A stretch of 64,000 nucleotides of DNA from Selenomonas sputigena (GTDB taxonomy: Bacteria; Bacillota; Negativicutes; Selenomonadales; Selenomonadaceae): positions 1,862,051 through 1,926,050 of the forward strand of contig NZ_CP110383.1 in assembly GCF_026015965.1 (NCBI RefSeq), in the 5' to 3' direction. Under the pieces are notes generated by a model. The model saw nothing but the letters and a program-made list of their open reading frames with translations. It was not told the DNA's origin and did no database searches. Below, piece after piece: positions 1 through 64,000 of the stretch. A program made the translations under genes and the position numbers. Each line of letters begins with the position of its first letter. The first letter of the stretch is position 1.

Positions 1-995
1 TGATGAACGGCGTCTCGCACATGCTGCCGTTCGTCATCGGCGGCGGCATCCTGATCGCCCTCGCCTTCCTCCTCGACACCTTCGACCCCGCCAACCCCGG
101 CAACTTCGGCTCAAATCTCTGGTACGCCAAGACCTTCATGGACATCGGCGGCATCTCCTTCGGCTTCATGCTGCCCGTGCTCGCGGGCTTCATCGCCATG
201 AGCATCGCGGACAGGCCGGGACTCGCCGTCGGCTTCGTGGGAGGCGCACTCGCCTCTTCGAGCGGCGCGGGATTCTTGGGGGCGCTCATCGCGGGCTTCG
301 TCGCGGGCTACGTCGTCAATGCGCTCAAGAAGGTCTTCGCCGATCTGCCGCACTCTTTGGAAGGCATCAAGCCCGTGCTTCTCTATCCGCTCCTCGGCGT
401 CTTCCTCGTGGGCGTCATCATGATCTTCGTGATCAACCCGCCCGTCGCGGGCATCAACAACTGGATGATCGAGACCTTGAAGGGCATGGACACGTCGAGT
501 CGCATCTTCATCGGCATCCTCATGGGCGGCATGATGGCGGTTGACATGGGCGGTCCCGTGAACAAGGCGGCGTACGTCGTCGGCACGGGCATGCTCGTAT
601 CGGGCGAATACGGCATCATGGCAGCGGTCATGGCGGGCGGCATGGTACCGCCGATCGCCATCGCTCTTGCGACGACGTTCTTCAAGAGCCGCTTCACGGA
701 GCAGCAGAGGAAATCGGGCGTCGTCAACTACATCATGGGGCTTTCATTCATCACGGAGGGTGCGATCCCGTTTGCGGCGGCCGACCCCCTGCACGTGATT
801 CCGTCGTGCGTCATCGGCTCGGCGACAGCGGGCGGCCTGTCGATGTTCTTCGACTGCACGCTGCGCGCCCCGCACGGCGGCATCTTCGTCGTGCCGACGA
901 TCGGCAACCCGCTGCTCTATCTCGTCGCGATTTTCACCGGCGCCGTCCTCAGCGCGCTCTGCCTCGGCATCGTCAAGAAGAAGGTCGCAGAGTGA
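1..995 (+). CDS. PTS fructose-type permease, EIIC domain (5'-truncated)
   Basis: C-terminal part (about 330 codons) of a phosphotransferase-system permease of the fructose/mannitol superfamily; the start lies outside the window. It is almost entirely hydrophobic, with about eight or nine membrane segments. The stretch GGPVNKAAY and the FITEGAIPFAAADPLHVIP region are typical of fructose EIIC domains, which carry and phosphorylate fructose at the inner membrane. The protein ends in a short basic tail (KKKVAE) directly after EIIC, so no EIIA or EIIB domain follows. Whether EIIA/EIIB are fused upstream cannot be seen. Family assignment is firm; substrate fructose is inferred from the family. Confidence 0.88.
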   Translation, partial: MNGVSHMLPFVIGGGILIALAFLLDTFDPANPGNFGSNLWYAKTFMDIGGISFGFMLPVLAGFIAMSIADRPGLAVGFVGGALASSSGAGFLGALIAGFVAGYVVNALKKVFADLPHSLEGIKPVLLYPLLGVFLVGVIMIFVINPPVAGINNWMIETLKGMDTSSRIFIGILMGGMMAVDMGGPVNKAAYVVGTGMLVSGEYGIMAAVMAGGMVPPIAIALATTFFKSRFTEQQRKSGVVNYIMGLSFITEGAIPFAAADPLHVIPSCVIGSATAGGLSMFFDCTLRAPHGGIFVVPTIGNPLLYLVAIFTGAVLSALCLGIVKKKVAE

Positions 996-1049
996 CGGCG
1001 CTGAAGAAGGACGGCACACGCTGAAATTCACTTGAAGGGACTGGAAACC

Positions 1050-1412
1050 ATGCAGGAAACTCCCGTGCGCCTGCCGCACGATCACGGCCATCAAGGAGCC
1101 GCCCTGCCGCACATGCCCGATGCGGATACGCTCGCCACGGTATCGGCGGCCATGAAGCAGCTCGGCGACGCGACGCGGCTGCATATCTTCTGGTTCCTGT
1201 GCCATTACGAGGAATGTGTGATCAACATCGCCGCTTACATGCAGATGTCGAGTCCGGCGATCTCGCACCACTTGCGGCTCTTGAAGGCGAGCGGCCTCAT
1301 CACCTCGCGGCGCGAAGGCAAGGAGATGTACTACCGCGCGGCCGAGACGCCGCTCGTCGAGGAACTGCACCATACAGTTGAACGAGTCGGGCGCATCTCA
1401 TGCCCGCGATAA
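1050..1412 (+). CDS. ArsR/SmtB-family metal-type transcriptional regulator
   Basis: A 120-residue winged-helix repressor of the ArsR/SmtB class. The recognition helix region reads MSSPAISHHLRLLKASGLI followed by the wing RREGKEMYY, the family's best-conserved block. The N-terminus is His-rich (LPHDHGHQG and LPHMPD) and the last helix has ELHHTVE, both plausible metal sites. The ArsR-type paired cysteines are absent: only one Cys (EECVIN) stands at that position. The ATG at 1050 is preferred over an in-frame TTG at 1032 because AAGGGA at 1035-1040 is correctly spaced for 1050. No metal transporter is adjacent, so the target is unknown. A strong terminator follows at once. Confidence 0.88.
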   Translation: MQETPVRLPHDHGHQGAALPHMPDADTLATVSAAMKQLGDATRLHIFWFLCHYEECVINIAAYMQMSSPAISHHLRLLKASGLITSRREGKEMYYRAAETPLVEELHHTVERVGRISCPR

Positions 1413-1415
1413 GAA

Positions 1416-1457
1416 AAAACAGGCGCAAGGCAAGCGTGCTTGCCTTGCGCCTGTTTT
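1416..1457 (+). terminator. Perfect 19-bp hairpin terminator
   Basis: Arms 1416-1434 and 1439-1457 are perfectly complementary around a CGTG loop. They are flanked by an A-run and a T-run, so the hairpin could work in both directions. It begins 4 bases after the ArsR-type gene and separates it from the next gene. Confidence 0.93.
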
Positions 1458-1481
1458 CCATAAAAAGTAAAGGAGGATTCC

Positions 1482-2042
1482 ATGTCATATACGGATTTTC
1501 AAATCGGCGAGAAATTTCCCCTGCCTATCCGCCAGCAAGGCGAGGGCGGGCTTTTTCAAGTCGACGCGAACGGCGCGATGTTCATCCTGCAGCTCGCCAA
1601 GAGCGACATCATCGCCATCGAGGCCTTTCGCACGGGAGAGATGGAGCTTGCCCTCTACGAGACGGAAGGCGTCCTCTTCCTTCTCTATCGGATTCCCGGC
1701 ATCTTCAAGGACGGCTGGGGCGACGCGCCGCTTTCCTTCGGCGGTCTTTCCAAGGGGCATCTGCCGTCAGAGGAGTCGCTCGCGAGAGCATCGCTGCACC
1801 TCTGCCTCGTCGACGCGCGGCTTTCTCTGCTGCTCGCACAGCGCGAGGCGCAGATGCCCGCCCCGTTCGCCGATTTTTTGCGCCGCCACACGCTTTCCGC
1901 CTTAGGAGCGCCTCTCGCGCCGCAGGACTTCGCCGTGCGCGTGCAAAGCATCTGGCAGCGCATGAGTCCCGCCGAGATGCGCGAGAAGGCCGCCGTCGTC
2001 TGGGAGATTCCGCTCGCGCTCAAGGGCGCTACGCTGCATTGA
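1482..2042 (+). CDS. Conserved-looking hypothetical protein, 186 aa
   Basis: I do not recognise a family. The protein is soluble, with no signal peptide or membrane segment. The N-terminal half alternates beta-like hydrophobic stretches (AMFILQLAKSDIIAIEAF, LALYETEGVLFLLYRIPG), and the C-terminal half is more helical and Arg-rich. The ATG at 1482 has an ideal ribosome site (AAGGAGG, 1470-1476). The gene begins just after the terminator at 1457 and ends 25 bases before the asparaginase gene, which suggests co-transcription. Codon use matches the neighbours, so it is very probably a real gene. Confidence 0.8.
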   Translation: MSYTDFQIGEKFPLPIRQQGEGGLFQVDANGAMFILQLAKSDIIAIEAFRTGEMELALYETEGVLFLLYRIPGIFKDGWGDAPLSFGGLSKGHLPSEESLARASLHLCLVDARLSLLLAQREAQMPAPFADFLRRHTLSALGAPLAPQDFAVRVQSIWQRMSPAEMREKAAVVWEIPLALKGATLH

Positions 2043-2067
2043 CGCGCACGAGGAAAGGAGAATTCGC

Positions 2068-3054
2068 ATGAAGCCGAAAATCTGCATACTGACGACGGGC
2101 GGCACGATCGCAGGCGCGGCGGCGCGTTCCGATGCGCTCACAGGCTATCGTGCGGGCGCACTCGGCGCGGACGAACTTCTCGCCGCCGTGCCCGAAATTG
2201 CAGACGTCTGCGCCATCGAGAGCGAGGAGATCGCCGCCATCGACAGCAAGGATATGACGGATACAGTCTGGCTGCATCTTGCCGCCCGCATCAAAGCGGT
2301 GCTCGCTGCGGGCGCGGCGGGCGTCGTCGTCACGCACGGCACGGATACGCTCGAAGAGACGGCATACTTCCTACAGCTTGTCGTAAAGAGCGAAAAGCCC
2401 GTCGTCCTGACGGGCGCAATGCGTCCCGCGACGGCGCTATCCGCCGACGGCCCCTTGAACCTCCTCGACGCCGTGCGACTTGCCGCCAGCCCCGAAGCGC
2501 ACGGACAGGGCGCGCTCGTCGTGCTGAACGGCGAAATCCACAGCGCACGCGACGTCCAAAAGGTGCATACGACGGCCGTGCAGGCGTTCGTCTCGCCCGA
2601 TGTCGGTGCGCTCGGCCGCATGGAAGACGGGACGCCGCATTTTCGCCGCCGCGTGCTCACGCGTCATACGCGCGAGAGCGAATTCGACCTTGCGGGCGTG
2701 ACGACCCTTCCCTATGTGCCGATCCTCTACGGCCATGCAGGCGCGGACATCCGTCTCGCCCGCGCCGCCATCGAGAGCGGCGCGGCGGGCGTCGTCCACG
2801 CGGGCACAGGCAACGGCAGCATACACGAAGCGCTGCTCGCGACACTCGCTGATGCCGCAGGAAAAGGCATCCCCGTCGTGCGCGCGAGCCGCACGGGCGC
2901 GGGCGCGGTTCTCTTCGCCGAGAGCGCCTACGCGGACGCGGGCTTCATCGACGCCGACACGCTGCCGCCCGCCAAGGCGCGCATCCTGCTCGCTCTCGCG
3001 CTCTTAAAGACAAACGACCGCAACGAAATCCGGCGCATGTTCCACGAGTATTGA
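2068..3054 (+). CDS. L-asparaginase
   Basis: Hydrolyses L-asparagine to aspartate and ammonia. The two signature sites of the bacterial asparaginase/glutaminase family are intact: TTGGTIAG at residues 9-16 with nucleophile Thr13, and HGTDTLEET at 90-98 with the catalytic Thr92-Asp93 pair. The SADGPLN segment and the RDVQKVHTT segment with its conserved Lys follow in the expected order. At 328 residues it is full length. There is no signal peptide, so it should be cytoplasmic, although the sequence resembles the type II (AnsB-like) group. A ribosome site GGAAAGGAG precedes the ATG. It probably forms an operon with the hypothetical gene upstream and ends in a hairpin terminator. Confidence 0.93.
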   Translation: MKPKICILTTGGTIAGAAARSDALTGYRAGALGADELLAAVPEIADVCAIESEEIAAIDSKDMTDTVWLHLAARIKAVLAAGAAGVVVTHGTDTLEETAYFLQLVVKSEKPVVLTGAMRPATALSADGPLNLLDAVRLAASPEAHGQGALVVLNGEIHSARDVQKVHTTAVQAFVSPDVGALGRMEDGTPHFRRRVLTRHTRESEFDLAGVTTLPYVPILYGHAGADIRLARAAIESGAAGVVHAGTGNGSIHEALLATLADAAGKGIPVVRASRTGAGAVLFAESAYADAGFIDADTLPPAKARILLALALLKTNDRNEIRRMFHEY

Positions 3055-3058
3055 TACA

Positions 3059-3100
3059 AAAGGGCTTTCATGCACAGACAACAGCGCATGAAAGCCCTTT
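3059..3100 (+). terminator. Hairpin terminator after asparaginase gene
   Basis: A perfect 15-bp stem (3059-3073 with 3086-3100) and a 12-base loop begin 5 bases after the asparaginase stop codon, with A/T runs at its ends. Confidence 0.88.
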
Positions 3101-3137
3101 CCCCAAAAGACGCGCGAAGAAGTCTTGTGCGTCCCAC

Positions 3138-3166
3138 TGGAATAACTGCCCGCGATGGAGTATAAT
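3138..3166 (+). promoter_or_regulatory. Sigma-70-type promoter for the 3214 gene
   Basis: A perfect -10 box TATAAT (3161-3166) lies 17 bases downstream of TGGAAT (3138-3143), a weak -35. Transcription would start near 3173, about 40 bases before the ATG at 3214. Confidence 0.65.
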
Positions 3167-3213
3167 AGAGAGAGTATGATTTGGGGTCGTGTGCCGTCCG
3201 AAGGGAGAGTTAC

Positions 3214-4944
3214 ATGAAGGCCTATGAGTTGAAAATCGCTTTGCGCGGACAGTCGCCGGAGGTTTGGCGGCGCGTTCTCGTGCCCGAGGAGCTGACGTTT
3301 TCACAGCTCGCGCTCGTCTTCAACCTGGCGATGGGTTGGGAGAAGGAAACGGTGTTCTCCTTCCTGCTGCCGCACAAGAAGATGGTCATCACCGAACTGT
3401 CGGAAGAGCAGGCGCATGGCGAGCGCCTGAAAGAAGCTGCCGTGGTGCAAATCTGCAGCCATCTGGAACGTGCGGGCGCCTTCCTTTACCTCTACGCAAA
3501 CCGGCGCGAGATGCGCCACGACGTGCATCTGGAGAATATTGTCGAGCCGTGGAGCGGCAGAGCGCCGCAGGTGCTCGAATGGAGCGGTGCGCGCACGGCG
3601 GCGGCAGTACTCGAAGGCGCGAAAGATGCGAAAGACAGCGTCCGCTACGATATGGACGCCGTGAACGAGAAGCTCGCCCTTTGGTGCCGTCTTGACCGAC
3701 GGCGCTACGAGGATCGCCCGCTGGCAAAGCTGTACGAAGATATGGAGGCGGGGAGATACGGCTTCTCCGCCTACAAGTACAAGATGCGCTCCATCGAGGG
3801 GGCGAACGCCACACCGGAAGCACAGAAGACCTTCTTTTCCACGGTCTTTCACCAGCGCCTGCAGGATACGGAGGACGAAGAGCGCGTGCCGCCGACGCTT
3901 CGCGACATGTTCGCAGGCTTCGCCAAGGAAGAGCTGCTCTCGATTGCCGAGCAAAAAGGCATCGAGGTGCGCCACGGCATGCGCAAGCAGGACATCATCC
4001 GTCAGCTGACGAAGCAGATGCTCGATCCTCGCGTCATGGAAGAGTACTTCCTCTGCCTGAGCGACGAAGAGGTCCTTTCCCTGCAGCAGCTGCTCGCGAA
4101 CCTTGACGACTTCGAGGAAGAATCCGAGCACAACTTCGAGACCCTTTCGACTGCGGGCTACATCGCCGAAACGCCCGAATTTGAACTCGTCATCTCGCGC
4201 GACGTCGCCGCAGGATTCATCCCCTTCGCCGTGGACATGGGCGAGGAGCTGTACAACAGGCGCAGAAGGCGCACATGGCTCATCAACACGATTCTCACGG
4301 CGAACGTCCTCTACAGCGTGACGCCGCTCGACATCCTGTGCCGCATCTACAACCAAGGCGGCATCGGCGACCTGAAGCCTGCAGAACTCAAAAAGGAAAT
4401 GGAAAAGATTCCTCCCGAGTTCCTCGCCGGCTACTGGCAGCGAGGCGACGTCTTCATCTCCGAAGGGCTGGACGAAGAGGAGATCCGCGTCATCCTGGAA
4501 TCGCAGGGCGACGGCGACTTCTACATCCCCGCCACAGAGGAAATCCCTCTCTTCGCACAGGGGCTTGCGCTTTCCGATCCGAACGACGAGCAGGCGCTGG
4601 GTCTCTTCTTCCACGAAACGCTCTCCTACGATGAGGAGGAAACCGTGGAAATCATGCGGCACATCCATTGGACACTGCTCGCGGGCGCTCCCGTTTCCTT
4701 CGTGCGCGACATGCTCAAGGACGACGGCTATTTCGACGCTCTGACGAAGGAACAGGACGTCACCCTGCGCCGCCTGCTGAACCGACTGCACGACAGCACG
4801 CGCTCCGTCGCGAACCGCGGCTTCACGACGAATGAGATCAAGGAGCGTCAGCAGGCAGCACGCGCAAAAAAAGAAGAGCGCAAGAAGGCCTCGCGCCAAA
4901 AAGTCATTTTTTTGAAAGACAGGAACAAGGAGAAATCACATTGA
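3214..4944 (+). CDS. Plasmid pRiA4b ORF-3-like protein with SAP-like motif
   Basis: A 576-residue soluble protein. The first 170 or so residues match the pRiA4b ORF-3 (IS1096 TnpR-like) domain: it begins AYELKIALRGQSPEVWRRV and continues with the LTFSQLALVFNLAMGW block. Biochemical function of this domain is not established. At about residues 235-275, LRDMFAGFAKEELLSIAEQ followed by RKQDIIRQL resembles a SAP/Rho-N-like helix-extension-helix nucleic-acid-binding motif. The C-terminal half is acidic and unrecognised, ending in a strongly basic Arg/Lys tail. The ATG at 3214 has AAGGGAGAG ahead of it and is preferred to an upstream in-frame start. Its stop codon overlaps the TTG start of ychF, so the two are translationally coupled. 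Confidence 0.72.
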   Translation: MKAYELKIALRGQSPEVWRRVLVPEELTFSQLALVFNLAMGWEKETVFSFLLPHKKMVITELSEEQAHGERLKEAAVVQICSHLERAGAFLYLYANRREMRHDVHLENIVEPWSGRAPQVLEWSGARTAAAVLEGAKDAKDSVRYDMDAVNEKLALWCRLDRRRYEDRPLAKLYEDMEAGRYGFSAYKYKMRSIEGANATPEAQKTFFSTVFHQRLQDTEDEERVPPTLRDMFAGFAKEELLSIAEQKGIEVRHGMRKQDIIRQLTKQMLDPRVMEEYFLCLSDEEVLSLQQLLANLDDFEEESEHNFETLSTAGYIAETPEFELVISRDVAAGFIPFAVDMGEELYNRRRRRTWLINTILTANVLYSVTPLDILCRIYNQGGIGDLKPAELKKEMEKIPPEFLAGYWQRGDVFISEGLDEEEIRVILESQGDGDFYIPATEEIPLFAQGLALSDPNDEQALGLFFHETLSYDEEETVEIMRHIHWTLLAGAPVSFVRDMLKDDGYFDALTKEQDVTLRRLLNRLHDSTRSVANRGFTTNEIKERQQAARAKKEERKKASRQKVIFLKDRNKEKSH

Positions 4945-6047
4945 GCAATCTGGACGTAGGTATCGTAGGTCTGCCGAATGTCGGCAAGAGCACCCTTTTC
5001 AACGCGATTACGAAGGCGGGCGCAGAAGCGGCGAACTATCCCTTCTGCACGATCGAGCCGAACGTCGGCGTCGTCGACGTGCCCGACGCTCGCCTTGCAG
5101 TGCTGCACGAGATGTACCAGTCGAAGAAGACGACGCCCGCCTCCGTGCGCTTCGTCGACATCGCGGGACTCGTCGCGGGCGCGTCGAAGGGCGAAGGACT
5201 CGGCAACAAGTTCTTGGAGCACATCCGGCAGGTCGACGCCATCGCCCACGTCGTGCGCTGCTTCGAGGATACGAACATCACGCACGTCGCGGCGACGATC
5301 GACCCCGTGCGCGACATCGAGACGATCTTGACGGAGCTGTGCCTCGCCGATCTCGAAGTCCTCGAAAAGCGCATCATGAAGCTCGCCAAGCTCGCCAAGA
5401 GCGGCAGCAAGGAAGCGAAGGCAGAGGACGAGGTGCTGCGCCGCATCAAGGCTTGCCTCGAAGAGGGCAAGTCGGCCAGAAGCCTCGACCTCACGGAGGA
5501 CGAGCTATCGCTCATCCGCGAGATGAACTTCCTGACCTTGAAGCCCATGCTCTACGTCGCCAACGTTGCCGAGGACGAGGCGGCAAAGGACGGCGCAGGA
5601 AATGCGCACGTCGCCGCCGTGCGCGACTACGCGGCAAAGGAAGGCTCGGAAGTCGTCGTCGTCTCGGCGCGCGTAGAGTCGGAAATCGCCGAACTCGACG
5701 CAGAAGATGCGAAGGCCTTCCTCGAAGAACTCGGCCTTACGGAAAGCGGACTCGACCGTCTGATCAAGGCGGCATTCGAGCTTCTGGGACTCTTGACGTT
5801 CCTGACGGCAGGGCCGGACGAGTGCCGCGCCTGGACGATCGTGCGCGGCACGACGGCGCCCAAAGCGGCAGGCAAGATTCACTCCGACATCGAACGCGGC
5901 TTCATCCGCGCGGAGATCGTCAACTACGACGACCTCGTCGCTGCGGGCAGCACGGCGGCCGCCCGCGAAAAGGGGCAAGTGCGCCTCGAAGGCAAGGACT
6001 ATGTGATGCAGGACGGCGACGTGACGTACTTCCGCTTCAACGTGTGA
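4941..6047 (+). CDS. ychF: Ribosome-binding ATPase YchF (Obg-family)
   Basis: A 368-residue P-loop protein of the YchF/OLA1 group, full length. Visible motifs are the P-loop GLPNVGKST (residues 10-18), the G3 motif VDIAGLVAGASKGEGLG, and the NVAEDE segment at the G4 position, which in this family favours ATP over GTP. The C-terminal TGS domain contains RAWTIVRGTTAPKAAGKIH and ends FRFNV. YchF binds ribosomes and is linked to stress and translation-fidelity responses. The start is TTG, overlapping the preceding stop codon, with AAGGAG at 4927-4932. Confidence 0.95.
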   Translation: MSNLDVGIVGLPNVGKSTLFNAITKAGAEAANYPFCTIEPNVGVVDVPDARLAVLHEMYQSKKTTPASVRFVDIAGLVAGASKGEGLGNKFLEHIRQVDAIAHVVRCFEDTNITHVAATIDPVRDIETILTELCLADLEVLEKRIMKLAKLAKSGSKEAKAEDEVLRRIKACLEEGKSARSLDLTEDELSLIREMNFLTLKPMLYVANVAEDEAAKDGAGNAHVAAVRDYAAKEGSEVVVVSARVESEIAELDAEDAKAFLEELGLTESGLDRLIKAAFELLGLLTFLTAGPDECRAWTIVRGTTAPKAAGKIHSDIERGFIRAEIVNYDDLVAAGSTAAAREKGQVRLEGKDYVMQDGDVTYFRFNV

Positions 6048-6127
6048 GTTTGCAGCGCGTGATACTGGGGACGGGGCGCGTGCGCCGCTTCCCCGATCTA
6101 TTTCTATCGCAATAGGAGGCGGCGGCC

Positions 6128-7507
6128 ATGACAGCACAAAAGCGGATCTTTGCGGCAGTCCTGCTCACGTCCTTCATGGGGCCGTTTCTCGGCAGCTGCA
6201 TCAACATCGCCATCCCGACGATCGCCGTGGAGTTCTCGTGCCTCGCGACGGATCTCTCGTGGCTCGCGACCGCCTTCCTCTTGGGTGCCGTCGCCCTGCT
6301 CCTGCCTTTTGGCCGCATGGCGGACATCCTCGGCCGATGTCGCATCTACGCGATCGGCACGGCGGCGATGGCCGCCGTCTCCTTCATCGCGGCATTTTCC
6401 CCCTCGGCCTCCTTCCTCATCGCCATGCGCGCCCTGCAGGGACTGTCCCTGGGGCTCGTCTTTTCGAGCGGCATGGCGCTCCTCGTGGCGGCACATCCCG
6501 CAAAGCAGCGCGGGCGCGCCATCGGCTACTCCGCCGCCGCCACCTACGTCGGACTGTCCTTGGGGCCTGTGATCGGCGGTCTCGTCACGCAGCACCTGGA
6601 CTGGCGGCTTCTCTTCGTCCTCACCTCCATCGTCATCCTCGTGAGCAGCCTGCTCGTGCGCACAATCAAAGAAGATTGGTACGGCGAGCGAGAAGGCGGC
6701 TTCGATCTGCCCGGCGCCGTCTTCTACACGGCTGCGAGCACGCTGACGCTCTACGGGCTTTCCTCTCTCGCCGCCTTCCCCTGGATGCGCTTCGTTCTTC
6801 TCGCGGGACTCGTCTTTCTCGCGCTCTTCCTTTGGCAAGAGCGGCGGGCGAGCACGCCGCTCCTTCATCTCTCGCTTTTTGCGAACACGGTCTTTGCCAT
6901 GAGCAACCTCGCCGCGTTTTTGAACTACAGCGCGACCTATGCGATCGGCTTCTTGCTCTCGCTCTACCTGCAGCTCGTGCGCGGCCTCGACGCTTCGACG
7001 GCGGGCGTCGTCCTGCTCCTGCAGCCCTTGATGATGGCGATCCTCTCGCCCATCGCGGGAGCGCTCTCCGACAAACACGAGCCGCGCCTCGTCGCGAGCT
7101 TCGGCATGGCACTGACGACCGCGGGCATCTTCTTCTGCTCGCTCTTCGATGCCGGGACGCCGCTTCCCCTCATCGCAGCTGCCTGCGTCATCATCGGCAT
7201 CGGTTTCGGCTTCTTCTCGCCAGCAAACAACAACGCCATCATGGGCGCCGTCTCCAAGAAGCTCTACGGCGTCGCCTCTTCCATGGTCTCGGTCATGCGC
7301 CTCTCGGGACAGGCCGTCTCCATGGCGGTCGTGACCCTGCTGCTCGCACAAGCGACACTTCCCGCAGCCGCCGACTGGACGGAGGAACTTTCAGCGGCGA
7401 TCCGCCTCATCTTCTCCTGTCTGACCGTCTCATGCGTTGCCGGCGTCATCGCCTCGCTCATGCGCGGCAGGAGAAAAACAGCCGAAGAGGAACGCGAACG
7501 GATATGA
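6128..7507 (+). CDS. MFS drug-type exporter (DHA2/EmrB-QacA family)
   Basis: A 459-residue membrane protein with about 14 hydrophobic segments, typical of the 14-TM DHA2 drug:H+ antiporters. The loop between TM2 and TM3 has GRMADILGRCRIY, the MFS motif A (GxLaDrxGrkxxl). An RxxxG-containing motif follows at ALQGLSLGLVFSSGMALL, and a second motif-A-like GALSDKHEPRLV lies in the second half. The ATG has AGGAGG at 6114-6119. The substrate cannot be told from sequence, and no dedicated regulator is adjacent. The tail is short and charged. Confidence 0.87.
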   Translation: MTAQKRIFAAVLLTSFMGPFLGSCINIAIPTIAVEFSCLATDLSWLATAFLLGAVALLLPFGRMADILGRCRIYAIGTAAMAAVSFIAAFSPSASFLIAMRALQGLSLGLVFSSGMALLVAAHPAKQRGRAIGYSAAATYVGLSLGPVIGGLVTQHLDWRLLFVLTSIVILVSSLLVRTIKEDWYGEREGGFDLPGAVFYTAASTLTLYGLSSLAAFPWMRFVLLAGLVFLALFLWQERRASTPLLHLSLFANTVFAMSNLAAFLNYSATYAIGFLLSLYLQLVRGLDASTAGVVLLLQPLMMAILSPIAGALSDKHEPRLVASFGMALTTAGIFFCSLFDAGTPLPLIAAACVIIGIGFGFFSPANNNAIMGAVSKKLYGVASSMVSVMRLSGQAVSMAVVTLLLAQATLPAAADWTEELSAAIRLIFSCLTVSCVAGVIASLMRGRRKTAEEERERI

Positions 7508-7528
7508 CTGACGGAAAGGAGTGCAGCC

Positions 7529-7720
7529 ATGCAGCGCTATGAACCGGGCGACATCGTGCGCATGAAGAAGCGCCACCCGTGCGGCAGCGACCTCTGGCGC
7601 ATCCTGCGCACAGGCACGGACTTCGGCCTCAAGTGCGAAGGCTGCGGGCGCTTCGTACAGATCGGGCGCGAGAAATTTCTGCGCCTCGTGCGCGAGGTCA
7701 AGGAAAAGCCGGACACTTAA
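7529..7720 (+). CDS. DUF951 family small protein
   Basis: A 63-residue basic protein matching the DUF951 family found across Firmicutes. It begins with YEPGDIVRMKKRHPCGSDLW and has a CEGCGR pair that, with the earlier Cys, could bind zinc. The compact all-beta pattern suggests an RNA- or ribosome-associated role, but that is inference. Length and motif order are typical of the family. A ribosome site AAAGGAG precedes the ATG. Confidence 0.88.
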   Translation: MQRYEPGDIVRMKKRHPCGSDLWRILRTGTDFGLKCEGCGRFVQIGREKFLRLVREVKEKPDT

Positions 7721-7769
7721 AGCCATTCCTTCGGGTGATAAAAGCATGAATGAAAGGAGGAGAAGCGAC

Positions 7770-8417
7770 ATGGAAAGCGGCAAGAGCGATAAGAGTGGCA
7801 AGACGAGCCTTTTTCCTGTCGCCATGCCTCCGGCATCGACGAAGGAAAAGCAGCTGATCGCCATCGGCGCCTCGACGGGCGGTACGGAAGCGATCGCGGC
7901 CATCCTCAAGAACCTCGCGCCGCCGCTCCCTCCCATCGTCATCGTGCAGCACATCCCGCCCATCTTCAGCAACCACTTTGCGCACAGACTCAACGCCATA
8001 TCGAAGCTCACAGTCAAAGAAGCCGAGGACGGCGAAGCCATCAAGGACTCGACCGCCTACATCGCGCCCGGCGGCCAGCACATGAAGCTCGAAAGGCGCT
8101 CGGGCAGGCTCATCGTCACATGCACGAAGGGCGACCCCGTGAACTGGGTGCGCCCGTCCGCCGACGTCCTCTTCTTCACCGTCGCAGAACTCGTCGGCGA
8201 CGCAGCGCTCGGCGTCATCCTCACGGGCATGGGCGCGGACGGCGCGAAGGGACTCTTCGCCATGCGCCGCGCGGGCGCCATGACGTTCGGTCAGGACGAA
8301 ACCTCATGCGTCGTCTACGGCATGCCGCGCGCGGCCTTCGAGTTGGGAGCAGTCGAACGCCAACTGCCGCTCGCGATGATGGCCGGCGCGATCACGCAGG
8401 CCGTGCGCGGGCGATAG
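7770..8417 (+). CDS. CheB-type protein-glutamate methylesterase, catalytic domain only
   Basis: A 215-residue protein consisting of a CheB methylesterase domain without the N-terminal receiver domain. The serine-hydrolase triad is visible: Ser35 in IGASTGGTEAI, His61 in VQHIPP, and Asp157 in GMGADGAKG. In chemotaxis CheB removes methyl groups from receptor glutamates and can deamidate glutamines. The ATG at 7770 is chosen over 7746 because AAAGGAGG (7753-7760) is correctly spaced only for 7770. No other chemotaxis gene is visible nearby. Lacking a receiver, it is probably not controlled by CheA phosphorylation. Confidence 0.88.
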   Translation: MESGKSDKSGKTSLFPVAMPPASTKEKQLIAIGASTGGTEAIAAILKNLAPPLPPIVIVQHIPPIFSNHFAHRLNAISKLTVKEAEDGEAIKDSTAYIAPGGQHMKLERRSGRLIVTCTKGDPVNWVRPSADVLFFTVAELVGDAALGVILTGMGADGAKGLFAMRRAGAMTFGQDETSCVVYGMPRAAFELGAVERQLPLAMMAGAITQAVRGR

Positions 8418-8428
8418 AAAGGACTTTT

Positions 8429-9007
8429 ATGGAAATCAGCAACCTCGCCTGCCCCAACTGCGGCAGTGAAAACACAGTATCCGTTCCTCTCATGTACAAG
8501 AGAGGCCACGCCACGGGAACGGCAACGCATAAGGAAATCGTCGGCTACGACGTAGAAACGACGACAACCACCTATTCAGACGGCTCGAAAAAAACAGAAG
8601 AGACCGGCCGGCATGCCGTCTACGGCGATGTCACGCGCCCAACTTACACGGTCACGGATCTTGCCCGTGAGATCGCTCCGCCGCCCGAGCCAAAGCTCAA
8701 GCAACTTGAACATGACACTATGACGGTTGGCTGCGTTTCTTTTGGTTGCCTGCTACCAATCCTGTCGCTTGTCATAAGCCTAGTGGCCTACAAATTTTCA
8801 AAGCTCTCGGGTCTGGAAAATACCTTGACCTATATCGCTGCGGCACTCGTCATTTGGAAACTCTGGAACGACCGCAGAACTACAAACAAGAAAAATCGCG
8901 CACGGAAAGAAGAATATGATCAGGCCATGGAAGAATATACGCGCCGTCTTGCGGAGTGGGAAAAACTCTTCATCTGCATGCGCTGTGGTCATATCTTTAA
9001 GCCATAG
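8429..9007 (+). CDS. Zinc-ribbon membrane protein, unknown function
   Basis: A 192-residue protein starting at the ATG after GAAAGGA (8417-8422). It opens with a zinc-knuckle CPNCGSE and closes with CMRCGHIFKP, so the four cysteines at the two ends could form one zinc ribbon or two half-sites. Two hydrophobic segments at about residues 100-140 suggest a membrane hairpin. They are followed by a basic helical stretch (RRTTNKKNRARKEEYDQAMEEY). The middle is Thr-rich (TTTTTYSDGSKKTEETGRH). I recognise no named family. It follows the CheB-like gene by 11 bases and a hairpin follows it. Confidence 0.72.
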   Translation: MEISNLACPNCGSENTVSVPLMYKRGHATGTATHKEIVGYDVETTTTTYSDGSKKTEETGRHAVYGDVTRPTYTVTDLAREIAPPPEPKLKQLEHDTMTVGCVSFGCLLPILSLVISLVAYKFSKLSGLENTLTYIAAALVIWKLWNDRRTTNKKNRARKEEYDQAMEEYTRRLAEWEKLFICMRCGHIFKP

Positions 9008-9025
9008 CCTCCTTCCGAGTAAACC

Positions 9026-9077
9026 AAAACGAGCTACTGTATGAGACATCTCCCCGTTTCATACAATAGCTCGTTTT
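9026..9077. terminator. Hairpin terminator (possibly bidirectional)
   Basis: AAAACGAGCTACTGTATGA (from 9026) is nearly the reverse complement of the stretch ending in CTCGTTTT at 9077, with one mismatch. It begins 19 bases after the zinc-ribbon gene. The helicase remnant on the other strand also ends close to it. Confidence 0.82.
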
Positions 9078-9093
9078 CTTCTCTACAAATCCC

Positions 9094-9252
9094 TTATATC
9101 TCACAAATCCCGATCCTGCGCAGATAATTATATGTTCCATCATAATATTCTGGTCTACGCGTAGCATCACTTAAGTCACCTTGCGGTATGAAAATGACCA
9201 GTCCCTGTCTCGCTCTCGTCAGAAGAACCCGATAGGCAAAATCTGATCTGCT
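9094..9252 (-). pseudogene. C-terminal remnant of a superfamily-1/DUF2075-type helicase
   Basis: On the minus strand an open stretch of about 52 codons between stops reads FAYRVLLTRARQGLVIFIPQ, then a GD- and RRPEYYDGTYNYL-containing tail, and ends IGICEI. YRVLLTRARQG is a helicase motif VI, and the tail matches the very C-terminus of DUF2075/Schlafen-like AAA proteins. There is no start codon or ribosome site, and the rest of the protein is absent. A short open frame just upstream (9253-9320) in another frame may be further decayed sequence. The remaining bases of the 9008-9348 gap hold only the hairpin at 9026-9077. Confidence 0.62.
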
Positions 9253-9348
9253 TCACATGCAAGAAAACCTTGGATTTCACTGGAATAATACGCTCTTCCC
9301 ACCTTATTTCCCCCCTGAATATCCGTCACATTCCTCCTTCGTGCCTTT

Positions 9349-9987
9349 TCACGCCCGCGCCTCGTACGGATAGACCGTGAGTGCGCCCTCCTTGTACTCG
9401 CCGATGTAGACATCCTTGAGTTCATATCCCTGCTCTCGAAGCGCCGCGTCGAGCCAGATCCGATCCTTGTCGGCAAGTTCCAAGGCTTCCTCATCTGCCT
9501 GTCCGTCGACGACGACGGGATAGCGTGCGTTCTGCTCGCCGTACTGGATGACCGTGAGCTGACCGTTCGGCTCAAGGACGGCTCGCTTGACGTCCTTGAC
9601 GAAATAGACGCCCGCCGTGCGCAGTTTCAGATGGATGTCGTGCGCGAGGAGTCCCCGCCTCATGCACTCTTCGACGTCGAGCTTGCCGCGCTCGATGATG
9701 CGCACGGGATGTCCGTCGACGAAGGATTTGACGGCGCTGCTGTTCGACTTCATGTATTTCAGGAGCAGGACGAGCATTGTCCAAGCGATGAGCACGAGGA
9801 TGAAGTCCATGAAAGAAATATTCTCGTTGTATATGACGCCGCCGATGATGCCGCCGAGAACGTAGTTCTGCACCTGATCGGTCGCGGAGCTAGGCGCGAG
9901 ATTTCCCTTGCCGAGGAGATTCATCTGCAGCACGAGGCACAGAAGCCCGAGCGCAAGTTTTGCCAAGACCAGCGAATATGTGAGCAT
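9349..9987 (-). CDS. DUF421 (YetF-like) membrane protein
   Basis: A 212-residue protein of the DUF421/YetF family. Three hydrophobic segments occupy the first 80 residues and contain the family block TDQVQNYVLGGIIGGVIYN. A cytoplasmic domain follows, with VDGHPVRIIERGKLD and RRGLLAHDIHLKLRTAGV. It ends in a predicted beta domain rich in charged residues. Function is not known for the family. It lies 12 bases after a DUF3290 gene; these two families are recurrent neighbours, which supports both calls. It is the last gene of the minus-strand cluster. Confidence 0.9.
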   Translation of the reverse strand: MLTYSLVLAKLALGLLCLVLQMNLLGKGNLAPSSATDQVQNYVLGGIIGGVIYNENISFMDFILVLIAWTMLVLLLKYMKSNSSAVKSFVDGHPVRIIERGKLDVEECMRRGLLAHDIHLKLRTAGVYFVKDVKRAVLEPNGQLTVIQYGEQNARYPVVVDGQADEEALELADKDRIWLDAALREQGYELKDVYIGEYKEGALTVYPYEARA

Positions 9988-9999
9988 TGCGCGTCCCTC

Positions 10000-10452
10000 C
10001 TAAGAATCCTTGTCAACGATCTTCACGTCACGCGTCATCAGATGCGTTTCCTCGTACTTGAAGGACGTGTAGTCGCCGTTGAACGTGATCTCGTAATACT
10101 TGCCCTCCGCTTCGACGAGAAGTCCCTGCTTGAGATGGGTGGAACTCGTGCGAATCTCCTCGGGCGGCACCTCCATCTCCTCGCCGAGATTGTGCAAAAA
10201 TCCCGCCATGCGCGAGGTCTGTTCGCGATCACTCTTCGTCTGGCTGAAGCTATTCCACTGTGCACCGCCCAGGAAGGCGACGGCGAGGAAGAGGATGACG
10301 ATGAGGTCGCGATAGCGCGTGACGAGACGGTTGCGAAAATACTTGATGATGGCAACGAGCAGCGCGAAAAGCATGAGAAAAGACACGCCGTACCGTACAG
10401 CGTCGTTGATCTGACTGTGCTGCACAATGTAAGCATAGGTATAGAACTGCAA
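10000..10452 (-). CDS. DUF3290 family membrane protein
   Basis: A 150-residue protein beginning QFYTYAYIVQHSQINDAVRY after its initiator, as DUF3290 proteins do. Two membrane segments (about residues 20-40 and 50-70) are followed by an extracytoplasmic or cytoplasmic domain ending ETHLMTRDVKIVDKDS. The start is taken as TTG at 10452 because GGGAGG (10461-10466) is spaced 8 bases from it. A longer in-frame TTG start at 10488 has no ribosome site. Pairing with the DUF421 gene suggests a joint, unknown membrane function. Confidence 0.85.
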   Translation of the reverse strand: MQFYTYAYIVQHSQINDAVRYGVSFLMLFALLVAIIKYFRNRLVTRYRDLIVILFLAVAFLGGAQWNSFSQTKSDREQTSRMAGFLHNLGEEMEVPPEEIRTSSTHLKQGLLVEAEGKYYEITFNGDYTSFKYEETHLMTRDVKIVDKDS

Positions 10453-10515
10453 GAAAAGCACCTCCCATAGTGCGGTGAGCCGCCGCAAAAAAAGAACTGC
10501 CGCGAGAGCGCAGCC

Positions 10516-11355
10516 TCAGCGCACAAAGTACGGTTTCAACAGCAATGTGAGGAAAAAGACGGCGGCGGCGACGACGACGATGCTCGCGCCCGCCGCCATG
10601 TTGCAGTAGTAAGCGAGCAAGAGTCCCGCAACGCCCGAAAGGAGCGCGATGGCAACGGAGAGCAGATGGTAGCTCTTGACGTCCTGCGCGATATTTCTCG
10701 CGGCGGCTGCGGGCAACACGAGCAGCGAGTTGATGATGAGAAGCCCGACCCACTGGATGCTGACGGCGACGACGACGGCGAGCACGGAAGCAAAAAGCCC
10801 CTCCGTGAGAAAGGCGGCGACGCCGCGGCTTCTGGCGAACGACGCGTTGATCGAGAGCACGAGAAGTGAGTTGAACACGAGCGCCCAGACGAGGACGACG
10901 GCGAGAAAGACGAAGAAGAGCGAGCCGATTTCCTCGGGCGAGATGGAAAGAAGATCACCGATCAGGTACGAGGAATATTTGTTGAAGCCGCCGCCCCGGC
11001 TCATGAGCATGAGGCCGAGCGCGATGCCCGTAGACGAGAAGACGCCGATGATCGTGTCCGTCGACGCGCTGCTGCGGTTCTTGATGTAGGTGATGAGGAG
11101 CGCGAAGACGACGGAGAAGGCAACGAGCGAGAGGAGCGGCGAGAGCCAGCCCAAGAGCACGCCGACGGCAAGCCCCGTGAAAGCGCCGTGTCCCAGAGAG
11201 TCTGAGAAGAACGCCATGCGGTTCGACACAACCATCGTGCTCAGAAGCCCGAAGAGCGGCGTCACGAGCAGCACGGCGAGAAAGGCATTCTTCATGAAGC
11301 CGTGCTGCAGCCAGTCGAAGGGCAGAGCGCCGAGAAGCGCATAGAGGATTTCCAT
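10516..11355 (-). CDS. Metal ABC transporter permease (ZnuB/MntB-like)
   Basis: A 279-residue integral membrane protein of the ABC-3 family that imports zinc or manganese. About eight hydrophobic segments are present. Diagnostic blocks are RMAFFSDSLGHGAFTGLAVG near residue 55 and STDTIIGVFSSTGIALGLML near residue 100. The ATG overlaps the stop of the ATPase gene upstream (TGATG), so they are coupled. No cluster A-I binding protein gene (znuA/mntA) is present in this cluster. Zn versus Mn cannot be decided from sequence. Confidence 0.92.
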   Translation of the reverse strand: MEILYALLGALPFDWLQHGFMKNAFLAVLLVTPLFGLLSTMVVSNRMAFFSDSLGHGAFTGLAVGVLLGWLSPLLSLVAFSVVFALLITYIKNRSSASTDTIIGVFSSTGIALGLMLMSRGGGFNKYSSYLIGDLLSISPEEIGSLFFVFLAVVLVWALVFNSLLVLSINASFARSRGVAAFLTEGLFASVLAVVVAVSIQWVGLLIINSLLVLPAAAARNIAQDVKSYHLLSVAIALLSGVAGLLLAYYCNMAAGASIVVVAAAVFFLTLLLKPYFVR

Positions 11356-12224
11356 CAGTGCCTCACCCCTTCCTTCTCCGACTCGATCTGCAGTGACTCA
11401 TTTATCAGAGCTTCATCTTGCAGCGCATCGGGCGCCGTCTCCATTTTCTGAGGCGCTGCGCCCGCGAGCATGCCGAAGATCTTCTTCGTCCGCGCATCGC
11501 CGAAGACCTCGGCAGGCGTGCCGCTCGTGACAACTTTATGGTCGAGCAGCACGACCTGGTCGGCATACTTTGCAACGAGGTTCAGATCGTGCGAAATCAG
11601 AATGATCGCCATGTCCTCTTGGGCGCGAAGCTCGGCAACGATATTGTAAAAAAGCTCCAAGCCGTTCTGATCGACGCCCGAGACAGGTTCATCGAGGAGC
11701 AGCAGGTCGGGCACGGGATCGAGCGCGAGCGCAAGAAGCACGCGCTGCAGTTCGCCGCCCGACAGTGCGCCGAGCCGCCGGTCGATGAGATGCTCGGCAT
11801 GAACGCGAGCGAGGCTCTTCAAGACGCGCGGTCTCAAAGACTTCGCGGGAAAGAGCCAGACGGGGCGGCGCGAGAGGCACGCCATGAAGATGTCCATGAC
11901 GCTCGTCGGCGAACTGACGTCGAAGCGCAGGTACTGCGGCACATAGCCGATGACGGGCTGCCCCGTGCGCCGTCCCGCAGCGTCCGCATAGGAAAGCCTC
12001 CCCTTGTGCGGCACTTCGCCGAGGATGGCGCGAAGGAGCGTCGATTTTCCCGCGCCGTTCGGCCCGATGAGCGCCGTGAGCTGTCCGCAGTGGACGTGAA
12101 GGTTCACGCCCGAAAAGATTTCCACGCGCCCAAAGGATACGGCGAAGTCTTCGATCTTCGTGCAGCAGAGATGGCCGCAGTCGTCCGCGGAACGCGCACG
12201 GTGATGCAAGATATTCTTGAACAA
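11355..12224 (-). CDS. Metal ABC transporter ATP-binding protein (ZnuC/MntA-like)
   Basis: A 289-residue ABC ATPase partnering the permease it overlaps. It has Walker A GPNGAGKST, a Q-loop around YVPQYLRFD, signature LSGGELQRVLLA, Walker B LLLLDEPVSGVD and the switch His in LISHDLN. A Cys/His-rich lead-in (CGHLCCTKIED) precedes the nucleotide-binding fold and could bind the transported metal. The TTG start at 12224 is supported by AAAGGGG at 12232-12238; an in-frame start at 12272 lacks a ribosome site. A C-terminal extension of about 45 residues after the fold is unassigned. Confidence 0.9.
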   Translation of the reverse strand: MFKNILHHRARSADDCGHLCCTKIEDFAVSFGRVEIFSGVNLHVHCGQLTALIGPNGAGKSTLLRAILGEVPHKGRLSYADAAGRRTGQPVIGYVPQYLRFDVSSPTSVMDIFMACLSRRPVWLFPAKSLRPRVLKSLARVHAEHLIDRRLGALSGGELQRVLLALALDPVPDLLLLDEPVSGVDQNGLELFYNIVAELRAQEDMAIILISHDLNLVAKYADQVVLLDHKVVTSGTPAEVFGDARTKKIFGMLAGAAPQKMETAPDALQDEALINESLQIESEKEGVRH

Positions 12225-12278
12225 GGAGACGCCCCTTTCTAAGGAAGCATAGATAAAAATGTGGGAACGCAAAAGCGC

Positions 12279-13016
12279 CTAGCGCGTCAACTGGGAGAAA
12301 GACCGATTCGCGAGCCAGAAGCAAAGGAGCGCGTAGAAAACGAGCGCACCGAAAGAAAGTGCAGACGCAGCCTCGCCGCCCGCGAGTGCACGCAGGAGCA
12401 CGCTCGTATGCGTGAGCGGCAGAAGCTCGATGAGGACGCGCACGACCTCGGGCAAAGCCTTCGTCGAGAAGAACGTGCCGCAGAGGAACGACATCGGCAG
12501 CAGGATGTATGTATTGACCTGTCCCATCTCTTCGTACGTCTCAATCTTCATCGCCGCAATGAAGCCGATCTCCGCGAAGATCACGCAGTTCAGCACGAGC
12601 ACGAGAAGAAAGAGCGGGGAAAGAGAGAGCTTCGCGCCGAAAAGGCAGGCGAGCACGACGATGATGGCAGAGGAAATGAGTCCGCGCAATACGGCCGCGA
12701 GCACCTTGCCGATGACGAAGGCCGCCGGACGGATCGGCGCGACGAGGTACTCTTCGAGGCTCTTGTGGTAAATGCGCTCGGCATGCACGGGAATCACGCT
12801 GTTGAAGCTGATGTTCATGGAATTGAGCGCGAGGATGCCCGGCACGAGGAAGTCGAGATAGGTGCCGGAAGACACCGATATGCTCCTGCCGAGACCCCAG
12901 CCGAAGGCGACGAGGTAGAGGAGCGGTGCGACCATGCGGCTCAAGATGAACTTCGCCAAGCGGCGCTTCAAGACGATCCAATCGCGCCAAAAGACCGTCC
13001 ATATATCATAGAGCAC
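12279..13016 (-). CDS. ABC-2 type exporter permease (DrrB/NodJ-like)
   Basis: A 245-residue membrane protein with six predicted segments and the ABC-2 block AERIYHKSLEEYLVAPIRPA followed by FVIGKVLAAVLRG. Such permeases pair with DrrA/NodI-type ATPases to export drugs, lipids or polysaccharide. The start is GTG immediately after the TGA of the ATPase gene upstream, with GAGGGG in the upstream gene's last codons as ribosome site. Substrate unknown. Confidence 0.9.
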   Translation of the reverse strand: MLYDIWTVFWRDWIVLKRRLAKFILSRMVAPLLYLVAFGWGLGRSISVSSGTYLDFLVPGILALNSMNISFNSVIPVHAERIYHKSLEEYLVAPIRPAAFVIGKVLAAVLRGLISSAIIVVLACLFGAKLSLSPLFLLVLVLNCVIFAEIGFIAAMKIETYEEMGQVNTYILLPMSFLCGTFFSTKALPEVVRVLIELLPLTHTSVLLRALAGGEAASALSFGALVFYALLCFWLANRSFSQLTR

Positions 13017-13883
13017 TCACAGCCCCTCCTTTCGCCCCGTCAGCTCGATGAAGGCGTCCTCCAGATTCGAGCGGCGGATGCTCGCCGCGCCGTCGAGCGC
13101 GGCGGCAAACGCGGCGGCATCTTTGCGCCCTGCGAAGTAGCGGTACTCGCGCCCCGCCTCGCCGTCCCACTCGACGACGAAATCGCCGAGCCTTTCGCGC
13201 AGGGCGGCGGGCGCATCGAGCGCCGCTAGCTTGCCGCGGTTCATGATGGCGACGCGCGCGCAGAGGCTCTCCGCCTCCTCGATGTAGTGCGTCGTCAGCA
13301 GCACCGTCACACCTTCATGCGCCATTTGCCGAATCAGCTCCCAGATGCGCCGCCGCACCTGCGGGTCGAGCGCGACCGTCGGCTCGTCGAGAAAGAGGAT
13401 GCGCGGTCGGTGCACGAGGGCGCGCGCGATGAGAAGTCTGCGCTTCATGCCGCCCGACAGACGCCGCACGGGATCGCGCCGCACGCCCTCAAGCTCGACG
13501 AAGGCGAGCAGCTCTTCTATGCGTGCGCGGCGCTCTGCCGCCCCGATATGATGCAGGCGCGCGTGCAGCTCAAGGTTCTCGCCCGCCGTCAAATCCTGGT
13601 CGAAGTTCACCTGCTGCGGCACGACGCCGATCAGCTCCTTGACCGCCGCTTCATTTCCAGCAAGCGGCCTGCCCTCGTAGAAAATTGCACCCGAAGTCGG
13701 CTGCGTGAGCATCGTCAACATGCGGATCGTCGTCGTCTTGCCCGCGCCGTTCGGCCCTAAAAGCCCGAAGATCTCCCCGCGTGCGACAGCAAAAGAAAGC
13801 CCGTCTACCGCACGCTTCACCGCTGCCTTTCCCGCAGCATCGGTATGACGAAACTCCTTGACAAGATTTTCCACGCGAACCAA
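13017..13883 (-). CDS. ABC-2 exporter ATP-binding protein (DrrA/NodI-like)
   Basis: A 288-residue ATPase with Walker A GPNGAGKTTT, Q-loop VVPQQVNFD, signature LSGGMKRRLLIARALVHRP, Walker B ILFLDEPTVALD and switch TTHYIEEAE. The C-terminal region after residue 220 is the regulatory extension typical of DrrA-type proteins. The start is TTG at 13883 with GAGGAGG (13891-13897) 7 bases before it. It is the first gene after a good minus-strand promoter and probably heads an operon running down to 9349. Confidence 0.92.
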   Translation of the reverse strand: MVRVENLVKEFRHTDAAGKAAVKRAVDGLSFAVARGEIFGLLGPNGAGKTTTIRMLTMLTQPTSGAIFYEGRPLAGNEAAVKELIGVVPQQVNFDQDLTAGENLELHARLHHIGAAERRARIEELLAFVELEGVRRDPVRRLSGGMKRRLLIARALVHRPRILFLDEPTVALDPQVRRRIWELIRQMAHEGVTVLLTTHYIEEAESLCARVAIMNRGKLAALDAPAALRERLGDFVVEWDGEAGREYRYFAGRKDAAAFAAALDGAASIRRSNLEDAFIELTGRKEGL

Positions 13884-13924
13884 GACAGCACCTCCTCAGC
13901 CTGCAACTTTTTCTCTTCGTTGGT

Positions 13925-13953
13925 AGATTACTACAGGAAGCACGTCGCGTCAA
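13925..13953 (-). promoter_or_regulatory. Promoter for the minus-strand transporter cluster
   Basis: On the minus strand a -35 TTGACG (13948-13953) and a -10 TAATCT (13925-13930) are separated by exactly 17 bases. A small dyad GTAG/CTAC (13923-13934) overlaps the -10 box and may be an operator. Transcription would start about 35 bases before the DrrA-like gene. Confidence 0.75.
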
Positions 13954-14022
13954 CCATGCGAGGAGAAAAATCACCGTCTGCCGTACTTCGTGCCGCGTCC
14001 GCTGCCAAAAATCGTATCGCAC

Positions 14023-14058
14023 GGAAAAATTTTGGCCTTTCGCTGTTTACTGTGGGTA
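14023..14058 (+). repeat. IS left inverted repeat
   Basis: The first 14 bases are identical to the right end read inward. Similarity continues through TCGCT, TTTA and TGGG blocks with scattered mismatches over about 36 bases. Confidence 0.8.
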
Positions 14059-14129
14059 ACGCTTGAAAAGCGGAATTCACTTCGGTAAAATTGTATCCAT
14101 GAAGATAGAGCGAGGAAGGCGGTCTGATC

Positions 14130-15359
14130 ATGGATGCTGTAGATTTATTTGCTGTTGCTTTGAATCTTCCATCGCCTTGGCACATATCTCAAGTGGAGTT
14201 CAAACCATCGAAAGAATCATCCTTAGAACTTCACATTTACATCGCTTTTCAACGTGGAGGACGGTTTCCTTGTCCGCAAGAACCCTGTGGAAAAAGTTTT
14301 CCTGCTTACGACACCGCACCGAGAACATGGCGGCATCTCAATTTCTTTCAATACAAGACCTACATTCATGCTGACCTTCCGCGTATTCAATGCGAAAAGC
14401 ATGGGGTGAAAACGGTACAAGTTCCTTGGGCGAGGGAGGGTTCCGGCTTCACACTTCTTTTTGAAAGCTGGATCGTAGAACTCTCAAAACATTTGCCCGT
14501 AGCCGTCATCGCTCGTATGGTGGAAGAGCATGACACAAGACTCTGGCGGTTCATCCGACATTATGTGGGAAAAGCCCGGGAAGCAGAAGATTACGCCGGA
14601 GTTACCAACATCGGTATAGATGAAACCAGCAAGAAGGGGCACAAGTACATCACGGTTGTCGCCGATCTTGCGCAGCGCAAAGTCATCTTCGTCACGGAAG
14701 GCAAGGATTCAACTACAGTTCAACGGTTTGCAGTGGACTTCGAGGCGCATAGCGGAAAATGTGAAAAAGTTCATCTTGTCACCTGCGATATGTCTCTGGG
14801 ATTTCGTAAAGGCATACGGGAAACCTTCGAAAACAGCAAAACCGTCATCGACAAATTCCATGTAATCAAGCACGCCAACGAAGCTGTGGACAAAGTGCGC
14901 AAGGCGGAAGCCAAACAGAATGTGCTGTTGAAGAACTCGAAATATTTGTGGTTGAAGAACGAGGCCAATCTGACGGAAAGCCAGCGGGCAAAAAAGGAAA
15001 CTCTTCAGAAGAAGCATCTAAAAACAGCACGCGCCTATGCCATGCGTGTTGAAATGCAGGAGATTTATGTGCAAGCGCTGAATCGTGACGATGCAGAAAA
15101 GCGTTTGAAAAAACTCTGCAGCTGGATGATGCATTCCAGGCTCGAACCCATGAAAAAGTTTTGCGGCACACTCCGCAACCATTGGGAGGAAATCCTGCAT
15201 TACTTCGAGCATCCATACACCAATGCGATTCTGGAAGGGCTGAACAGCTTGATTCAGAACATCAAGTGTCGTGCACGAGGCTTCAGAAATGACGAGTATT
15301 TCAAGACGATGATCTATTTGGGATGCGGTAAGTTGAAATTTGATATTTCATTTCCATAA
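14130..15359 (+). CDS. ISL3-family transposase
   Basis: A 409-residue DDE transposase. The N-terminal zinc-finger-like region has CPQEPCGKSF and an RIQCEKHG segment. A helix-turn-helix region precedes the catalytic core, in which NIGIDETSKKGHKYITVVAD gives the first Asp, VTCDMSLGF the second, and NAILEGLNSLIQNIKCRARG the terminal Glu. These are the ISL3 hallmarks. Length is normal for the family and no stop or frameshift interrupts it, so it may be active. The ATG follows GAGGAAGG at 14112-14119. Confidence 0.93.
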   Translation: MDAVDLFAVALNLPSPWHISQVEFKPSKESSLELHIYIAFQRGGRFPCPQEPCGKSFPAYDTAPRTWRHLNFFQYKTYIHADLPRIQCEKHGVKTVQVPWAREGSGFTLLFESWIVELSKHLPVAVIARMVEEHDTRLWRFIRHYVGKAREAEDYAGVTNIGIDETSKKGHKYITVVADLAQRKVIFVTEGKDSTTVQRFAVDFEAHSGKCEKVHLVTCDMSLGFRKGIRETFENSKTVIDKFHVIKHANEAVDKVRKAEAKQNVLLKNSKYLWLKNEANLTESQRAKKETLQKKHLKTARAYAMRVEMQEIYVQALNRDDAEKRLKKLCSWMMHSRLEPMKKFCGTLRNHWEEILHYFEHPYTNAILEGLNSLIQNIKCRARGFRNDEYFKTMIYLGCGKLKFDISFP

Positions 15360-15384
15360 AATCTGACGAAATTTTTGAAGTCTT

Positions 15385-15411
15385 GCATAAAACAGAACAT
15401 CTGTTTTATGC
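15385..15411 (+). terminator. Hairpin inside IS right end
   Basis: An 11-bp perfect stem (15385-15395 with 15401-15411) and 5-base loop stand 25 bases after the transposase stop, just inside the right inverted repeat. It probably ends the transposase transcript. Confidence 0.6.
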
Positions 15412-15413
15412 GA

Positions 15414-15450
15414 CTTCCCATACTAAATAGCGAGGAGCCAAAATTTTTCC
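15414..15450 (-). repeat. IS right inverted repeat
   Basis: The inward reading matches the left end (14023-14058) at 14 of the first 14 bases and at most later positions. Immediately outside, to about 15540, lies AT-rich sequence with the dyad CTATCGTT/AACGATAG (15478-15506), in which I see no gene. Confidence 0.8.
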
Positions 15451-15575
15451 TGCCGCACGCAAATGATACGAAAATTTCTATCGTTCCATTTTCGTGCGAA
15501 CGATAGCACGAGAAATATTTTTTCGTACCGCACGAAAACACACCGACGAAACATCCAACAGAAAAGTTCGCACAG

Positions 15576-15608
15576 AAAAGCCCTCGACGAAAATCATCGA
15601 GGGCTTTT
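15576..15608 (-). terminator. Terminator of the secreted-protein gene
   Basis: A 12-bp perfect stem (15576-15587 with 15597-15608), A- and T-flanked, lies 24 bases beyond the stop codon of the minus-strand gene. Confidence 0.82.
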
Positions 15609-15631
15609 TCAATTGTGCTTCCAGCACTTTT

Positions 15632-16102
15632 TCAATCGAAAGCGCCTACATGGATGCTCGTGATCTTTCCTGCCCCGTTGAACAGGAACTTGATGCCAAG
15701 ATTGCCATTGGATTCGCTCTGATAAAAGAAGCTCCCTTTCCCTTGACTGTCCGGCTCGCCATAGATGCGCAGCACCGTTTCCTTCGTCATGCCGACCGTG
15801 ATGCCCGCAGGTGTGGCCCAGCCGTTATTTCCCTTGCAGTCCGTGTGCACCATTGCTGCGTTGCAAAAAATGACATCCACGCTCGCTCCATAATGATATG
15901 TGTCGATCCACCCCCGCCAAAGCGGATGCTGACTCGTCGTCGACACCTTCGACGGTGCGCCGTATATGCTGCGCACATAATCCACCGACGCCCCATAAGG
16001 GATGCCGCCGAGCGACACTTCCTCATCGGGAACGGAAGCGGACGCCGCGCTCATCGTCGAAAACAATGCGACCACAGCGATTGCAGAAAAAAGTTTACGC
16101 AC
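15632..16102 (-). CDS. Secreted protein with two BamE/SmpA-like repeats
   Basis: A 156-residue exported protein. The signal peptide runs from RKLFSAIAVVALF to a likely cleavage after SAASA. The mature part holds two copies of one pattern, GGIPYGASVDYVRSIYGAPS near its start and GITVGMTKETVLRIYGEPDS later. This G-x-T/S-x-x-x-V-x-x-IYG-x-P pattern resembles the SmpA/BamE-like outer-membrane-assembly fold, but I infer this from pattern only. Two cysteines (FCNAAMVHTDC) could form a disulfide. The GTG at 16102 is chosen because AAAGGGAGAG (16111-16120) fits it. Function unknown. Confidence 0.72.
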   Translation of the reverse strand: MRKLFSAIAVVALFSTMSAASASVPDEEVSLGGIPYGASVDYVRSIYGAPSKVSTTSQHPLWRGWIDTYHYGASVDVIFCNAAMVHTDCKGNNGWATPAGITVGMTKETVLRIYGEPDSQGKGSFFYQSESNGNLGIKFLFNGAGKITSIHVGAFD

Positions 16103-16176
16103 GAGGTTCACTCTCCCTTTCAAAAATCGATTTCAGTCTGCTGAAACCCTACCTTCTTCACCCCCATCCGACGCGC

Positions 16177-16977
16177 TCACCTCTGCCGCGCCTCGTCAAA
16201 CGCATCGAGCACCGCGAGCATTTCCTGCGGCAGACGGCGGCGGCATTCCGATTTCAGCGCTTCGGGCACGCCGTAGAAAGCTTCGGCAATGCTGCCCGCG
16301 ATGCAGGCGACCGTGTCCGTATCACCGCCGAGGGACACGGCATTTCGCACGGCATCCTCGAAATCCGTGCTTTCGAGGAACGAAATAATCGCCTCGGGCA
16401 CAGATCCTTGGCATGTAGCGTCCATCGAGTAATGCGGACGAATCTCATCGAGCGTGCGTGACAAATCGTAGCTGAACTCCCGCACGATATATTCCTTGAT
16501 CTCCTCCTTCGGCTTGCCCTCACGCGAAAGGAAGATGGCGCTCGCCGTCGCCTCCGCGCCCTTGATTCCCTCCTCATGGTTGTGCGTAACGACCGCCGTC
16601 TGCCTCGCTACCTCGCGCGTCCTTGCGAGCGTATCGTAGAGCCAGCCCGCAGCGGCGACGCGCATCGCCGAACCGTTGCCGAAGCTACCGTAAGGCTTCG
16701 GCTCATCACTTGCCAGCCAGCGGCGGAAGAGTCCTCCGTAGCCGGCGCGAGGATACCTCCTGCCCCAGCGCTGCATCGAGCGAACGATCGCCGCACAAAC
16801 CGCCGCTTCGTCCGCCTCTTCTCCCACTTCCAACAAGGCGTCCGCCACAGCGATCGTCATCACCGTATCATCCGTAAAGCGCGAGCCTTGACTGAACAGA
16901 GGAAAATCCTTCGTCTTGCCGCCGCGGTCGAATTCATACGGTGAACCGATCATATCGCCTAAGATTGCACCATACAT
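16177..16977 (-). CDS. ADP-ribosylglycohydrolase family protein
   Basis: A 266-residue enzyme of the ADP-ribosyl-glycohydrolase (DraG/ARH) family, which removes ADP-ribose from proteins or small molecules. The metal-binding blocks are intact: GDMIGSPYEFD at residues 7-17, FTDDTVMT at 34-41, and SLGGDTDTVACIAG near residue 220. These bind two Mg/Mn ions in the family. It is a full-length cytosolic protein. No ADP-ribosyltransferase or nitrogenase regulation gene is visible nearby, so the substrate is unknown. Confidence 0.92.
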   Translation of the reverse strand: MYGAILGDMIGSPYEFDRGGKTKDFPLFSQGSRFTDDTVMTIAVADALLEVGEEADEAAVCAAIVRSMQRWGRRYPRAGYGGLFRRWLASDEPKPYGSFGNGSAMRVAAAGWLYDTLARTREVARQTAVVTHNHEEGIKGAEATASAIFLSREGKPKEEIKEYIVREFSYDLSRTLDEIRPHYSMDATCQGSVPEAIISFLESTDFEDAVRNAVSLGGDTDTVACIAGSIAEAFYGVPEALKSECRRRLPQEMLAVLDAFDEARQR

Positions 16978-17004
16978 GCGAATCGCTCCTTTCCTTGCCC
17001 CTTG

Positions 17005-17035
17005 ATCTTATCATTTTCTACTAGAATACTAGAAA
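17005..17035 (-). promoter_or_regulatory. Candidate promoter/operator for the ADP-ribosylglycohydrolase gene
   Basis: The dyad TTTCTA...TAGAAA spans 17015-17035. On the minus strand a -10-like TAAGAT lies at 17005-17010, so the dyad covers the spacer and -35 region. This is a plausible repressor site, but it is inferred from symmetry only. Confidence 0.4.
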
Positions 17036-17108
17036 CTCATCAACCTCTGCGTCGACGCCCATTTCATTTTCAACGTCCATTAAAAAATCGAACGACGGTC
17101 ACTTCGCT

Positions 17109-17267
17109 TCATCCCTTTAGCAAATTCGGGATTTCCTCCGCATATCTCCCATAGTCAGCAAACAGAGCCTTTGCAAAAGTCCGCAAATATGTCTGGTCGA
17201 ATTCGTTTTCAAATGTCAGCTCATGCGCATGACCTATCCCCATCTTGTTGTGAAGGTTGCCTTTCAC
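17109..17267 (-). CDS. Possible small ORF or gene remnant, 52 aa
   Basis: Directly after the ABC ATPase gene (stop at 17296), an open stretch reads from a GTG at 17267 through GIGHAHELTFENEFDQTYLR and ends GRYAEEIPNLLKG. The residue pattern is protein-like (alternating acidic and aromatic residues, few rare residues) but I do not recognise it. The ribosome site is weak (AGGGTG). It may be a short real gene or the 3' end of a deleted one. Confidence 0.3.
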   Translation of the reverse strand: MKGNLHNKMGIGHAHELTFENEFDQTYLRTFAKALFADYGRYAEEIPNLLKG

Positions 17268-17295
17268 ATGGATAATACACCCTGTTGATTCTCTC

Positions 17296-18024
17296 CTACG
17301 CTTTTTCCACAAGCTGCCGCACAAAGTCCGTCGCAGGACTCTTCTCGATTTCCTCGGGAGCGGCGAACTGCTCGATGCAGCCATCTTTCAATATGAGGAC
17401 GCGCGTGCCGAGGCGCAGGGCTTCTTCGACATCGTGCGTGACGAAGACGATCGTGAGACCGCCGCGTGCGTGAATGGCGCGGATTTCGTCCTGCAGCTGG
17501 CGGCGCAGCAGGGCGTCGACCGCGCCGAACGGCTCATCCATCAGCAGAAGCTCGGGCGACGCCGCCAAGGCGCGCGCGATGCCGACGCGCTGCTGCTGCC
17601 CGCCAGAAAGCCCAGCGGGATAGCGTTCGCCAAGCTCTGCGGCGAGTCCGACGATCGCCATCCACTTCGCCACGGCCTTCTTCGTGCGCTCCTTGTCGCT
17701 CTTGTTCCAAAGGTTCGGCACATAGGCGATGTTTTCCTCGACCGTCAGATGCGGGAAGAGCACGCTGCCCTGAATCGCATAGCCGATCTTGCGGCGCAGC
17801 TGCACGAGATCCGCCGTTTTGAGGCTTTCGCCGAGCACCGTGATCTCTCCCGAAGTCGGCTCGACGAGTCCGTTGATCATCTTGAGGAACGTCGTCTTGC
17901 CGCCGCCCGATGCACCGAGCACCGTGATGAACTCGCCCGCCTCAATGGAAAGGCTCAAGTCGCGGACGGCCTCCGCCCCTCCATACGATTTGCTTACATC
18001 GCGAAACGTGATGACCGCGCTCAT
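17296..18024 (-). CDS. Osmoprotectant ABC transporter ATP-binding protein (OpuCA/ProV-like)
   Basis: A 242-residue ATPase with Walker A GASGGGKTT, Q-loop YAIQGSVLFPHLT, signature LSGGQQQRVGIARALAASP, Walker B LLLMDEPFGAVD and switch VTHDVEEA. The ProV/OpuCA group imports glycine betaine, carnitine or choline during osmotic stress. It lacks the C-terminal CBS domain pair of many OpuCA proteins, ending soon after the ATPase fold. The ATG at 18024 overlaps the TGA of the upstream permease-binding-protein gene. Confidence 0.9.
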   Translation of the reverse strand: MSAVITFRDVSKSYGGAEAVRDLSLSIEAGEFITVLGASGGGKTTFLKMINGLVEPTSGEITVLGESLKTADLVQLRRKIGYAIQGSVLFPHLTVEENIAYVPNLWNKSDKERTKKAVAKWMAIVGLAAELGERYPAGLSGGQQQRVGIARALAASPELLLMDEPFGAVDALLRRQLQDEIRAIHARGGLTIVFVTHDVEEALRLGTRVLILKDGCIEQFAAPEEIEKSPATDFVRQLVEKA

Positions 18025-19571
18025 CGGAGCACCCCCTTTTCTTCCAAGAAGCGACGTGCAACGATGCGCGGCTCCTCGCCGCCCGACTCGACCGCGTCGT
18101 TCATCTCTGCCATCTCCGCTTCCGAAATCAGTCCGTCGAAATGCGCGAGCAAGGCGCGAAGCTCGGGATGTGCCGAGAGCGCCTCTTCGCGCACGACCAT
18201 CCCGCATTCGTAGGACGTAAAAAATTTCTTGTCATCTTCAAGCACGATTCCATTGACCTTGGAAAGCCGTCCGTCTGTCGTGAAGACGATCATCGAATCG
18301 AGCTTGCCTTCATCAAGCGCCTGATACTTGAGACCGATGTCGATATCGACGGTCGAAGCGAAGTTCATGCCGTAAGCGCGGCACATTGCAGGGAAGCCGT
18401 CCTCGCGCTCGAAGAAATCGTACTCGGCGCCAAAATTCATCTTGTCTGCGACGCGTGCGAGGTCGGAATACGTCCTGAGCTGATACCGCTCGGCGAGATC
18501 ACGCCGCACGGCGATGCCGAAGGTATCGTTGAAGCCCGTCATGCCGAGCCACTCCATGTGATACCGATTGCGATACTCTTCCTGCAATTCGGCGAAGCGC
18601 GATTCGTCGTAGGCGTCCGTGCGTTTCAAAACCTGCAGCCAGCCCGTTCCCGTATACTCGGGATAGATGTCGAAATCGCCATGCTCCATCGCCGGCATGA
18701 TGTTCGACGTGCCGCCGCCGACGCCCGGCGTCAGGGCGACCTTGAGCCGCCCGTCCTGCTCAATGACGAGTTTGAGCATCTCGCCGAGGATCAACTGCTC
18801 CGTCATCGGCTTCGTCGCAATGCGGATGACAGCCACCTTCGTGCTCTGAAAGAACGCATAAGCGCCGCCTGCTGCGACGAGCGCGAGAGAAATCGCCACA
18901 AGACGCCGCCACGAACGTCTCCTCCGCCCCCTCGTATCGCTTCGGCGGAGAAAGACACGCTTTTCGAGGCGAGCGAGAACGGTATCAGCCAGGAGCGCCA
19001 AACAGGCGATGAGGAGCGAGCCGTCGAAGGCGAGCGCTGCATTATTCGTCGTGATGCCGCGGTAGATGGCGATGCCGAGGCCGCCCGCACCGATGAAGGA
19101 CGCGATGCCCGCGAGCGCGATCGTCATCGTCGTCATGTTGCGGATGCCTGCGAGAATGACGGGCATGGCGAGCGGCAAGGCGATGCGCCTGAGCACCTGG
19201 AAGCGCGTCGACCCCATGCCGACCGCCGCTTCGATGAGGAGTGGATCGACATTTTTCAAGCCCGTATGTGTATTCTTCACCATCGGCAAGAGCGCATAGA
19301 GCGTCAAGGCGATGATCGCCGTCGTGTTGCCAATGCCCGAAAAAGGCAGAAGAAAGCCGAACATCGCGATCGACGGGATCGTGTAGAGAAAATTGACGAC
19401 GAGAAGCGTCGGCTGCGCCATGCGGTCAACCTCGGCGATCAAAATGCCCATCGCGCCGCCAAGCACGATGGCGAGGACGATCGCCACCAGCGATATGGCA
19501 ATGTGCTCCAGCGTAAGCTGCAGAAAAAAATCGCTGCGCTCATGGAAAAGTCGTATCATCTCTGAAAACAT
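18021..19571 (-). CDS. Osmoprotectant ABC permease fused to substrate-binding domain (OpuCB-OpuCC type)
   Basis: A 516-residue fusion. Residues 1-210 form a BPD-type permease with about five to six membrane segments and the EAA-like loop EAAVGMGSTRFQVLRRIALP. After a basic linker and another membrane anchor (about 225-240), residues 245-516 form an OpuAC/QAT-type binding domain with KPMTEQLILGEMLKLVIEQ and HGDFDIYPEYTGTGW, which hold substrate-cage residues. The binding domain would thus be tethered outside the membrane. Quaternary amines are the likely substrate. It is coupled to the ATPase gene by a 4-base overlap. Confidence 0.92.
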   Translation of the reverse strand: MFSEMIRLFHERSDFFLQLTLEHIAISLVAIVLAIVLGGAMGILIAEVDRMAQPTLLVVNFLYTIPSIAMFGFLLPFSGIGNTTAIIALTLYALLPMVKNTHTGLKNVDPLLIEAAVGMGSTRFQVLRRIALPLAMPVILAGIRNMTTMTIALAGIASFIGAGGLGIAIYRGITTNNAALAFDGSLLIACLALLADTVLARLEKRVFLRRSDTRGRRRRSWRRLVAISLALVAAGGAYAFFQSTKVAVIRIATKPMTEQLILGEMLKLVIEQDGRLKVALTPGVGGGTSNIMPAMEHGDFDIYPEYTGTGWLQVLKRTDAYDESRFAELQEEYRNRYHMEWLGMTGFNDTFGIAVRRDLAERYQLRTYSDLARVADKMNFGAEYDFFEREDGFPAMCRAYGMNFASTVDIDIGLKYQALDEGKLDSMIVFTTDGRLSKVNGIVLEDDKKFFTSYECGMVVREEALSAHPELRALLAHFDGLISEAEMAEMNDAVESGGEEPRIVARRFLEEKGVLR

Positions 19572-19587
19572 GGGGATTCCTCCTCAG

Positions 19588-20217
19588 TCAATGCGCCTCG
19601 CTGCCCAGCCTTTCGATTGCTTCCACAGGACAGCTTTCAAAACAAAGTCCGCAGTGCAGGCAGTGTGCGGCCGCAATCTTGTACGGCTCGCCTTCCGCGA
19701 TGCACTGCTGCGGACAGACCGCCGCGCAGGTGCCGCAGCCGATGCAGTTCTCAGTGATGCGAAAGCCCTTTTCCTCGCGCTCTGCACGGCCGAAGGAACT
19801 GCTCTCACGACAGATTGGACTCTTGCCGAGGTCGAAAAATTCGAGTCTGCCCTCCGCGATGACGAAGGCTTCGAGGATGTAACGTGCCTCGCCTGGATAG
19901 ACGCCCTCCATCGAGGGATTCTCATGAAAGATACGGTCAATCATCGCCTTCTGTTCGCTGTCCGCAAGCCTTTCGGCGCGTCCCATAAGACGTACCGTCT
20001 GCCACTCCTTGTTGAGTCCCGTAACAGCGACGGCGGGATTCGCCATAAGTTCGGCATAGAAATCCTTGCCGCGCGCCGTGCAGAAGTAAAGCCGCCCCTC
20101 TTCCACTAACATCACGTCGATGATGCGCACGGTGGGCGCTCCCGTGCAATCGATCGTCGCAAAGGCGCAGTCACGGATATTGCGCAGGATTTCCAGATAC
20201 TCTTGAACACCCATCAT
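19588..20217 (-). CDS. Pyridoxamine-phosphate-oxidase-like flavoprotein fused to 2[4Fe-4S] ferredoxin
   Basis: A 209-residue fusion. Residues 1-140 are a split-barrel FMN-binding (PNPOx-like) domain beginning YLEILRNIRDCAFATID and containing RLYFCTARGKDFYAEL. Residues 155-209 carry two ferredoxin motifs, CIGCGTCAAVCPQQC and CLHCGLCFESCP, giving eight cluster cysteines. This suggests electron transfer between FMN and iron-sulfur clusters for an unknown reductive reaction. The ATG at 20217 has AAAGGAAG upstream; an ATG at 20235 lacks a ribosome site. It ends 17 bases before the OpuC-like gene and could be co-transcribed with it. Confidence 0.86.
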   Translation of the reverse strand: MMGVQEYLEILRNIRDCAFATIDCTGAPTVRIIDVMLVEEGRLYFCTARGKDFYAELMANPAVAVTGLNKEWQTVRLMGRAERLADSEQKAMIDRIFHENPSMEGVYPGEARYILEAFVIAEGRLEFFDLGKSPICRESSSFGRAEREEKGFRITENCIGCGTCAAVCPQQCIAEGEPYKIAAAHCLHCGLCFESCPVEAIERLGSEAH

Positions 20218-20312
20218 GCTATCGCTTCCTTTCATTCATACATTCATTGTAGCATAAAACTGGGTGAGATTCTCGATGGTTTCATTCAGCAATCTTTATT
20301 CAACTTTAAAAA

Positions 20313-20341
20313 TTGAGTCCACAATCATCATGTGTTATACT
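20313..20341 (+). promoter_or_regulatory. Strong promoter of a small-peptide gene
   Basis: TTGAGT (20313-20318) and TATACT (20336-20341) are spaced 17 bases. A short dyad CATGT/ACATG (20329-20349) surrounds the -10 box. Transcription should begin near 20348. Confidence 0.75.
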
Positions 20342-20404
20342 TATACATGGTGCTACTTAAACGGTAGGCGGTCGATTCTTAGCCCCTGAGAGGGGGCGTT
20401 GCCC

Positions 20405-20473
20405 ATGACGATTAACGATTTAATCGCGTTGCTCTTGGTAACGCTTTTTATCCTCGTCGTTCTGAAGGCATAA
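20405..20473 (+). CDS. Candidate type I toxin: 22-aa hydrophobic peptide
   Basis: A 22-residue open frame starting MTINDLIALLL and ending LVVLKA, almost wholly hydrophobic after residue 5, so it should insert in the membrane. The ribosome site AGGGGG (20391-20396) is 8 bases before ATG. It is closed into a hairpin by CCCCT at 20383-20387 (loop GAG), a feature of tightly controlled toxins. A strong promoter and a perfect terminator flank it, and an opposing promoter faces it. The architecture resembles type I toxin-antitoxin loci. The peptide matches no family I can name with certainty. Confidence 0.6.
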   Translation: MTINDLIALLLVTLFILVVLKA

Positions 20474-20563
20474 GAAACCCCGCCTCCGGCAACCAATCGT
20501 AGGCGGGGTTTCTTAAACCAAACTTATCATTGGGGCTGACCGTTTACCGGTAGCACCTTTTCT
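20470..20563 (-). ncRNA. Candidate antisense RNA to the small-peptide gene
   Basis: Inferred transcript from the minus-strand promoter at 20570-20598, starting near 20563 and ending at the shared hairpin terminator. It would overlap the 3' end of the peptide mRNA. Its 5' region (minus strand, about 20558-20532) is similar in sequence to the peptide mRNA 5' end rather than complementary to it, except for a CGGTAG core. Existence and role are inferred from sequence only. Confidence 0.45.
20472..20514. terminator. Perfect 14-bp bidirectional terminator
   Basis: Arms 20472-20485 and 20501-20514 (AAGAAACCCCGCCT and its complement) enclose a 15-base loop. A/T flanks on both sides allow use by both converging transcripts. 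The first arm overlaps the peptide's stop codon. Confidence 0.9.
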
Positions 20564-20569
20564 ATGCTC

Positions 20570-20598
20570 ATTATACGACACAATGCGTCATTCGTCAA
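20570..20598 (-). promoter_or_regulatory. Near-consensus minus-strand promoter facing the peptide gene
   Basis: On the minus strand TTGACG (20593-20598) and a perfect TATAAT (20570-20575) are spaced 17 bases. Only the shared terminator lies ahead before the flavin/ferredoxin gene, so a short antisense RNA is the likely product. Confidence 0.78.
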
Positions 20599-20618
20599 AT
20601 AACATCCATGCGCCTTGC

Positions 20619-21635
20619 TTATCCCTCGCTGCCCCAAAGCACCTTGCCGACGCTGCCGCGCTCGATGAGTTGGGCGGGGAAATCGCTGACAGATTCGACG
20701 ACTTCTCCCGCAAGTATCTTCAACAGCATCTTCGACGCGCGGCGGCCGAGCGCTTCGTAGTCGAAAGCGACGGTCGTCAGCGGCGGATACGTCACAGCGC
20801 CCAGTTCGTACCCGCCGAAGCCCACGACGGAGACTTCTCCGGGCACGGCGACGCCGTTCTCATGCAGCGCACGCATGATGCCGACAGCCAGTCCGTCCGT
20901 CGCGCAGATGACGGCGCTGGGGCGATAGGCTAGGATCTCCTCGCTCTTCTTGTAGGAGTCTTCAAAGCCAAAGTCCGTCTCCACGAAGTTCACGCTCGCG
21001 TTGCGGTTGCCGCGCGAGAAGACCTCGACGAAGCCGTCCTTGCGTGCGACGCCGACGGCCTTGTCCTTCTCCGTGACGCCCACGAAGACGACGCGCTCAT
21101 GCCCCATGCGACGGATGTAGTCACCGAGCAGACGACCCGCACCGAAATCGTCGGCCTTGATATAGTGCACCTTCTCATGCTGCTGTCCGATGAAGAGCAC
21201 GGGAATCTCCTGCTCTTTCAGTTCCTTGACAAGCGCGATATGCTCGTCCGTGATGCCAAGAGAAGATACGAGGATGCCGTCGACGCCGAACTGCGCGAGA
21301 TGTTCAATATTCTTGATTTCACGCGGCATTTCCAGAAACGAGGATTCGAACAATGTCCGGCAGCCGACCTCGTCGAACGCCTTCGCAATTCCCGTGAGCA
21401 GCTTGCCGCCCGTCGGCGAATCGACGCGCGGCATGACGATGCCGATCACGCCGCTCTTCTTCGCCTTCAGCCGACGCGCGAAGGCGTTCGAGGAAAATCC
21501 CGTCGCCGCGATCGCCTTCTGGATGCGCTCCGCCTTCTCCTCGCTCACATAACCATGGTTTAAATAGCGCGAAACCGTGCTTTTCGACACCTCGGCAATC
21601 GCTGCGATATCCTGGATCGTCACCTTGCGTTCCAT
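20619..21635 (-). CDS. scrR: LacI-family sucrose operon repressor
   Basis: A 338-residue LacI/GalR repressor. The N-terminal headpiece VTIQDIAAIAEVSKSTVSRY then LNHGYVSEEKAERI is the classic helix-turn-helix plus hinge region, and a periplasmic-binding-like effector domain fills the rest (GVIGIVMPRVDS, DGILVSS, PSAVICATDGLAVGIM). The ATG at 21635 follows GGAGG. It overlaps the end of scrB by 16 bases and closes the sucrose operon, so it probably autoregulates through the operator at 25005-25022. The ligand, a sucrose metabolite, is inferred from context. Confidence 0.9.
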   Translation of the reverse strand: MERKVTIQDIAAIAEVSKSTVSRYLNHGYVSEEKAERIQKAIAATGFSSNAFARRLKAKKSGVIGIVMPRVDSPTGGKLLTGIAKAFDEVGCRTLFESSFLEMPREIKNIEHLAQFGVDGILVSSLGITDEHIALVKELKEQEIPVLFIGQQHEKVHYIKADDFGAGRLLGDYIRRMGHERVVFVGVTEKDKAVGVARKDGFVEVFSRGNRNASVNFVETDFGFEDSYKKSEEILAYRPSAVICATDGLAVGIMRALHENGVAVPGEVSVVGFGGYELGAVTYPPLTTVAFDYEALGRRASKMLLKILAGEVVESVSDFPAQLIERGSVGKVLWGSEG

Positions 21636-23089
21636 GTAAATCCCTCCAATTCCCACAAACTTCCCTCTATGCGTTCGAGCTTCCTATCCGCCGAGATCAC
21701 GAGCTTCGGCTTTTCCTTCTTCGTCGGAAAGACGAAGAAGGAAGCAGCTTCCTCGCCGTCTTGGAAGAAGACTTCGACGGCGGTCTTGTCCTGATAGATG
21801 TGCAGTTTCAGCGAATCGCGCACAGCGAGCCGGAAGCGGCGCACGCCGCGCCCGCCGAGCCGCATTCCCGTGCGGTCGAGCGTCATGACGGCGGTCGGCC
21901 GCATATAGGAAAGCCGCATATATTCGCCCGCCTCCCTATAAACGAGATCGACATGCACCTCCTGCGCATCGCCGAAGACAATTTCCAGTTCGATTTCCGA
22001 CTTCTCCGCGAGATCCTGCCCCAACTCTTCTATCCGGCAAGCGCCGAACTTCTGCGCCGCGCCCTTGCGAAGAGCCTTCATCTCTTCAAGCGGCGCAAAA
22101 AAGAGCCTGCCGTCCGAAAGGCGCACCTCGCGCGGCATCGTCAGCGAGAAGAGCCAGCCCTCTTCGCGCGTCGGGTACTCTTCCTCGCGCTCGGGCATTC
22201 CCATCCAGCCGAAGAGAATCGCACGCCCCTCGTGCACGAATGCCTGCGGCGCATAGAAGTCAAATCCCCGATCAAGCTCATGAAAAGCGCCGTGCTGCAG
22301 CTTCAGTGAATCGACGTCGAGCTTCCCTGCGACGTAGCCCGACTGGTAGAGGTTCTGCCAGCGATAGTCCTCGGCGCCAAGCCCCTGCGGCGAGAAGAGC
22401 AGCACGTCGCCTTCCGCGAGCTGCAGGAGCGTCGGGCACTCCCACATGTAGCCGAAGTCCGATAGCTCCGTCTTGATCTCGCCCGCAAGCTGCCACGCGC
22501 CCTCCTTTTTTTCGTAGAGCACGGCGCGTCCCTTCTCTTCTGTCGTCTGAGCGCCGAGCACGAGGAACTCGCGCCCGTCCTTTACGAAGCGGCTCGGATC
22601 GCGAAAATGCGCCGTATAGCCTTTCGGCTCGTGCTCGATGATGATTTCATTCTTCTGCGCGATCCCCTTTTCCGGCTGCCACGTGGCGAGTCTCTGCGCA
22701 GGCGTGCGCGCGCCGTCCTCCTTGCGGTTGCACGTGTAGACGAGGCGCAGGGCATCGTCCTCGACGAAGCCCGCGCCCGAGTAGCAGCCGTCCTTGTCAT
22801 GCACATCGCTCGGCCAGAGCGCAAGCTCGGGCAGGCGATAATGCACGAAATCCTCGGTTTCCACATGCCCCCAGCACTTGTGCTTGTGCTCGACGCCCAA
22901 GGGATTCCACTGAAAGAAGATGTGGTACTTTCCCGCGTACCACGAAAGCCCGTTGGGATCGTTGACGAGGCCGAACGGCATTTCGAGATGGAAGTCGTTG
23001 TGCCAGCGATGCTGCAAGGGAAATCCCTCGCGCACCTTCGCGTCGATCGCTTCCTTGTCAAACGCCTTGTCGAACGCTTCGTTTGCCAT
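21620..23089 (-). CDS. scrB: Sucrose-6-phosphate hydrolase (GH32)
   Basis: A 489-residue cytoplasmic invertase that splits sucrose-6-phosphate, made by the PTS, into glucose-6-phosphate and fructose. The GH32 signatures are present: NDPNG at residues 43-47 with nucleophile Asp44, the transition-state stabiliser RDP in HFRDPSRF, and the acid/base Glu in MWECPTLL. The catalytic beta-propeller is followed by the C-terminal beta-sandwich domain. There is no signal peptide. It sits 4 bases after scrA and overlaps scrR. Confidence 0.95.
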   Translation of the reverse strand: MANEAFDKAFDKEAIDAKVREGFPLQHRWHNDFHLEMPFGLVNDPNGLSWYAGKYHIFFQWNPLGVEHKHKCWGHVETEDFVHYRLPELALWPSDVHDKDGCYSGAGFVEDDALRLVYTCNRKEDGARTPAQRLATWQPEKGIAQKNEIIIEHEPKGYTAHFRDPSRFVKDGREFLVLGAQTTEEKGRAVLYEKKEGAWQLAGEIKTELSDFGYMWECPTLLQLAEGDVLLFSPQGLGAEDYRWQNLYQSGYVAGKLDVDSLKLQHGAFHELDRGFDFYAPQAFVHEGRAILFGWMGMPEREEEYPTREEGWLFSLTMPREVRLSDGRLFFAPLEEMKALRKGAAQKFGACRIEELGQDLAEKSEIELEIVFGDAQEVHVDLVYREAGEYMRLSYMRPTAVMTLDRTGMRLGGRGVRRFRLAVRDSLKLHIYQDKTAVEVFFQDGEEAASFFVFPTKKEKPKLVISADRKLERIEGSLWELEGFTWNAR

Positions 23090-23093
23090 GATC

Positions 23094-24989
23094 TCACTCC
23101 TTCGGATCGAAGAGCGTGTACGTCAGGCCAAAAGCGATGCCAAAGCCGATGACATTGACGATCAGGTATTCGAGGAGATGATCCATGTAGAGCAGCGTGC
23201 CCGGCAGAACCGTCACGCCCATGCCCGTGCCCGCGAGGTGCATGATGCCCGACGCCGCTCCCGCGCAGGCGCCGCCCGCGAGCGCGTAAAGGAACGGCTT
23301 CATGAAGCGCAGGTTGATGCCGAAGATCGCCGGCTCCGTGATGCCGAGGAACGCCGGAATCGCCGACGAGATGTAGAGGGCGCGCTTCTTCCTGTTCTTC
23401 GTGCGCGCCGCGACAGCGACGGCAGCGCCGCCCTGCGCGATGATCGCGCCCGTGATGATCGCGTTGAAGGCGTCGCGCCCCGTCGAGGCGAGAAGCTGAA
23501 TCTCAAGCGCGTTGAATACATGGTGGATGCCGCTGACGACGATGACCTGATGCAGGCCGCCGACGATGAAGCCGCCGATGCCGAACGGCAGTTCAAGGAA
23601 CGCACGCACCGCACCGAACACGGCAAGTTCCAGCGTGTGCATGATGGGGCCGACGATGAGGAGGCCGACGATCATGCACGAAAAGAGCGTGAGGAACGGC
23701 GTGAAGATGAGGTCGACGACATCGGGGATGAACTTCTTGAGTCCCGCTTCAACCTTTGCGGCAAGGATGCCGAGGACGAGCGCCGGCAAGACCGATCCTT
23801 GGTAACCGACGACGGGAATCGAAAGCCCCAAGAGATTCATGTAGATGGGCTGCGCTTCCCCGCTCGCGATCGCGTAGGCATTCGGCAGCTGCGGCGCAAC
23901 GAGCATGAGTCCGAGGACGATGCCAATGACAGGCGTGCCGCCGAACTTCTTCATCGTTGACCAGCAGACGAGCGCCGGCAGGAAGGCGAACGCCGTATCC
24001 GTCAGGATCTGGCTCATGCGCACGAGATTGTCGCTCATCTCGACGCCGAGGTTCTGCAGCATGCCGCGCAAACCCATGAAAAGACCGGTAGCGACGAGCA
24101 CGGGAATGATCGGCACGAAGACGTCACCGAACGTGCGCGAGATTTTCTGCGCCGTCGTCATCTGCTCGTATGCAGCTTCCTTGTTGGAGCCGCCCGCGAG
24201 CGCGGGATTCATGCCGACGAGCACGTCGTAGACCTTGTTGACGAAGCCCGTGCCGAGGATGATCTGGTACTGCGCCGCCGCGAAGAACTGCCCCTTGACG
24301 CCGTCGATGTTCTCGACCGCCTTGTCCTCGATCTTATCCTTGTCGTTCAAGATCAGCCGCAGGCGCGTCGCGCAATGCTCAGCGGAGCGGATGTTCGCCA
24401 TGCCGCCGATGTGGTCGAGAATCTCTCGCGCCACGCGCTCCTCAGCAGGCATCGAGGCATAGGCGGGATTCGGCCCTGCCGGCGCTGCAGCCGCCGCAGG
24501 TGTTCCCGCCGCCGCAGGCGCTGCCGCCTCGCTTGCCTCTTCCTCGCCTTCGCCCGGCGAGGAGACCTTCTGCGCGCCCAAAGAGAGCGTAATCGTGCCG
24601 TAGTCCGCCGCATTCGTCACAACGACGGGCGTCGTCGTATCGTAACCGGCCGCGCGGATCGCCGCCTCGTCAAACTCGATGAGGAGATCTCCCTTCTTGA
24701 TCTCGGCCCCCTGCTCCACATGCGCCGTAAAGTGCTTGCCCTCAAGGTTCACCGTGTCGAGTCCGACGTGAATGAGCAGGTCGACGCCCGCCGTCGAATG
24801 AAGGCCGATCGCGTGCTTCGTCGGAAAGAGCACCGTGACCTCGCCGTCGAACGGCGCGCGAACCTTGCCCTGCGGATTCTTGACCGCAGCACCGCGCCCC
24901 ATGAGCTCGCCGGCGAACGCAGGATCGTTGACCTCCTTGAGGGCGATGAGCTCGCCCTCCAAGGGGCTTTCCAACAATAATTCCGCCAT
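23094..24989 (-). CDS. scrA: Sucrose-type PTS permease, domain order EIIA-EIIB-EIIC
   Basis: A 631-residue PTS permease. Residues 1-145 are a glucose-type EIIA with active His74 in LLIHVGLDT and partner His59. An Ala/Pro/Glu-rich linker runs about 146-185. EIIB follows with phosphocysteine Cys206 in HCATRLR, and the EIIC membrane domain fills about 290-631. It imports and phosphorylates sucrose. The order A-B-C differs from the B-C-A order common in sucrose permeases. The ATG at 24989 is better spaced from AAAGGGG than the one at 24995. It is the first gene of the operon. Sucrose specificity rests on the scrB neighbour. Confidence 0.9.
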   Translation of the reverse strand: MAELLLESPLEGELIALKEVNDPAFAGELMGRGAAVKNPQGKVRAPFDGEVTVLFPTKHAIGLHSTAGVDLLIHVGLDTVNLEGKHFTAHVEQGAEIKKGDLLIEFDEAAIRAAGYDTTTPVVVTNAADYGTITLSLGAQKVSSPGEGEEEASEAAAPAAAGTPAAAAAPAGPNPAYASMPAEERVAREILDHIGGMANIRSAEHCATRLRLILNDKDKIEDKAVENIDGVKGQFFAAAQYQIILGTGFVNKVYDVLVGMNPALAGGSNKEAAYEQMTTAQKISRTFGDVFVPIIPVLVATGLFMGLRGMLQNLGVEMSDNLVRMSQILTDTAFAFLPALVCWSTMKKFGGTPVIGIVLGLMLVAPQLPNAYAIASGEAQPIYMNLLGLSIPVVGYQGSVLPALVLGILAAKVEAGLKKFIPDVVDLIFTPFLTLFSCMIVGLLIVGPIMHTLELAVFGAVRAFLELPFGIGGFIVGGLHQVIVVSGIHHVFNALEIQLLASTGRDAFNAIITGAIIAQGGAAVAVAARTKNRKKRALYISSAIPAFLGITEPAIFGINLRFMKPFLYALAGGACAGAASGIMHLAGTGMGVTVLPGTLLYMDHLLEYLIVNVIGFGIAFGLTYTLFDPKE

Positions 24990-25004
24990 TCCCATTCCCC
25001 TTTC

Positions 25005-25022
25005 TATGAAATCGGTTTCATA
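25005..25022 (-). promoter_or_regulatory. LacI-type operator of the sucrose operon
   Basis: TATGAAATCGGTTTCATA is an 18-bp near-perfect palindrome with a central CG step, as LacI-family operators have. It lies between the -10 box and the scrA ribosome site, where a bound repressor would block transcription. ScrR is the obvious candidate. Confidence 0.85.
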
Positions 25023-25033
25023 ATTCCACTTTT

Positions 25034-25062
25034 ATCTTACCCCGCGCAAGAATCATTGTCAA
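25034..25062 (-). promoter_or_regulatory. Promoter of scrA-scrB-scrR
   Basis: On the minus strand a perfect TTGACA (25057-25062) and TAAGAT (25034-25039) are spaced 17 bases. The operator follows directly downstream. Confidence 0.85.
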
Positions 25063-25106
25063 TAGATTAGAAGGAATGCGCAGCAAAAAGAATTTTTTCG
25101 CCCCCA

Positions 25107-25135
25107 TTGACATGTAATCCAGTATGTTATATTAT
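25107..25135 (+). promoter_or_regulatory. Promoter of the CODH-like/ABC transporter operon
   Basis: TTGACA (25107-25112) and TATTAT (25130-25135) are spaced 17 bases. A 5' leader of about 50 bases follows. The region is AT-rich and contains imperfect AGTAT/ATACT symmetry (about 25121-25149), but no operator I can name. Confidence 0.7.
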
Positions 25136-25192
25136 CTTTATTATATACTAAACATGTATGAATAATACCTTCTGCAAAAAAGGAGCGCCGCC

Positions 25193-27352
25193 ATGAAGAA
25201 GACGATTGACAGCCACGAGCACACGCACAGCCACGACCATAGCCACGACCACGAACATGTACACACGCATGATCACGACCACACGCACCCTGCCTGGCAG
25301 CCGCACACGCACGACGCGGCGCACCCGCACACGCACGGCGGCGTCAACGACTACATGCAGGCGGTTTCCGCCTACCGCAAGACGTTCGCCTCGAAGCAGG
25401 ATGTGCTCGACAAGACGCCCGATCCCGCCGTGCGCGAGATGCTGCTGCACATGGAACAGATCGGCTGCGATACGGCGTTCGACCGCTTCGATCAGCAGAA
25501 GCCGCAGTGTTCTTTCGGCCTCGCCGGCGTCTGCTGCAAAAACTGCAACATGGGGCCGTGCAAGATCACGGCGAAGAGCCCGCGCGGCGTCTGCGGCGCC
25601 GATGCCGATCTCATCGTCTCGCGCAACCTCCTTCGGAGCGCTGCGGGCGGCGTCGCCCAGCACGGCGCACACGCGCGCGAAGTGCTGCTGTCGCTGAAGT
25701 TCGCCGCCGAAGGCAAACTCAAACTGCCGCTCCTCGGAGCAAAGCGCATCCGCGAGGTCTGCCGTGCCTTCGGCATCAATACGCGCGGTCAGAGCACGCG
25801 CCGCCTCGCGAGCCGTCTTGCCGACGTGCTGCTCGCCGATCTCTCGCGCGCCCTGCCCGAAGAGTATCGCTCCATCGCTGCACTCGCCCCCGCTGAACGA
25901 AAAGAAGTCTGGCAGAAGCTCGACATCCTGCCGATCAGCGCCTACAACGAGGTCTTCGACGCCTTCCACCGCACGGGCTGCGGCACGGACGGCGATTGGC
26001 AGAGCGTCATGAAGCAATTCCTGCGCTGCGGCCTCGCCTTCTGCTACACGGGCGTCGTCGCCGCCAACATCGCGACCGACGCGCTCTTCGGCGTCGGTCA
26101 TCGCGCGACCTCGAAGGTCAACGTCGGAGCACTCAAGAAAGGCTGGGTCAACATCGCCGTGCACGGCCATCTGCCGACGCTCGTCAGCGAAATCGTGCGC
26201 ATCGGCCGCACGCAGGAATTCATCGACCTCGCGAAGAAACACGGCGCAGAGGGCATCCAGTTCTACGGCATCTGCTGTTCGTGCCTCGCCGCCATGTACC
26301 GCTACGAAGGCGTCATCCCGCTCTCGAACGCTGTCGGCGCAGAACTCGTGCTCGGCACGGGTGCGCTCGACCTCTGGGTCGCCGACGTGCAGGACGTCTT
26401 CCCCTCCATCATGGACGTGGCGCGCTGCTTCAAGACGACCGTCGTCACGACGAGCGATGCGGCGCGTCTGCCCGGCGCGGAGCACTATGCCTACGACCAC
26501 CATCACTCAAACGTCGCCGACACGGAGAAAATCGCACGCAAGATCGTCACGCGCGCCATCGAGAGCTTCGCCGCGCGGCGCGATGTGCCCGTATTCATCC
26601 CCGCCTACGAGGTCACGGCAGAAATCGGTTTCAGCGCCGAATCCGTCAGCGAGCGTTACAAGGGATTCGGCGCGATTGCGGAAGCGCTGAAGAGCGGCAA
26701 GATCCGCGGCATCGTCAACATGGTCGGCTGCAACAACCCGCGCGTCGTCTACGAGCGCGCCATCATCGACATCGCTGAGGAGCTAATAAAGAACGACGTC
26801 CTCATCTTCACCAACGGCTGCGCTTCGTTCCCGCTCTTGAAGCTCGGCTACTGCAGCCTCTCGGCGCTCGCCAAGACGGGCAGGAATCTGCGCGAATTCC
26901 TCGGTGAAGACCAGCCGCCCGTATGGCACATGGGCGAGTGCGTCGACAACACGCGCGCCTCGACGATCCTCGGCGGCATGGCAGCAGCGGCAGGAGAGGA
27001 CATCAAGGACATGCCGTTCGCGTTTGCGAGTCCCGAGTGGGCGAACGAGAAGGGGCTTGACGCCTCGCTCGCCTTCCGCCTCTTCGGCATCAACTCCTAC
27101 CACTGCGTCGAACCGCCCGTACAGGGCTCGACGAACGTCGAGAACTTCCTCAAGAAGGACACGCAGGAAACGCTCGGCGCCGTCATGACGGTCATCACCG
27201 ATCCCAAGGCGCTCGCAAAGAAAATGCTCGAAGACATCGACGAAGCGCGTCGGGCGCTCGGCTGGAAAGCGTGCGCACCGCTGCAGCTTTCCGCCTCAGA
27301 AGCGAGCGGCGAGACGGATTCCATACCGGCAGCGAAGGCGGCAAACGCATGA
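25193..27352 (+). CDS. Divergent anaerobic carbon monoxide dehydrogenase-like protein (CooS family)
   Basis: A 719-residue CooS-family protein. Residues 7-50 hold 18 histidines, a metal-binding-like tail. D- and B-cluster cysteines are present: Cys106, Cys114, Cys115, Cys118, Cys123, Cys134. C-cluster candidates are His326 (VHGH), Cys362 (GICC), Cys513 (VGCNNPR), Cys543 (NGC) and Cys583 (MGEC), with Lys620 in PEWANEK. The position that is the bridging Cys in catalytic CODHs (QC before the MP pair) is Asp401 (DVQDVFPS). Two of the four proton-relay histidines are also replaced (region 157-166). CO oxidation is therefore doubtful; a Ni-free or altered cluster, as described for CODH-V of Carboxydothermus, is possible. 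No cooC, cooF, hydrogenase or acetyl-CoA synthase gene is nearby. It overlaps the next gene by 4 bases. Confidence 0.9.
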   Translation: MKKTIDSHEHTHSHDHSHDHEHVHTHDHDHTHPAWQPHTHDAAHPHTHGGVNDYMQAVSAYRKTFASKQDVLDKTPDPAVREMLLHMEQIGCDTAFDRFDQQKPQCSFGLAGVCCKNCNMGPCKITAKSPRGVCGADADLIVSRNLLRSAAGGVAQHGAHAREVLLSLKFAAEGKLKLPLLGAKRIREVCRAFGINTRGQSTRRLASRLADVLLADLSRALPEEYRSIAALAPAERKEVWQKLDILPISAYNEVFDAFHRTGCGTDGDWQSVMKQFLRCGLAFCYTGVVAANIATDALFGVGHRATSKVNVGALKKGWVNIAVHGHLPTLVSEIVRIGRTQEFIDLAKKHGAEGIQFYGICCSCLAAMYRYEGVIPLSNAVGAELVLGTGALDLWVADVQDVFPSIMDVARCFKTTVVTTSDAARLPGAEHYAYDHHHSNVADTEKIARKIVTRAIESFAARRDVPVFIPAYEVTAEIGFSAESVSERYKGFGAIAEALKSGKIRGIVNMVGCNNPRVVYERAIIDIAEELIKNDVLIFTNGCASFPLLKLGYCSLSALAKTGRNLREFLGEDQPPVWHMGECVDNTRASTILGGMAAAAGEDIKDMPFAFASPEWANEKGLDASLAFRLFGINSYHCVEPPVQGSTNVENFLKKDTQETLGAVMTVITDPKALAKKMLEDIDEARRALGWKACAPLQLSASEASGETDSIPAAKAANA

Positions 27353-28305
27353 AACAAGCAGCAAGAAAGCGCATCCTCCTCGCTTCGCTCCTCGCCGTCG
27401 TCGGCGCACTCGCCGCCTTCGGCAGCTACCGAAGCGAAGCCGAGCCGCGAGACGTGCGCACCGTGCGCCTCGCCTACCTGCCGACCACCCATGCCCTGCC
27501 GCTCTTTGCCCAAAAGGAAATGGAATCGCCCGACGGTCCCGTCCGGATCGAGCTGATCAAGTACGGCTCATGGCCCGAGCTTATGGACGCGCTCAACACG
27601 GGACGCGTCGACGGCGCATCGGTGCTCATCGAGCTTGCCGTCAAAGCGCGCGAACAGGGCATCGATCTCAAGGCGGCGACTCTCGGGCATAAGGACGGCA
27701 ACATCGTCGTCACCCTGCCCGAGATCGAACGCGTCGAAGACCTCAAGGGCAAAGTCTTCGCCATCCCGCACAAGCAATCGACGCACAAGCTGCTCCTCGA
27801 CGAGCTTCTTGCCGCCCATGGCATGACGGAACGCGATCTGAAAGTCGTCGAGATGACGCCGCCCGAAATGCCCGCCGCACTCGCGCAGAAACAAATCGCC
27901 GGCTACTGCGTTGCCGAGCCTTTCGGCTCGCAGGCCATCGCTCTCGGCGTGGGAAAACTCTTCGCGCGTGATGACGAACTCTGGAACGAAAGCCCGTGCT
28001 GCGCCCTCGTTTTCAACGGCAGCTTCGTGCGCGAAAACGAGGAGCTTGCACGCGCGACGGTCAAGGCATACATGGAGGCGAGCGAGCATCTGAGCGAACA
28101 TCCCGAAAGCCGGACAGAGATCGCCGGCCATTTTCTCAAGACGAAGCCCGCCGTACTGGAAAAATCCTTCGACTGGATCTCCTACGACGATCTCGCCATC
28201 AGCGAAGAAACCTACAATGCATTGACCGCACGCATGAAAGCGGCGGGGCTGCTGCAGAAAGCGCCGCCCTACGAAGACTTCGTCGACCGAAGCCTTCTCC
28301 CCTGA
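27349..28305 (+). CDS. ABC transporter substrate-binding protein (SsuA/TauA/NMT1-like)
   Basis: A 318-residue exported binding protein. A basic start (MKQAARKRILL) and a hydrophobic core form a signal peptide or anchor; no lipobox Cys is visible. The mature part begins VRTVRLAYLPTTHALPLF and has the NMT1-type pattern GSWPELMDALNTGRVDGA, GKVFAIPHKQSTHKLLLDE and AQKQIAGYCVAEPFGSQA. Relatives bind sulfonates, taurine, nitrate or pyrimidines; the ligand here is unknown. Two adjacent cysteines (NESPCCALV) are unusual for the family. Its ATG overlaps the stop of the CODH-like gene, so the two are coupled. Confidence 0.85.
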   Translation: MKQAARKRILLASLLAVVGALAAFGSYRSEAEPRDVRTVRLAYLPTTHALPLFAQKEMESPDGPVRIELIKYGSWPELMDALNTGRVDGASVLIELAVKAREQGIDLKAATLGHKDGNIVVTLPEIERVEDLKGKVFAIPHKQSTHKLLLDELLAAHGMTERDLKVVEMTPPEMPAALAQKQIAGYCVAEPFGSQAIALGVGKLFARDDELWNESPCCALVFNGSFVRENEELARATVKAYMEASEHLSEHPESRTEIAGHFLKTKPAVLEKSFDWISYDDLAISEETYNALTARMKAAGLLQKAPPYEDFVDRSLLP

Positions 28306-28319
28306 AAGGTTTGTGATTT

Positions 28320-29081
28320 ATGAAAAACGTCCGGCATCTTATCGGCGCGGCCGCCGTCACTCTCCTCTTTTGGCAGGCGATCTGTGCGTTCAGCGGCTGG
28401 CACGAGGCGCTTTTCCCCTCACCTCTCGCCGCCTTCCTGGGATTTGTCGAGCTCATCAAGGACGGTGTGATCTTCGAGGACGTCGCGGCGAGCCTCGTGC
28501 GCTTCGCCGTCGGCTACCTCGCCTCCGTCCTCCTCGCGCTCGCTGCAGGTCTCATTCTCGGCTGGTATTCCAAGGTATGGGCGTACCTCAACCCCATCGC
28601 GCAGGTGCTTCGCCCCGTCTCACCCGTCGCCTGGCTGCCCTTCATCGTGCTCTTCTTCGGCATCGGCGAAGCGCCTGCCATCGTCATCATCTTCCTCGCA
28701 GCGTTCTTCCCCGTGCTGCTCGCGACCGTCGCCGCCGTGCAGAAGCTCGACCCCGTCTATCTGAAGGTCGCGCAAAACTTCGGCATCAAAGAGCCTGCCG
28801 TCTTCACGAAGATCATCCTGCCCGCCATCTTCCCGCAGATTGCCACGGGGCTTCACCTCGCCCTCGGCACGGCCTGGGTCTTCCTCGTCGCGGGCGAGAT
28901 GGTCGGCGCTCAGTCGGGGCTGGGCTTCCTCATCATCGATGCGCGAAACAACCTCAGAGCCGACCTTCTGATGGCAGCAATCCTCACGATCGGCCTTCTC
29001 GGACTTCTCTTGGACAGCGCCATGAGCCTTGCCGAGAGGCAGCTTTACCGCGCCTGGGGCATACGAGGAGGGAAATCATGA
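28320..29081 (+). CDS. ABC transporter permease (SsuC/TauC-like)
   Basis: A 253-residue BPD-type permease with about six membrane segments. Family blocks are PSPLAAFLGFVELIKDG, RPVSPVAWLPFIVLFFGIGE and the EAA-type loop KVAQNFGIKEPAVFTKIILP. It would form the channel for the binding protein encoded 14 bases upstream. The ATG follows GAAAGG. The stop overlaps the start of the ATPase gene. Confidence 0.9.
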   Translation: MKNVRHLIGAAAVTLLFWQAICAFSGWHEALFPSPLAAFLGFVELIKDGVIFEDVAASLVRFAVGYLASVLLALAAGLILGWYSKVWAYLNPIAQVLRPVSPVAWLPFIVLFFGIGEAPAIVIIFLAAFFPVLLATVAAVQKLDPVYLKVAQNFGIKEPAVFTKIILPAIFPQIATGLHLALGTAWVFLVAGEMVGAQSGLGFLIIDARNNLRADLLMAAILTIGLLGLLLDSAMSLAERQLYRAWGIRGGKS

Positions 29082-29851
29082 GCTACATCGAAATACGAGA
29101 CGTCTGCCGCCACTATGAACAGAAGGGCACACGCTTCACGGCGCTCTCCCACGTCGACCTAGCCATCGAGCGCGGCGAATTCATCTGCCTCCTCGGCCCC
29201 TCGGGCTGCGGCAAGAGCACGCTCCTCGCGGCGCTCGCGGGCTTCGACCGCGTATCGAGCGGCAGCGTGCGCATCGCAGGCGAAGAGGTCACCTCGCCCA
29301 GCATCAAGAACGTCACGATCTTCCAGAACTACGGCCTCCTGCCGTGGCGCACGGTAGAAAAGAACGTCGAACTGGGGCTCGAAAGCCTCGGCACAGCGCC
29401 CGAAGAGCGCGCAAAGATTGCGCGCCGCTACCTCGCCCTCGTCGGCTTGGAGCGCTTCGCCTCGCACCATCCCGCGGAACTCTCGGGCGGCATGCAGCAG
29501 CGCGTCGCCATCGCGCGCGCCCTCGCCGTCGATCCCGACATCATCTTCATGGATGAACCATTCGCCGCCCTCGACGCCATCACGCGCATGAGCCTGCAGG
29601 ACGAGATCTCCGCCATCTGCCGCAAGCAGGGCAAGACCATCATCTTCGTCACGCACGACATCGACGAAGCCGTCGTGCTCGCTGACCGCGTCGTCGTCAT
29701 GACGCCGAATCCCGGCAAGGTCAAGAGCATCATCGAAGTCGACCTCCACGGCAAACGCGACCGCACGAGTTCCGACTTTCTCCACATCCGTGACCGCATC
29801 TTCCGCGAATTCTCCCTGAAGCCCGCCGACAAGACGGAATACTACATATAA
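29078..29851 (+). CDS. ABC transporter ATP-binding protein (SsuB/TauB-like)
   Basis: A 257-residue ATPase with Walker A GPSGCGKST, Q-loop IFQNYGLLPWRTV, signature LSGGMQQRVAIARALAVDP, Walker B IIFMDEPFAALD and switch VTHDIDEAV. The NYGLLPW Q-loop context is typical of nitrate/sulfonate/taurine importers. The ATG at 29078 overlaps the permease stop and has GAGGAGG upstream. It is the last gene of the four-gene operon, which ends at a strong hairpin. Confidence 0.92.
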   Translation: MSYIEIRDVCRHYEQKGTRFTALSHVDLAIERGEFICLLGPSGCGKSTLLAALAGFDRVSSGSVRIAGEEVTSPSIKNVTIFQNYGLLPWRTVEKNVELGLESLGTAPEERAKIARRYLALVGLERFASHHPAELSGGMQQRVAIARALAVDPDIIFMDEPFAALDAITRMSLQDEISAICRKQGKTIIFVTHDIDEAVVLADRVVVMTPNPGKVKSIIEVDLHGKRDRTSSDFLHIRDRIFREFSLKPADKTEYYI

Positions 29852-29856
29852 AAAGG

Positions 29857-29890
29857 AAGAGGCGTCCTCTGCACGCAGAGGACGCCTCTT
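29857..29890. terminator. Bidirectional terminator between converging genes
   Basis: AAGAGGCGTCCTCTGC (29857-29872) and its complement (29875-29890) form a long stem with a very tight loop, flanked by A and T runs. It serves the ABC operon on + and the flavodoxin gene on -. Confidence 0.9.
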
Positions 29891-29905
29891 CTCTTTCCCA
29901 TATCC

Positions 29906-30547
29906 TTATTCGCTTTTCGCAGCCTCTTTCCAGTTGAGGTTGTCGAGCCATTCCTTGACCAGCGGCTTCACGAGCCTCGGCGTATCGTGGACAAACTTCC
30001 CTTCAAGACCGAGACCGTCGAGAACCTTCGCGCCCTTCGCATGGAGCGGGATGTTCTTCTCATTTCCAGTCATAGCATCCGTCAGGGACGTCGAAAACGG
30101 AATGATCGTCTTGCCCTCGAAATCATTCGTTTCGAGGAACGTATAGACCGCCATCGGCATATCGCTGCACCAGTTCGGGTAGCCGAGGAAGATGATGTCG
30201 TAGTCGGCGAGATTCACCTTCTCCGCAAGCTCCGGCCGCGCGTTCTCCTTCTGCTCACGGCGTGCGACTTCAAGCACCTCCTTGAGCTTCTCCGGATACG
30301 CCTCCTTCGTCTTGATCTCAAAAAGATCGCCGCCCACTTCGTCGGCGATGATCTCCGCCAGTGCCGCCGTATTGCCCTTCTCGGTGCGGCCGACGGCATA
30401 ATTCTCACCCGCGCGAGAGAAATACGCGACAAGCACCTTAGGGCCGCCAAAACCGAAACCGGCAAAGGAACCTTGCAGACTGTACGCCGCAGCAGCCAGG
30501 ACAGTCAGCAAGACAGCGCCGATCAGCATTGCTTTTCTCAAATTCAT
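29906..30547 (-). CDS. Membrane-anchored or exported flavodoxin
   Basis: A 213-residue flavodoxin-fold protein. After a basic start, residues 8-30 (LIGAVLLTVLAAAAYSL) form a signal peptide or membrane anchor. The FMN-binding fold begins VLVAYFSRAGENYAVGRTEK, then GNTAALAEIIADEVGGDLF, DIIFLGYPNWCSDMPMAVY and GKTIIPFSTSL. This matches the long flavodoxin group used in electron transfer, but placement outside the cytoplasm is unusual. The ATG at 30547 has GAGGAGG upstream. It shares its terminator with the CODH/ABC operon but runs the other way. Confidence 0.87.
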   Translation of the reverse strand: MNLRKAMLIGAVLLTVLAAAAYSLQGSFAGFGFGGPKVLVAYFSRAGENYAVGRTEKGNTAALAEIIADEVGGDLFEIKTKEAYPEKLKEVLEVARREQKENARPELAEKVNLADYDIIFLGYPNWCSDMPMAVYTFLETNDFEGKTIIPFSTSLTDAMTGNEKNIPLHAKGAKVLDGLGLEGKFVHDTPRLVKPLVKEWLDNLNWKEAAKSE

Positions 30548-30603
30548 GATGGCCTCCTCTCTCTTTCCTCCTCCATTATAAACGATATAAGGGCACAAGA
30601 AAA

Positions 30604-30627
30604 GAGGCGACATGCCTATGCCGCCTC
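30604..30627 (-). terminator. Terminator after the FliB-like gene
   Basis: GAGGCGACAT (30604-30613) pairs with ATGCCGCCTC (30618-30627) with one mismatch, and a T-run follows on the minus strand. It lies 54 bases beyond the stop of the 30681 gene. Confidence 0.7.
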
Positions 30628-30680
30628 CATTTTGAGGAATATTCTCCCCATCTTGCTTTTCATCACACCTACAGCCTGCG

Positions 30681-31922
30681 TCAGCACTCGCCACAAACGA
30701 GCATCTGCCGCATCCAAGGGAGAAGTTCCTGCTCACCCGCTTGAATATAGGCATTCCATGCCTCTGTATAGCGTGGGAAGTGCATCGTGCTGTGCTCTGC
30801 ACATTCAATGAGACTCAAAACCTCTTCCTCGCCAACATCCCCCTCGTAGCGCTTCACCCAGGCGATGAGGAAAAACTCCAAGAGTTTCCAACGCGCAACG
30901 AGAAGCCGCCAGTCGACAAGAAGCGATCCCTCGTATTTACACGGAAACGCCATGAGGAAAATTTCATTGACAAGGTAGTTCTCTAAAACATGGCCATGTG
31001 CAGGCAAGAATTTCTCACGATAAAGCGCCCGATATTCTGCATAAAGCGCCTCCAGTCGTGCGAGGCTGTTCTCTCCCTGCAGTTCGTAGACCTCTGCCAC
31101 TTGATTGAAAGAGGCTTCCGCCATACCTGCGCGTCGACCCCAAAAGAGCGCATCCCAGTCTCGTCTCTTGACCTCATCCATCCAGCCGAAGAGCCAACGC
31201 ATGTACGCCGCACTGTCAAACGGCACATACGTCAAAAGCTCGGCGGCAGAGGGCGTCAGATAAAACTCGGCGATGCCCGACAACTCGCGCTCCTCCGTCC
31301 CCGCGCCGAGCGACTCGTCCACACGGTCAATGAAGAAACCCAAGAGAGCCAAGCGTTCGTCCAGCGCATAGCGGCGCTGCTGCAAGAGAGCAAGCGCCGT
31401 CTCCTGCACGATGCGAAAAGCGTCCGCGTCCATCTTCGGCTGCACCGCCCAGCAAGCATCGCGTAAAAGCGGCGCCTGCACGCGCTCCAGGCGCATAGGA
31501 TTCTTGCCGAGCAAAAGAAGTTTCCTCGCGATTGGGCAGGTAAGCGTCAAAGAGCCTGACGCCATATTGCCAAGCAAATATGCCACTCGCGGATAAAGCG
31601 CACAGGTCGACGACAGATATTCCTCCCCCAGATTTTTTTGCAGGAAACAAAGCCCATCGTCCTCAAGCAGTGCGCAGGCTTTTCCCTCTTCAGCGCGTAG
31701 TTTCATGACATATTTGCCATTTTCGCTTCGTTCGACAGCAGAGAGAACACGCCGCCGAATTTTGGTGTTCGGGATTTTCTGATAGAGCGAATAATGCTCT
31801 TCATCTACAGGAACACTCCAGCCATGACAGCACTTCGAGCCGCAAATGCTGCCGTCGCACCGAAACTCTGTCACACAGGCAGGACGCAGGGTATCGAAGC
31901 AAATCTGCTCCTCAGATGGCAT
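30681..31922 (-). CDS. FliB-like flagellin lysine N-methylase family protein
   Basis: A 413-residue protein resembling FliB (flagellin lysine N-methylase). The N-terminal cysteine array FRCDGSICGSKCCHGWSVPVD, with further Cys in CALLEDDGLCFLQKNLG and STCALYPR and in LTLTCPIARKLLL, is the family's conserved iron-sulfur-like set. The rest is helical with aromatic residues, ending MLVCGEC. FliB methylates surface lysines of flagellin in Salmonella. No flagellar gene lies in the window. The ATG overlaps the 3' end of serA by 11 bases, and no good ribosome site is visible, so it is probably translated by coupling. Confidence 0.72.
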   Translation of the reverse strand: MPSEEQICFDTLRPACVTEFRCDGSICGSKCCHGWSVPVDEEHYSLYQKIPNTKIRRRVLSAVERSENGKYVMKLRAEEGKACALLEDDGLCFLQKNLGEEYLSSTCALYPRVAYLLGNMASGSLTLTCPIARKLLLLGKNPMRLERVQAPLLRDACWAVQPKMDADAFRIVQETALALLQQRRYALDERLALLGFFIDRVDESLGAGTEERELSGIAEFYLTPSAAELLTYVPFDSAAYMRWLFGWMDEVKRRDWDALFWGRRAGMAEASFNQVAEVYELQGENSLARLEALYAEYRALYREKFLPAHGHVLENYLVNEIFLMAFPCKYEGSLLVDWRLLVARWKLLEFFLIAWVKRYEGDVGEEEVLSLIECAEHSTMHFPRYTEAWNAYIQAGEQELLPWMRQMLVCGEC

Positions 31923-33495
31923 GGAAGTTCACGAGGCGTGCGCCGAAGATGCCGTCGACGGCGGTGATCTTCTGCAGCAGATCTTCGGGGATGTCGTGAT
32001 CGACGGTCAGCACCATGACGTTCGTGCCTTCCTTGTCCGTGCGGCCAACCTGCATGCTCGAAATGTTGACACCGCGCTCGCCCATCATCGTGCCGACCGT
32101 GCCGATGACGCCGGGACGGTTGATGTGCGGGCAGATGAGGATGCGATCGTGCGGATCGACGTCGACGCGATAGCCGTTGATCGAAACGATGCGGCCTTCC
32201 GTGCCGAAGAGCGTGCCCTTGACAACCGTTTCTCCCTTCGCCGTCTTGACGCAGACGGCGATGAGGTTCTGGAAGTCTTGCGACTCCTTGTGCTTTACCT
32301 CGCGCACCTTGATGCTGCGCTCCTTGGCAAGGCTCGGTGCGTTGACGTAATTGACGTTGAACTCTAGGACGGGGTTCAGCATGCCCTTGATGACGCCCGT
32401 CGTGAGCATCTGCGTGTTGACCTCCGTGATGTCGCCACTGTACTCGACGGCAAGCTCCGTGATCGCGCCGTCAGCCAGCGAGCATACCGTACAGCCAAGG
32501 CGCTCGGCGAGGTCGAGATAGGGGCGGATGACGTGCATGACGTCTGCCGACACGGGCGCCATGTTGACCGCTGTCAAGACAGGCTCGCCTGAAAGCGCCG
32601 CACGGATTCCCTCCGCCACGTCGAGGGCGACGCCGATCTGCGCCTCGACCGTCGATGCGCCAAGATGCGGCGTGAGGATGATGCCCGGCACGCCGACGAG
32701 CGGGTTGCCCTCTTCCAAAGGCTCGCTCGTGAAGACGTCGATCGCCGCGCCCGCGACATGCCCAGCCTTCACGGCGTCGGCGAGATCCTGCTCGTTGATG
32801 ATGCCGCCGCGCGCGCAGTTGACGAGGCGCACGCCCTTCTTCATGCGTGCGATCGCCTTCTTGTCGAGCATGTCCTTCGTATCGGGATTGAGCGGCATGT
32901 GCACCGTGATGAAATCCGACTTCTCGATCACTTCATCGAGCGTGCCGACCGCGACGCCCATCGCCTTGGCACGCTCCTCGTTGATGTACGGATCGTAGCC
33001 GATGACGTTCATATCGAAGGAGAGCGCACGCTTGGCGACGCCCGAGCCGATGCGCCCCATGCCGATGACGCCGAGCGTCTTGCCGCGCAGCTCGACGCCG
33101 ACATACTTCTTGCGGTTCCACTCGCCCTTCTGCATCGTCTCGTTGGCGATGGGGATGTTACGGCTCATCGCGAGCATCATCGCCATCGTGTGCTCCGTCG
33201 CCGCGATCGTATTGCCGCCCGGCGAATTGATGACGATGATGCCGCGCGCCGTCGCCGCCGCCACGTCGATATTGTCGACGCCGACGCCGGCGCGGCCGAT
33301 GATCTTGAGCTTCGCCGCCTTGTCGATGACGTCCTTCGTCACTTTCGACGCCGAGCGCACGATAACAGCCTCGAAATCGCTGATGATGTCCAGAAGCTCC
33401 TCATGCGAAAGCTTCGGCTTCTCGACAACCTCAAACTTCGGGGAAAGGATGTCAATCGCCTTCTGAGATACGCCGTCTGCTACGAGAATTTTCAT
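31912..33495 (-). CDS. serA: D-3-phosphoglycerate dehydrogenase
   Basis: A 527-residue enzyme oxidising 3-phosphoglycerate to 3-phosphohydroxypyruvate, first step of serine synthesis. The NAD-binding block GVIGMGRIGSGVAKRA, catalytic Arg in NCARGGIINE, and the Glu-His pair ending in LTPHLGAST are present. After the catalytic domain comes the ASB domain (SADVMHVIRPYLDLAERLG onward) and a C-terminal ACT domain (RPGVIGTVGTMMGERGVN), the long serine-sensitive form. The ATG at 33495 is preferred to 33501 because GAGGAG is 8 bases ahead of it. It is divergent from serC, the next pathway step. Confidence 0.96.
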   Translation of the reverse strand: MKILVADGVSQKAIDILSPKFEVVEKPKLSHEELLDIISDFEAVIVRSASKVTKDVIDKAAKLKIIGRAGVGVDNIDVAAATARGIIVINSPGGNTIAATEHTMAMMLAMSRNIPIANETMQKGEWNRKKYVGVELRGKTLGVIGMGRIGSGVAKRALSFDMNVIGYDPYINEERAKAMGVAVGTLDEVIEKSDFITVHMPLNPDTKDMLDKKAIARMKKGVRLVNCARGGIINEQDLADAVKAGHVAGAAIDVFTSEPLEEGNPLVGVPGIILTPHLGASTVEAQIGVALDVAEGIRAALSGEPVLTAVNMAPVSADVMHVIRPYLDLAERLGCTVCSLADGAITELAVEYSGDITEVNTQMLTTGVIKGMLNPVLEFNVNYVNAPSLAKERSIKVREVKHKESQDFQNLIAVCVKTAKGETVVKGTLFGTEGRIVSINGYRVDVDPHDRILICPHINRPGVIGTVGTMMGERGVNISSMQVGRTDKEGTNVMVLTVDHDIPEDLLQKITAVDGIFGARLVNFHAI

Positions 33496-33533
33496 ATCCA
33501 TCGCTCCTCTACGACTAGATGTTCACTCCACGG

Positions 33534-33638
33534 GTAAACTACACGAACAAACGTCCACTCTGTGGACATTGTGCGCCGCCCTTAATGAAAGTTATCCAAT
33601 CAGTCTGCGCCTTCGGCTTGACTTCTTGGACTTTCATA
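33534..33638 (+). repeat. 105-bp tandem repeat, copy 1
   Basis: First of two head-to-tail copies in the serA-serC intergenic region, differing at only three positions from copy 2. It contains the dyad GTCCAC-TCT-GTGGAC. On the minus strand each copy also reads as a 32-codon frame starting MKVQEVKPKAQTDW and closing CPQSGRLFV, but with no ribosome site. Confidence 0.93.
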
Positions 33639-33743
33639 GTAAACTACACGCACAAACGTCCACTTTGTGGACATTGTGCGCCGCTCTTAATGAAAGTTAT
33701 CCAATCAGTCTGCGCCTTCGGCTTGACTTCTTGGACTTTCATA
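33639..33743 (+). repeat. 105-bp tandem repeat, copy 2
   Basis: Second copy, ending in TTTCATA. Its dyad is GTCCAC-TTT-GTGGAC. A promoter-like TTGACT (33723-33728) with TAATAT (33745-33750) spans its right end, toward serC. The low divergence between copies implies recent duplication or active homogenisation. Confidence 0.93.
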
Positions 33744-33825
33744 GTAATATCATATCATTTTTCCAGCAACTTATCCAGTGGACAATCGTATGGCAAGCAT
33801 ACTTACCGAGAAAACAAAGATTCAC

Positions 33826-33855
33826 TTGACGAAAACACGAAAAAGGGGGTAGAAT
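33826..33855 (+). promoter_or_regulatory. Promoter of serC
   Basis: TTGACG (33826-33831) and TAGAAT (33850-33855) are spaced 18 bases, about 50 bases ahead of the serC start. With the two repeats this accounts for most of the 33496-33908 gap. Confidence 0.72.
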
Positions 33856-33908
33856 TGAGTGTATATTTGTATAGGAGTCACTTTTTCACTCTGTCAGGAG
33901 GTCTTTCT

Positions 33909-34997
33909 GTGGAAGCGAATCGCATTTACAATTTCAATCCCGGCCCTGCCACTCTGCCGCTTGAGGTGCTCAAGGAAGCGCAGGCGGAGTTCCTCAATTT
34001 CCGCAACTCTGGCATGTCGATCCTCGAGATCTCACACCGCGCCAAGGCGTACGACGAGGTGCACAACCAGGCGAAGGCGGACATCCTCTCGCTCATGGGA
34101 CTCGGCGACGACTACGACGTGCTCTTCGTGCAGGGCGGCGCGAGCCTCGCTTTCGCCATGGTCGCGATGAACTATGCGACGAAGGAGAAAAAGGGCAGCT
34201 ATGTGCTGTCGGGCAGCTTCGCAACGAAAGCTTACGACGAGGCCGCGCTCCTCGGTGTCGGCGAGATTGCGGCTTCCTCGAAAGACGGCGGCTTTCGCCA
34301 TGTGCCGACGCAGGCGGAGATCAAACTCGATCCGAATGCAGCGTATCTTCATCTGTGTTACAACAACACGATCTACGGCACGGAGTATCACTACATTCCC
34401 GAGACGGGCGAAGTTCCGCTCTTTGCCGACATGTCGTCCGACATGCTCTCACGTCCCCTCGACTTCAAGAAATTCAGCTTCATCTATGCAGGCGTGCAGA
34501 AGAACCTCGGCCCCGCCGGAACCTGCCTCGTCGTCGCAAAGAAGTCGCTGCTCGAAAAGAGCCCTGAGACGCTTCCCACAATGCTTCGCTACTCGACGCA
34601 CTACAAGAAGAACTCCCTCTACAACACGCCGCCCGCTTTCGGCATCTACATGGTCGGCAAGGTCGCCGCATGGATCAAGGCGCAGGGCGGCCTCGCCGAA
34701 ATGGCGAAGCGCAACGAGAAGAAGGCGGCGCTGCTCTACGATGCGATCGACAGCTCCGACGGCTTCTACAAGGGACATGCGGACAAGGACAGCCGCTCTT
34801 TCATGAACGTCACCTTCCGCCTGCCGAGCGAGGAGCTTGAGAAGAAGTTCGTCGCCGAAGCCGCAGAATACGGACTCGGCGGCGTCAAAGGACACCGCTC
34901 CGTCGGCGGCATGAGAGCGTCGATCTACAACGCGATGCCCTACGAAGGCGTAGCCGCTCTCGTCGACTTCATGCAGAAATTCCGCAAGGAAAACTGA
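33909..34997 (+). CDS. serC: Phosphoserine aminotransferase
   Basis: A 362-residue class-V PLP aminotransferase converting 3-phosphohydroxypyruvate and glutamate to phosphoserine; also needed for pyridoxal phosphate synthesis in some bacteria. It starts IYNFNPGPATLP, has the cofactor block QGGASLAFAM, and the PLP lysine is Lys198 in AGVQKNLGPAG. Near the end GHRSVGGMRASIYNAMP matches the family's phosphate-binding tail. The GTG at 33909 has AGGAGG (33897-33902); the open frame extends far upstream through the repeats but without a plausible start. A 20-bp terminator follows. Confidence 0.95.
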   Translation: MEANRIYNFNPGPATLPLEVLKEAQAEFLNFRNSGMSILEISHRAKAYDEVHNQAKADILSLMGLGDDYDVLFVQGGASLAFAMVAMNYATKEKKGSYVLSGSFATKAYDEAALLGVGEIAASSKDGGFRHVPTQAEIKLDPNAAYLHLCYNNTIYGTEYHYIPETGEVPLFADMSSDMLSRPLDFKKFSFIYAGVQKNLGPAGTCLVVAKKSLLEKSPETLPTMLRYSTHYKKNSLYNTPPAFGIYMVGKVAAWIKAQGGLAEMAKRNEKKAALLYDAIDSSDGFYKGHADKDSRSFMNVTFRLPSEELEKKFVAEAAEYGLGGVKGHRSVGGMRASIYNAMPYEGVAALVDFMQKFRKEN

Positions 34998-35006
34998 GAT
35001 ATGTAT

Positions 35007-35057
35007 AGAGAAGCAAGAACCCGCAGCTGATTTTCAACTGCGGGTTCTTGCTTCTCT
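35007..35057. terminator. Perfect 20-bp terminator after serC
   Basis: Arms 35007-35026 and 35038-35057 are fully complementary around an 11-base loop, with T-rich sequence following. Confidence 0.92.
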
Positions 35058-35060
35058 GTC

Positions 35061-35089
35061 TTGTTTTTCGTTATCGTATATGATAACAT
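35061..35089 (+). promoter_or_regulatory. Promoter and operator of the toxin-antitoxin pair
   Basis: TTGTTT (35061-35066) and TAACAT (35084-35089) are spaced 17 bases. The palindrome GTTATCGTATATGATAAC (35070-35087, one mismatch) covers the spacer and the -10 box. This position fits autorepression by the HTH antitoxin. Confidence 0.65.
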
Positions 35090-35109
35090 TGAACCGAGGA
35101 GGCTGAAGC

Positions 35110-35472
35110 ATGTCTTGGAATATCGACTTTTATCAAAAAGAAAACGGAGAAATTCCTGCCTACGATTTTCTCCAATCCTTGCCTGCCAAGTTACAAGCAA
35201 AAGCGTTCTCCGAAATCGAGTTGCTTGAACAATGTGGCACAATGCTGAAAGAGCCGTATGTGAAACCGATTGTCGGCAAAAAATATCAAGGCCTATGGGA
35301 GATTCGCATCCGCTTCGCCTCGGAGAGTGCACGTATTTTCTATTTTATGTTTTTTGGCAACACCTTTGTCCTTCTCCACGGATTCAAAAAGAAAACGATG
35401 CGAACTCCGCTAAGGGAATTGGAACGCGCCTTGCAATACAAAGCAGACTATGAGAGGAGGTCTAGAAAATGA
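35110..35472 (+). CDS. Type II toxin, HigB/RelE-like (Gp49 family)
   Basis: A 120-residue basic protein of the phage-derived Gp49-like/HigB group of RelE-fold mRNA interferases. Family blocks are NGEIPAYDFLQSLP, KPIVGKKYQGLWEIRIRFA and IFYFMFFGNTFVLLHGFKKK followed by TP, which contain the basic and aromatic active-site residues. Such toxins cleave mRNA on the ribosome. The ATG has GAGGAGG upstream, after a dyad-covered promoter. Toxin precedes antitoxin, as in higBA operons, and the stop overlaps the antitoxin start. Confidence 0.88.
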   Translation: MSWNIDFYQKENGEIPAYDFLQSLPAKLQAKAFSEIELLEQCGTMLKEPYVKPIVGKKYQGLWEIRIRFASESARIFYFMFFGNTFVLLHGFKKKTMRTPLRELERALQYKADYERRSRK

Positions 35473-35750
35473 AGCCAGGAGTGAGCCTGTCGCATATTCG
35501 CGAAAAATTGCTGGAGAATGAGAATTTTGCTTCAGAATATGAGCGACTGCAGCCGCGCTATAAACTGATCGCCCAGATCATAGCCGCCCGCACCGAGCAG
35601 AATATGACGCAGAGCGAGTTGGCTCAGCGCATGGGCACGCAGCGTTCGAACATCTGCCGCTTGGAAAGCGGCACATATAATCCATCGTTGGATTTCCTGA
35701 TTCGTACAGCACATTCGCTTGGAAAAGAACTTCAAATCGAACTTCGATGA
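35469..35750 (+). CDS. Type II antitoxin, HigA-like XRE-family regulator
   Basis: A 93-residue protein. An N-terminal helix region (LSHIREKLLENENFASEYER) is followed by an XRE helix-turn-helix, NMTQSELAQRMGTQRSNICR then LESGTYNPSLDFL. The basic N-terminal helices likely wrap the toxin, and the HTH likely binds the dyad at 35070-35087. The 4-base ATGA overlap with the toxin gene couples their translation. A perfect terminator follows. Confidence 0.9.
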   Translation: MKPGVSLSHIREKLLENENFASEYERLQPRYKLIAQIIAARTEQNMTQSELAQRMGTQRSNICRLESGTYNPSLDFLIRTAHSLGKELQIELR

Positions 35751-35765
35751 ATGTTGACTTGCGCA

Positions 35766-35808
35766 AAAGAGCCGCCCGAAGCTGGAATCCAGCTTCGGGC
35801 GGCTCTTT
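35766..35808. terminator. Perfect 20-bp bidirectional terminator
   Basis: Arms 35766-35785 and 35789-35808 pair perfectly around a 3-base loop. It separates the toxin-antitoxin pair (+) from the DUF4127 gene (-) and is flanked by A and T runs on both sides. Confidence 0.93.
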
Positions 35809-35825
35809 TATACGCTTTTCTTACA

Positions 35826-37433
35826 TCACTGTGCCGTCACGATGTCAGCTTCAAACATGCGATTCCATGGGAAGTTGACCTTTATCTCGCGCAGTGCGGG
35901 CAGGGGCGGCAGATTGTTGTCGGCGAACTCGCGCATCATGCGGTCGGCTCGGTACTGGACGCCAAGGATCTTGTCATCGAGGCTCATGTAGACGCCGCTG
36001 CCACGCAGCCAACCGAGCTGACGCGCGATCTTGTTGCGAACATTCGCCTGATATGCCCAGTCATCGAGGTAGCGCGTGAGCAGCAGGCTGTCCCGCGCGT
36101 CGTCCGTCATGCGCTCGGCAAGAAGCCCCTCAGCGACGGCGAAGCCCGTGCTGTTCGTCGGGGTATTCCAACCGGCGTAAGCGCGCAGCTTGAACAGCAG
36201 ATCCTCGCGCTTCAGGCCTTCCATGAGTGCGTTGTCCGCGCCGTTCGCATAGGCGACGTCGGCGATGCCGACGGGATAACCTTTGGCGATGTAGTCCTTG
36301 AGCAGGTCGAGGAAGTACTGCGTGCCGTCGCGCACCTTGCCGTCGTTCGTGCGGTCGTTCGCTTCATACGTCTTGCCGTTGGGATTCGTATTGACGAGCA
36401 GGACGTACTCCGACTTCTCAGGGCGCTGAATGAGGACGGCGCCCGCCGCCGTGGCGGCGGCACGCACCGAGTCCTGGATGTGCTCGTCGGAGTAGGCGGG
36501 CACGGTGCGCCCGCCCGTGCCCTTGTTGTAGCGAACGTGGATGAAGGGCATCTTGTGCTCGATATTGTTGACGGCACGCGAAAGCAGGAGAAGTCCCACC
36601 TCGTCAATGCCCGACATCGTCTGAAACTTCGAGGAGCCGAGTCCTGCGCTGTAGGCGAGGAGCTTCCGGCCTTCCATGTGCGTCTGCGAATACGGCGCAT
36701 TGTCGTCGCGCCCGAGCACGAAGTAGTCAAAGACGCCGCTCTTCGTATAGTCGATGAGCTTTTCATTCGCCGCAAAGTTCTTCGTGCGGCGGCTCATCCA
36801 GTCTTCCATGGACTTTTCGGGAATCAGCTCTTTCAAGAAAGCGTATTCCTTCTTTTCCCTGGAGGTCAGTCCTTCGACTTCCTGCTTGTCCGTCAGGAGC
36901 GTATAGCGAAAGATGTCCGCGCCGTAGTTCTTGTAGTAGCCTGGCTCTTCCGAACCCGACGCCTCACCCGAGCGCGGCGTGCGCATGATCGAGCCGAAGA
37001 CGTAGAGCGGCAGCGCGGGATGCGCTGCGCGGAAGTCCTCGAAGTTCTTGAGACGTGCCACGATTTCACCGCGCGTGCAGTCGTGCTTTCTTGAGCCTAC
37101 GAGACTGCCGTAGAGCATCGAGTCCGACGAGATGACGGCGGCACTGACCCCGGACGCATTTTCCTCCGCCCAAGTCCAAAGCTCCTCGGGATGTCCGAGG
37201 TCGGTGCGGCTGCCGAGCATGTCGTCGGGCGGCACGATGACCTCGTAGCCAAGTTCGCGCACAACGTCCGCCGTCTGCTTGTCTGAGATCGGACGGTTGT
37301 CGTGCGGAATGAACATGATGCGCTTCTGGCGCGACATCTCCTCTGCCTTGTCCTTCTTGCCCGCTTCAGCGGCAGGCAGAACGAGGAAGGCGAGCGCGAG
37401 CAAAAGCGCTAAGATCTTATACGTTTTCTGCAA
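35826..37433 (-). CDS. DUF4127 family exported protein
   Basis: A 535-residue protein of the DUF4127 family. Residues 1-24 are a signal peptide (KILALLLALAFLVLPAAEA). The body starts MFIPHDNRPISDKQTADVV, the family's conserved opening, and continues with SSDSMLYGSLVGSRKHD, FDYFVLGRDDNAPYSQTHME and VNTNPNGKTYEANDRT. Function is unproven. The start is TTG at 37433 with GGGAAG upstream. It lies 18 bases after the DUF2225 gene, suggesting an operon. Confidence 0.9.
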   Translation of the reverse strand: MQKTYKILALLLALAFLVLPAAEAGKKDKAEEMSRQKRIMFIPHDNRPISDKQTADVVRELGYEVIVPPDDMLGSRTDLGHPEELWTWAEENASGVSAAVISSDSMLYGSLVGSRKHDCTRGEIVARLKNFEDFRAAHPALPLYVFGSIMRTPRSGEASGSEEPGYYKNYGADIFRYTLLTDKQEVEGLTSREKKEYAFLKELIPEKSMEDWMSRRTKNFAANEKLIDYTKSGVFDYFVLGRDDNAPYSQTHMEGRKLLAYSAGLGSSKFQTMSGIDEVGLLLLSRAVNNIEHKMPFIHVRYNKGTGGRTVPAYSDEHIQDSVRAAATAAGAVLIQRPEKSEYVLLVNTNPNGKTYEANDRTNDGKVRDGTQYFLDLLKDYIAKGYPVGIADVAYANGADNALMEGLKREDLLFKLRAYAGWNTPTNSTGFAVAEGLLAERMTDDARDSLLLTRYLDDWAYQANVRNKIARQLGWLRGSGVYMSLDDKILGVQYRADRMMREFADNNLPPLPALREIKVNFPWNRMFEADIVTAQ

Positions 37434-37451
37434 TTTGCACTTCCCTTCTTT

Positions 37452-38174
37452 TCACTCTGCGGGAGCCGCATCGTCTGACGTCTCGACACGCTCTTCCTTC
37501 ATCTTGTCGCGCATATCTGACCACAGATCCTTCGCGCGGTCGACGGTCACGCGCTCCTTCGTCTCAAGCTCCTTATTGTGCATGAGCATCGACAGATACC
37601 GGCCAGCCGTATCGTAGTCGCCGAGGCGGAAATGGATCGCACCGATCAGGTAGATGCAGTCGGCTTCCGTCATCTGTCCTTGTGGGAAAACCTCGCGCGA
37701 GCGCGACTCGATGTAGAGCTTGCCGGCTTCCGCGAGGAACTTCTCCTCGTTCTCCTTGTCGCCTGCCTCACGGTAAATCCATGCGAGCGTGAGGTTCAGC
37801 CCCGCCTTGTGGGCGAATGTCTCCGTCGTGAACTTCGTGTAGAAGATCGCGAGCTTCAGCGCCTTGATGGCGTCGTCGCGCGTGCGCTGCTCCTTGAACT
37901 CGCTCGTCCCATGATGCCCGGCGAGGAAGTCCTGAATCTCCTTCTTCGCCTTCGGTGCGACGCCGTTCAGGAAGTGGCGCTCGTCCTCGGCGTAGCCGCA
38001 GTGCTCACAGACCCAGATGCGGTAGTAGTAAGGATTGATGTCTTTGTAATGCGTGCAGAGGTCGTTGTCGACCGTCTCGGTAATAAGGCGCGAGCGCACT
38101 TTCGTCGCACGCGTTTCCATGCTGCAGATCGGGCAGGGCTTCTTCACCACATATAGATAATCCTTTTCAGCCAT
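37452..38174 (-). CDS. DUF2225 family protein
   Basis: A 240-residue cytosolic protein of DUF2225. It has a CPIC motif near residue 14 and CEHCGYAEDERHF near 55, probably one zinc site. A TPR-like helical region fills residues 100-215 (KALKLAIFYTKFTTETFAHK, GLNLTLAWIYREAGDKENEE, YLIGAIHFRLGDYDTAGRYL). The acidic tail ends DDAAPAE. The TPR-like part suggests protein binding. Function unknown. First gene of a pair with DUF4127. Confidence 0.88.
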   Translation of the reverse strand: MAEKDYLYVVKKPCPICSMETRATKVRSRLITETVDNDLCTHYKDINPYYYRIWVCEHCGYAEDERHFLNGVAPKAKKEIQDFLAGHHGTSEFKEQRTRDDAIKALKLAIFYTKFTTETFAHKAGLNLTLAWIYREAGDKENEEKFLAEAGKLYIESRSREVFPQGQMTEADCIYLIGAIHFRLGDYDTAGRYLSMLMHNKELETKERVTVDRAKDLWSDMRDKMKEERVETSDDAAPAE

Positions 38175-38211
38175 TGTATCAGATCTCCTTTGCTGTAATC
38201 ATATATCTGCA

Positions 38212-38237
38212 GGGACGGCGGATCTTTTCCGCCGTCC
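38212..38237. terminator. Hairpin after the GH13-GH77 gene
   Basis: GGGACGGCGGA (38212-38222) and its complement (38227/38228-38237) form an 11-bp stem just beyond the GH77 stop codon. There is no clear T-run on the minus strand, so termination is only probable. Confidence 0.5.
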
Positions 38238-38248
38238 CATTGCATACG

Positions 38249-41200
38249 CTACCTTTCGTACAGCTCGCATAAGCCCCTAAGACGCTTCGCGTCCTCTTCG
38301 GCATGCGCGAAGTCCTTGAGCCGCCAGCGCCAGTTGATGCCGACGGTGCCGGGCACGTTCATGCGGCTGCGGCTGTCGAGGGCGCGTACATCCTGCATGG
38401 GGATGATGACGAGACGCGCGTTCGACGCATAGGCAAACTCGACGAGCTTATCGCAGATGTCCTTCGGCCGGTCGATACGTGCGTTCAGAAGCTCCGCTAC
38501 CGCCGCCCGCTCGGGGGCGTCGAGATCCTGCGTGAACCAGCCGACCGTCGTATTGTTATCGTGCGTGCCCGTGTAGACGATGGAGTTTTCGGGCACGGCG
38601 ATTCCGACGCGGCGCATCTCGTTGAAGTTCAGGCAGAAATGCAAAACCTTCATGCCCGGATAGCCGCAGTCGTCGCGCAGTTTCTCGACTTCGTTGGTGA
38701 TGATGCCAAGATCCTCGGCGACGATGGAAAGGTTCTCGACCGACTTCTCCATCTCTTCGAAGAATGCCTTGCCGGGACCCTTGCGCCAGCAGCCATTGAC
38801 CGCTGTCTTCGCCTTGCCGTCGATCTCCCAATACGCCTCGAAGCCGCGGAAGTGATCGAGGCGCACGATGTCGACGAGCGAGCAAAGCTTCCGAAAGCGA
38901 GCCTTCCACCAGCCGTAGCCGTCTTCCTTCATCGCCGTCCAGTCGTACTGTGGGTTGCCCCACAGCTGTCCCGTCGCGCTGAAGTAGTCGGGCGGCACAC
39001 CCGCGACCGTCTTCGCCGTGCCGTCCTCGTTGAGCGAGAACAAGTTTTGGTTCGCCCAGACGTCGACGCTGTCGTGCGAGACGAAGATGGGCATGTCGCC
39101 CATGATTTTGACGCCCTTTTTGTGCGCGTACTCGTGCAGGTGCTTCCACTCTTTGTCAAACAGATACTGCCAGAACTTCTGGCAGCCGATCTCGTCCGCC
39201 AGGCGCTCTCGCGCCGCACGAAGAGCGGCGTTCTGTCGCTCTTTCAGCTCGGGCTTCCACTCGAACCACGGCGCTTTCTTGTTCTCAGTCTTCAAGGCCT
39301 CGAAGAGCGCGTAGTCATCAAGCCATGCCGCCTCCTTTTCGCAGAAATCCCGGAAAGCGTCGCTTTCTCCCTGTTTCTGGAAGTTCTTCCACGCACGCTC
39401 CAAATGCTTCTTCTTGAACGCCCACGCCCGCTCATAATCGATAAAAGCGGTCGCGCTGTCGGCCGCCGCCTTCACGTCACGCGCCGCAAGCAGTCCGTCA
39501 TCGATGAGCATGTCGAGCGAAATGAGCATGGGATTGCCCGCGAACGCCGACGGCGATTGATAAGGCGAATAGCCGAAATCGCTGACGGGGCACAGCGGCA
39601 GAACCTGCCAGACCTTCTGACCGGCAGCGGCGAGGAAATCGACGAAGCGATAAGCGTCGCCGCCAAGATCGCCGATGCCGTACTTCGACGGCAGGGACGT
39701 CGGATGAAGCAGGACGCCCGCTTCGCGCGGGAAGCGCCTTTCCTCCTGCACGGCTTCGTAGATGCGCGCCGAGAGGGGCGGGAGCTTCACGGTCAGGACG
39801 CCGCGCTGAACCTGCACGCGTTCCTCCCCTTCGAGAGCTTCCTGCAGCGTTCCCTGCAGGAAATCGCCGACATTGAGCATGACCTTCTCCTCCTGCGTAC
39901 GACTGCGGTTGATGATGACGACGAAGGCCTCGTTCTTCGCAGGTGCGCCGAACTCGTCCGTGCCGCTTCGGATCGTGCGCGCATAGGCGAGGATGTTGCC
40001 CTCGCCCGCGAGCGGCAGGAGGTCGCCCGTTTGAAGCGCCGTATGCTCGTTTCGCAGGCGGATGAGCTTCCTGTACCAGTCGCGCACGGAGATGTCAGGA
40101 TTCTCCCATGCGTACGGGCTGCGGTTATACGGGTCGCGGAATCCCTGCATGCCGATCTCATCACCATAGTAGATGCACGGCATTCCCGGATACGTCATCT
40201 GCAGAAGCGCTGCGAGGCGCAGCCGATCCGTGCCGAGTTTATAGTGCTCGGCATCGAGCTTGAAACGCGACTGATGGATCGCCGGCATGCCGTCGTAGAA
40301 CGGCGCCTCGCCCAAGAGCGTGATCGCTCGCTCGACATCGTGGCTGCCGATGAGGTTCATCATCACGTAGAAATTTTCCTTCGGGTAGTTCTCTCGCAGG
40401 CTCTCCAGAAGGCGCATCGCCTGGCGTCCGTCAACGTAGTTGAGCAGGAAGTCCAAAACCGTCTTGCGGAACGGATAGTTCATCGCCGAGTCGATCTCCT
40501 GGCCGCAAAGGTACTCGCGCGGCACGCCGTAGCTGATCTTGTTCGACGCGTCCTCCCAGACCTCGCCGATGAGGATCGCATCGGGGTTCGTCGCCTTGAG
40601 TTCACGATAGAACGTTTGCGTGAACTTCGCGGGCAGTTCGTCGACGACGTCGAGACGCCAGCCACCGATGCCCGTCTTCGTCCAATGGTGCAGCACGCTG
40701 TTCTCGTCGCGGATCACGAAGTCCATGTAGGACGGTGTCGTCTCCGTCACGTTCGGCAACGTGGAAAAGCCCCACCAGCTGTCGTATTCGTAAGGATACT
40801 TATGGAAGTTGTACCAGCTGTAGTAAGGCGACTCCTGCGACTGAAACGCGCCGAGGCTATCGTAATTGCCCTCGCGGTTGAAGTAGATGCTGTCGCTTCC
40901 CGTATGGCTGAATACGCCATCGAGGACGATGCGGATGCCCTCGGCCTTCGCCGCCTTCACGAGTTCTTGAAACTCCTCGTTCGTGCCGAAGATCGGATCG
41001 ATCTTGTGGTAGTCGCCCGTATCGTAGTGATGATTGCTCGGCGACTCGAAAACGGGATTGAGATAGATGACGGAAATGCCAAGCTCCCTCAGGTAGGGAA
41101 GCTTTGACTTCAGCCCCTTGATATTGCCGCCGAAGAAATCGTACTGCACGATTTCCCTGGTATCGACATCCTTGTAGTAGCAAGGCTGGTCGCCCCAGTG

Positions 41201-41698
41201 CGCGTGCACGACGGCGCCCTTCTTCTCGATGATCGCATCGCCCTCGCGGCAGAAGCGATCGGGGAAGATCTGGTACATGACGGCGTGCTTCGCCCAGTTT
41301 GGGGTCTTCGCACCCTTGTTGAACACGGTGATCTGGAAAGACGGCGGCGCGTTGTCGTAAATGCCGCCCATGCCGCCCAGATGCTCGTTGTTGTTGCCAT
41401 AATACCATGTGCCGGAACTCGTGACAACGATGAAGTAATACCATAGCAGGCAGCCGGTATCGGGCAAATCGATGCGCGCGACATAAAAGCGGTCCTGGAC
41501 GCCTTCCGCCGACTTCGCCTCCAGCTCGATGAGCCTTTCCCCCGCGCCTTCTCGCCAAAGGCGCAGAATGACCTTCGATACTTCGTCCTGCGTTCGGATG
41601 CGAATGCCGAGTTGGACGGAGGATGATGCCTCGGCGGGTCCCACGGGCGAGCGGTAAAACACATCTTGCGAGTTGTGCTCCGCTTCTCGTTGCGCCAT
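38249..41698 (-). CDS. Fusion of GH13 alpha-amylase/neopullulanase and GH77 4-alpha-glucanotransferase (MalQ)
   Basis: A 1149-residue two-enzyme fusion. An N-terminal beta-sandwich (about 1-130) precedes a GH13 barrel of the cyclomaltodextrinase/neopullulanase type, with catalytic Asp in GIGGWRLDVVDEL, Glu in LIGEVWED and Asp in LIGSHDVER. From about residue 660 a complete GH77 domain begins with AGVLLHPTSLPSKYGIGDLG and has its catalytic Asp in DIVRLDHFRGFEAYW and Glu in AEDLGIIT. Together they would cleave and disproportionate glycogen-derived maltodextrins in the cytoplasm. It follows glgA, but a terminator lies between them. Confidence 0.93.
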   Translation of the reverse strand: MAQREAEHNSQDVFYRSPVGPAEASSSVQLGIRIRTQDEVSKVILRLWREGAGERLIELEAKSAEGVQDRFYVARIDLPDTGCLLWYYFIVVTSSGTWYYGNNNEHLGGMGGIYDNAPPSFQITVFNKGAKTPNWAKHAVMYQIFPDRFCREGDAIIEKKGAVVHAHWGDQPCYYKDVDTREIVQYDFFGGNIKGLKSKLPYLRELGISVIYLNPVFESPSNHHYDTGDYHKIDPIFGTNEEFQELVKAAKAEGIRIVLDGVFSHTGSDSIYFNREGNYDSLGAFQSQESPYYSWYNFHKYPYEYDSWWGFSTLPNVTETTPSYMDFVIRDENSVLHHWTKTGIGGWRLDVVDELPAKFTQTFYRELKATNPDAILIGEVWEDASNKISYGVPREYLCGQEIDSAMNYPFRKTVLDFLLNYVDGRQAMRLLESLRENYPKENFYVMMNLIGSHDVERAITLLGEAPFYDGMPAIHQSRFKLDAEHYKLGTDRLRLAALLQMTYPGMPCIYYGDEIGMQGFRDPYNRSPYAWENPDISVRDWYRKLIRLRNEHTALQTGDLLPLAGEGNILAYARTIRSGTDEFGAPAKNEAFVVIINRSRTQEEKVMLNVGDFLQGTLQEALEGEERVQVQRGVLTVKLPPLSARIYEAVQEERRFPREAGVLLHPTSLPSKYGIGDLGGDAYRFVDFLAAAGQKVWQVLPLCPVSDFGYSPYQSPSAFAGNPMLISLDMLIDDGLLAARDVKAAADSATAFIDYERAWAFKKKHLERAWKNFQKQGESDAFRDFCEKEAAWLDDYALFEALKTENKKAPWFEWKPELKERQNAALRAARERLADEIGCQKFWQYLFDKEWKHLHEYAHKKGVKIMGDMPIFVSHDSVDVWANQNLFSLNEDGTAKTVAGVPPDYFSATGQLWGNPQYDWTAMKEDGYGWWKARFRKLCSLVDIVRLDHFRGFEAYWEIDGKAKTAVNGCWRKGPGKAFFEEMEKSVENLSIVAEDLGIITNEVEKLRDDCGYPGMKVLHFCLNFNEMRRVGIAVPENSIVYTGTHDNNTTVGWFTQDLDAPERAAVAELLNARIDRPKDICDKLVEFAYASNARLVIIPMQDVRALDSRSRMNVPGTVGINWRWRLKDFAHAEEDAKRLRGLCELYER

Positions 41699-41834
41699 AA
41701 TATCGCCTCCTAAATTCTTCGAAAAAGCAGGGAAATCCGCTAGGAAGGCACCGATAGAAACGCACTTCCCTCTTCCCCTTCTCTACTTTGTTTCGTCTTT
41801 TCTTCGCAGAAAATTAATAGGCGAGAAAGGCAAG

Positions 41835-41860
41835 AAAGCCCAACGCAAGCGTTGGGCTTT
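41835..41860 (-). terminator. Terminator after glgA
   Basis: AAAGCCCAACG (41835-41845) and its complement (41850-41860) form a perfect stem with a CAAG loop 9 bases beyond the glgA stop. On the minus strand it is followed by a short T-run. It should at least partly separate glgA from the downstream GH13-GH77 gene. Confidence 0.8.
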
Positions 41861-41868
41861 GCCAAATC

Positions 41869-43305
41869 TCACTTCGCCAATAATTTCTCATAGAGCGCCT
41901 TGTACTCTCCTGCCGATTTCTTCCAGCTGAAGTCCGCCTGCATGGCGTTCTTGACAATCTTCTGCCAGATTTCGAGCGTACTGCATTCGCGGATGGCGCG
42001 CTTGACGGCGTACATCATTTCGTGCGCGTTGTAGTTGCTAAAGAGGTAGCCCGTGCCCTCGCCCGTCTTGTTGCTGAACTGCGTGACCGTGTCCTTGAGT
42101 CCGCCCGTCTCGCGCACGACGGGAATCGTGCCGTAGCGCATGGCGATGAGCTGGCCGATGCCGCACGGCTCGTAGTTCGACGGCATGAGGAAGACGGTTG
42201 CGCCCGCATAGATGCGCTGCGCAAGCTCGTTCGAGAAGCGGATGTTCGCCGAAACCTTGCTCGGGAAACGCCACGCGAGACCCTTGAACCAATCCTCATA
42301 GACCTTGTCGCCCGTGCCGAGGACGACGAACTGAATGTTCTCGTGCTGCAGGATCTCATCCATGACGCGCACGATGAGATCGAGCCCCTTGGGCGGCACG
42401 AGGCGCGAGACGAGCGCGACCATCGGAATCTGGCGATTTACGGGCAGCCCGAGCTGCTTCTGCAGCGCGACCTTGTTGTCGATCTTGCGGTCGATGGACG
42501 TGATGTCGAACGTCTCGTAGATCGCCTTGTCCGTCGCCGGGTTGTAGACGTCGTAGTCGAGTCCGTTAACGATGCCGTAGATGTCCGCGCTCCTCTTCCT
42601 AAGAAGTCCGTCAAGCATCTCGCCGAAGTATTCGTACTGGATCTCCTCGGCGTAGGTGCGCGACACCGTCGAGATATAGTCGGCGTAGGTCAGGCCGCCC
42701 TTCATGAAGTTGACGGCATCGTAGAATTCCAGATCGCCGTTCGTGAAATACTTCCAGTCAAGTCCTAAGACATCCTGCATGACGTTCTTCGGAAAGACGC
42801 CCTGATACTTGAGGTTGTGGATCGTGTAGATCGTGCGGATCTTCTCGTAGCGCGCATCCCCCATGTGCTCAAGCTTCAAGAGCACGGGAACGAGTCCCGC
42901 GTGCCAGTCGTTCGCATGGATGATGTCGGGCCAGAAATCCATCGCTTCCAGGAGATTCAGGACGGCGCGCGCGAAGAAGGAGAAGCGCTCCGCATCGTCG
43001 TCGTAGCCGTAGAAGCCCTCGCGGTAAAAGTATTCTTCATTGTCAATGAAGTAGTAGGTCACGCCATCCATGACGAGTCGGTCAACGCCGACGAACTTGT
43101 CACGCCATGCGACATTCAGCGTGCCGTCGTAAAGATGTTCCATCTTGTCGATGTATTCCGCTGAGATCTTGCCGAACTTCGGCATGACGACGCGGATGTC
43201 AACGCCCTGCTTGACGAGTTCCTTCGGGAGAGATCCCGCAACGTCCGCCAGGCCCCCGGTCTTGGCGAACGGCACCGCTTCAGCAGCAACATAAAGTACC
43301 CGCAT
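41869..43305 (-). CDS. glgA: Glycogen synthase
   Basis: A 478-residue GT5 glycogen synthase transferring glucose from ADP-glucose to glycogen ends. The ADP-glucose motif is AKTGGLADVAGSLPKEL at residues 15-31. The second domain has VALVSRLVPPKGLDLIV and the catalytic-loop block FLMPSNYEPCGIGQLIAMRY then TIPVVRETGGLKDTV. All conserved residues are in place and length is normal. The ATG at 43305 has GAAGGGG upstream. It is the last gene of the glgC-D-P-B-A run. Confidence 0.96.
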   Translation of the reverse strand: MRVLYVAAEAVPFAKTGGLADVAGSLPKELVKQGVDIRVVMPKFGKISAEYIDKMEHLYDGTLNVAWRDKFVGVDRLVMDGVTYYFIDNEEYFYREGFYGYDDDAERFSFFARAVLNLLEAMDFWPDIIHANDWHAGLVPVLLKLEHMGDARYEKIRTIYTIHNLKYQGVFPKNVMQDVLGLDWKYFTNGDLEFYDAVNFMKGGLTYADYISTVSRTYAEEIQYEYFGEMLDGLLRKRSADIYGIVNGLDYDVYNPATDKAIYETFDITSIDRKIDNKVALQKQLGLPVNRQIPMVALVSRLVPPKGLDLIVRVMDEILQHENIQFVVLGTGDKVYEDWFKGLAWRFPSKVSANIRFSNELAQRIYAGATVFLMPSNYEPCGIGQLIAMRYGTIPVVRETGGLKDTVTQFSNKTGEGTGYLFSNYNAHEMMYAVKRAIRECSTLEIWQKIVKNAMQADFSWKKSAGEYKALYEKLLAK

Positions 43306-43437
43306 GATATGAACCCCCTTCTCTTCTGCGGGGCTTCCAGCCCCTGCCCCGCAGCGCACCATCTTCTATATCGCCCGCACCCGCCTCGGAAGGCTCGCGC
43401 CTTCCCCAAGGCGGACGAAGCTGTCATTTTCCCACGA

Positions 43438-45714
43438 TCATTGGGCAGCCGCTTTCTTCTTGCTGCTCTTCTTCGGCGGTTTCGCCGACTTCTTCGCGCC
43501 TTTCGCCGTCTCCGTCTTGCGCGGACGAGCCTTGGCGGCAGTCTTTTTTGCCTCGCCGCCCTTCGGCTTCTTCTGCGAGGCAGCAGACGGCTTCTTCACC
43601 GTCTCGGTTTTGGAAGACGCCGCCTTCTCTTCGTGCGCCTTCTCCCCCTCTGCCGCTTCGCGGGGCGACTGCTCTGCCTTCGGCGCTTCTTTCTGCGCCG
43701 AATCGCTCACCTCCGCCGCCGGCTTCTTCGGCTCTTTTTCCTTCTTCTTCTCCGCGCCCTTGACGACGAGGACTTCCGTCTCCTCTTCAGGCGTGGAGCG
43801 TTTGACAAAAGGGAGCGTATCCTTGTGCCTCAGATAGATCGTGGCCATCGGCGGCACCGTGATGACGAGCGACTGCTCGCGGTCGTGCCAGGGGACGTCC
43901 TCCGTATGAAGATCGCCCTCGTTTTTCACGCCCGAGCCGCCGAACTCCTCGGCGTCGCTGTTGAAGACCTCGCGGTATTCGCCCTTCTTCGGCACGCCGA
44001 TGCGGTAGTCATGTCGCACCTCGGGCGTGAAGTTGCAGAGGACGACGAGGAAATCCGCGTCATTGTCGGCCTTTCGGACGAACGTGATGATAGAGTTCTC
44101 GCTGTCGTTGCAGTCGATCCACTCGAAGCCGTTCCAGTCGAAGTCGACTTCCCAGAACGGGCGGTTTTCCTTGTAGAACTTGTTCAAGGCGCGCGAGTAT
44201 TCGAGCATCTTCGTGTGCATCGGGTACTCCTCGACGAGGTGCCAATCGAGGCTGTCGTCGTAATTCCACTCGATGAACTGCGCGAACTCGCCGCCCATGA
44301 AGAGGAGCTTCTTGCCCGGATGCGCCATCCAATAGCCGAAGAAGCCGCGCAGTCCCGCGAACTTCTGCCAGTAGTCACCGGGCATCTTACTCACGAGCGA
44401 GCACTTGCCGTGCACGACCTCGTCGTGCGACAGGGGCAGCACGAAGTTCTCGCTGAAGGCATACATAAAGGAGAACGTGACCTTGTCCTGATTCCACTTG
44501 CGGTAGATGGGGTCGAGGCTCATGTACGAGAGCATGTCGTTCATCCAGCCCATGTTCCACTTGTAGTTGAATCCCATGCCGCCCATGTAGACGGGCTTCG
44601 AGATCAGAGGCCAAGCCGTCGACTCCTCAGCGATCATCAAAGCGTCGGGATGGAACTTGAAGATCGCCTCGTTGAGCTTCTTGATGAAGTCCATGGCTTC
44701 CAAGTTGCCCGTGTCTCCGTACTTGTTCGGCTGCCACTCGCCGTCCTTCCTGCCGTAGTTCAGATAGAGCATGTTGGCGACGGCGTCGATGCGCAGGCCG
44801 TCGATGTGGTACTCTTCGAACCAGAACATAGCATTCGAGATGAGGAAGCTCTGCACTTCCGTCCGACCGTAGTCGAAGTTCGTCGTGCCCCACTCCCAGT
44901 TCTCGGCACGCTGTTCGTTGTCCGATTCGTAGAGCGTCATGCCGTCGAAGTGGCGAAGCCCCTGCTCGTCCTTGCAGAAGTGGCCGGGCACCCAGTCCAT
45001 GATGACGGCGATACCGTTCGCATGTGCCGTGTCGACGAAGTAGCGGAAGTCATCCGGCTCGCCGTAGCGGCTCGTGACCGCGTAGTACCCCGTCGCCTGA
45101 TAGCCCCACGATCCGTCAAACGGATGCTCGCAGAGCGGCATGATTTCGATGTGCGTATAGTTCATCTTCTTCGCGTAGCCGACGAGCTGATCGGCAAGCT
45201 CGCGATACGACAGATAGCCGCCTTCAAGCGTGCGCCGCCACGAGCCTAGATGAACCTCGTACGTCAGCATGGGGTTGGAGTACGACGGATGCGTCTTCTT
45301 GCGCTCCTGCCAGGCGGCATCGTTCCACTGATATTTGCTCAAGTCGTAGAGGCGCGACGCCGTATTGGGCTTCTTCTCCGCGTAGAAGCCATAAGGATCG
45401 GCCTTCATGATGTGCGGGCCGCCCCACTGCGGCTCGATCGCATACTTGTAGACCTCGCCTTCTTCGAGCCCCTCGATGAACGTCACCCAGATCTCGCCGT
45501 CGCCAATCTTTTCCATCGTGTGCGTGCGCGTGTCCCAATTGTTGAAGTCGCCGACGACGCTCACGGACTTCGCATGAGGCGCCCAGACAGAAAAGCGCAC
45601 GCCCTTCCTGCCGTCCTTCTCCACGAAGTGGGCGCCGAGCATCTCGTAAGCGTGGTAGTTGGTCCCTTGGTGGTATAAGAATAAATCGAACTCACTCAAA
45701 GCAGATACGTTCAC
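43438..45714 (-). CDS. glgB: 1,4-alpha-glucan branching enzyme with lysine-rich tail
   Basis: A 758-residue GH13 branching enzyme that makes alpha-1,6 branches in glycogen. The N-terminal CBM48-like region (VRFSVWAPHAKSVSVVGDFN) precedes the barrel with catalytic Asp in IDGLRIDAVANML, Glu in MIAEEST and Asp in LPLSHDEVVHG. The conserved GGEFAQFIEWNYD follows, and the all-beta C-domain ends near IYLRHKDTLPF. Residues 641-758 are an extra low-complexity tail: first Glu/Lys-mixed, then histone-H1-like Lys/Ala/Pro-rich with 19 lysines in the last 58 residues. The tail is not part of known GlgB folds. Confidence 0.95.
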   Translation of the reverse strand: MNVSALSEFDLFLYHQGTNYHAYEMLGAHFVEKDGRKGVRFSVWAPHAKSVSVVGDFNNWDTRTHTMEKIGDGEIWVTFIEGLEEGEVYKYAIEPQWGGPHIMKADPYGFYAEKKPNTASRLYDLSKYQWNDAAWQERKKTHPSYSNPMLTYEVHLGSWRRTLEGGYLSYRELADQLVGYAKKMNYTHIEIMPLCEHPFDGSWGYQATGYYAVTSRYGEPDDFRYFVDTAHANGIAVIMDWVPGHFCKDEQGLRHFDGMTLYESDNEQRAENWEWGTTNFDYGRTEVQSFLISNAMFWFEEYHIDGLRIDAVANMLYLNYGRKDGEWQPNKYGDTGNLEAMDFIKKLNEAIFKFHPDALMIAEESTAWPLISKPVYMGGMGFNYKWNMGWMNDMLSYMSLDPIYRKWNQDKVTFSFMYAFSENFVLPLSHDEVVHGKCSLVSKMPGDYWQKFAGLRGFFGYWMAHPGKKLLFMGGEFAQFIEWNYDDSLDWHLVEEYPMHTKMLEYSRALNKFYKENRPFWEVDFDWNGFEWIDCNDSENSIITFVRKADNDADFLVVLCNFTPEVRHDYRIGVPKKGEYREVFNSDAEEFGGSGVKNEGDLHTEDVPWHDREQSLVITVPPMATIYLRHKDTLPFVKRSTPEEETEVLVVKGAEKKKEKEPKKPAAEVSDSAQKEAPKAEQSPREAAEGEKAHEEKAASSKTETVKKPSAASQKKPKGGEAKKTAAKARPRKTETAKGAKKSAKPPKKSSKKKAAAQ

Positions 45715-45938
45715 AAAAATTCCTCCCAGCTTAGAAAAACTCTAGGAAACGCGGAGAAAACGCGCATGCGTCAAGATGCGACGCTGCATTCTTCCGCACT
45801 TCCGTCAGCCCTCGCTTCGATGCGGGAAGACACTCCCGCTGTCCGGGCCTGCGGCTTGCTTTGCAGCTTACTGACCAGATGCGATATTCGACCGCCGCCC
45901 CTGCGGCTTCGCGCAAGGGGCAGCAAACCGGCCTTCCG

Positions 45939-48380
45939 TCAGACGATGATCGCTGGCTTCACATGCCAGATGTCGTCCGCATACTCCTTGATCGTGCGGT
46001 CCGAAGAAAATACGCCCGAGTTGGCGATGTTGATCGCCGACGACTTGAGCCACGCAGCCTGATCCTCGTACTTACGGTTCATGTTCTTGTGCGCCCTGTC
46101 GTACGCGCCGAAATCCTTCAACACGAAGAACTCGTCGTTACCTTGAATCAAGTAATCGCGCAGCGAGTGGAAATCACCGTAGGTGCCGTCGACGAGCTGC
46201 GAAACGACGAGGCGCACGGCGGGGTTCGTGTTGTACTCGTCCCACGCCTTGTAGCTGCCCGTCGCGTAGTAATTCAGAACCTCTTCTGCACGGAGGCCGA
46301 AGATCTCGCAGTGCTCGCGACCGACCGCCTGGCTGATCTCAACGTTCGCGCCGTCGAGCGTGCCGAGCGTCAGAGCACCGTTCATCATGAACTTCATATT
46401 GCCCGTGCCTGAGGCTTCTTTCGAAGCCGTCGAAATCTGCTCGGAGATGTCGGCTGCCGGATAGACGATCTCACCGATGGAAACGCCGAAATTCTCGATG
46501 AAGACGACCTTGAGCATGTCGCTGACCGACTTGTCGTTGTTGACCTTGTCGGCGACGGCGTTGATCAGGCGGATCGTCTCCTTCGCGATGTAGTAGCCGG
46601 GCGCCGCCTTGCCGCCGAAGAAGCGCGCCGTCGGCGGAATGCGGAAGCGCTTGTTCGTCTTCAGCTCATGGTAGAGATACATGATATGCAGGATGTTCAT
46701 AATCTGGCGCTTGTACGAATGGATGCGCTTGACCTGGACATCGAAGATCATGTCGGGATCGACGAGGATGCCGCCATACGCATGGATATAGTCGGAAAGA
46801 TCGCCCTTTCGGAGGCGCTTGATCTTCGAAAGTTCCGCCAAAAACGCTTTGTCCGTCACATGATCGTTGAGATGCGAGAGCTGATCGGGCGCCTTCTGCC
46901 ATGCGTCACCGATCGTCTCGTCGATGAGCGTGGTCAGCTCAGGATTCGCACTGATGAGCCAGCGGCGATGCGTGATGCCGTTCGTCTTGTTGTTGAACTT
47001 CGTCGGATAGTAACGGTTGAAGAACTTCAACGTGTCTTTCTTCAGGATGTCCGTATGGATCGCTGCGACGCCGTTGACGCTGTGACTGCCGACGATGGCG
47101 AGCCGCGCCATGTGCACCTGCCCGTCCTCGATGATGGAAAGCTCGCGCACCATCTGCTCGTCGTTCGGGAAGCGCCTGCGCACCTCCTCGATGTGGCGGC
47201 GGTTGATCTCCTCGACGATCATGTAGATGCGCGGCAGAAGCGGGCGGAACATGTCGATCGGCCACTTCTCCAAGGCTTCCGGCATGATCGTATGGTTTGT
47301 GTACGCCATCGTCTCGCACGTGATCTCCCACGCCTCGTCCCAGTCCATCCTCTCTTCATCGACAAGGATGCGCATGAGCTCAGCGACGGCGACCGCCGGA
47401 TGCGTATCGTTGATGTGAATGGCGATCTTCTTCGCGAAATCCTTGATGTTCATGCCCGCGAGCAGGTAGTGGCGCACGATGCTCTGCACGCCCGCCGACA
47501 CGAAGAAGTACTCCTGGATGAGGCGCAGGCGGCGCCCTTCGTAGGAGCTGTCGTCGGGGTACAGGTACTCCGTGATGCTCTCGACGAAGTTGCGGTATTC
47601 CTTCTTCGCCTGGATCTGCTCGTGCGTCATTGTTCCATAGTCGGAAAAATCGCGGTTGACTTCGGCGTTCCACAGGCGCAGCGTATTGACCGTATTGTTG
47701 CGGAAGCCGACGATCGGCACGTCGTAAGGAATAGCCATGACCGTCAGGTAGTCTTCGTGTACAAGAGAGAGGCTGCCGTCCTCCTCCTCCTTCATGTAGG
47801 CATTGCCATTGAACTTGACGTTGACCGCCTTGTCCGCCTTGCGATACTCCCACTCAAAGCCATTGCCGAGCCAGTTGTCGGGAATCTCGACCTGGTTTCC
47901 CTTGATGATCTTCTGCTCGAAGAGTCCGTACTGATAGCGTATGCTGCAGCCGTGCCCGGGAAGCCCCAAAGAGGCCATCGAATCGATGAAGCAGGCTGCG
48001 AGACGTCCGAGACCACCGTTGCCAAGACCCGCGTCCGGCTCTTCCGGGAAAACCTGATCCAAATCGACGCCAAGCTCTTCCAGCGCATCGGAGAAAAGCT
48101 CCATTTCACCCAAGTTGACGAGATTCGAACGCATGAGCCGCCCGAGCAGGAATTCGATTGAAAAGTAGTAAACCTGCTTGTCGCGACGCTTCGTGTACGC
48201 CTTGTTCGTCTTGACCCAGTTTTCGCTGATGTACTGTTTCACGACGGCAGCAATGGTCGCATAAACCTCATGCGACGTGAGGTCGGCGAAATCGCTGCCC
48301 CACAGGATATGCGCCGTAGCCAGAAACCTTTGTTTCAAACCTTCCTTTGCCAGCCCCAGCTCATTCCTCTTGTTTGCCAT
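45939..48380 (-). CDS. glgP: Glycogen phosphorylase
   Basis: An 813-residue GT35 phosphorylase releasing glucose-1-phosphate from glycogen. Visible blocks are GNGGLGRLAACFIDSMASL near the N-terminus, NDTHPAVAVAELMRIL mid-protein and EASGTGNMKFMMNGALTLGT, which holds the PLP-binding Lys. Length is standard. It starts with ATG after AGGAGG. It lies between glgD and glgB in the glycogen cluster; synthesis and breakdown enzymes are thus co-encoded. A 200-base gap to glgB holds only hairpin-forming GC-rich sequence with a CCCCT/AGGGG dyad and no gene that I can see. Confidence 0.96.
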   Translation of the reverse strand: MANKRNELGLAKEGLKQRFLATAHILWGSDFADLTSHEVYATIAAVVKQYISENWVKTNKAYTKRRDKQVYYFSIEFLLGRLMRSNLVNLGEMELFSDALEELGVDLDQVFPEEPDAGLGNGGLGRLAACFIDSMASLGLPGHGCSIRYQYGLFEQKIIKGNQVEIPDNWLGNGFEWEYRKADKAVNVKFNGNAYMKEEEDGSLSLVHEDYLTVMAIPYDVPIVGFRNNTVNTLRLWNAEVNRDFSDYGTMTHEQIQAKKEYRNFVESITEYLYPDDSSYEGRRLRLIQEYFFVSAGVQSIVRHYLLAGMNIKDFAKKIAIHINDTHPAVAVAELMRILVDEERMDWDEAWEITCETMAYTNHTIMPEALEKWPIDMFRPLLPRIYMIVEEINRRHIEEVRRRFPNDEQMVRELSIIEDGQVHMARLAIVGSHSVNGVAAIHTDILKKDTLKFFNRYYPTKFNNKTNGITHRRWLISANPELTTLIDETIGDAWQKAPDQLSHLNDHVTDKAFLAELSKIKRLRKGDLSDYIHAYGGILVDPDMIFDVQVKRIHSYKRQIMNILHIMYLYHELKTNKRFRIPPTARFFGGKAAPGYYIAKETIRLINAVADKVNNDKSVSDMLKVVFIENFGVSIGEIVYPAADISEQISTASKEASGTGNMKFMMNGALTLGTLDGANVEISQAVGREHCEIFGLRAEEVLNYYATGSYKAWDEYNTNPAVRLVVSQLVDGTYGDFHSLRDYLIQGNDEFFVLKDFGAYDRAHKNMNRKYEDQAAWLKSSAINIANSGVFSSDRTIKEYADDIWHVKPAIIV

Positions 48381-48631
48381 GAGATCAGTCCTCCTAACTT
48401 ACATTGGCAGCCACTTGGATCTACACGCCTTTCACAAAACGGATCACCGCGCAGTGAAACTCCCCCGAGCGCTTCGACGCACAGAGACGCGGACGAAATG
48501 CAGACTGCTTTCTTGCTCTTCTTGCTTCATGATTTCATTGACGAAAAGCCGCCCCGTGCGCCCCACCTTTTCCACGAGGCAAGCGCCCAGGAGCGGCTTC
48601 CTTGCGGGCGCGCCGCTGGCGCACCCTTCTA

Positions 48632-49738
48632 TTAGACTACGGCATTCTTGCTGACGATCAGCGGGTAGTTTGGCGCCCCCTTGAGCCAGCGTCCCTTCGT
48701 GATCACGACGTTCTTGTCGCAGATCACATTTTCGACAAGCGCGTCATCCTCAAGGTCGCACTTCTCCATGATGATGGAATTCCGGATCTTGACGCCCTCG
48801 CCCACCGTCACGCCGCGGAACAGGATGCTGTTCTCGACCTCACCGTAGACGACGCAGCCGTTGGCAACGAGCGAGTTCTGGACGTGCGCGGATTCTTTGT
48901 ACTGCACGGGTACACCGTCCTTCGACTTCGTGAAGATGAAGCCGTTCTGCATAAAGAGCTCGTCCCAATTCGCAGGTTCGAGCGCCTCCATGTTTGCACG
49001 GTAGTACGAGGCGGTCGAGGCGACACACGCCGTATAGCCCTCGTGCATACAGCCGTACATCGTGTAGTGGTCAGCGCGGCGGATGATGCCGTCGAGCACG
49101 AGATCCGTGCCGCCGTGCTCGTATGTCGAGCGCACCATGTCGACGAAGATGCGCTTCTCCATGAGCAGCGCTCCGTTCGACACCTTCGAGCCTTGATAGA
49201 CAACAGGCTTCATGGCGATGTCCTCGATGAGGCCGTTCTCCGCCGTCTCGATGACGACACTTTCATCCGACACCTCTTCTTTGGCAATGTTGTAGACCAT
49301 TGTGATATCCGCATTCGTATTCTGATGGAAACGCAACACAGGCGCGAAATTCATATTGTAGATGTAGCTCGCGTTTGCGAGAAGCACATACTTCTGTGCG
49401 CTGTGCTCGACGAAGTCGATGTTCTGATAGAAGGTCTTGAGGTCGCCGGGACGCGTGTCCTTATCGCCCTTTGCGGGCGGCAGATAGAACATACCCTCGT
49501 GACGCCTCGCGAGATCCCAGTCCTTGCCCGAGCGCAGATGATCCATGACGGAACGAGACTGCTCAGGCAGCACGATGCCGACATGGCTGATACCGGAGTT
49601 GACCATGCTCGAAAGTGCGAAGTCAATGACGCGGTAGCGCCCTGCAAACGGCATGGAGCCGATGGGCCGTCTCTCGGTCAGCTCCTTGATGCGCCCGCTG
49701 TCTTCCTGCAGGTTGATGAGTCCCATGACCGTGTTCAC
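48632..49738 (-). CDS. glgD: GlgD, glucose-1-phosphate adenylyltransferase regulatory-type subunit
   Basis: A 368-residue homologue of GlgC of the GlgD group found in Firmicutes, where it partners GlgC. It starts GLINLQEDSGRIKELTERRP instead of the GGxGxRL pyrophosphorylase loop, so the catalytic nucleotide loop is degenerate. The FAGRYRVIDFALSSMVNSGI block and the C-terminal left-handed beta-helix repeats (NSILFRGVTVGEGVKIRNS) are retained. It probably modulates GlgC rather than catalysing. It lies 40 bases after glgC. The 250-base gap to glgP holds no gene I can identify. Confidence 0.93.
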   Translation of the reverse strand: MNTVMGLINLQEDSGRIKELTERRPIGSMPFAGRYRVIDFALSSMVNSGISHVGIVLPEQSRSVMDHLRSGKDWDLARRHEGMFYLPPAKGDKDTRPGDLKTFYQNIDFVEHSAQKYVLLANASYIYNMNFAPVLRFHQNTNADITMVYNIAKEEVSDESVVIETAENGLIEDIAMKPVVYQGSKVSNGALLMEKRIFVDMVRSTYEHGGTDLVLDGIIRRADHYTMYGCMHEGYTACVASTASYYRANMEALEPANWDELFMQNGFIFTKSKDGVPVQYKESAHVQNSLVANGCVVYGEVENSILFRGVTVGEGVKIRNSIIMEKCDLEDDALVENVICDKNVVITKGRWLKGAPNYPLIVSKNAVV

Positions 49739-49778
49739 AATGCTTCACTCCGTTCCTCGAAATCTTGCTGCAAGTGTC

Positions 49779-50933
49779 TCAGCCCGCCTGCTTGCTTCCG
49801 GCCTCTGCTGTTATGACCTCATTCTCGGGAATGACGGCGATCGCGCCTTCCTCGCCCTCGACCTTAGCGCCGGCTGCAATCGTCGCCCCCTGTGCGAGGA
49901 TTGCATGATCGACGACGGCACCGTCCTCGATCTTCGCGAACGGCATGATGACCGAATTCGTGACGCGTGCGCCCTTGCCGATGCGAACGCCCTGGAAGAT
50001 CACGGAGTTCTTCACCTCGCCGAAGACCATCGAGCCTTCGCTCACCATCGAGCGGCTCACATGCGCCTCGCGCCCAATGTAGTGCGGCGGCAGCGACGGA
50101 TTGGACGAATAGATGCGCCAATTGCCGTCGAGGGCAAAGGGCGGCTCGTCCTGCAAAAGATCCATGTTCGCCTGCCACAGGCTCTCGATCGTGCCGACAT
50201 CCTTCCAATAGCCGTCGAAGGCGTATGTGAAGAGACGCGCTTTGTCGGCGAGCATCTTCGGGATGATGTTCTTACCGAAGTCGTGGCTCGACATGGTGTC
50301 CTTCGCATCCTCTTCCAGGTACTGCTGCAGAAACTTGCGGTTGAAGATGTAAATGCCCATCGAGGCGAGATTCGACTTCGGTTCGGACGGCTTCTCCTCA
50401 AACTCGATGATGCGCCCATCCTTGTCGGCGTTCATGATGCCGAAGCGAGGTGCCTCTTCCCACGGCACCTCGATGACGCCGATCGTCGCTTCCGCCTTGT
50501 GCCCCTTGTGCGCCTCAAGCATCCACGAGTAATCCATCGTGTAGATATGGTCACCCGAAAGGATTAGCACATATTCGGGATCGACGATGTCGATGAAGTT
50601 GATGTTCTGATAGATGGCGTCCGCCGTTCCCTGATACCAGTCGGCGCCCTTCTCGCGCGCATAGGGCGGCAGAATGAAGACGCCGCCGTCCTTCTTGTCG
50701 AGATCCCACGCGCTTCCCGTACCGAGATAGTTGTGAAGCTCCAGCGGACGGTACTGCGTGAGGACGCCGACCTTGTCGATGCCGGAATTGGCGCAGTTGC
50801 TCAAGGGAAAATCAATGATGCGGTACTTGCCGCCAAACGGTACGGCGGGCTTTGCGATCTTCTTCGTCAAGGCGCCCAGGCGACTTCCCTGCCCACCCGC
50901 CAAGATCATGGCCAGATACTCTGTTTTTCTCAT
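49779..50933 (-). CDS. glgC: Glucose-1-phosphate adenylyltransferase
   Basis: A 384-residue enzyme making ADP-glucose from ATP and glucose-1-phosphate, the committing step of glycogen synthesis. The catalytic loop [20 protein letters not shown] is at residues 9-28, followed by [20 protein letters not shown]. The Asp of [27 protein letters not shown] and the [10 protein letters not shown] block follow. The C-terminal beta-helix is complete. First gene of the glycogen cluster. Its 5' leader contains a GGGCGC/GCGCCC hairpin (50949-50968) close to the ribosome site, which could affect translation. Confidence 0.96.
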
Positions 50934-51156
50934 AAAAATCCCTCCTCGGGGCGCAACTTGCCGCGCCCATATTTCACCTTGCTAACCATCGCGCTTTTCC
51001 GCCCATGCGGAGGAAACGAATGTCTTGCTCTTTCGTATTTTCTTACGTTTTTATATCTATTCCACAAAACACGAAGATTTCCTGCTGTAATAGCCGCGGA
51101 AAATGTTTTTTTCTCGTTTTTTCAAACGCTTGTCCACGGAACGCAGCACATAAAAA

Positions 51157-51175
51157 GGGCGGCCGCACGCCGCCC
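51157..51175 (-). terminator. Terminator of the small membrane protein gene
   Basis: GGGCGGC (51157-51163) and GCCGCCC (51169-51175) form a GC-rich stem, followed on the minus strand by a T-run. It lies just beyond the stop codon at 51177. The rest of the gap up to glgC (about 50934-51156) is AT-rich and probably carries the glgC promoter, but I cannot place it firmly. Confidence 0.8.
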
Positions 51176-51176
51176 G

Positions 51177-51473
51177 TCAAAGAAAAAGCATGGCGATCGC
51201 CCCGATGAAGAGCGCTATGCCGATGCCCCGCAAGAAGCCTGATGTCACCTTGCCGAAACTCCCGAGGTACTTTTCCGCGAGCGGCTGCAAAAAGAAGAGC
51301 AGAATGGAGACCGCAGCGATGAGAAGCGGCACATCATGCGTGTAGAGTGAGTAGCCAAGTCCGAGGATGACGAGCGTGAGGTTGCGCTTCGTGTTTCGTC
51401 CGCGCGTCTTTTCCTGCGCCTTCACCTCTGGTGGCGGCTTCGGGATTCGCCGATAATGATACGATTCGCTCAT
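51177..51473 (-). CDS. Small membrane protein, unknown function
   Basis: A 98-residue protein with a charged Pro/Arg-rich N-terminus (YRRIPKPPPEVKAQEKTRGR) and about three hydrophobic segments in residues 32-98, ending MLFL. I recognise no family. The ATG has AGGAGG upstream and the gene follows the amidase gene by 9 bases, suggesting co-transcription and perhaps a cell-envelope role. Confidence 0.7.
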   Translation of the reverse strand: MSESYHYRRIPKPPPEVKAQEKTRGRNTKRNLTLVILGLGYSLYTHDVPLLIAAVSILLFFLQPLAEKYLGSFGKVTSGFLRGIGIALFIGAIAMLFL

Positions 51474-51482
51474 GTCGTCCTC

Positions 51483-52058
51483 CTACAGGCGCGAAGCGCT
51501 CGCACAAAGCCCCGAGAGCTTCGCATAGAGGTTTTTGCCCGGGCAGAGCGTCGAGTTGAAATCACGATGGCCAAAGACCGTACCCGCGCCAGGATTTAGC
51601 TTGTAGCGATGCGAAAGTTCCGCGATGAGTCGCATGGCGGAATCAAGCTGCACGGTCGTCGGTTCTGCCTGCTCGAAATTGCCGACAAGGTTGATGCCGA
51701 TCGACGTCGCGTTGTGGTGCCAGCAATGCGCGCCAACGGCGTCGAGCGGACGCCCGCGCTCGATGATGCCGTTCTTGTGCACGACGAAGTGATAGCCGAT
51801 GCCCGACCAACCGTTCTGCAGATGCCACTGGTGAATCGTCGCTGCCGACACCTCGCGATCCGTGTCGCCGATATGGTGCAGGATGATGCTGTCCGTGAAG
51901 CTTCGCTTGTCGAGCTCCAAGAACGTCAGATTCGTCTCCACGACATGCACGCCGTTCGAGATGGCTGCCTTCGCCTCCTCGGGCACGAGGAGACTCGGCG
52001 CGACATAGGCGCCTGCGGCAAGAAGGACGGCATTTTTGAGGAAATTTCTGCGATTCAT
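51483..52058 (-). CDS. N-acetylmuramoyl-L-alanine amidase (amidase_2), Tat-type signal
   Basis: A 191-residue exported amidase. It starts NRRNFLKNAVLLAAGAYVA, a twin-arginine-like signal. The amidase_2 zinc ligands are plausible: His in IILHHIGDT, His in VGAHCWHHN and the HRDFNSTLCPGK block. The substrate would be the bond between muramic acid and L-Ala in peptidoglycan. An in-frame GTG at 52091 would add 11 residues, but the Tat motif fits better with 52058. The ribosome site is weak for both. Confidence 0.85.
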   Translation of the reverse strand: MNRRNFLKNAVLLAAGAYVAPSLLVPEEAKAAISNGVHVVETNLTFLELDKRSFTDSIILHHIGDTDREVSAATIHQWHLQNGWSGIGYHFVVHKNGIIERGRPLDAVGAHCWHHNATSIGINLVGNFEQAEPTTVQLDSAMRLIAELSHRYKLNPGAGTVFGHRDFNSTLCPGKNLYAKLSGLCASASRL

Positions 52059-52109
52059 ATAGGAGATACCCGCTTTCTGTTTCTGGTTCACTCTTGGTTC
52101 ATTTTTCGT

Positions 52110-53825
52110 TCATGCTGATTCCGTGAGCACGCGCGTTGAAAAGCCGCCCGCCCCATCGAGATGAAGTTCCCTTTCGTGCTGCTCTCGAAGCGTCGAGCGA
52201 TGCCCGACGCTCACGATGCCCATCTCGGGCAGCTCGTGCGCGAGCATTTCATACATTTCCTGCTCGCGCGCCTCGTCGAGCGCACTCGTCGCCTCGTCGA
52301 GGAACGCCCACGCCGGGCGCACGAGCAGGATGCGTGCAAAGGCGATGCGCTGCTGCTCGCCAAGCGAAAGGATGTGGCTCCAATCGGCAGTCTCGTCGAG
52401 CCGCGGAAGAAAGGCTTCCATGCCGACGAGCCGCAGGGCACGCTCCATCTCCTCGCGCGGCCCTTGCGCCGTCAGAGGATAAGCAACGGCGCGCGCCAGC
52501 GTGCCGAGCGGCAGATAAGGGCGCTGTGAAAGGAAGAGCCGCTTTTCATTCGCTGGGAACGCCGCGCGGCCATGCGCGAACGGCCAAAGCCCCGCAAGGG
52601 CGCGAAGAAACGTCGACTTGCCCGCACCCGACGCGCCCGTGACGAGAAGCGCTTCTCCTTGCGCTAGCGAAAACGAGCAGCCTTGCAAAAGCTCCGTGCC
52701 GTCGGGCAGGGAGACGCAAAGTTCTTCCACTTCGAGACCGCCGGAAGACTTCGAAAGCATGACCGCGCTCTCCTTGGCATCGACCTCTTCCATGTGCGCC
52801 GTGAAGCCGCTCAGTCGACGCACAACGGCCGCATACTCGGCAATCGATCCGTATGCCTCAACGAAGTAGGAAAGCGCGTCCTGCACCTTACCAAAGGCCG
52901 AGATCGTCTGCATGAGTCCGCCCAGGGCCATCTCGCCGCCAAAGTAGCGTGGCGCCGCCATGACGAGAGGCACGATGATCGCGAGCTGCGCGTAGCCGTT
53001 GATGTAGAAGTTCAGGATCTTCGTCTGACGCATGAGTTCACGGAAGTTGCCGATGACACGCGCGAAGCGCTCGGAAAAGCCGCGCACCTCCTGCGCCTCA
53101 CCGCCGTAGAAGGCGACGCTCTCGCTGTTTTCGCGCACGCGCATCATGCTGAAGCGGAAGTCCGCTTCGAAGCGCTGCTTCTCGAAGTTCAGCCCAATGA
53201 GCTTCCTGCCGACGCGGTGCGCGCCGACCGTGCCCAAGACGGAGTAGATGAGCGAGAACCACAGCATGTAGCCGTAGATGTGAAACTCCCAGCTGCCGAC
53301 AGGAACGGTCAAAACGCCTGACAGATTCCACAAGACGACGGCAAACGCCGCGAGCGTCGTCAGCTGCTTCAAGAAGCCCACGGAGAGTGTGAGCGTCAGC
53401 TCGACGAACTGCCCGATGTCCTCCGATATTCGCTGGTCTGGATTGTCCGTGCCCTCGACGAGCGTTTCGAGCTTGTAATAGGCGCGGTTCTCCATCCAGC
53501 GTGCGAGGTAGCGATCCGTGAGCCATGTGCGCCACTTGATCTGCAGCATCTGCCGCAGATAGATGGCGTAGACGGCGACGGCGATATGCACGAAGGCGAG
53601 AAACGCGAACTTGCCGACGAGCGGCCAGAAAAGCTCGTACTCGTAAGCCTGCAGGGCATTATAGAACTCGTTGTACCAATCGTTGATCAGAACGAGCATG
53701 CCGACCGCGACAAAATTCAGCGCGATGACGACGGCGAGAAGCCCTCGCGCCTTCCACTTCTCCTCGGAAAACCAATAGCCGCGAACGATCGCGCGGCAGA
53801 TGCGCCAGACGCTCTTCTTCTCCAC
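52110..53825 (-). CDS. ABC transporter with fused permease and ATPase (SbmA-BacA/YddA-like, ABCD type)
   Basis: A 571-residue protein. The N-terminal 300 residues are a six-helix ABC_membrane_2 domain with NDWYNEFYNALQAYEYELFW and IKWRTWLTDRYLARWMENRA, both typical of the SbmA/BacA/YddA group. The EAA-like segment NSESVAFYGGEAQEV follows. The C-terminal ATPase has Walker A GASGAGKST, signature LSLGEQQRIAFARILLVRP, Walker B AFLDEATSALD and His in SVGHRS. Relatives import vitamin B12 or peptides; substrate unknown here. The signature's LSLGE in place of LSGG is usual for this group. Confidence 0.9.
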   Translation of the reverse strand: MEKKSVWRICRAIVRGYWFSEEKWKARGLLAVVIALNFVAVGMLVLINDWYNEFYNALQAYEYELFWPLVGKFAFLAFVHIAVAVYAIYLRQMLQIKWRTWLTDRYLARWMENRAYYKLETLVEGTDNPDQRISEDIGQFVELTLTLSVGFLKQLTTLAAFAVVLWNLSGVLTVPVGSWEFHIYGYMLWFSLIYSVLGTVGAHRVGRKLIGLNFEKQRFEADFRFSMMRVRENSESVAFYGGEAQEVRGFSERFARVIGNFRELMRQTKILNFYINGYAQLAIIVPLVMAAPRYFGGEMALGGLMQTISAFGKVQDALSYFVEAYGSIAEYAAVVRRLSGFTAHMEEVDAKESAVMLSKSSGGLEVEELCVSLPDGTELLQGCSFSLAQGEALLVTGASGAGKSTFLRALAGLWPFAHGRAAFPANEKRLFLSQRPYLPLGTLARAVAYPLTAQGPREEMERALRLVGMEAFLPRLDETADWSHILSLGEQQRIAFARILLVRPAWAFLDEATSALDEAREQEMYEMLAHELPEMGIVSVGHRSTLREQHERELHLDGAGGFSTRVLTESA

Positions 53826-53835
53826 AAACTCTCCC

Positions 53836-55182
53836 CTATCTCTTCTTTGCTACGACCTTCCATTGAAAAGCATGCAGCTCTTTCGCATCAACATCCGGCG
53901 GCAAAAGGGCGGCGAGCTGCGCGACAAATGTCTGATCCTGCTCCGTTTCTGCAATCTTTGAATCAAAAACCTCCTGCGGTTCAAGCCCCGCCTCCTGCAA
54001 AAGCGCAACGACCTCCGTGCGCGTGAAAAAGCGAAGATGCGTGCGGTCAAGGATTCCCGCTTCCTCGTACTGCCAGCGGCCTTTCAGCATCATGCGGAAG
54101 ACAGAGAAATGCATGACATTTGGGACACTGATGATGACACGTCCGCCGGGCTTCAAAACTGCGGCAAGATTTTTCATCGTCTGCCAAGGTTCTCGCAGAT
54201 GCTCAATAACATCGCCCAAGATGATGTAGTCAAACTTCTCATGCCACGCAGGTCGATCCAGCTTCTCCACATTGAGCGCCTCAACGACGGCAAAGTGGCG
54301 TGCCATCTCCGCCGCTTTTTTATCAAATTCAATGCCATAGACTTCCGCCTTAGGATTCGCATTGCGAATAGCAAGGAGCGTTGCCCCGCAGGCACAACCA
54401 ACTTCAAGCACATTGAGTCCATCTTTTTGGAGGTCCATATGCTCCAAGAGTTCCGTGCGCGGTATGAAAGAATACGGATAACTCAAGCCATACTTTTGTG
54501 TAAATCTCGCATCATCTTGTGCATCATAGAACAACTCAAAAGGATTTTCATGGGCAAACGCCCCGCACGCTACAATGCAAGGCCGATCTGCCTGCCAAAA
54601 ACGCAGGCAGAAATCAAGCATGAGGAACGGAGTCGTGCGAAACTCCTCCGAGAAGCCTCCCATGTCCAGCAGAGCTTGGCGCTGCGTCAAGAAGCAGAAA
54701 TCCAGGGAAACCGAAACAGGCAAAACGTCCAAATTCACGGATAAATCTTCGGAAAAGCGGAGCAATCCCTCTGCATCTTGATAAGGAGCACACCGGTCTG
54801 CGGGCAGCGCCTGCACCCGATCCAATCCCAAAGGATCCTTCAACATCGGCACAACGAGAGAGATGCCATCAATGACGCCCGCTGCCCGCTGCATAGCGCG
54901 GAGTGCCAGCCGCACAAGGACGTAGGGCGCTGCTGAAAACAAAATTTCCCGTCCGCTCGCATATTGAAGCGCCGCGTTGCATGAAGCCGCTATACCTGCT
55001 CCCCTGCCGTCGAAGAGCACAGCAGATGGATCTTGATCCAAAAAAGTCACGGCCTCCGCATTCTCGCCGCAGTAGACAAGGATGCGCTCGTATTCCTCTC
55101 CCGAATAATTTTCCTGCAGGTATGCCCGCACCATGCGCGCTTCCTGCACATCCCCCGTCAAAAGCATAACGATCGTCAGCAT
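53836..55182 (-). CDS. Glycosyltransferase-like domain fused to SAM-dependent methyltransferase
   Basis: A 448-residue cytosolic protein. Residues 1-210 resemble a GT-A fold (LTIVMLLTGDVQEARMVRAY, ILFSAAPYVLVRLALRAM), but the DxD region is not evident. Residues about 235-430 form a class I methyltransferase with SAM motif I VLEVGCACGATLLAIRN, motif II EVYGIEFD, and FDYIILGDVIEHLREPWQ, then LKPGGRVIISVPNVMH. This arrangement is seen in surface-polysaccharide modifying enzymes. The ATG at 55182 has AAAGGTGG; an in-frame GTG upstream is less likely. It is 10 bases before the SbmA-like gene. Confidence 0.8.
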   Translation of the reverse strand: MLTIVMLLTGDVQEARMVRAYLQENYSGEEYERILVYCGENAEAVTFLDQDPSAVLFDGRGAGIAASCNAALQYASGREILFSAAPYVLVRLALRAMQRAAGVIDGISLVVPMLKDPLGLDRVQALPADRCAPYQDAEGLLRFSEDLSVNLDVLPVSVSLDFCFLTQRQALLDMGGFSEEFRTTPFLMLDFCLRFWQADRPCIVACGAFAHENPFELFYDAQDDARFTQKYGLSYPYSFIPRTELLEHMDLQKDGLNVLEVGCACGATLLAIRNANPKAEVYGIEFDKKAAEMARHFAVVEALNVEKLDRPAWHEKFDYIILGDVIEHLREPWQTMKNLAAVLKPGGRVIISVPNVMHFSVFRMMLKGRWQYEEAGILDRTHLRFFTRTEVVALLQEAGLEPQEVFDSKIAETEQDQTFVAQLAALLPPDVDAKELHAFQWKVVAKKR

Positions 55183-55249
55183 GCGCTTCCACCTTTCCGC
55201 GCGAATCTTTCTCACGTCCACACTGTTTCAGTATAACGGCTTTCATCGC

Positions 55250-55278
55250 TTCACGCAAGGACTTCCTTGTGCTACAAT
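55250..55278 (+). promoter_or_regulatory. Promoter of the 55328 gene
   Basis: TTCACG (55250-55255) and TACAAT (55273-55278) are spaced 17 bases, about 50 bases before the ATG. It diverges from the methyltransferase operon. Confidence 0.6.
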
Positions 55279-55327
55279 GGAGGAAAGTTTTGTCTGCTGC
55301 TCCTCCCGCCGCGAAAGGAAAAAACCT

Positions 55328-55984
55328 ATGCCATCTTACAAATACATCCTGCTCGCTCTCATCTTCCTGTCCCTCGTACTGCTCTACCGCTGGCTTCCCA
55401 ACCGCAAGATCTGGGCACTCTTTTCCCTCACGCTCCTCTTCGCAGGAGCGGCGGCGTTCTGGAGCTTCCCGCCGCCGCCCGCGCCCAAGATGACGGCGGA
55501 AGAGCGCAGCGAGATTCATCAGCAGCAAGAAATCTTCACCGCCTGGTACGACGAGCACAAGAAGAACATCACGCAGCTCGACTACAACTGGCAGCAGTAC
55601 CACAACATCCTTGAGAGTTTCAAGGAGGGCGCGATCGACATCCAAACGGCCTATGTACGTCTCACGCAGCTCGCCGAGGATGCCAAACATACGCGTGACG
55701 CCGTCGACGCACACATCCCGCCGCTCGCACTCAGCGGCATCAACTACGATCTCTGCGCCGCCGTGCGGCAGAAGACGCTCGCCTACGCCGAAGCGCAGCA
55801 ACAGGCAATCAGCCGCACGAAGAACGCCGCAGACCCCGCGCAGCTCCTCACGCGCGATCCCGCCGAGCAGAGCCGTATCCTGGAGGACACGATGATCCGC
55901 GAATCGCCGCCCGGCCTCTTCCTCGCCGAAGAAATCAGCGCACTGCGCGAAAATCTCACGATTCCTTCGGAAAAGGACGAATAA
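55328..55984 (+). CDS. Membrane-anchored coiled-coil-like protein, unknown function
   Basis: A 218-residue protein with two N-terminal hydrophobic segments (residues 5-20 and 29-48), a Pro-rich linker (FPPPPAPK) and a helical, Gln/Glu-rich domain, for example HQQQEIFTAWYDEHKKNITQ. The domain is probably extracytoplasmic. I recognise no family. The ATG follows AAAGGA. It is divergent from the methyltransferase gene and convergent with the permease gene, so it is transcribed alone. Confidence 0.72.
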   Translation: MPSYKYILLALIFLSLVLLYRWLPNRKIWALFSLTLLFAGAAAFWSFPPPPAPKMTAEERSEIHQQQEIFTAWYDEHKKNITQLDYNWQQYHNILESFKEGAIDIQTAYVRLTQLAEDAKHTRDAVDAHIPPLALSGINYDLCAAVRQKTLAYAEAQQQAISRTKNAADPAQLLTRDPAEQSRILEDTMIRESPPGLFLAEEISALRENLTIPSEKDE

Positions 55985-56033
55985 AAAATGTGGGCTTCGC
56001 ATACGTCCTTGACGTATGCGAAGCCCACATTTT
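55985..56033. terminator. Perfect 23-bp bidirectional terminator
   Basis: AAAATGTGGGCTTCGC (from 55985) through 56007 pairs perfectly with 56011-56033 around a CTT loop. It lies between the convergent 55328 and 56041 genes and is flanked by A and T runs. Confidence 0.95.
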
Positions 56034-56040
56034 ATTTCAT

Positions 56041-57420
56041 TCAGCCATTTCTCGCCGCTGCGACGCGTGCGCGGTATAGGCTGCGCAGCCTGTGCCAGAG
56101 CATCGGCACGACGAGCATCGGCACGCCCATGTAGAATGCCTGCCGCAGGTCGGGTGTGAAAGCGAGTACGACGAGGCAGAAGACCTGCGCCCAGATGCCA
56201 AAGAGCGTCACGTAAGGAAAGAACGGCGTCTTGTAGCGCAGGGTATGCTCCAATCCCTCGGCGATGAGGCGGCGGCGGAAGCGGTACTGGCTCCAGCAGA
56301 TCGAGATCCACGCGATCGCCCCCGTGCAGCCCGACACCGCGAGAAGATACGTATAGACCGCCGAATCGGGATCAAACGTGTAGAGCAAGATGACGAGCCA
56401 GCACGCCGAAACCGACATGAGGATGGAATTGCGCGGCACGCCCTTGCTGTTGATCTGGGCGAGAAAGGCCGGCGCCATGTCCATGCGTGCGAGCGAATAG
56501 AGCGCCCGCGCACTCGAATAGAGACCCGAGTTCGAGCACGACACGGCGGCCGTCAGAACGACGAAGGCGAGCGCGGCCGCCAAGGAGTCGAGGCCGTGCG
56601 CGGCGAGCGCCGCCGCAAAGACGCTTTCGGAGATGCTCGCCTCTTCCCACGGCAGAATGGAGATCAGCAGGGAGATCGGGACGATGTAGAGCGCGATGAT
56701 GCGCCACGTAACGTTGCGCACGGCGATGGGGATGCTCTTCTCTGGCTCTTTGCACTCGCTCGCCGCAAGGCCGATGATCTCCGTACCTTGGAAATTCACG
56801 AGGATGATGACCATCGTCAGGACGATCGCCCACCAGCCGTTCGGTGTGAAGCCGCCGCTCGAAAGGAGGATGCGCGTGCCAATGAATCCCTCTCCGCCGA
56901 AAAGGCCGAGACAGATGAGCGCCGCCACGACACTGAAGGCAACCAAGGCCAGGATCTTCACAAGGGACAGCCAGAACTCGCTCTCGCCGAACTTGTCGAC
57001 GCGAAAGAGGTTCAGCACGGTCACGACGAGGCCGAAGAACACAGCCCACCACAGTTGGCTGACTTCGGGCACGAAATTGTTCATGATGATGCCCGCGGCG
57101 ATCATCTCGGACGGCACATACGCCATCCAGTTGAGCCAGTATGCCCAGCCCACGCCGCACGCCCACGTCGAAGAGATGTTCTCTCGCGCATAGGCAACGA
57201 AAGAACCCGAAACAGGCTTGGCAACCGCCAGCTCCGCCAAGGAGAGCATGACGCAGAGCACGATGACCCCACCCAAAAGATACGCCAGGATCGCCGCCGG
57301 CCCTGCCTTTTCCAGCACATACCCCGTGCCGAGAAAATAGCCGCTGCCAATGACCCCGCCGAGCGAAATCATCTGCACATGCCTGTTCTTCAACCCTCTG
57401 TTCATCTGCGTCCCATTCAT
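56041..57420 (-). CDS. Amino acid permease (APC superfamily, AAT family)
   Basis: A 459-residue permease with 12 hydrophobic segments. It opens with NRGLKNRHVQMISLGGVIGS followed by GYFLGTG, the AAT-family signature, and continues with CGVGWAYWLNWMAYVPSEM and NFQGTEIIGLAASECKEPEK. It moves amino acids with protons; substrate cannot be told. Two starts are possible, 57420 (MNGTQ) and 57405 (MNRGL); neither has a strong ribosome site. The 57421-57681 gap upstream has no gene I can see. Confidence 0.92.
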   Translation of the reverse strand: MNGTQMNRGLKNRHVQMISLGGVIGSGYFLGTGYVLEKAGPAAILAYLLGGVIVLCVMLSLAELAVAKPVSGSFVAYARENISSTWACGVGWAYWLNWMAYVPSEMIAAGIIMNNFVPEVSQLWWAVFFGLVVTVLNLFRVDKFGESEFWLSLVKILALVAFSVVAALICLGLFGGEGFIGTRILLSSGGFTPNGWWAIVLTMVIILVNFQGTEIIGLAASECKEPEKSIPIAVRNVTWRIIALYIVPISLLISILPWEEASISESVFAAALAAHGLDSLAAALAFVVLTAAVSCSNSGLYSSARALYSLARMDMAPAFLAQINSKGVPRNSILMSVSACWLVILLYTFDPDSAVYTYLLAVSGCTGAIAWISICWSQYRFRRRLIAEGLEHTLRYKTPFFPYVTLFGIWAQVFCLVVLAFTPDLRQAFYMGVPMLVVPMLWHRLRSLYRARVAAARNG

Positions 57421-57600
57421 GGCCTTGATAACACAACCTTCCGTATGATGAAGTTAAAACCCCCTAGAGAAACCCTCTGCACGAATACAGCTTAAGGACA
57501 ATACTACACCAAACGCAGGGAAATGCCAAGCGAATATTTCTGAGAATCGCAAGAATTTTTACCACTCCGAGCCCTCTCGTCTTTCACTGGGAGATGTGTT

Positions 57601-57619
57601 ACTATATATAGTATATAGT
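57601..57619 (+). promoter_or_regulatory. 19-bp dyad upstream of yigZ
   Basis: ACTATATATAGTATATAGT has perfect 8-bp arms around a 3-base centre. It lies about 60 bases before the yigZ start, in AT-rich sequence that could also provide a -10 box. It may be a repressor site. Confidence 0.5.
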
Positions 57620-57681
57620 AGACGCATACGCATCCACAACGAACGTTGCGGAATTAAATCATAAGGAAGATCAGAAAGCAC

Positions 57682-58311
57682 ATGGAAAATTTCACGACGA
57701 TCGAAACGGGCGGCACAGCCGAATATGAGATTCAGCGATCTCGCTTCATCGCCGAAGCCGCTCACGCGGCAACGGAAGAGGAAGCGCGTGCCTTCCTGCT
57801 TTCCTGCAAGAAGAAGTATTACGACGCACGCCACAATCCGAGCGCCTGGGTGCTCGGCGCAGGCGGCGAAAGGCAGAAGTCGAACGACGACGGTGAGCCG
57901 GGCGGCACCTCGGGCAATCCCATCTTGGAAGCGATCAAGAAGCGCGGCCTCGTCGATACCGTCGTCGTCGTCACGCGCTACTTCGGCGGCATCAAACTCG
58001 GCGCGGGCGGCCTCATCCGCGCCTACGGCCACGCCGCACACCTCGCGCTCGAAGCCTCTTCCCTCGTGCGCAGCCTGCAGCTTACGCGTCTCGCCGTGAC
58101 GGTCGACTACACGCTTCTCGCGCTCGTCGAAAACTTCGTGCGGCAGGAGGATCTTCGCACGGAGGATGCGATTTACGAGGAAAAGGTCACCTTGCTGCTG
58201 CTGTTGGAAGAGCGACAGCTCGCTCCCGTTCAGGCGGCTCTGACAGACCTCACTGCGGGCAGAGCCATCTTTGAGGAACGCGGCACGGTCTGGGGCAAGG
58301 CGACGGTCTAA
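57682..58311 (+). CDS. yigZ: YigZ/IMPACT family protein
   Basis: A 209-residue protein of the YigZ (UPF0029, IMPACT) family. The N-terminal domain contains YEIQRSRFIAEAAHAATEEE and KYYDARHNPSAWVLG, then SNDDGEPGGTSGNPILEAIK and VVVTRYFGGIKLGAGGLIRA, the family hallmarks. A short C-terminal ferredoxin-like domain (about 140-209) completes it. Members are linked to translation control, but bacterial function is unsettled. Full length and cytoplasmic. Confidence 0.93.
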   Translation: MENFTTIETGGTAEYEIQRSRFIAEAAHAATEEEARAFLLSCKKKYYDARHNPSAWVLGAGGERQKSNDDGEPGGTSGNPILEAIKKRGLVDTVVVVTRYFGGIKLGAGGLIRAYGHAAHLALEASSLVRSLQLTRLAVTVDYTLLALVENFVRQEDLRTEDAIYEEKVTLLLLLEERQLAPVQAALTDLTAGRAIFEERGTVWGKATV

Positions 58312-58358
58312 AAAACGCAAAACCTGCCGGAGAGCAGGGCAAAGCCACTATATTCGAC

Positions 58359-58388
58359 TTGCATGAAAACAGTAAAGTATGCTATACT
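58359..58388 (+). promoter_or_regulatory. Promoter of the antitoxin RNA
   Basis: TTGCAT (58359-58364) and TATACT (58383-58388) are spaced 18 bases, with an extended -10 TG at 58380-58381. The 11-base core TATGCTATACT is identical to that of the opposing toxin promoter. Confidence 0.8.
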
Positions 58389-58397
58389 GTGACTGGC

Positions 58398-58424
58398 AAA
58401 TGTACCTAGTATCATAACCGATAC
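58398..58424 (+). repeat. Direct repeat, antitoxin-side copy
   Basis: AAATGTACCTA and CCGATAC stand in the same order and orientation as at 58574-58597 over the toxin start. Because the two copies are transcribed in opposite directions, the RNAs are complementary there. Confidence 0.9.
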
Positions 58425-58426
58425 GC

Positions 58427-58461
58427 GAAAATCCCCCAAGATTGCAGCTTGGGGGATTTTC
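58427..58461. terminator. Shared bidirectional terminator of the Fst-type locus
   Basis: GAAAATCCCCCAAG (58427-58440) and its complement (58448-58461) form a perfect 14-bp stem with loop ATTGCAG. Both transcripts converge on it. Confidence 0.92.
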
Positions 58462-58483
58462 TATTCCCTTATTGCAGGTGGGC

Positions 58484-58588
58484 TTACTCCCTAGGCTCGT
58501 CGCCGTCGTTCTCCCTCTCATCGAGCCATTTGCTAATGTGATTGGCAATTACACCAGCCAAGATGGAGAGAATAAATGTACCTAACAT
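58484..58588 (-). CDS. Fst/Ldr-family type I toxin peptide, 34 aa
   Basis: A 34-residue peptide: hydrophobic residues 2-18 (LGTFILSILAGVIANHI), then SKWLDERENDGDEPRE, a charged tail. The hydrophobic helix with a W-L-D junction and polar tail matches Fst-type membrane toxins. The ribosome site AAGGAGGG (58597-58604) is 8 bases ahead of the ATG and may be masked by CCGCCTCC in the leader. The layout of convergent promoters, shared terminator and paired direct repeats is that of the par locus of pAD1. The toxin would damage the membrane if the RNA antitoxin is lost. Confidence 0.8.
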   Translation of the reverse strand: MLGTFILSILAGVIANHISKWLDERENDGDEPRE

Positions 58589-58597
58589 CACCGATAC
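58574..58597 (+). repeat. Direct repeat, toxin-start copy
   Basis: Contains AAATGTACCTA (toxin codons 2-5 on the minus strand) and CCGATAC (between ribosome site and ATG). It matches the antitoxin copy at 58398-58424. Confidence 0.9.
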
Positions 58598-58635
58598 CCT
58601 CCTTCCCGTGCCAGTCTGGAGGCGGCAACGCATAA

Positions 58636-58664
58636 AGTATAGCATAGTTCAGAGCAACATTCCA
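58636..58664 (-). promoter_or_regulatory. Promoter of the Fst-type toxin
   Basis: On the minus strand TATACT (58636-58641) is preceded by TGC, an extended -10. A weak -35 TGGAAT (58659-58664) is 17 bases upstream. Transcription would start near 58629, about 40 bases before the ATG. Confidence 0.7.
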
Positions 58665-58751
58665 CAAACTTTGCCTACCACAGGATTCAGACAGAATAAG
58701 AGCCGCCCGTGCGGACAACGCGGGCAGCTCTTATTCTGGAAACTCCCTTCT

Positions 58752-60236
58752 TCACACTTTCGGCTCGCGCAAAATCGGCTCGACCACCTGCGGAAACCTC
58801 GCGCGCAGGTAGTTGCTGATCGTCTCGCCGATGAAGCACTTCGCCGCGCTGTCGGGGTGCAGGCCGTCGGTCGTGTAAATATCCTCAAGCTTCCCCTCGC
58901 CATCGGAGAGGACCGTCGTGACGTCAACGCAGTAGGGCTGCGACAAGATCCAGCGGTTGAGCGCCGCCTGCTCGTCGCTCCAGTTAGCGGGCGGATTCTG
59001 CGCATACTGCAGCTTCGCAATCTTCGCGGGATTGAGCGAAGTGACCGTAGAGAAGACGGGCGTGATGCCGTGCGCCGTGCACTTGTCGCGGATGCGTGCG
59101 AGCACGGCGATGATATCCGTCGCCCTGCCGCCCACGCGATAGTTGTTCACGCCGCCCATGATGACCAGGATCTTCGGGCGGAACGGCAGTACGTCGCGCT
59201 CGAAACGCGCTTCCATCGCCTCGACGGTATCGCCCGAGTAGCCGAGGTTCTTGATGGGGAACGCCGCGTACGTTTCCCAATCGTAGAGCACGCGGTCAGG
59301 GCCGTAGACGATGGCGCCGCCGCCGTGCGTGATGCTGTCGCCGAGCGCGGCGACGGCGACGGGAGACTTGACCTCGAATGGCACGTTCTCCGACCAGCCG
59401 CTGATGGGTTGGCGTGCAGCGTCAAGGGCACGCACCTTCCAGTAGTAATTGCCGGGCGTCGCGAAACCGTAGGTATCGTAACAAGTGAGGTCGGTCGCGT
59501 AAAGCATGTGCAGGAGCGCGGGCTCCGACCTGCCTCGCTTCCAAACGGAGACTTCGTACTCAGCGGCTCCCTGCACAGGAATCCACGAATACGTCGGATA
59601 GAGCGGCACATAGTCCATCTTCTGGAACTCGCTCGTCGGATGCGGCGCCGCCGGATCCTTCTCGGCCAGCTCGACGGCGGCAGGCGGCGTGAAAGCCGAG
59701 CGTGCATTGCCATCGTAATCGAGCGCACGCACGCGCCAATAGTGGTTCGCATCGAGCCAGCCGCGTCCCGCGAGCGCGATTTCCACGCCGTTGTTGAACA
59801 CATGCGTGTCGTGGTAGACGACCTTCGCCTTGTCGCCCGCGCCTTCTTCGATGACGAACTCGTAGCGCACGGCATCGGCGACGGGCTGCCACAAAAAGCG
59901 CAGCTTCTTCGGCAGCTTGCGCACCGTCTCCTTCCCCTCGGGATTCACGGACATCGGCGGCTTTGCGCCTGCCGCCGCCCTCTCGTCCATCTGTTCATTT
60001 TTTGCATTCGCATCCTCCTCCATGGGAGCGCCCGCCTCCTTCTGCGCCGCATCGCGCTCCAGCACGATCGTACGGTCCTTCGTCGCGGCATACGCCGTCA
60101 TGTGCGCTTCGCCCAAGGTCGCCGCAGCTTCCGCGCGCTCCGCTCCCTGCGGCGAAAGTGCCGCCGCCGCAAGGCACAAAGCCAAGGCGGCGGCACTTTT
60201 TTTCCAATAGCAATGATAGTTTTTCTGCAAGTTCAA
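58752..60236 (-). CDS. Exported SGNH/GDSL hydrolase with fibronectin-like modules
   Basis: A 494-residue protein. A signal peptide or anchor lies at about residues 10-35 (KKSAAALALCLAAAAL). The middle has three fibronectin-type-like repeats, each with a W-or-Y-rich strand such as RFLWQPVADAVRYEFVI, PTYSWIPVQGAAEYEVS and NYYWKVRALDAARQPISGW. The C-terminal SGNH domain has block I ALGDSITHGGG, block III-like IMGGVNNYR and the catalytic DGLHPDSAAK. It probably deacylates a surface glycan or lipid. The start is TTG at 60236, overlapping the ndh stop; GAGGAG lies in the ndh end. Confidence 0.8.
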   Translation of the reverse strand: MNLQKNYHCYWKKSAAALALCLAAAALSPQGAERAEAAATLGEAHMTAYAATKDRTIVLERDAAQKEAGAPMEEDANAKNEQMDERAAAGAKPPMSVNPEGKETVRKLPKKLRFLWQPVADAVRYEFVIEEGAGDKAKVVYHDTHVFNNGVEIALAGRGWLDANHYWRVRALDYDGNARSAFTPPAAVELAEKDPAAPHPTSEFQKMDYVPLYPTYSWIPVQGAAEYEVSVWKRGRSEPALLHMLYATDLTCYDTYGFATPGNYYWKVRALDAARQPISGWSENVPFEVKSPVAVAALGDSITHGGGAIVYGPDRVLYDWETYAAFPIKNLGYSGDTVEAMEARFERDVLPFRPKILVIMGGVNNYRVGGRATDIIAVLARIRDKCTAHGITPVFSTVTSLNPAKIAKLQYAQNPPANWSDEQAALNRWILSQPYCVDVTTVLSDGEGKLEDIYTTDGLHPDSAAKCFIGETISNYLRARFPQVVEPILREPKV

Positions 60237-61543
60237 CCCTTCTCCTCTGGATCGAGCGGCATCGGCCGAAGCTCGCGCGACTCGTCGTATTGCATATTCG
60301 TGATGATGCGGCCAAGACGTGTACCTGACAGGAGGTTCCACGTCCATTTCAAGAGTACCGTTGTGTTCGTATGTGCGCCCGCAAGACGCAGGAGGTGGAC
60401 GAACATCCAGACGACCCAGGCGATGAAGCCCTTCATCTTCGTGCCGTTCATATTGACGACGGCCTCCGTCCTGCCGATCGTCGCCATCGCACCCTGATCC
60501 TTGTAATGGAACGTTTCCAAATTCTCATCGCCCGCGATCAGGCGCTTGATATTGCGCGCAGCAACGACGCCGCCCTGCGTCGCGACGGGTGCGACCGTCG
60601 CCAACGGACGCTCCGTGCCGTGGCAGAAGGAGGCGCAGTCCCCGATGGCGAAGATGTCACGCTCGCCCTCGACCTGCAGTTTCTCGTTGACGATGACGCG
60701 TCCTGCGCGGTCGCACGCGAAGCCGAGCTTACTGATGATCGGCACCGCCTTGACGCCCGCCGCCCAAATGACCGTATTCGTCGGAATGACCCGGCCATCC
60801 TTCAAGATCAGGCTGTTCTTGTCGCAGCCTGCGACCTGCGTATTGAGCATGACGTCGATACCTTTCTTCTCCAAGACGCGCACCGTTTCCTGCTGCAGAT
60901 CGGGCGGCATCATGGGCAGAAGCCCGCCCGTCGCTTCGACGAGCTTGACGCTGATCTCATCGGGCGAAAGATTGTGATACTCGTCCTTCATGATGAGGTT
61001 GATGACCTCGGCCAGAGATCCTGCGAGTTCGACGCCCGTCGGGCCGCCGCCGACGACGACGAAGCTCAGCATACGGCGTCGCTCCTCCTCATTATGCTCG
61101 ATCTTGTTGGCGCGCTCGAACATATGGATGACATGATTGCGGATGTGCAGCGCCTCCTGCAAGGTCTTCATCGGGAAGGAATGCTCCTCGACGCTCTCCA
61201 TGCCGAAGAAATTCGTCGTCGCGCCCGCCGCGAGAACCAGATAATCGTAGGGAATCTCGCCGTGATTCGTGATAACGACCTTGCGCTCCCTGTCAAGACC
61301 GCGAAGCTTCGCCATGAAGAGATCGACGTTTTTGTTATGGCGGAAAAAGGAGCGGATCGGATAGGCGATCTCATCGGTCGAAAGAAGTGATGTCGCGAGC
61401 TGATAGAGCAACGGCTGAAAAAGATGGAAGTTGCGGCGGTCGACGATCGTGATGTCAAGGCTCTTATCCTTTGCCAGTTCGCGTACGACCTTGACTCCGC
61501 CGAAGCCTGCACCGACGACAACAATGCGTGTTTTCTTACTCAT
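60233..61543 (-). CDS. ndh: Type II NADH dehydrogenase
   Basis: A 436-residue NDH-2 flavoprotein that oxidises NADH and reduces quinone without pumping protons. The FAD-binding GAGFGGVKVVREL is at residues 11-23, the NADH-binding VVVGGGPTGVELAGSLAEV mid-protein, and the FAD block ERDIFAIGDCASFCHG near residue 300, followed by VAPVATQGGVVAARNI, which is near the quinone site. The C-terminal amphipathic part (GFIAWVVWMFVHLLRLAG) binds the membrane. Full length; it couples by overlap to the SGNH hydrolase gene. Confidence 0.94.
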   Translation of the reverse strand: MSKKTRIVVVGAGFGGVKVVRELAKDKSLDITIVDRRNFHLFQPLLYQLATSLLSTDEIAYPIRSFFRHNKNVDLFMAKLRGLDRERKVVITNHGEIPYDYLVLAAGATTNFFGMESVEEHSFPMKTLQEALHIRNHVIHMFERANKIEHNEEERRRMLSFVVVGGGPTGVELAGSLAEVINLIMKDEYHNLSPDEISVKLVEATGGLLPMMPPDLQQETVRVLEKKGIDVMLNTQVAGCDKNSLILKDGRVIPTNTVIWAAGVKAVPIISKLGFACDRAGRVIVNEKLQVEGERDIFAIGDCASFCHGTERPLATVAPVATQGGVVAARNIKRLIAGDENLETFHYKDQGAMATIGRTEAVVNMNGTKMKGFIAWVVWMFVHLLRLAGAHTNTTVLLKWTWNLLSGTRLGRIITNMQYDESRELRPMPLDPEEKG

Positions 61544-61675
61544 GTTCTTTCTCCCTTCCTGGGTGCGGGAAACTCCCCGACTTGGCAGCGGCGCGAAAGT
61601 GCATCGGCTTCTTCAGCAGCCGTCATTCGTTTCGCGCCAGAAAAACTTATCAACGTATAAATTTTATATATAGAA

Positions 61676-61712
61676 AAAGCGGCGCGGAGGCTCATGCCGT
61701 CCGCGCCGCTTT
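61676..61712. terminator. Terminator between ndh and the glyoxalase-fold gene
   Basis: AAAGCGGCGCGGA (61676-61688) pairs perfectly with 61700-61712, with flanking A and T runs. On the minus strand it lies about 90 bases beyond the glyoxalase-fold gene and before ndh. The bases 61713-61801 hold no gene I can support. Confidence 0.85.
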
Positions 61713-61801
61713 CGTTCCCTTATGACTGTTCGTCTTATCTCTCATATTCTGCATCCTTGACGTGCCCCTTCCCCATGCGGCAGTCCGCTCGAACTGCGCG
61801 A

Positions 61802-62167
61802 TCACCATTTCGGCAGGACTTCGAGCCAATAGCCGTCGGGATCGCTGATGAAGTAGATGCCCATCGCCGCATTCTCGTAGCAAATGCAGCCCATCTCCTC
61901 GTGCAGTTTGTGCGCCGCCGCAAAGTCGTCGACGCCGAAGGCGAGGTGGAACTCGTTGTCGCCGAGATTATACGGCGTCTCGCGATCCTTGAGCCACGTC
62001 AACTCAAGCTCGTGCGGCGTCGAGCCGCCATCGCCGAGGTAGACGAGCGTGAAATCGGGCATTTCCACGCGGCTCACTTCCTTGAGACCGAGCGCCTTCT
62101 CATAGAAGGCGAGCGAACGCGCGAGGTCACGCACGTTGATGTTGTTATGCAAAAACTTGAATTTCAT
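61802..62167 (-). CDS. Glyoxalase/VOC superfamily protein (GloA-like)
   Basis: A 121-residue vicinal-oxygen-chelate protein resembling lactoylglutathione lyase. Candidate metal ligands are His7 (FLHNNINV), Glu in HELELTW, His in EFHLAFGV and Glu in YWLEVLP, the GloA set. The FYEKALGLKEV segment and DPDGYWLE ending are typical. It might detoxify methylglyoxal, but the family is broad. The ATG follows GGGAAG and lies 9 bases after the helicase stop. Confidence 0.87.
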   Translation of the reverse strand: MKFKFLHNNINVRDLARSLAFYEKALGLKEVSRVEMPDFTLVYLGDGGSTPHELELTWLKDRETPYNLGDNEFHLAFGVDDFAAAHKLHEEMGCICYENAAMGIYFISDPDGYWLEVLPKW

Positions 62168-62176
62168 AAACTTCCC

Positions 62177-64000
62177 TCACTTCTTCATATCGAAGAATGC
62201 AAAATTCTTGCAGTAGTCCATGACGAGAAACCTCTCCTTGTCCTTTCCCTCACCGTTCAAGTCGGCGCAGAAGCGCATGCCCCTGCCGAGCATTTGACTG
62301 AACTTGCTCAGCGAATGCACCTTGCGGAAGAAGACGAGATTCACGACGGAAGGAATGTCAAAGCCCGTGTCCAAGACGTCGACGGAAACAGCGATCGTCA
62401 GCTGCTCATCGGACAGCGAAAAAGCCTGCACCGCCGCGGCAAGATCAGGCGTACGGACATCGAGCGCACGGATGAAGTCTGCGCCGTAATCGGGATGAAG
62501 CCGCTGGAAAATGAAAGCGATCGCCTTCGCCTGCAGACTGTTCTTCGCAAAGATGATCGTCTTGCCGAGCTTGCCGTCCGGCGTTTTGAGACCATGCTGC
62601 AAAAGGTTTTCGAGCATCGCCTGGATCGTTTCCTCGCTGAAGAGCCAGTTGTTCACGGCCGGCACGTCGAAATCCTTGCTCGCGATCGCGCCCGTATCGG
62701 AATACTCCATCTCCGCGATCGTTCGCTGCTCCTCTGTGAGATCGGCATAGCGAAGGTGCGGCTCCATGATGCCCTCGGGCGCTTCATCGCGCAGAACAAA
62801 ATCGACGAGCCAACCGTCGCGGCACGCTTCTGCCAGACGATAGGCGAAAGTAGGCTTTCCGGGCGCAAGGTCGTAGAAACGATAGACATCTTCCTCTCCA
62901 GGAGCCTCAGGCGGCAACGACGAGAAGCCCAAAAGGATTGCATCGAAGTAATTCAAGAGAACGATATGGTCTTCGTAGATACTCGGGTGCGATTCGTCGA
63001 TGATGACGAGATCGAAGTGCGCCGGATCGTAGAGGCGCGCTCCCGTTTCTGTCCGACTCTCGTTCACGGCGTCCATCATGATGGTCGCCGTCGCGAAAAC
63101 GATGTCCGCCTGCGCCTCTTCACGTACATCGCCGAGGAGGTCGATGAGCTTCGCGTCGGGCAGCAGCATGCGAAACTGCTCGTAAGCCTGATGCACAAGT
63201 TCCTCGCGGTCAGCAAGGTAGAGCACCTTGCCGACGGCTTTCTGATGGAGCAGCGCTTCAATGGCGCCCGCCGCCATGCGCGTCTTCCCTGTGCCCGGCG
63301 GTGTGGAAACGAGAAGCCGTCGCACGCCTCGATGCACGTCCTCGCATATACGCCAGACGGCTTCCTGCTGATAGGGGCGGTTCACAATGTCTTCAGCAAG
63401 GTCTGGATGTCCGTCCGGATCGTAAAGGCGGCGGAAGTGCAGACGCCGCTCCAAACCGACGCGCGAAAAGCATCCATGAATCGGACGCAATGTGCCGCTC
63501 GCCTCATCCAGATAGCAGTATCCTCCCTCGCGCAGGAGAAAAATATAGGGACGCTCGCCGTACTTCTGTTCCATGAGCGTCGCCCATTCCTTCGCCTGAG
63601 CGACGCCGTCTTCTGCGGAATGCTCCGCCGCCTTGACCGCCATGACGGCCAGCGGTTTCTTCTCGGCATCGGTGAAGAGGAGGTCGACTGTCGGCGTCTT
63701 TTTTCCCGCGCCCTCGATCTGCGCGTTCATGAAGAAGTCCTCACCCAAAGTCCATCCCGCCTGCGCACTGTCCACCAGGATGTAGCGGCCGCGCGTCTCG
63801 GCGAGAAGGTCGGCAGGCACCTCGACGACGCTGCCGTTCCTGTTTTTTTCCCGCAGGGCGGCAAACTTCTCCGAAGCCTCGCGGTTCTTCTTGCGCCGCG
63901 GTAAAAGGGCGCCGCCTTCGAACGGCTCCTTGTAGAGTTTCAGGAGTTTCAGAGGATTCGCATTGCATTCCTTGCCGCCCGTCGGCAAAAGGCTCTCATT
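62177..64000 (-). CDS. HsdR/DEAD-DEAH box helicase-type protein (partial at window end)
   Basis: The open frame runs for 607 codons to the window edge, so the N-terminus may be incomplete; the first in-window start candidate is TTG at 63988. An N-terminal nuclease-like region (VDLLFTDAEKKPLAVMAVKA) matches HSDR_N/type I R-subunit folds. Helicase motifs are Walker A STPPGTGKTRMA, DESH (IIDESHPSIY) and motif VI FSQMLGRGMRFCADLNG. The protein stops at FLVMDYCKNFAFFDMKK. EcoEI-type R subunits normally continue well beyond the corresponding DYCGNFEFF position, so a C-terminal domain appears lost. No HsdM or HsdS gene is visible. Confidence 0.8.
   Translation of the reverse strand, partial: NESLLPTGGKECNANPLKLLKLYKEPFEGGALLPRRKKNREASEKFAALREKNRNGSVVEVPADLLAETRGRYILVDSAQAGWTLGEDFFMNAQIEGAGKKTPTVDLLFTDAEKKPLAVMAVKAAEHSAEDGVAQAKEWATLMEQKYGERPYIFLLREGGYCYLDEASGTLRPIHGCFSRVGLERRLHFRRLYDPDGHPDLAEDIVNRPYQQEAVWRICEDVHRGVRRLLVSTPPGTGKTRMAAGAIEALLHQKAVGKVLYLADREELVHQAYEQFRMLLPDAKLIDLLGDVREEAQADIVFATATIMMDAVNESRTETGARLYDPAHFDLVIIDESHPSIYEDHIVLLNYFDAILLGFSSLPPEAPGEEDVYRFYDLAPGKPTFAYRLAEACRDGWLVDFVLRDEAPEGIMEPHLRYADLTEEQRTIAEMEYSDTGAIASKDFDVPAVNNWLFSEETIQAMLENLLQHGLKTPDGKLGKTIIFAKNSLQAKAIAFIFQRLHPDYGADFIRALDVRTPDLAAAVQAFSLSDEQLTIAVSVDVLDTGFDIPSVVNLVFFRKVHSLSKFSQMLGRGMRFCADLNGEGKDKERFLVMDYCKNFAFFDMKK

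What the first reader, a model, noticed from the sequence alone, without database searches (positions are those of the whole stretch)
20313..20598. Second candidate type I toxin-antitoxin locus with a different repeat logic
A 22-aa hydrophobic peptide has its ribosome site closed in a CCCCT-GAG-AGGGG hairpin, a strong promoter (TTGAGT-17-TATACT), a shared 14-bp terminator and an opposing near-consensus promoter (TTGACG-17-TATAAT). Unlike the other locus, the flanking similar blocks (about 20350-20386 and 20532-20558, GGTGCTAC...AAACGGT...AGCCCC) are inverted, so the two RNAs share 5' sequence rather than pair. This may mean a fold-back or shared-protein mechanism.
Basis: partly seen in the sequence, partly recalled or inferred. 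Interest (0 to 1): 0.65.

Follow-up and report, generated by a model that had tools for sequence, protein, structure and literature searches.

The report
Closed-loop toxin-like mRNA with antisense partner
This spot is one of seven copies in its genome of a tiny membrane-peptide gene with an opposing antisense RNA, and the puzzling inverted repeat is best explained as the two ends of the peptide's messenger RNA pairing with each other, a design shared by many relatives.

Summary
In detail: a 22-aa hydrophobic ORF, a ribosome-site hairpin, a strong inner hairpin, two convergent promoters and an inverted block pair are present. It is one of 7 paralogues; a covariance model finds relatives in 169 of 300 class genomes, own included. 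The ORF evolves as coding sequence. The inverted blocks are best read as two arms of a long-range stem closing the 5' and 3' ends of the sense mRNA. They co-vary locus by locus within genomes (cognate -34.7 vs permuted -31.8 kcal/mol, 0 of 2000), also in 29 loci from plain BLAST (0 of 5000). Mismatches mostly keep G-U pairs in sense RNA (175 vs 41). A T-tract follows the 3' arm but not the outside of the 5' arm. The antisense resembles the mRNA 5' end because it copies the complement of the 3' arm. Antisense 5' end pairing with the ribosome site is not cognate-specific. No Rfam, Pfam, NCBIfam or PHROG match for the window's locus or peptide. Toxicity and transcripts untested. Verdict: new variant of type I toxin-antitoxin architecture; fold-back supported, shared-protein reading not.

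The parts
20313..20341 (+). sense promoter TTGAGT-17-TATACT (extended -10)
20349..20356 (+). closing stem 5' arm, segment 1 (GGTGCTAC; predicted sense start at or near 20349)
20362..20374 (+). closing stem 5' arm, segment 2 (CGGTAGGCGGTCG)
20381..20386 (+). anti-SD AGCCCC: pairs with the SD in the 5' hairpin; alternative partner is GGGGCT at 20532-20537 (segment 3)
20382..20397 (+). 5' hairpin that sequesters the Shine-Dalgarno (GCCCCT-GAGA-GGGGGC)
20405..20473 (+). 22-aa hydrophobic peptide ORF (stop included)
20471..20515 (.). inner hairpin T1: antisense terminator, possibly a second sense terminator; loop carries CCAA (antisense UUGG, YUNR type)
20532..20557 (+). closing stem 3' arm in the sense RNA; its complement is the 5' region of the antisense RNA
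20558..20564 (+). T2: conserved T-tract directly after the 3' arm, proposed sense 3' end
20470..20563 (-). predicted antisense RNA (ends inferred from -10 spacing and T1)
20570..20598 (-). antisense promoter TTGACG-17-TATAAT

Best explanation
A chromosomal type I toxin-antitoxin-like module. The sense promoter makes a ~215-nt mRNA for a 22-aa membrane peptide. About 21 of its first 26 nt pair with the last 21 nt before a T-tract, closing the mRNA 5'-3' and burying its 5' end; the Shine-Dalgarno is held separately in a local hairpin. The opposing promoter, closer to consensus, makes a ~95-nt antisense RNA that ends at the inner hairpin T1 and is fully complementary to the mRNA 3' region, including T1 and the 3' arm. 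It therefore repeats the mRNA's 5' sequence as a by-product. Inferred: recognition starts at the T1 loops (UUGG), the antisense captures the 3' arm, opens the closure, exposes the mRNA to decay (RNase III / 5' exonuclease) and leaves the anti-SD on the SD, so the peptide is silent; loss of the labile antisense leaves a stable mRNA for slow peptide synthesis. Supported by sequence and covariation: closing stem, coding ORF, two promoters, T-tracts. Supported in the 145-locus set only: SD hairpin covariation. Inferred: transcripts, RNA stabilities, order of events, toxicity.
For: Cognate S5 x 3'-arm duplex energy beats within-genome permutation, 0 of 2000 (116 loci, 33 multi-copy genomes); each of three segments 0 of 5000; repeated on 29 loci from BLAST-fetched stretches, whole stem 0 of 5000. 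On the MAFFT alignment A2 (26 loci, not fitted to the structure) helix 2 has 97.3% of cells paired; for the whole structure 88.9% are paired against 34-53% when slid, and 60 cells are changed on both sides against 23 in shuffles (the structure came from one of the rows, which favours it over slid versions). S5/A5 differences keep sense-strand G-U pairs 175 times, antisense-strand 41; 47 genomes vs 3, 12 equal. T at positions 2-4 after the 3' arm in 87-90% of 111 loci, not outside the 5' arm. -10 to GGTGC is 6-7 nt on the sense side in 50 of 73 and 12-13 nt on the antisense side in 57 of 74, so the antisense probably starts ~6 nt earlier. RNAfold closes the ends (8 or more expected pairs) in 130 of 133 loci. 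ORF: 0 non-synonymous against 5-6 synonymous changes in P1-P3 pairs, pooled pN/pS 0.33 vs 0.90 and 2.58 out of frame. T1 loop CCAA/CCAG in 95 of 133, shuffled mean 25.
Against: No RNA or growth data. In the window's copy T1 is a very stable hairpin followed by TTTCTT and could end the sense RNA before the 3' arm; a simple terminator scan did not call T2 on the sense strand, and did call a hairpin-plus-T site inside the ORF (20426-20444). Predicted SD accessibility is the same with or without the 3' arm (0.348 vs 0.337), so folding energies do not show how closure would control translation. Most loci were found with model R1, which contains the closing stem, so that set leans towards pairing (one search is the check). 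Four BLAST-fetched loci (L018, L019, L023, L036) have the antisense block but no matching 5' block within 420 nt; they were left out of the tests, and may be decayed or orphan antisense genes. The antisense-strand version of the pairing is also cognate-specific (-26.1 vs -24.2, 0 of 2000), as any similarity of the two blocks implies; only its lower strength and the G-U bias choose the strand. The SD hairpin is not cognate-specific in the BLAST subset (2532 of 5000). The conserved A-run before GGTGC in the antisense could serve antisense initiation instead of being a sense T-tract.
Confidence: 0.65

Rival explanations
1. par/Fst- or SprA1AS-like: both RNAs share terminator T1, and the antisense 5' region (AGCCCC, a copy of the anti-SD) pairs in trans with the Shine-Dalgarno GGGGC of the mRNA and blocks ribosomes; the inverted repeat exists to give the antisense an anti-SD.
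For: AGCCCC is widely conserved in the antisense; the A5 x SD duplex is strong on average (-16 kcal/mol). Direct repeat GTAGGCGG 20364-20371 / 20499-20506; the antisense T1 loop x S5 test is weakly cognate-specific (25 of 2000). Antisense action through the 5' end is described for SprA1AS (PMC8167048, passages).
Against: A5 x SD shows no cognate preference (1807 of 2000 permutations as strong or stronger; 3609 of 5000; 1389 of 5000). It does not explain the T-tract after the 3' arm, the co-variation of the first 9 nt, or the G-U asymmetry. It could still act alongside, shared between paralogues.
Confidence: 0.15
2. A DNA- or RNA-binding protein recognises the same block at the start of both transcripts.
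For: The blocks start close to both predicted transcription starts.
Against: Symmetric protein sites do not predict a sense-strand G-U bias, the T-tract on one side only or unequal spacing from the -10 boxes.
Confidence: 0.05
3. The blocks are a relic of an inverted promoter duplication kept alike by gene conversion.
For: Inverted arms ~180 bp apart can convert; arms are similar within a locus.
Against: Systematic differences (S GGCGG vs A5 RRCGG, extra bases before AGCCCC in S) persist across the class; conversion would not give the G-U asymmetry.
Confidence: 0.04
4. Same RNA architecture, but the peptide is a regulatory small membrane protein rather than a toxin.
For: Seven chromosomal copies in one genome; no plasmid or phage record matched the window's DNA at E 1e-3; no toxin family profile matches the window's peptide.
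Against: Peptide length, hydrophobicity and a guarded ribosome site are typical of type I toxins; some relatives outside the class encode Hol_Tox peptides.
Confidence: 0.2

Closest known systems
aapA/IsoA of Helicobacter pylori and hok/Sok (mRNA closed by a 5'-3' long-distance interaction)
   Same: Short toxic peptide, several chromosomal copies (aapA), stable primary mRNA closed 5'-3', additional SD hairpins, antisense RNA (PMC6733600 and PMC8167048, passages).
   Different: In aapA the 3' end masks the SD itself and 3' processing activates; here the SD sits in its own hairpin and the 3' arm pairs with the 5' end and can pair with the anti-SD. The antisense here overlaps the mRNA 3' region. 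No profile links the peptides.
par of pAD1 (Fst/RNA I-RNA II)
   Same: Convergent promoters, inner hairpin, SD hairpin, buried mRNA 5' end, hydrophobic peptide (PMC7472228, passages).
   Different: par uses direct repeats DRa/DRb for trans pairing; here the main repeat is inverted and closes the mRNA. No PXXXG motif, no Pfam or NCBIfam hit.
bsrG/SR4, bsrE/SR5, txpA/RatA of Bacillus subtilis
   Same: Antisense overlaps the mRNA 3' end; SR4 changes structure at the ribosome site and recruits RNase III (PMC5848175 and PMC8167048, passages).
   Different: Window peptide has no Hol_Tox or other toxin profile hit; a closing stem of this kind was not checked in these loci here.
Hol_Tox (PF16935) loci of other Bacillota classes
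   Same: Two R1-found loci outside the class encode Hol_Tox peptides above the Pfam cut-off (L207, L209), as does the longer frame that I read from L208; in the outside-class set of 21 loci cognate closing pairing is -37.6 vs -27.0 kcal/mol.
   Different: R1 scores are weak there (39.5-42 bits), R1 itself rewards the stem, and homology of the RNA rather than convergence is unproven.

Membership tests
type I toxin-antitoxin (general) | short hydrophobic peptide under coding selection | tested here: met
type I toxin-antitoxin (general) | antisense RNA gene overlapping the toxin mRNA | tested here: met
   conserved opposing promoter and T1 by sequence; transcript itself not testable
type I toxin-antitoxin (general) | peptide toxic, antisense neutralises | not testable with these tools
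   needs expression experiments
par/Fst | Fst peptide with PXXXG motif and charged tail | tested here: not met
   no Pfam or NCBIfam hit; MTINDLIALLLVTLFILVVLKA has no PXXXG
par/Fst | direct repeats DRa/DRb read by both RNAs | tested here: inconclusive
   only a partial GTAGGCGG direct repeat; antisense T1 x S5 weakly cognate (25 of 2000)
par/Fst | SD in an intramolecular 5' stem-loop | tested here: met
   not cognate-specific in the 29-locus subset
par/Fst | bidirectional terminator shared by both RNAs | tested here: inconclusive
   T-tract better on antisense side in 108 of 133; a second T-tract after the 3' arm
aapA/hok-type closed mRNA | 5'-3' long-distance interaction | tested here: met
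   covariation, permutation and G-U asymmetry; not probed experimentally
aapA/hok-type closed mRNA | SD masked by the 3' end of the mRNA | tested here: not met
   SD pairs with the local anti-SD; accessibility 0.348 vs 0.337 with and without the 3' arm, 133 loci
aapA/hok-type closed mRNA | 3' processing switches the mRNA | not testable with these tools
   needs RNA mapping
Hol_Tox / TxpA-BsrG | PF16935 peptide profile | tested here: not met
   no hit for the window peptide or the other Negativicutes-type peptides scanned with it; hits above cut-off only in distant loci L207, L209 and L208's longer frame

The most novel reading that the evidence does not exclude
The conserved unit is an RNA scaffold, not a peptide: a closed mRNA plus antisense, spread over Negativicutes and other Bacillota classes, that carries unrelated small membrane peptides (YDFL, NETN, GYT.GYN and Hol_Tox types). 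In it the anti-SD has two mutually exclusive partners, the SD and the 3' arm, so the antisense, by capturing the 3' arm, snaps the anti-SD onto the SD about 150 nt away and shuts translation without touching the ribosome site.
Probability: 0.3. Interest if true: 0.78.

Novelty: new variant of a known kind. Interest (0 to 1): 0.62.

Why it matters
It would add a common, multi-copy type I toxin-antitoxin-like family to a class (Negativicutes) for which the paper searches listed no description, and, as far as these searches show, a 5'-3' closed toxin mRNA outside the proteobacterial hok and aapA systems. Because the closing stem co-varies, two-arm swap mutants can test directly what mRNA closure does in type I systems. 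It also gives a covariance model for finding such genes, which are too short for ordinary annotation.

Tried and rejected
Antisense 5' end acting directly on the SD: rejected as main reason for the repeat, no cognate preference. Closing stem as an SD switch by folding energies alone: not supported on average; competition for the anti-SD is energetically possible (its '3' tail' count also includes the end of segment 2). T1 loops diversified for specificity between paralogues: not supported, loop identity 0.66 within (28 pairs) vs 0.70 between genomes (177 pairs). Antisense T1 loop pairing with the mRNA 5' hairpin: weak (25 of 2000). Known RNA family: nothing at gathering score in the window, 8 relatives or 10 more, mostly from other classes; the 11 sub-threshold hits judged chance. 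First anchored wobble count (70 vs 40 per locus) was mis-registered at some loci; replaced by the whole-arm alignment. First segment test had a wrong anchor in the antisense; redone. Other same-family member in the window: only 20349/20532 matched without error in a fuzzy scan.

Rows dropped. BLAST-fetched loci never given to the alignment: L018, L019, L023, L036 (antisense block, no 5' block), L026 (weak hit without the block) and duplicates of loci already used. Of 182 aligned matches, 145 entered the tests; 37 were dropped: 22 labelled outside class (one, L215, is in class and was left out by oversight), 7 partial, 4 duplicate or misaligned, 1 odd, 1 identical, 2 without a called ORF. Further skips: 12 (no T1 or SD pattern; 133 used), 0-7 in the segment tests, 7.

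Full report
What is there. The window holds, at 20313-20598, a sense promoter, a conserved 5' block, a Shine-Dalgarno hairpin, a 22-codon hydrophobic ORF, a strong inner hairpin (T1) beginning at the stop codon, an inverted copy of the 5' block and an opposing promoter. Both strands fold much better than shuffles.

It is a family. BLAST in the own genome finds seven loci: the window's copy plus six others; two of them (P3 and P7) appear as two hits each because of an insert (aligned). Four carry MTINDLIALLLVTLFILVVLKA or a near-identical peptide, three MELYDFLSFVFLVTISIVALKAK-like peptides. BLAST finds matches in 18 of 60 genomes, own included. A covariance model (R1, built from 26 loci) matches 169 of 300 genomes of the class, own included, with filters that lose weak matches, and 50 of 398 drawn from the phylum. 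Of those 50, 8 belong to the class (own included) and 42 do not; 15 of the 42 reach 40 bits. An exact 17-mer of the antisense block occurs in 75 stretches of the named-genome collection; these include Selenomonas infelix, S. noxia, S. flueggei, Centipeda periodontii, Anaerovibrio and Schwartzia. Clostridia bins L271 and L233 hold four and three copies in tandem; a matching 5' arm (-45.6 to -50.1 kcal/mol) was found for three of four and three of three, while L284 and L216 showed none. The hits in other phyla were not examined. The window's DNA matched no plasmid or phage record at E 1e-3.

The ORF is a gene. Among P1-P3 every nucleotide difference in the ORF is synonymous (5-6 per pair, 0 non-synonymous); pooled pN/pS over 1374 pairs is 0.33 in frame, 0.90 and 2.58 in the other frames. 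No Pfam, NCBIfam or PHROG profile matches the window peptide.

What the inverted repeat is. The antisense 5' block (A5) is a compact version of the sense 5' block (S5): GGTGCTAC, then GGTA(RR)CGGTYA, then AGCCCC. The complement of A5 on the sense strand can therefore pair with S5 in three segments. Tests: (i) in 116 loci of 33 multi-copy genomes the cognate duplex is stronger (-34.7) than when partners are permuted within genomes (-31.8, sd 0.34; 0 of 2000). The mirror pairing on the antisense strand is also cognate-specific but weaker (-26.1 vs -24.2, 0 of 2000), so this test alone does not choose the strand. Each segment alone gives 0 of 5000 (z -8.1, -4.8, -4.1). (ii) Because R1 itself contains the stem, I repeated the test on 29 loci lying in BLAST-fetched stretches: whole stem 0 of 5000 within genomes (21 loci, 7 genomes), segments 101, 36 and 134 of 5000. 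Four further BLAST-fetched loci have the antisense block without any matching 5' block within 420 nt (L018, L019, L023, L036). They are outside these tests; I take them for decayed or orphan antisense genes, which is a guess. (iii) On the 26-sequence MAFFT alignment, helix 2 has 97.3% standard pairs, four of its pairs change on both sides, and sliding the whole structure by 1-3 columns drops pairing from 88.9% to 34-53% (the structure was taken from one row). (iv) S5/A5 differences are of the kind that keeps a G-U pair in the sense strand 175 times and in the antisense strand 41 times, two fixed positions excluded; 47 genomes lean to the sense side, 3 to the other, 12 equal (genomes are related, so the binomial p of 4e-11 is nominal). 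I would not expect this bias from a DNA site, a shared protein or gene conversion. (v) In the 101 of 145 loci where both block patterns were found, one A is present in both arms in 85, absent from both in 10 and absent from the antisense block only in 6; 6 of the 10 are near-identical loci from related genomes, so the events are few.

Where the sense RNA ends. Directly after the 3' arm lies a T-tract: T in 72, 90, 88 and 87% at positions 1-4 of 111 loci; outside the 5' arm the same positions are 66, 34, 38 and 39% (89 loci). The T1 T-tract is better on the antisense side in 108, equal in 15 and better on the sense side in 10 of 133 loci. The -10 to GGTGC distance is 6-7 nt in 50 of 73 sense promoters and 12-13 nt in 57 of 74 antisense promoters. 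The simplest reading is that the mRNA begins at GGTGC, ends in the T-tract and is closed by pairing of its ends, while the antisense starts about 6 nt before GGTGC and ends at T1. RNAfold forms the closure in 130 of 133 full-length RNAs. Against this, the window's own T1 could end part or all of the sense RNA, and the simple terminator scan did not call the T-tract site.

How it may work. The Shine-Dalgarno is in a local hairpin whose arms co-vary in the large set (0 of 5000), though not in the BLAST subset (2532 of 5000). Closure does not change predicted SD exposure (0.348 vs 0.337), so I take its first role to be hiding the 5' end, hence mRNA stability. The T1 loop carries CCAA or CCAG, giving the antisense a YUNR-type UUGG/CUGG, in 95 of 133 loci against 25 in shuffled loops; [quoted passage not shown] The antisense would pair at T1, spread into the 3' arm, open the closure and lead to decay, as RNase III does for bsrG and yonT; SR4 also reshapes the bsrG ribosome site (PMC5848175 passages). 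The anti-SD can pair with the SD or with GGGGCT of the 3' arm (segment 3 co-varies; 130 of 138 loci at -8 kcal/mol or better), which allows a switch, but folding energies do not decide it.

Against other readings. Direct pairing of the antisense 5' end with the SD, as described for SprA1AS, is energetically possible but shows no cognate preference in three tests. A protein or DNA site has no support here.

Beyond the class. In 21 loci from other classes, all found with R1, the closing pairing is also cognate (-37.6 vs -27.0; better than the row mean in 20, best in row in 10). Some of these peptides are Hol_Tox above the Pfam cut-off (L207, L209; the longer frame of L208). This suggests that the RNA scaffold is older or more mobile than the peptide, but scores are low there (39.5-42 bits).

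Comparison. It works like closed-mRNA type I systems (hok, aapA; passages) built in the convergent layout of par or bsrG, but fails the peptide tests for Fst and Hol_Tox and the SD-masking test for aapA/hok. Paper searches listed no description in Negativicutes or Selenomonas (open-licence PubMed Central only, judged from listings).

Organism.

Noticed in passing
L007 (copy P7) about 1710-1850; L003 (copy P3) about 1690-1810; G000:C1:2495899-2496199 and 2207363-2207951: P7 carries a dispersed ~120-bp repeat (35 matches in the genome including itself, some in tandem) inside the loop of its SD hairpin. P3 has an insert of like size and partial similarity that this search did not match. The hairpin arms are kept in both (GCCCCTG/CAGGGGC, GCCCCTTTC/GAAAGGGGGC). 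Sister genome G001 has inserts resembling P7's in three loci.
   Followed up: partly
L271 (4 copies, ~358 nt apart), L233 (3 copies, ~380 nt apart): Tandem arrays of the same closed-mRNA locus in uncultured Clostridia bins, peptides such as MTLSELLQFCLVIIGICNLFIQNKKK; one of the four copies in L271 lacks a matching 5' arm.
   Followed up: partly
L018, L019, L023, L036: Antisense block but no matching sense 5' block within 420 nt: decayed loci or orphan antisense genes.
   Followed up: partly
window 20426-20444: Hairpin inside the ORF followed by TTTTTATCCT is called terminator-like; it might attenuate the sense RNA early.
   Followed up: no
L024, L025, L073, L204, L215: Relatives with a long, extra-structured 5' leader and a different peptide type (for example MTILDLLAVLGYTATIFALGYMLGYNANKQK in L025), same end blocks.
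   Followed up: no
L004 T1 loop: In copy P4 the T1 loop looks like the reverse complement of the loop in P1-P3, as if the hairpin had flipped.
   Followed up: no
L072, L075, L202, L203: R1 matches outside the class with basic, poorly hydrophobic short peptides (for example MPVRLTFHIGRFTISIEIRLTHRNNRHYGQ in L072), function unclear.
   Followed up: no
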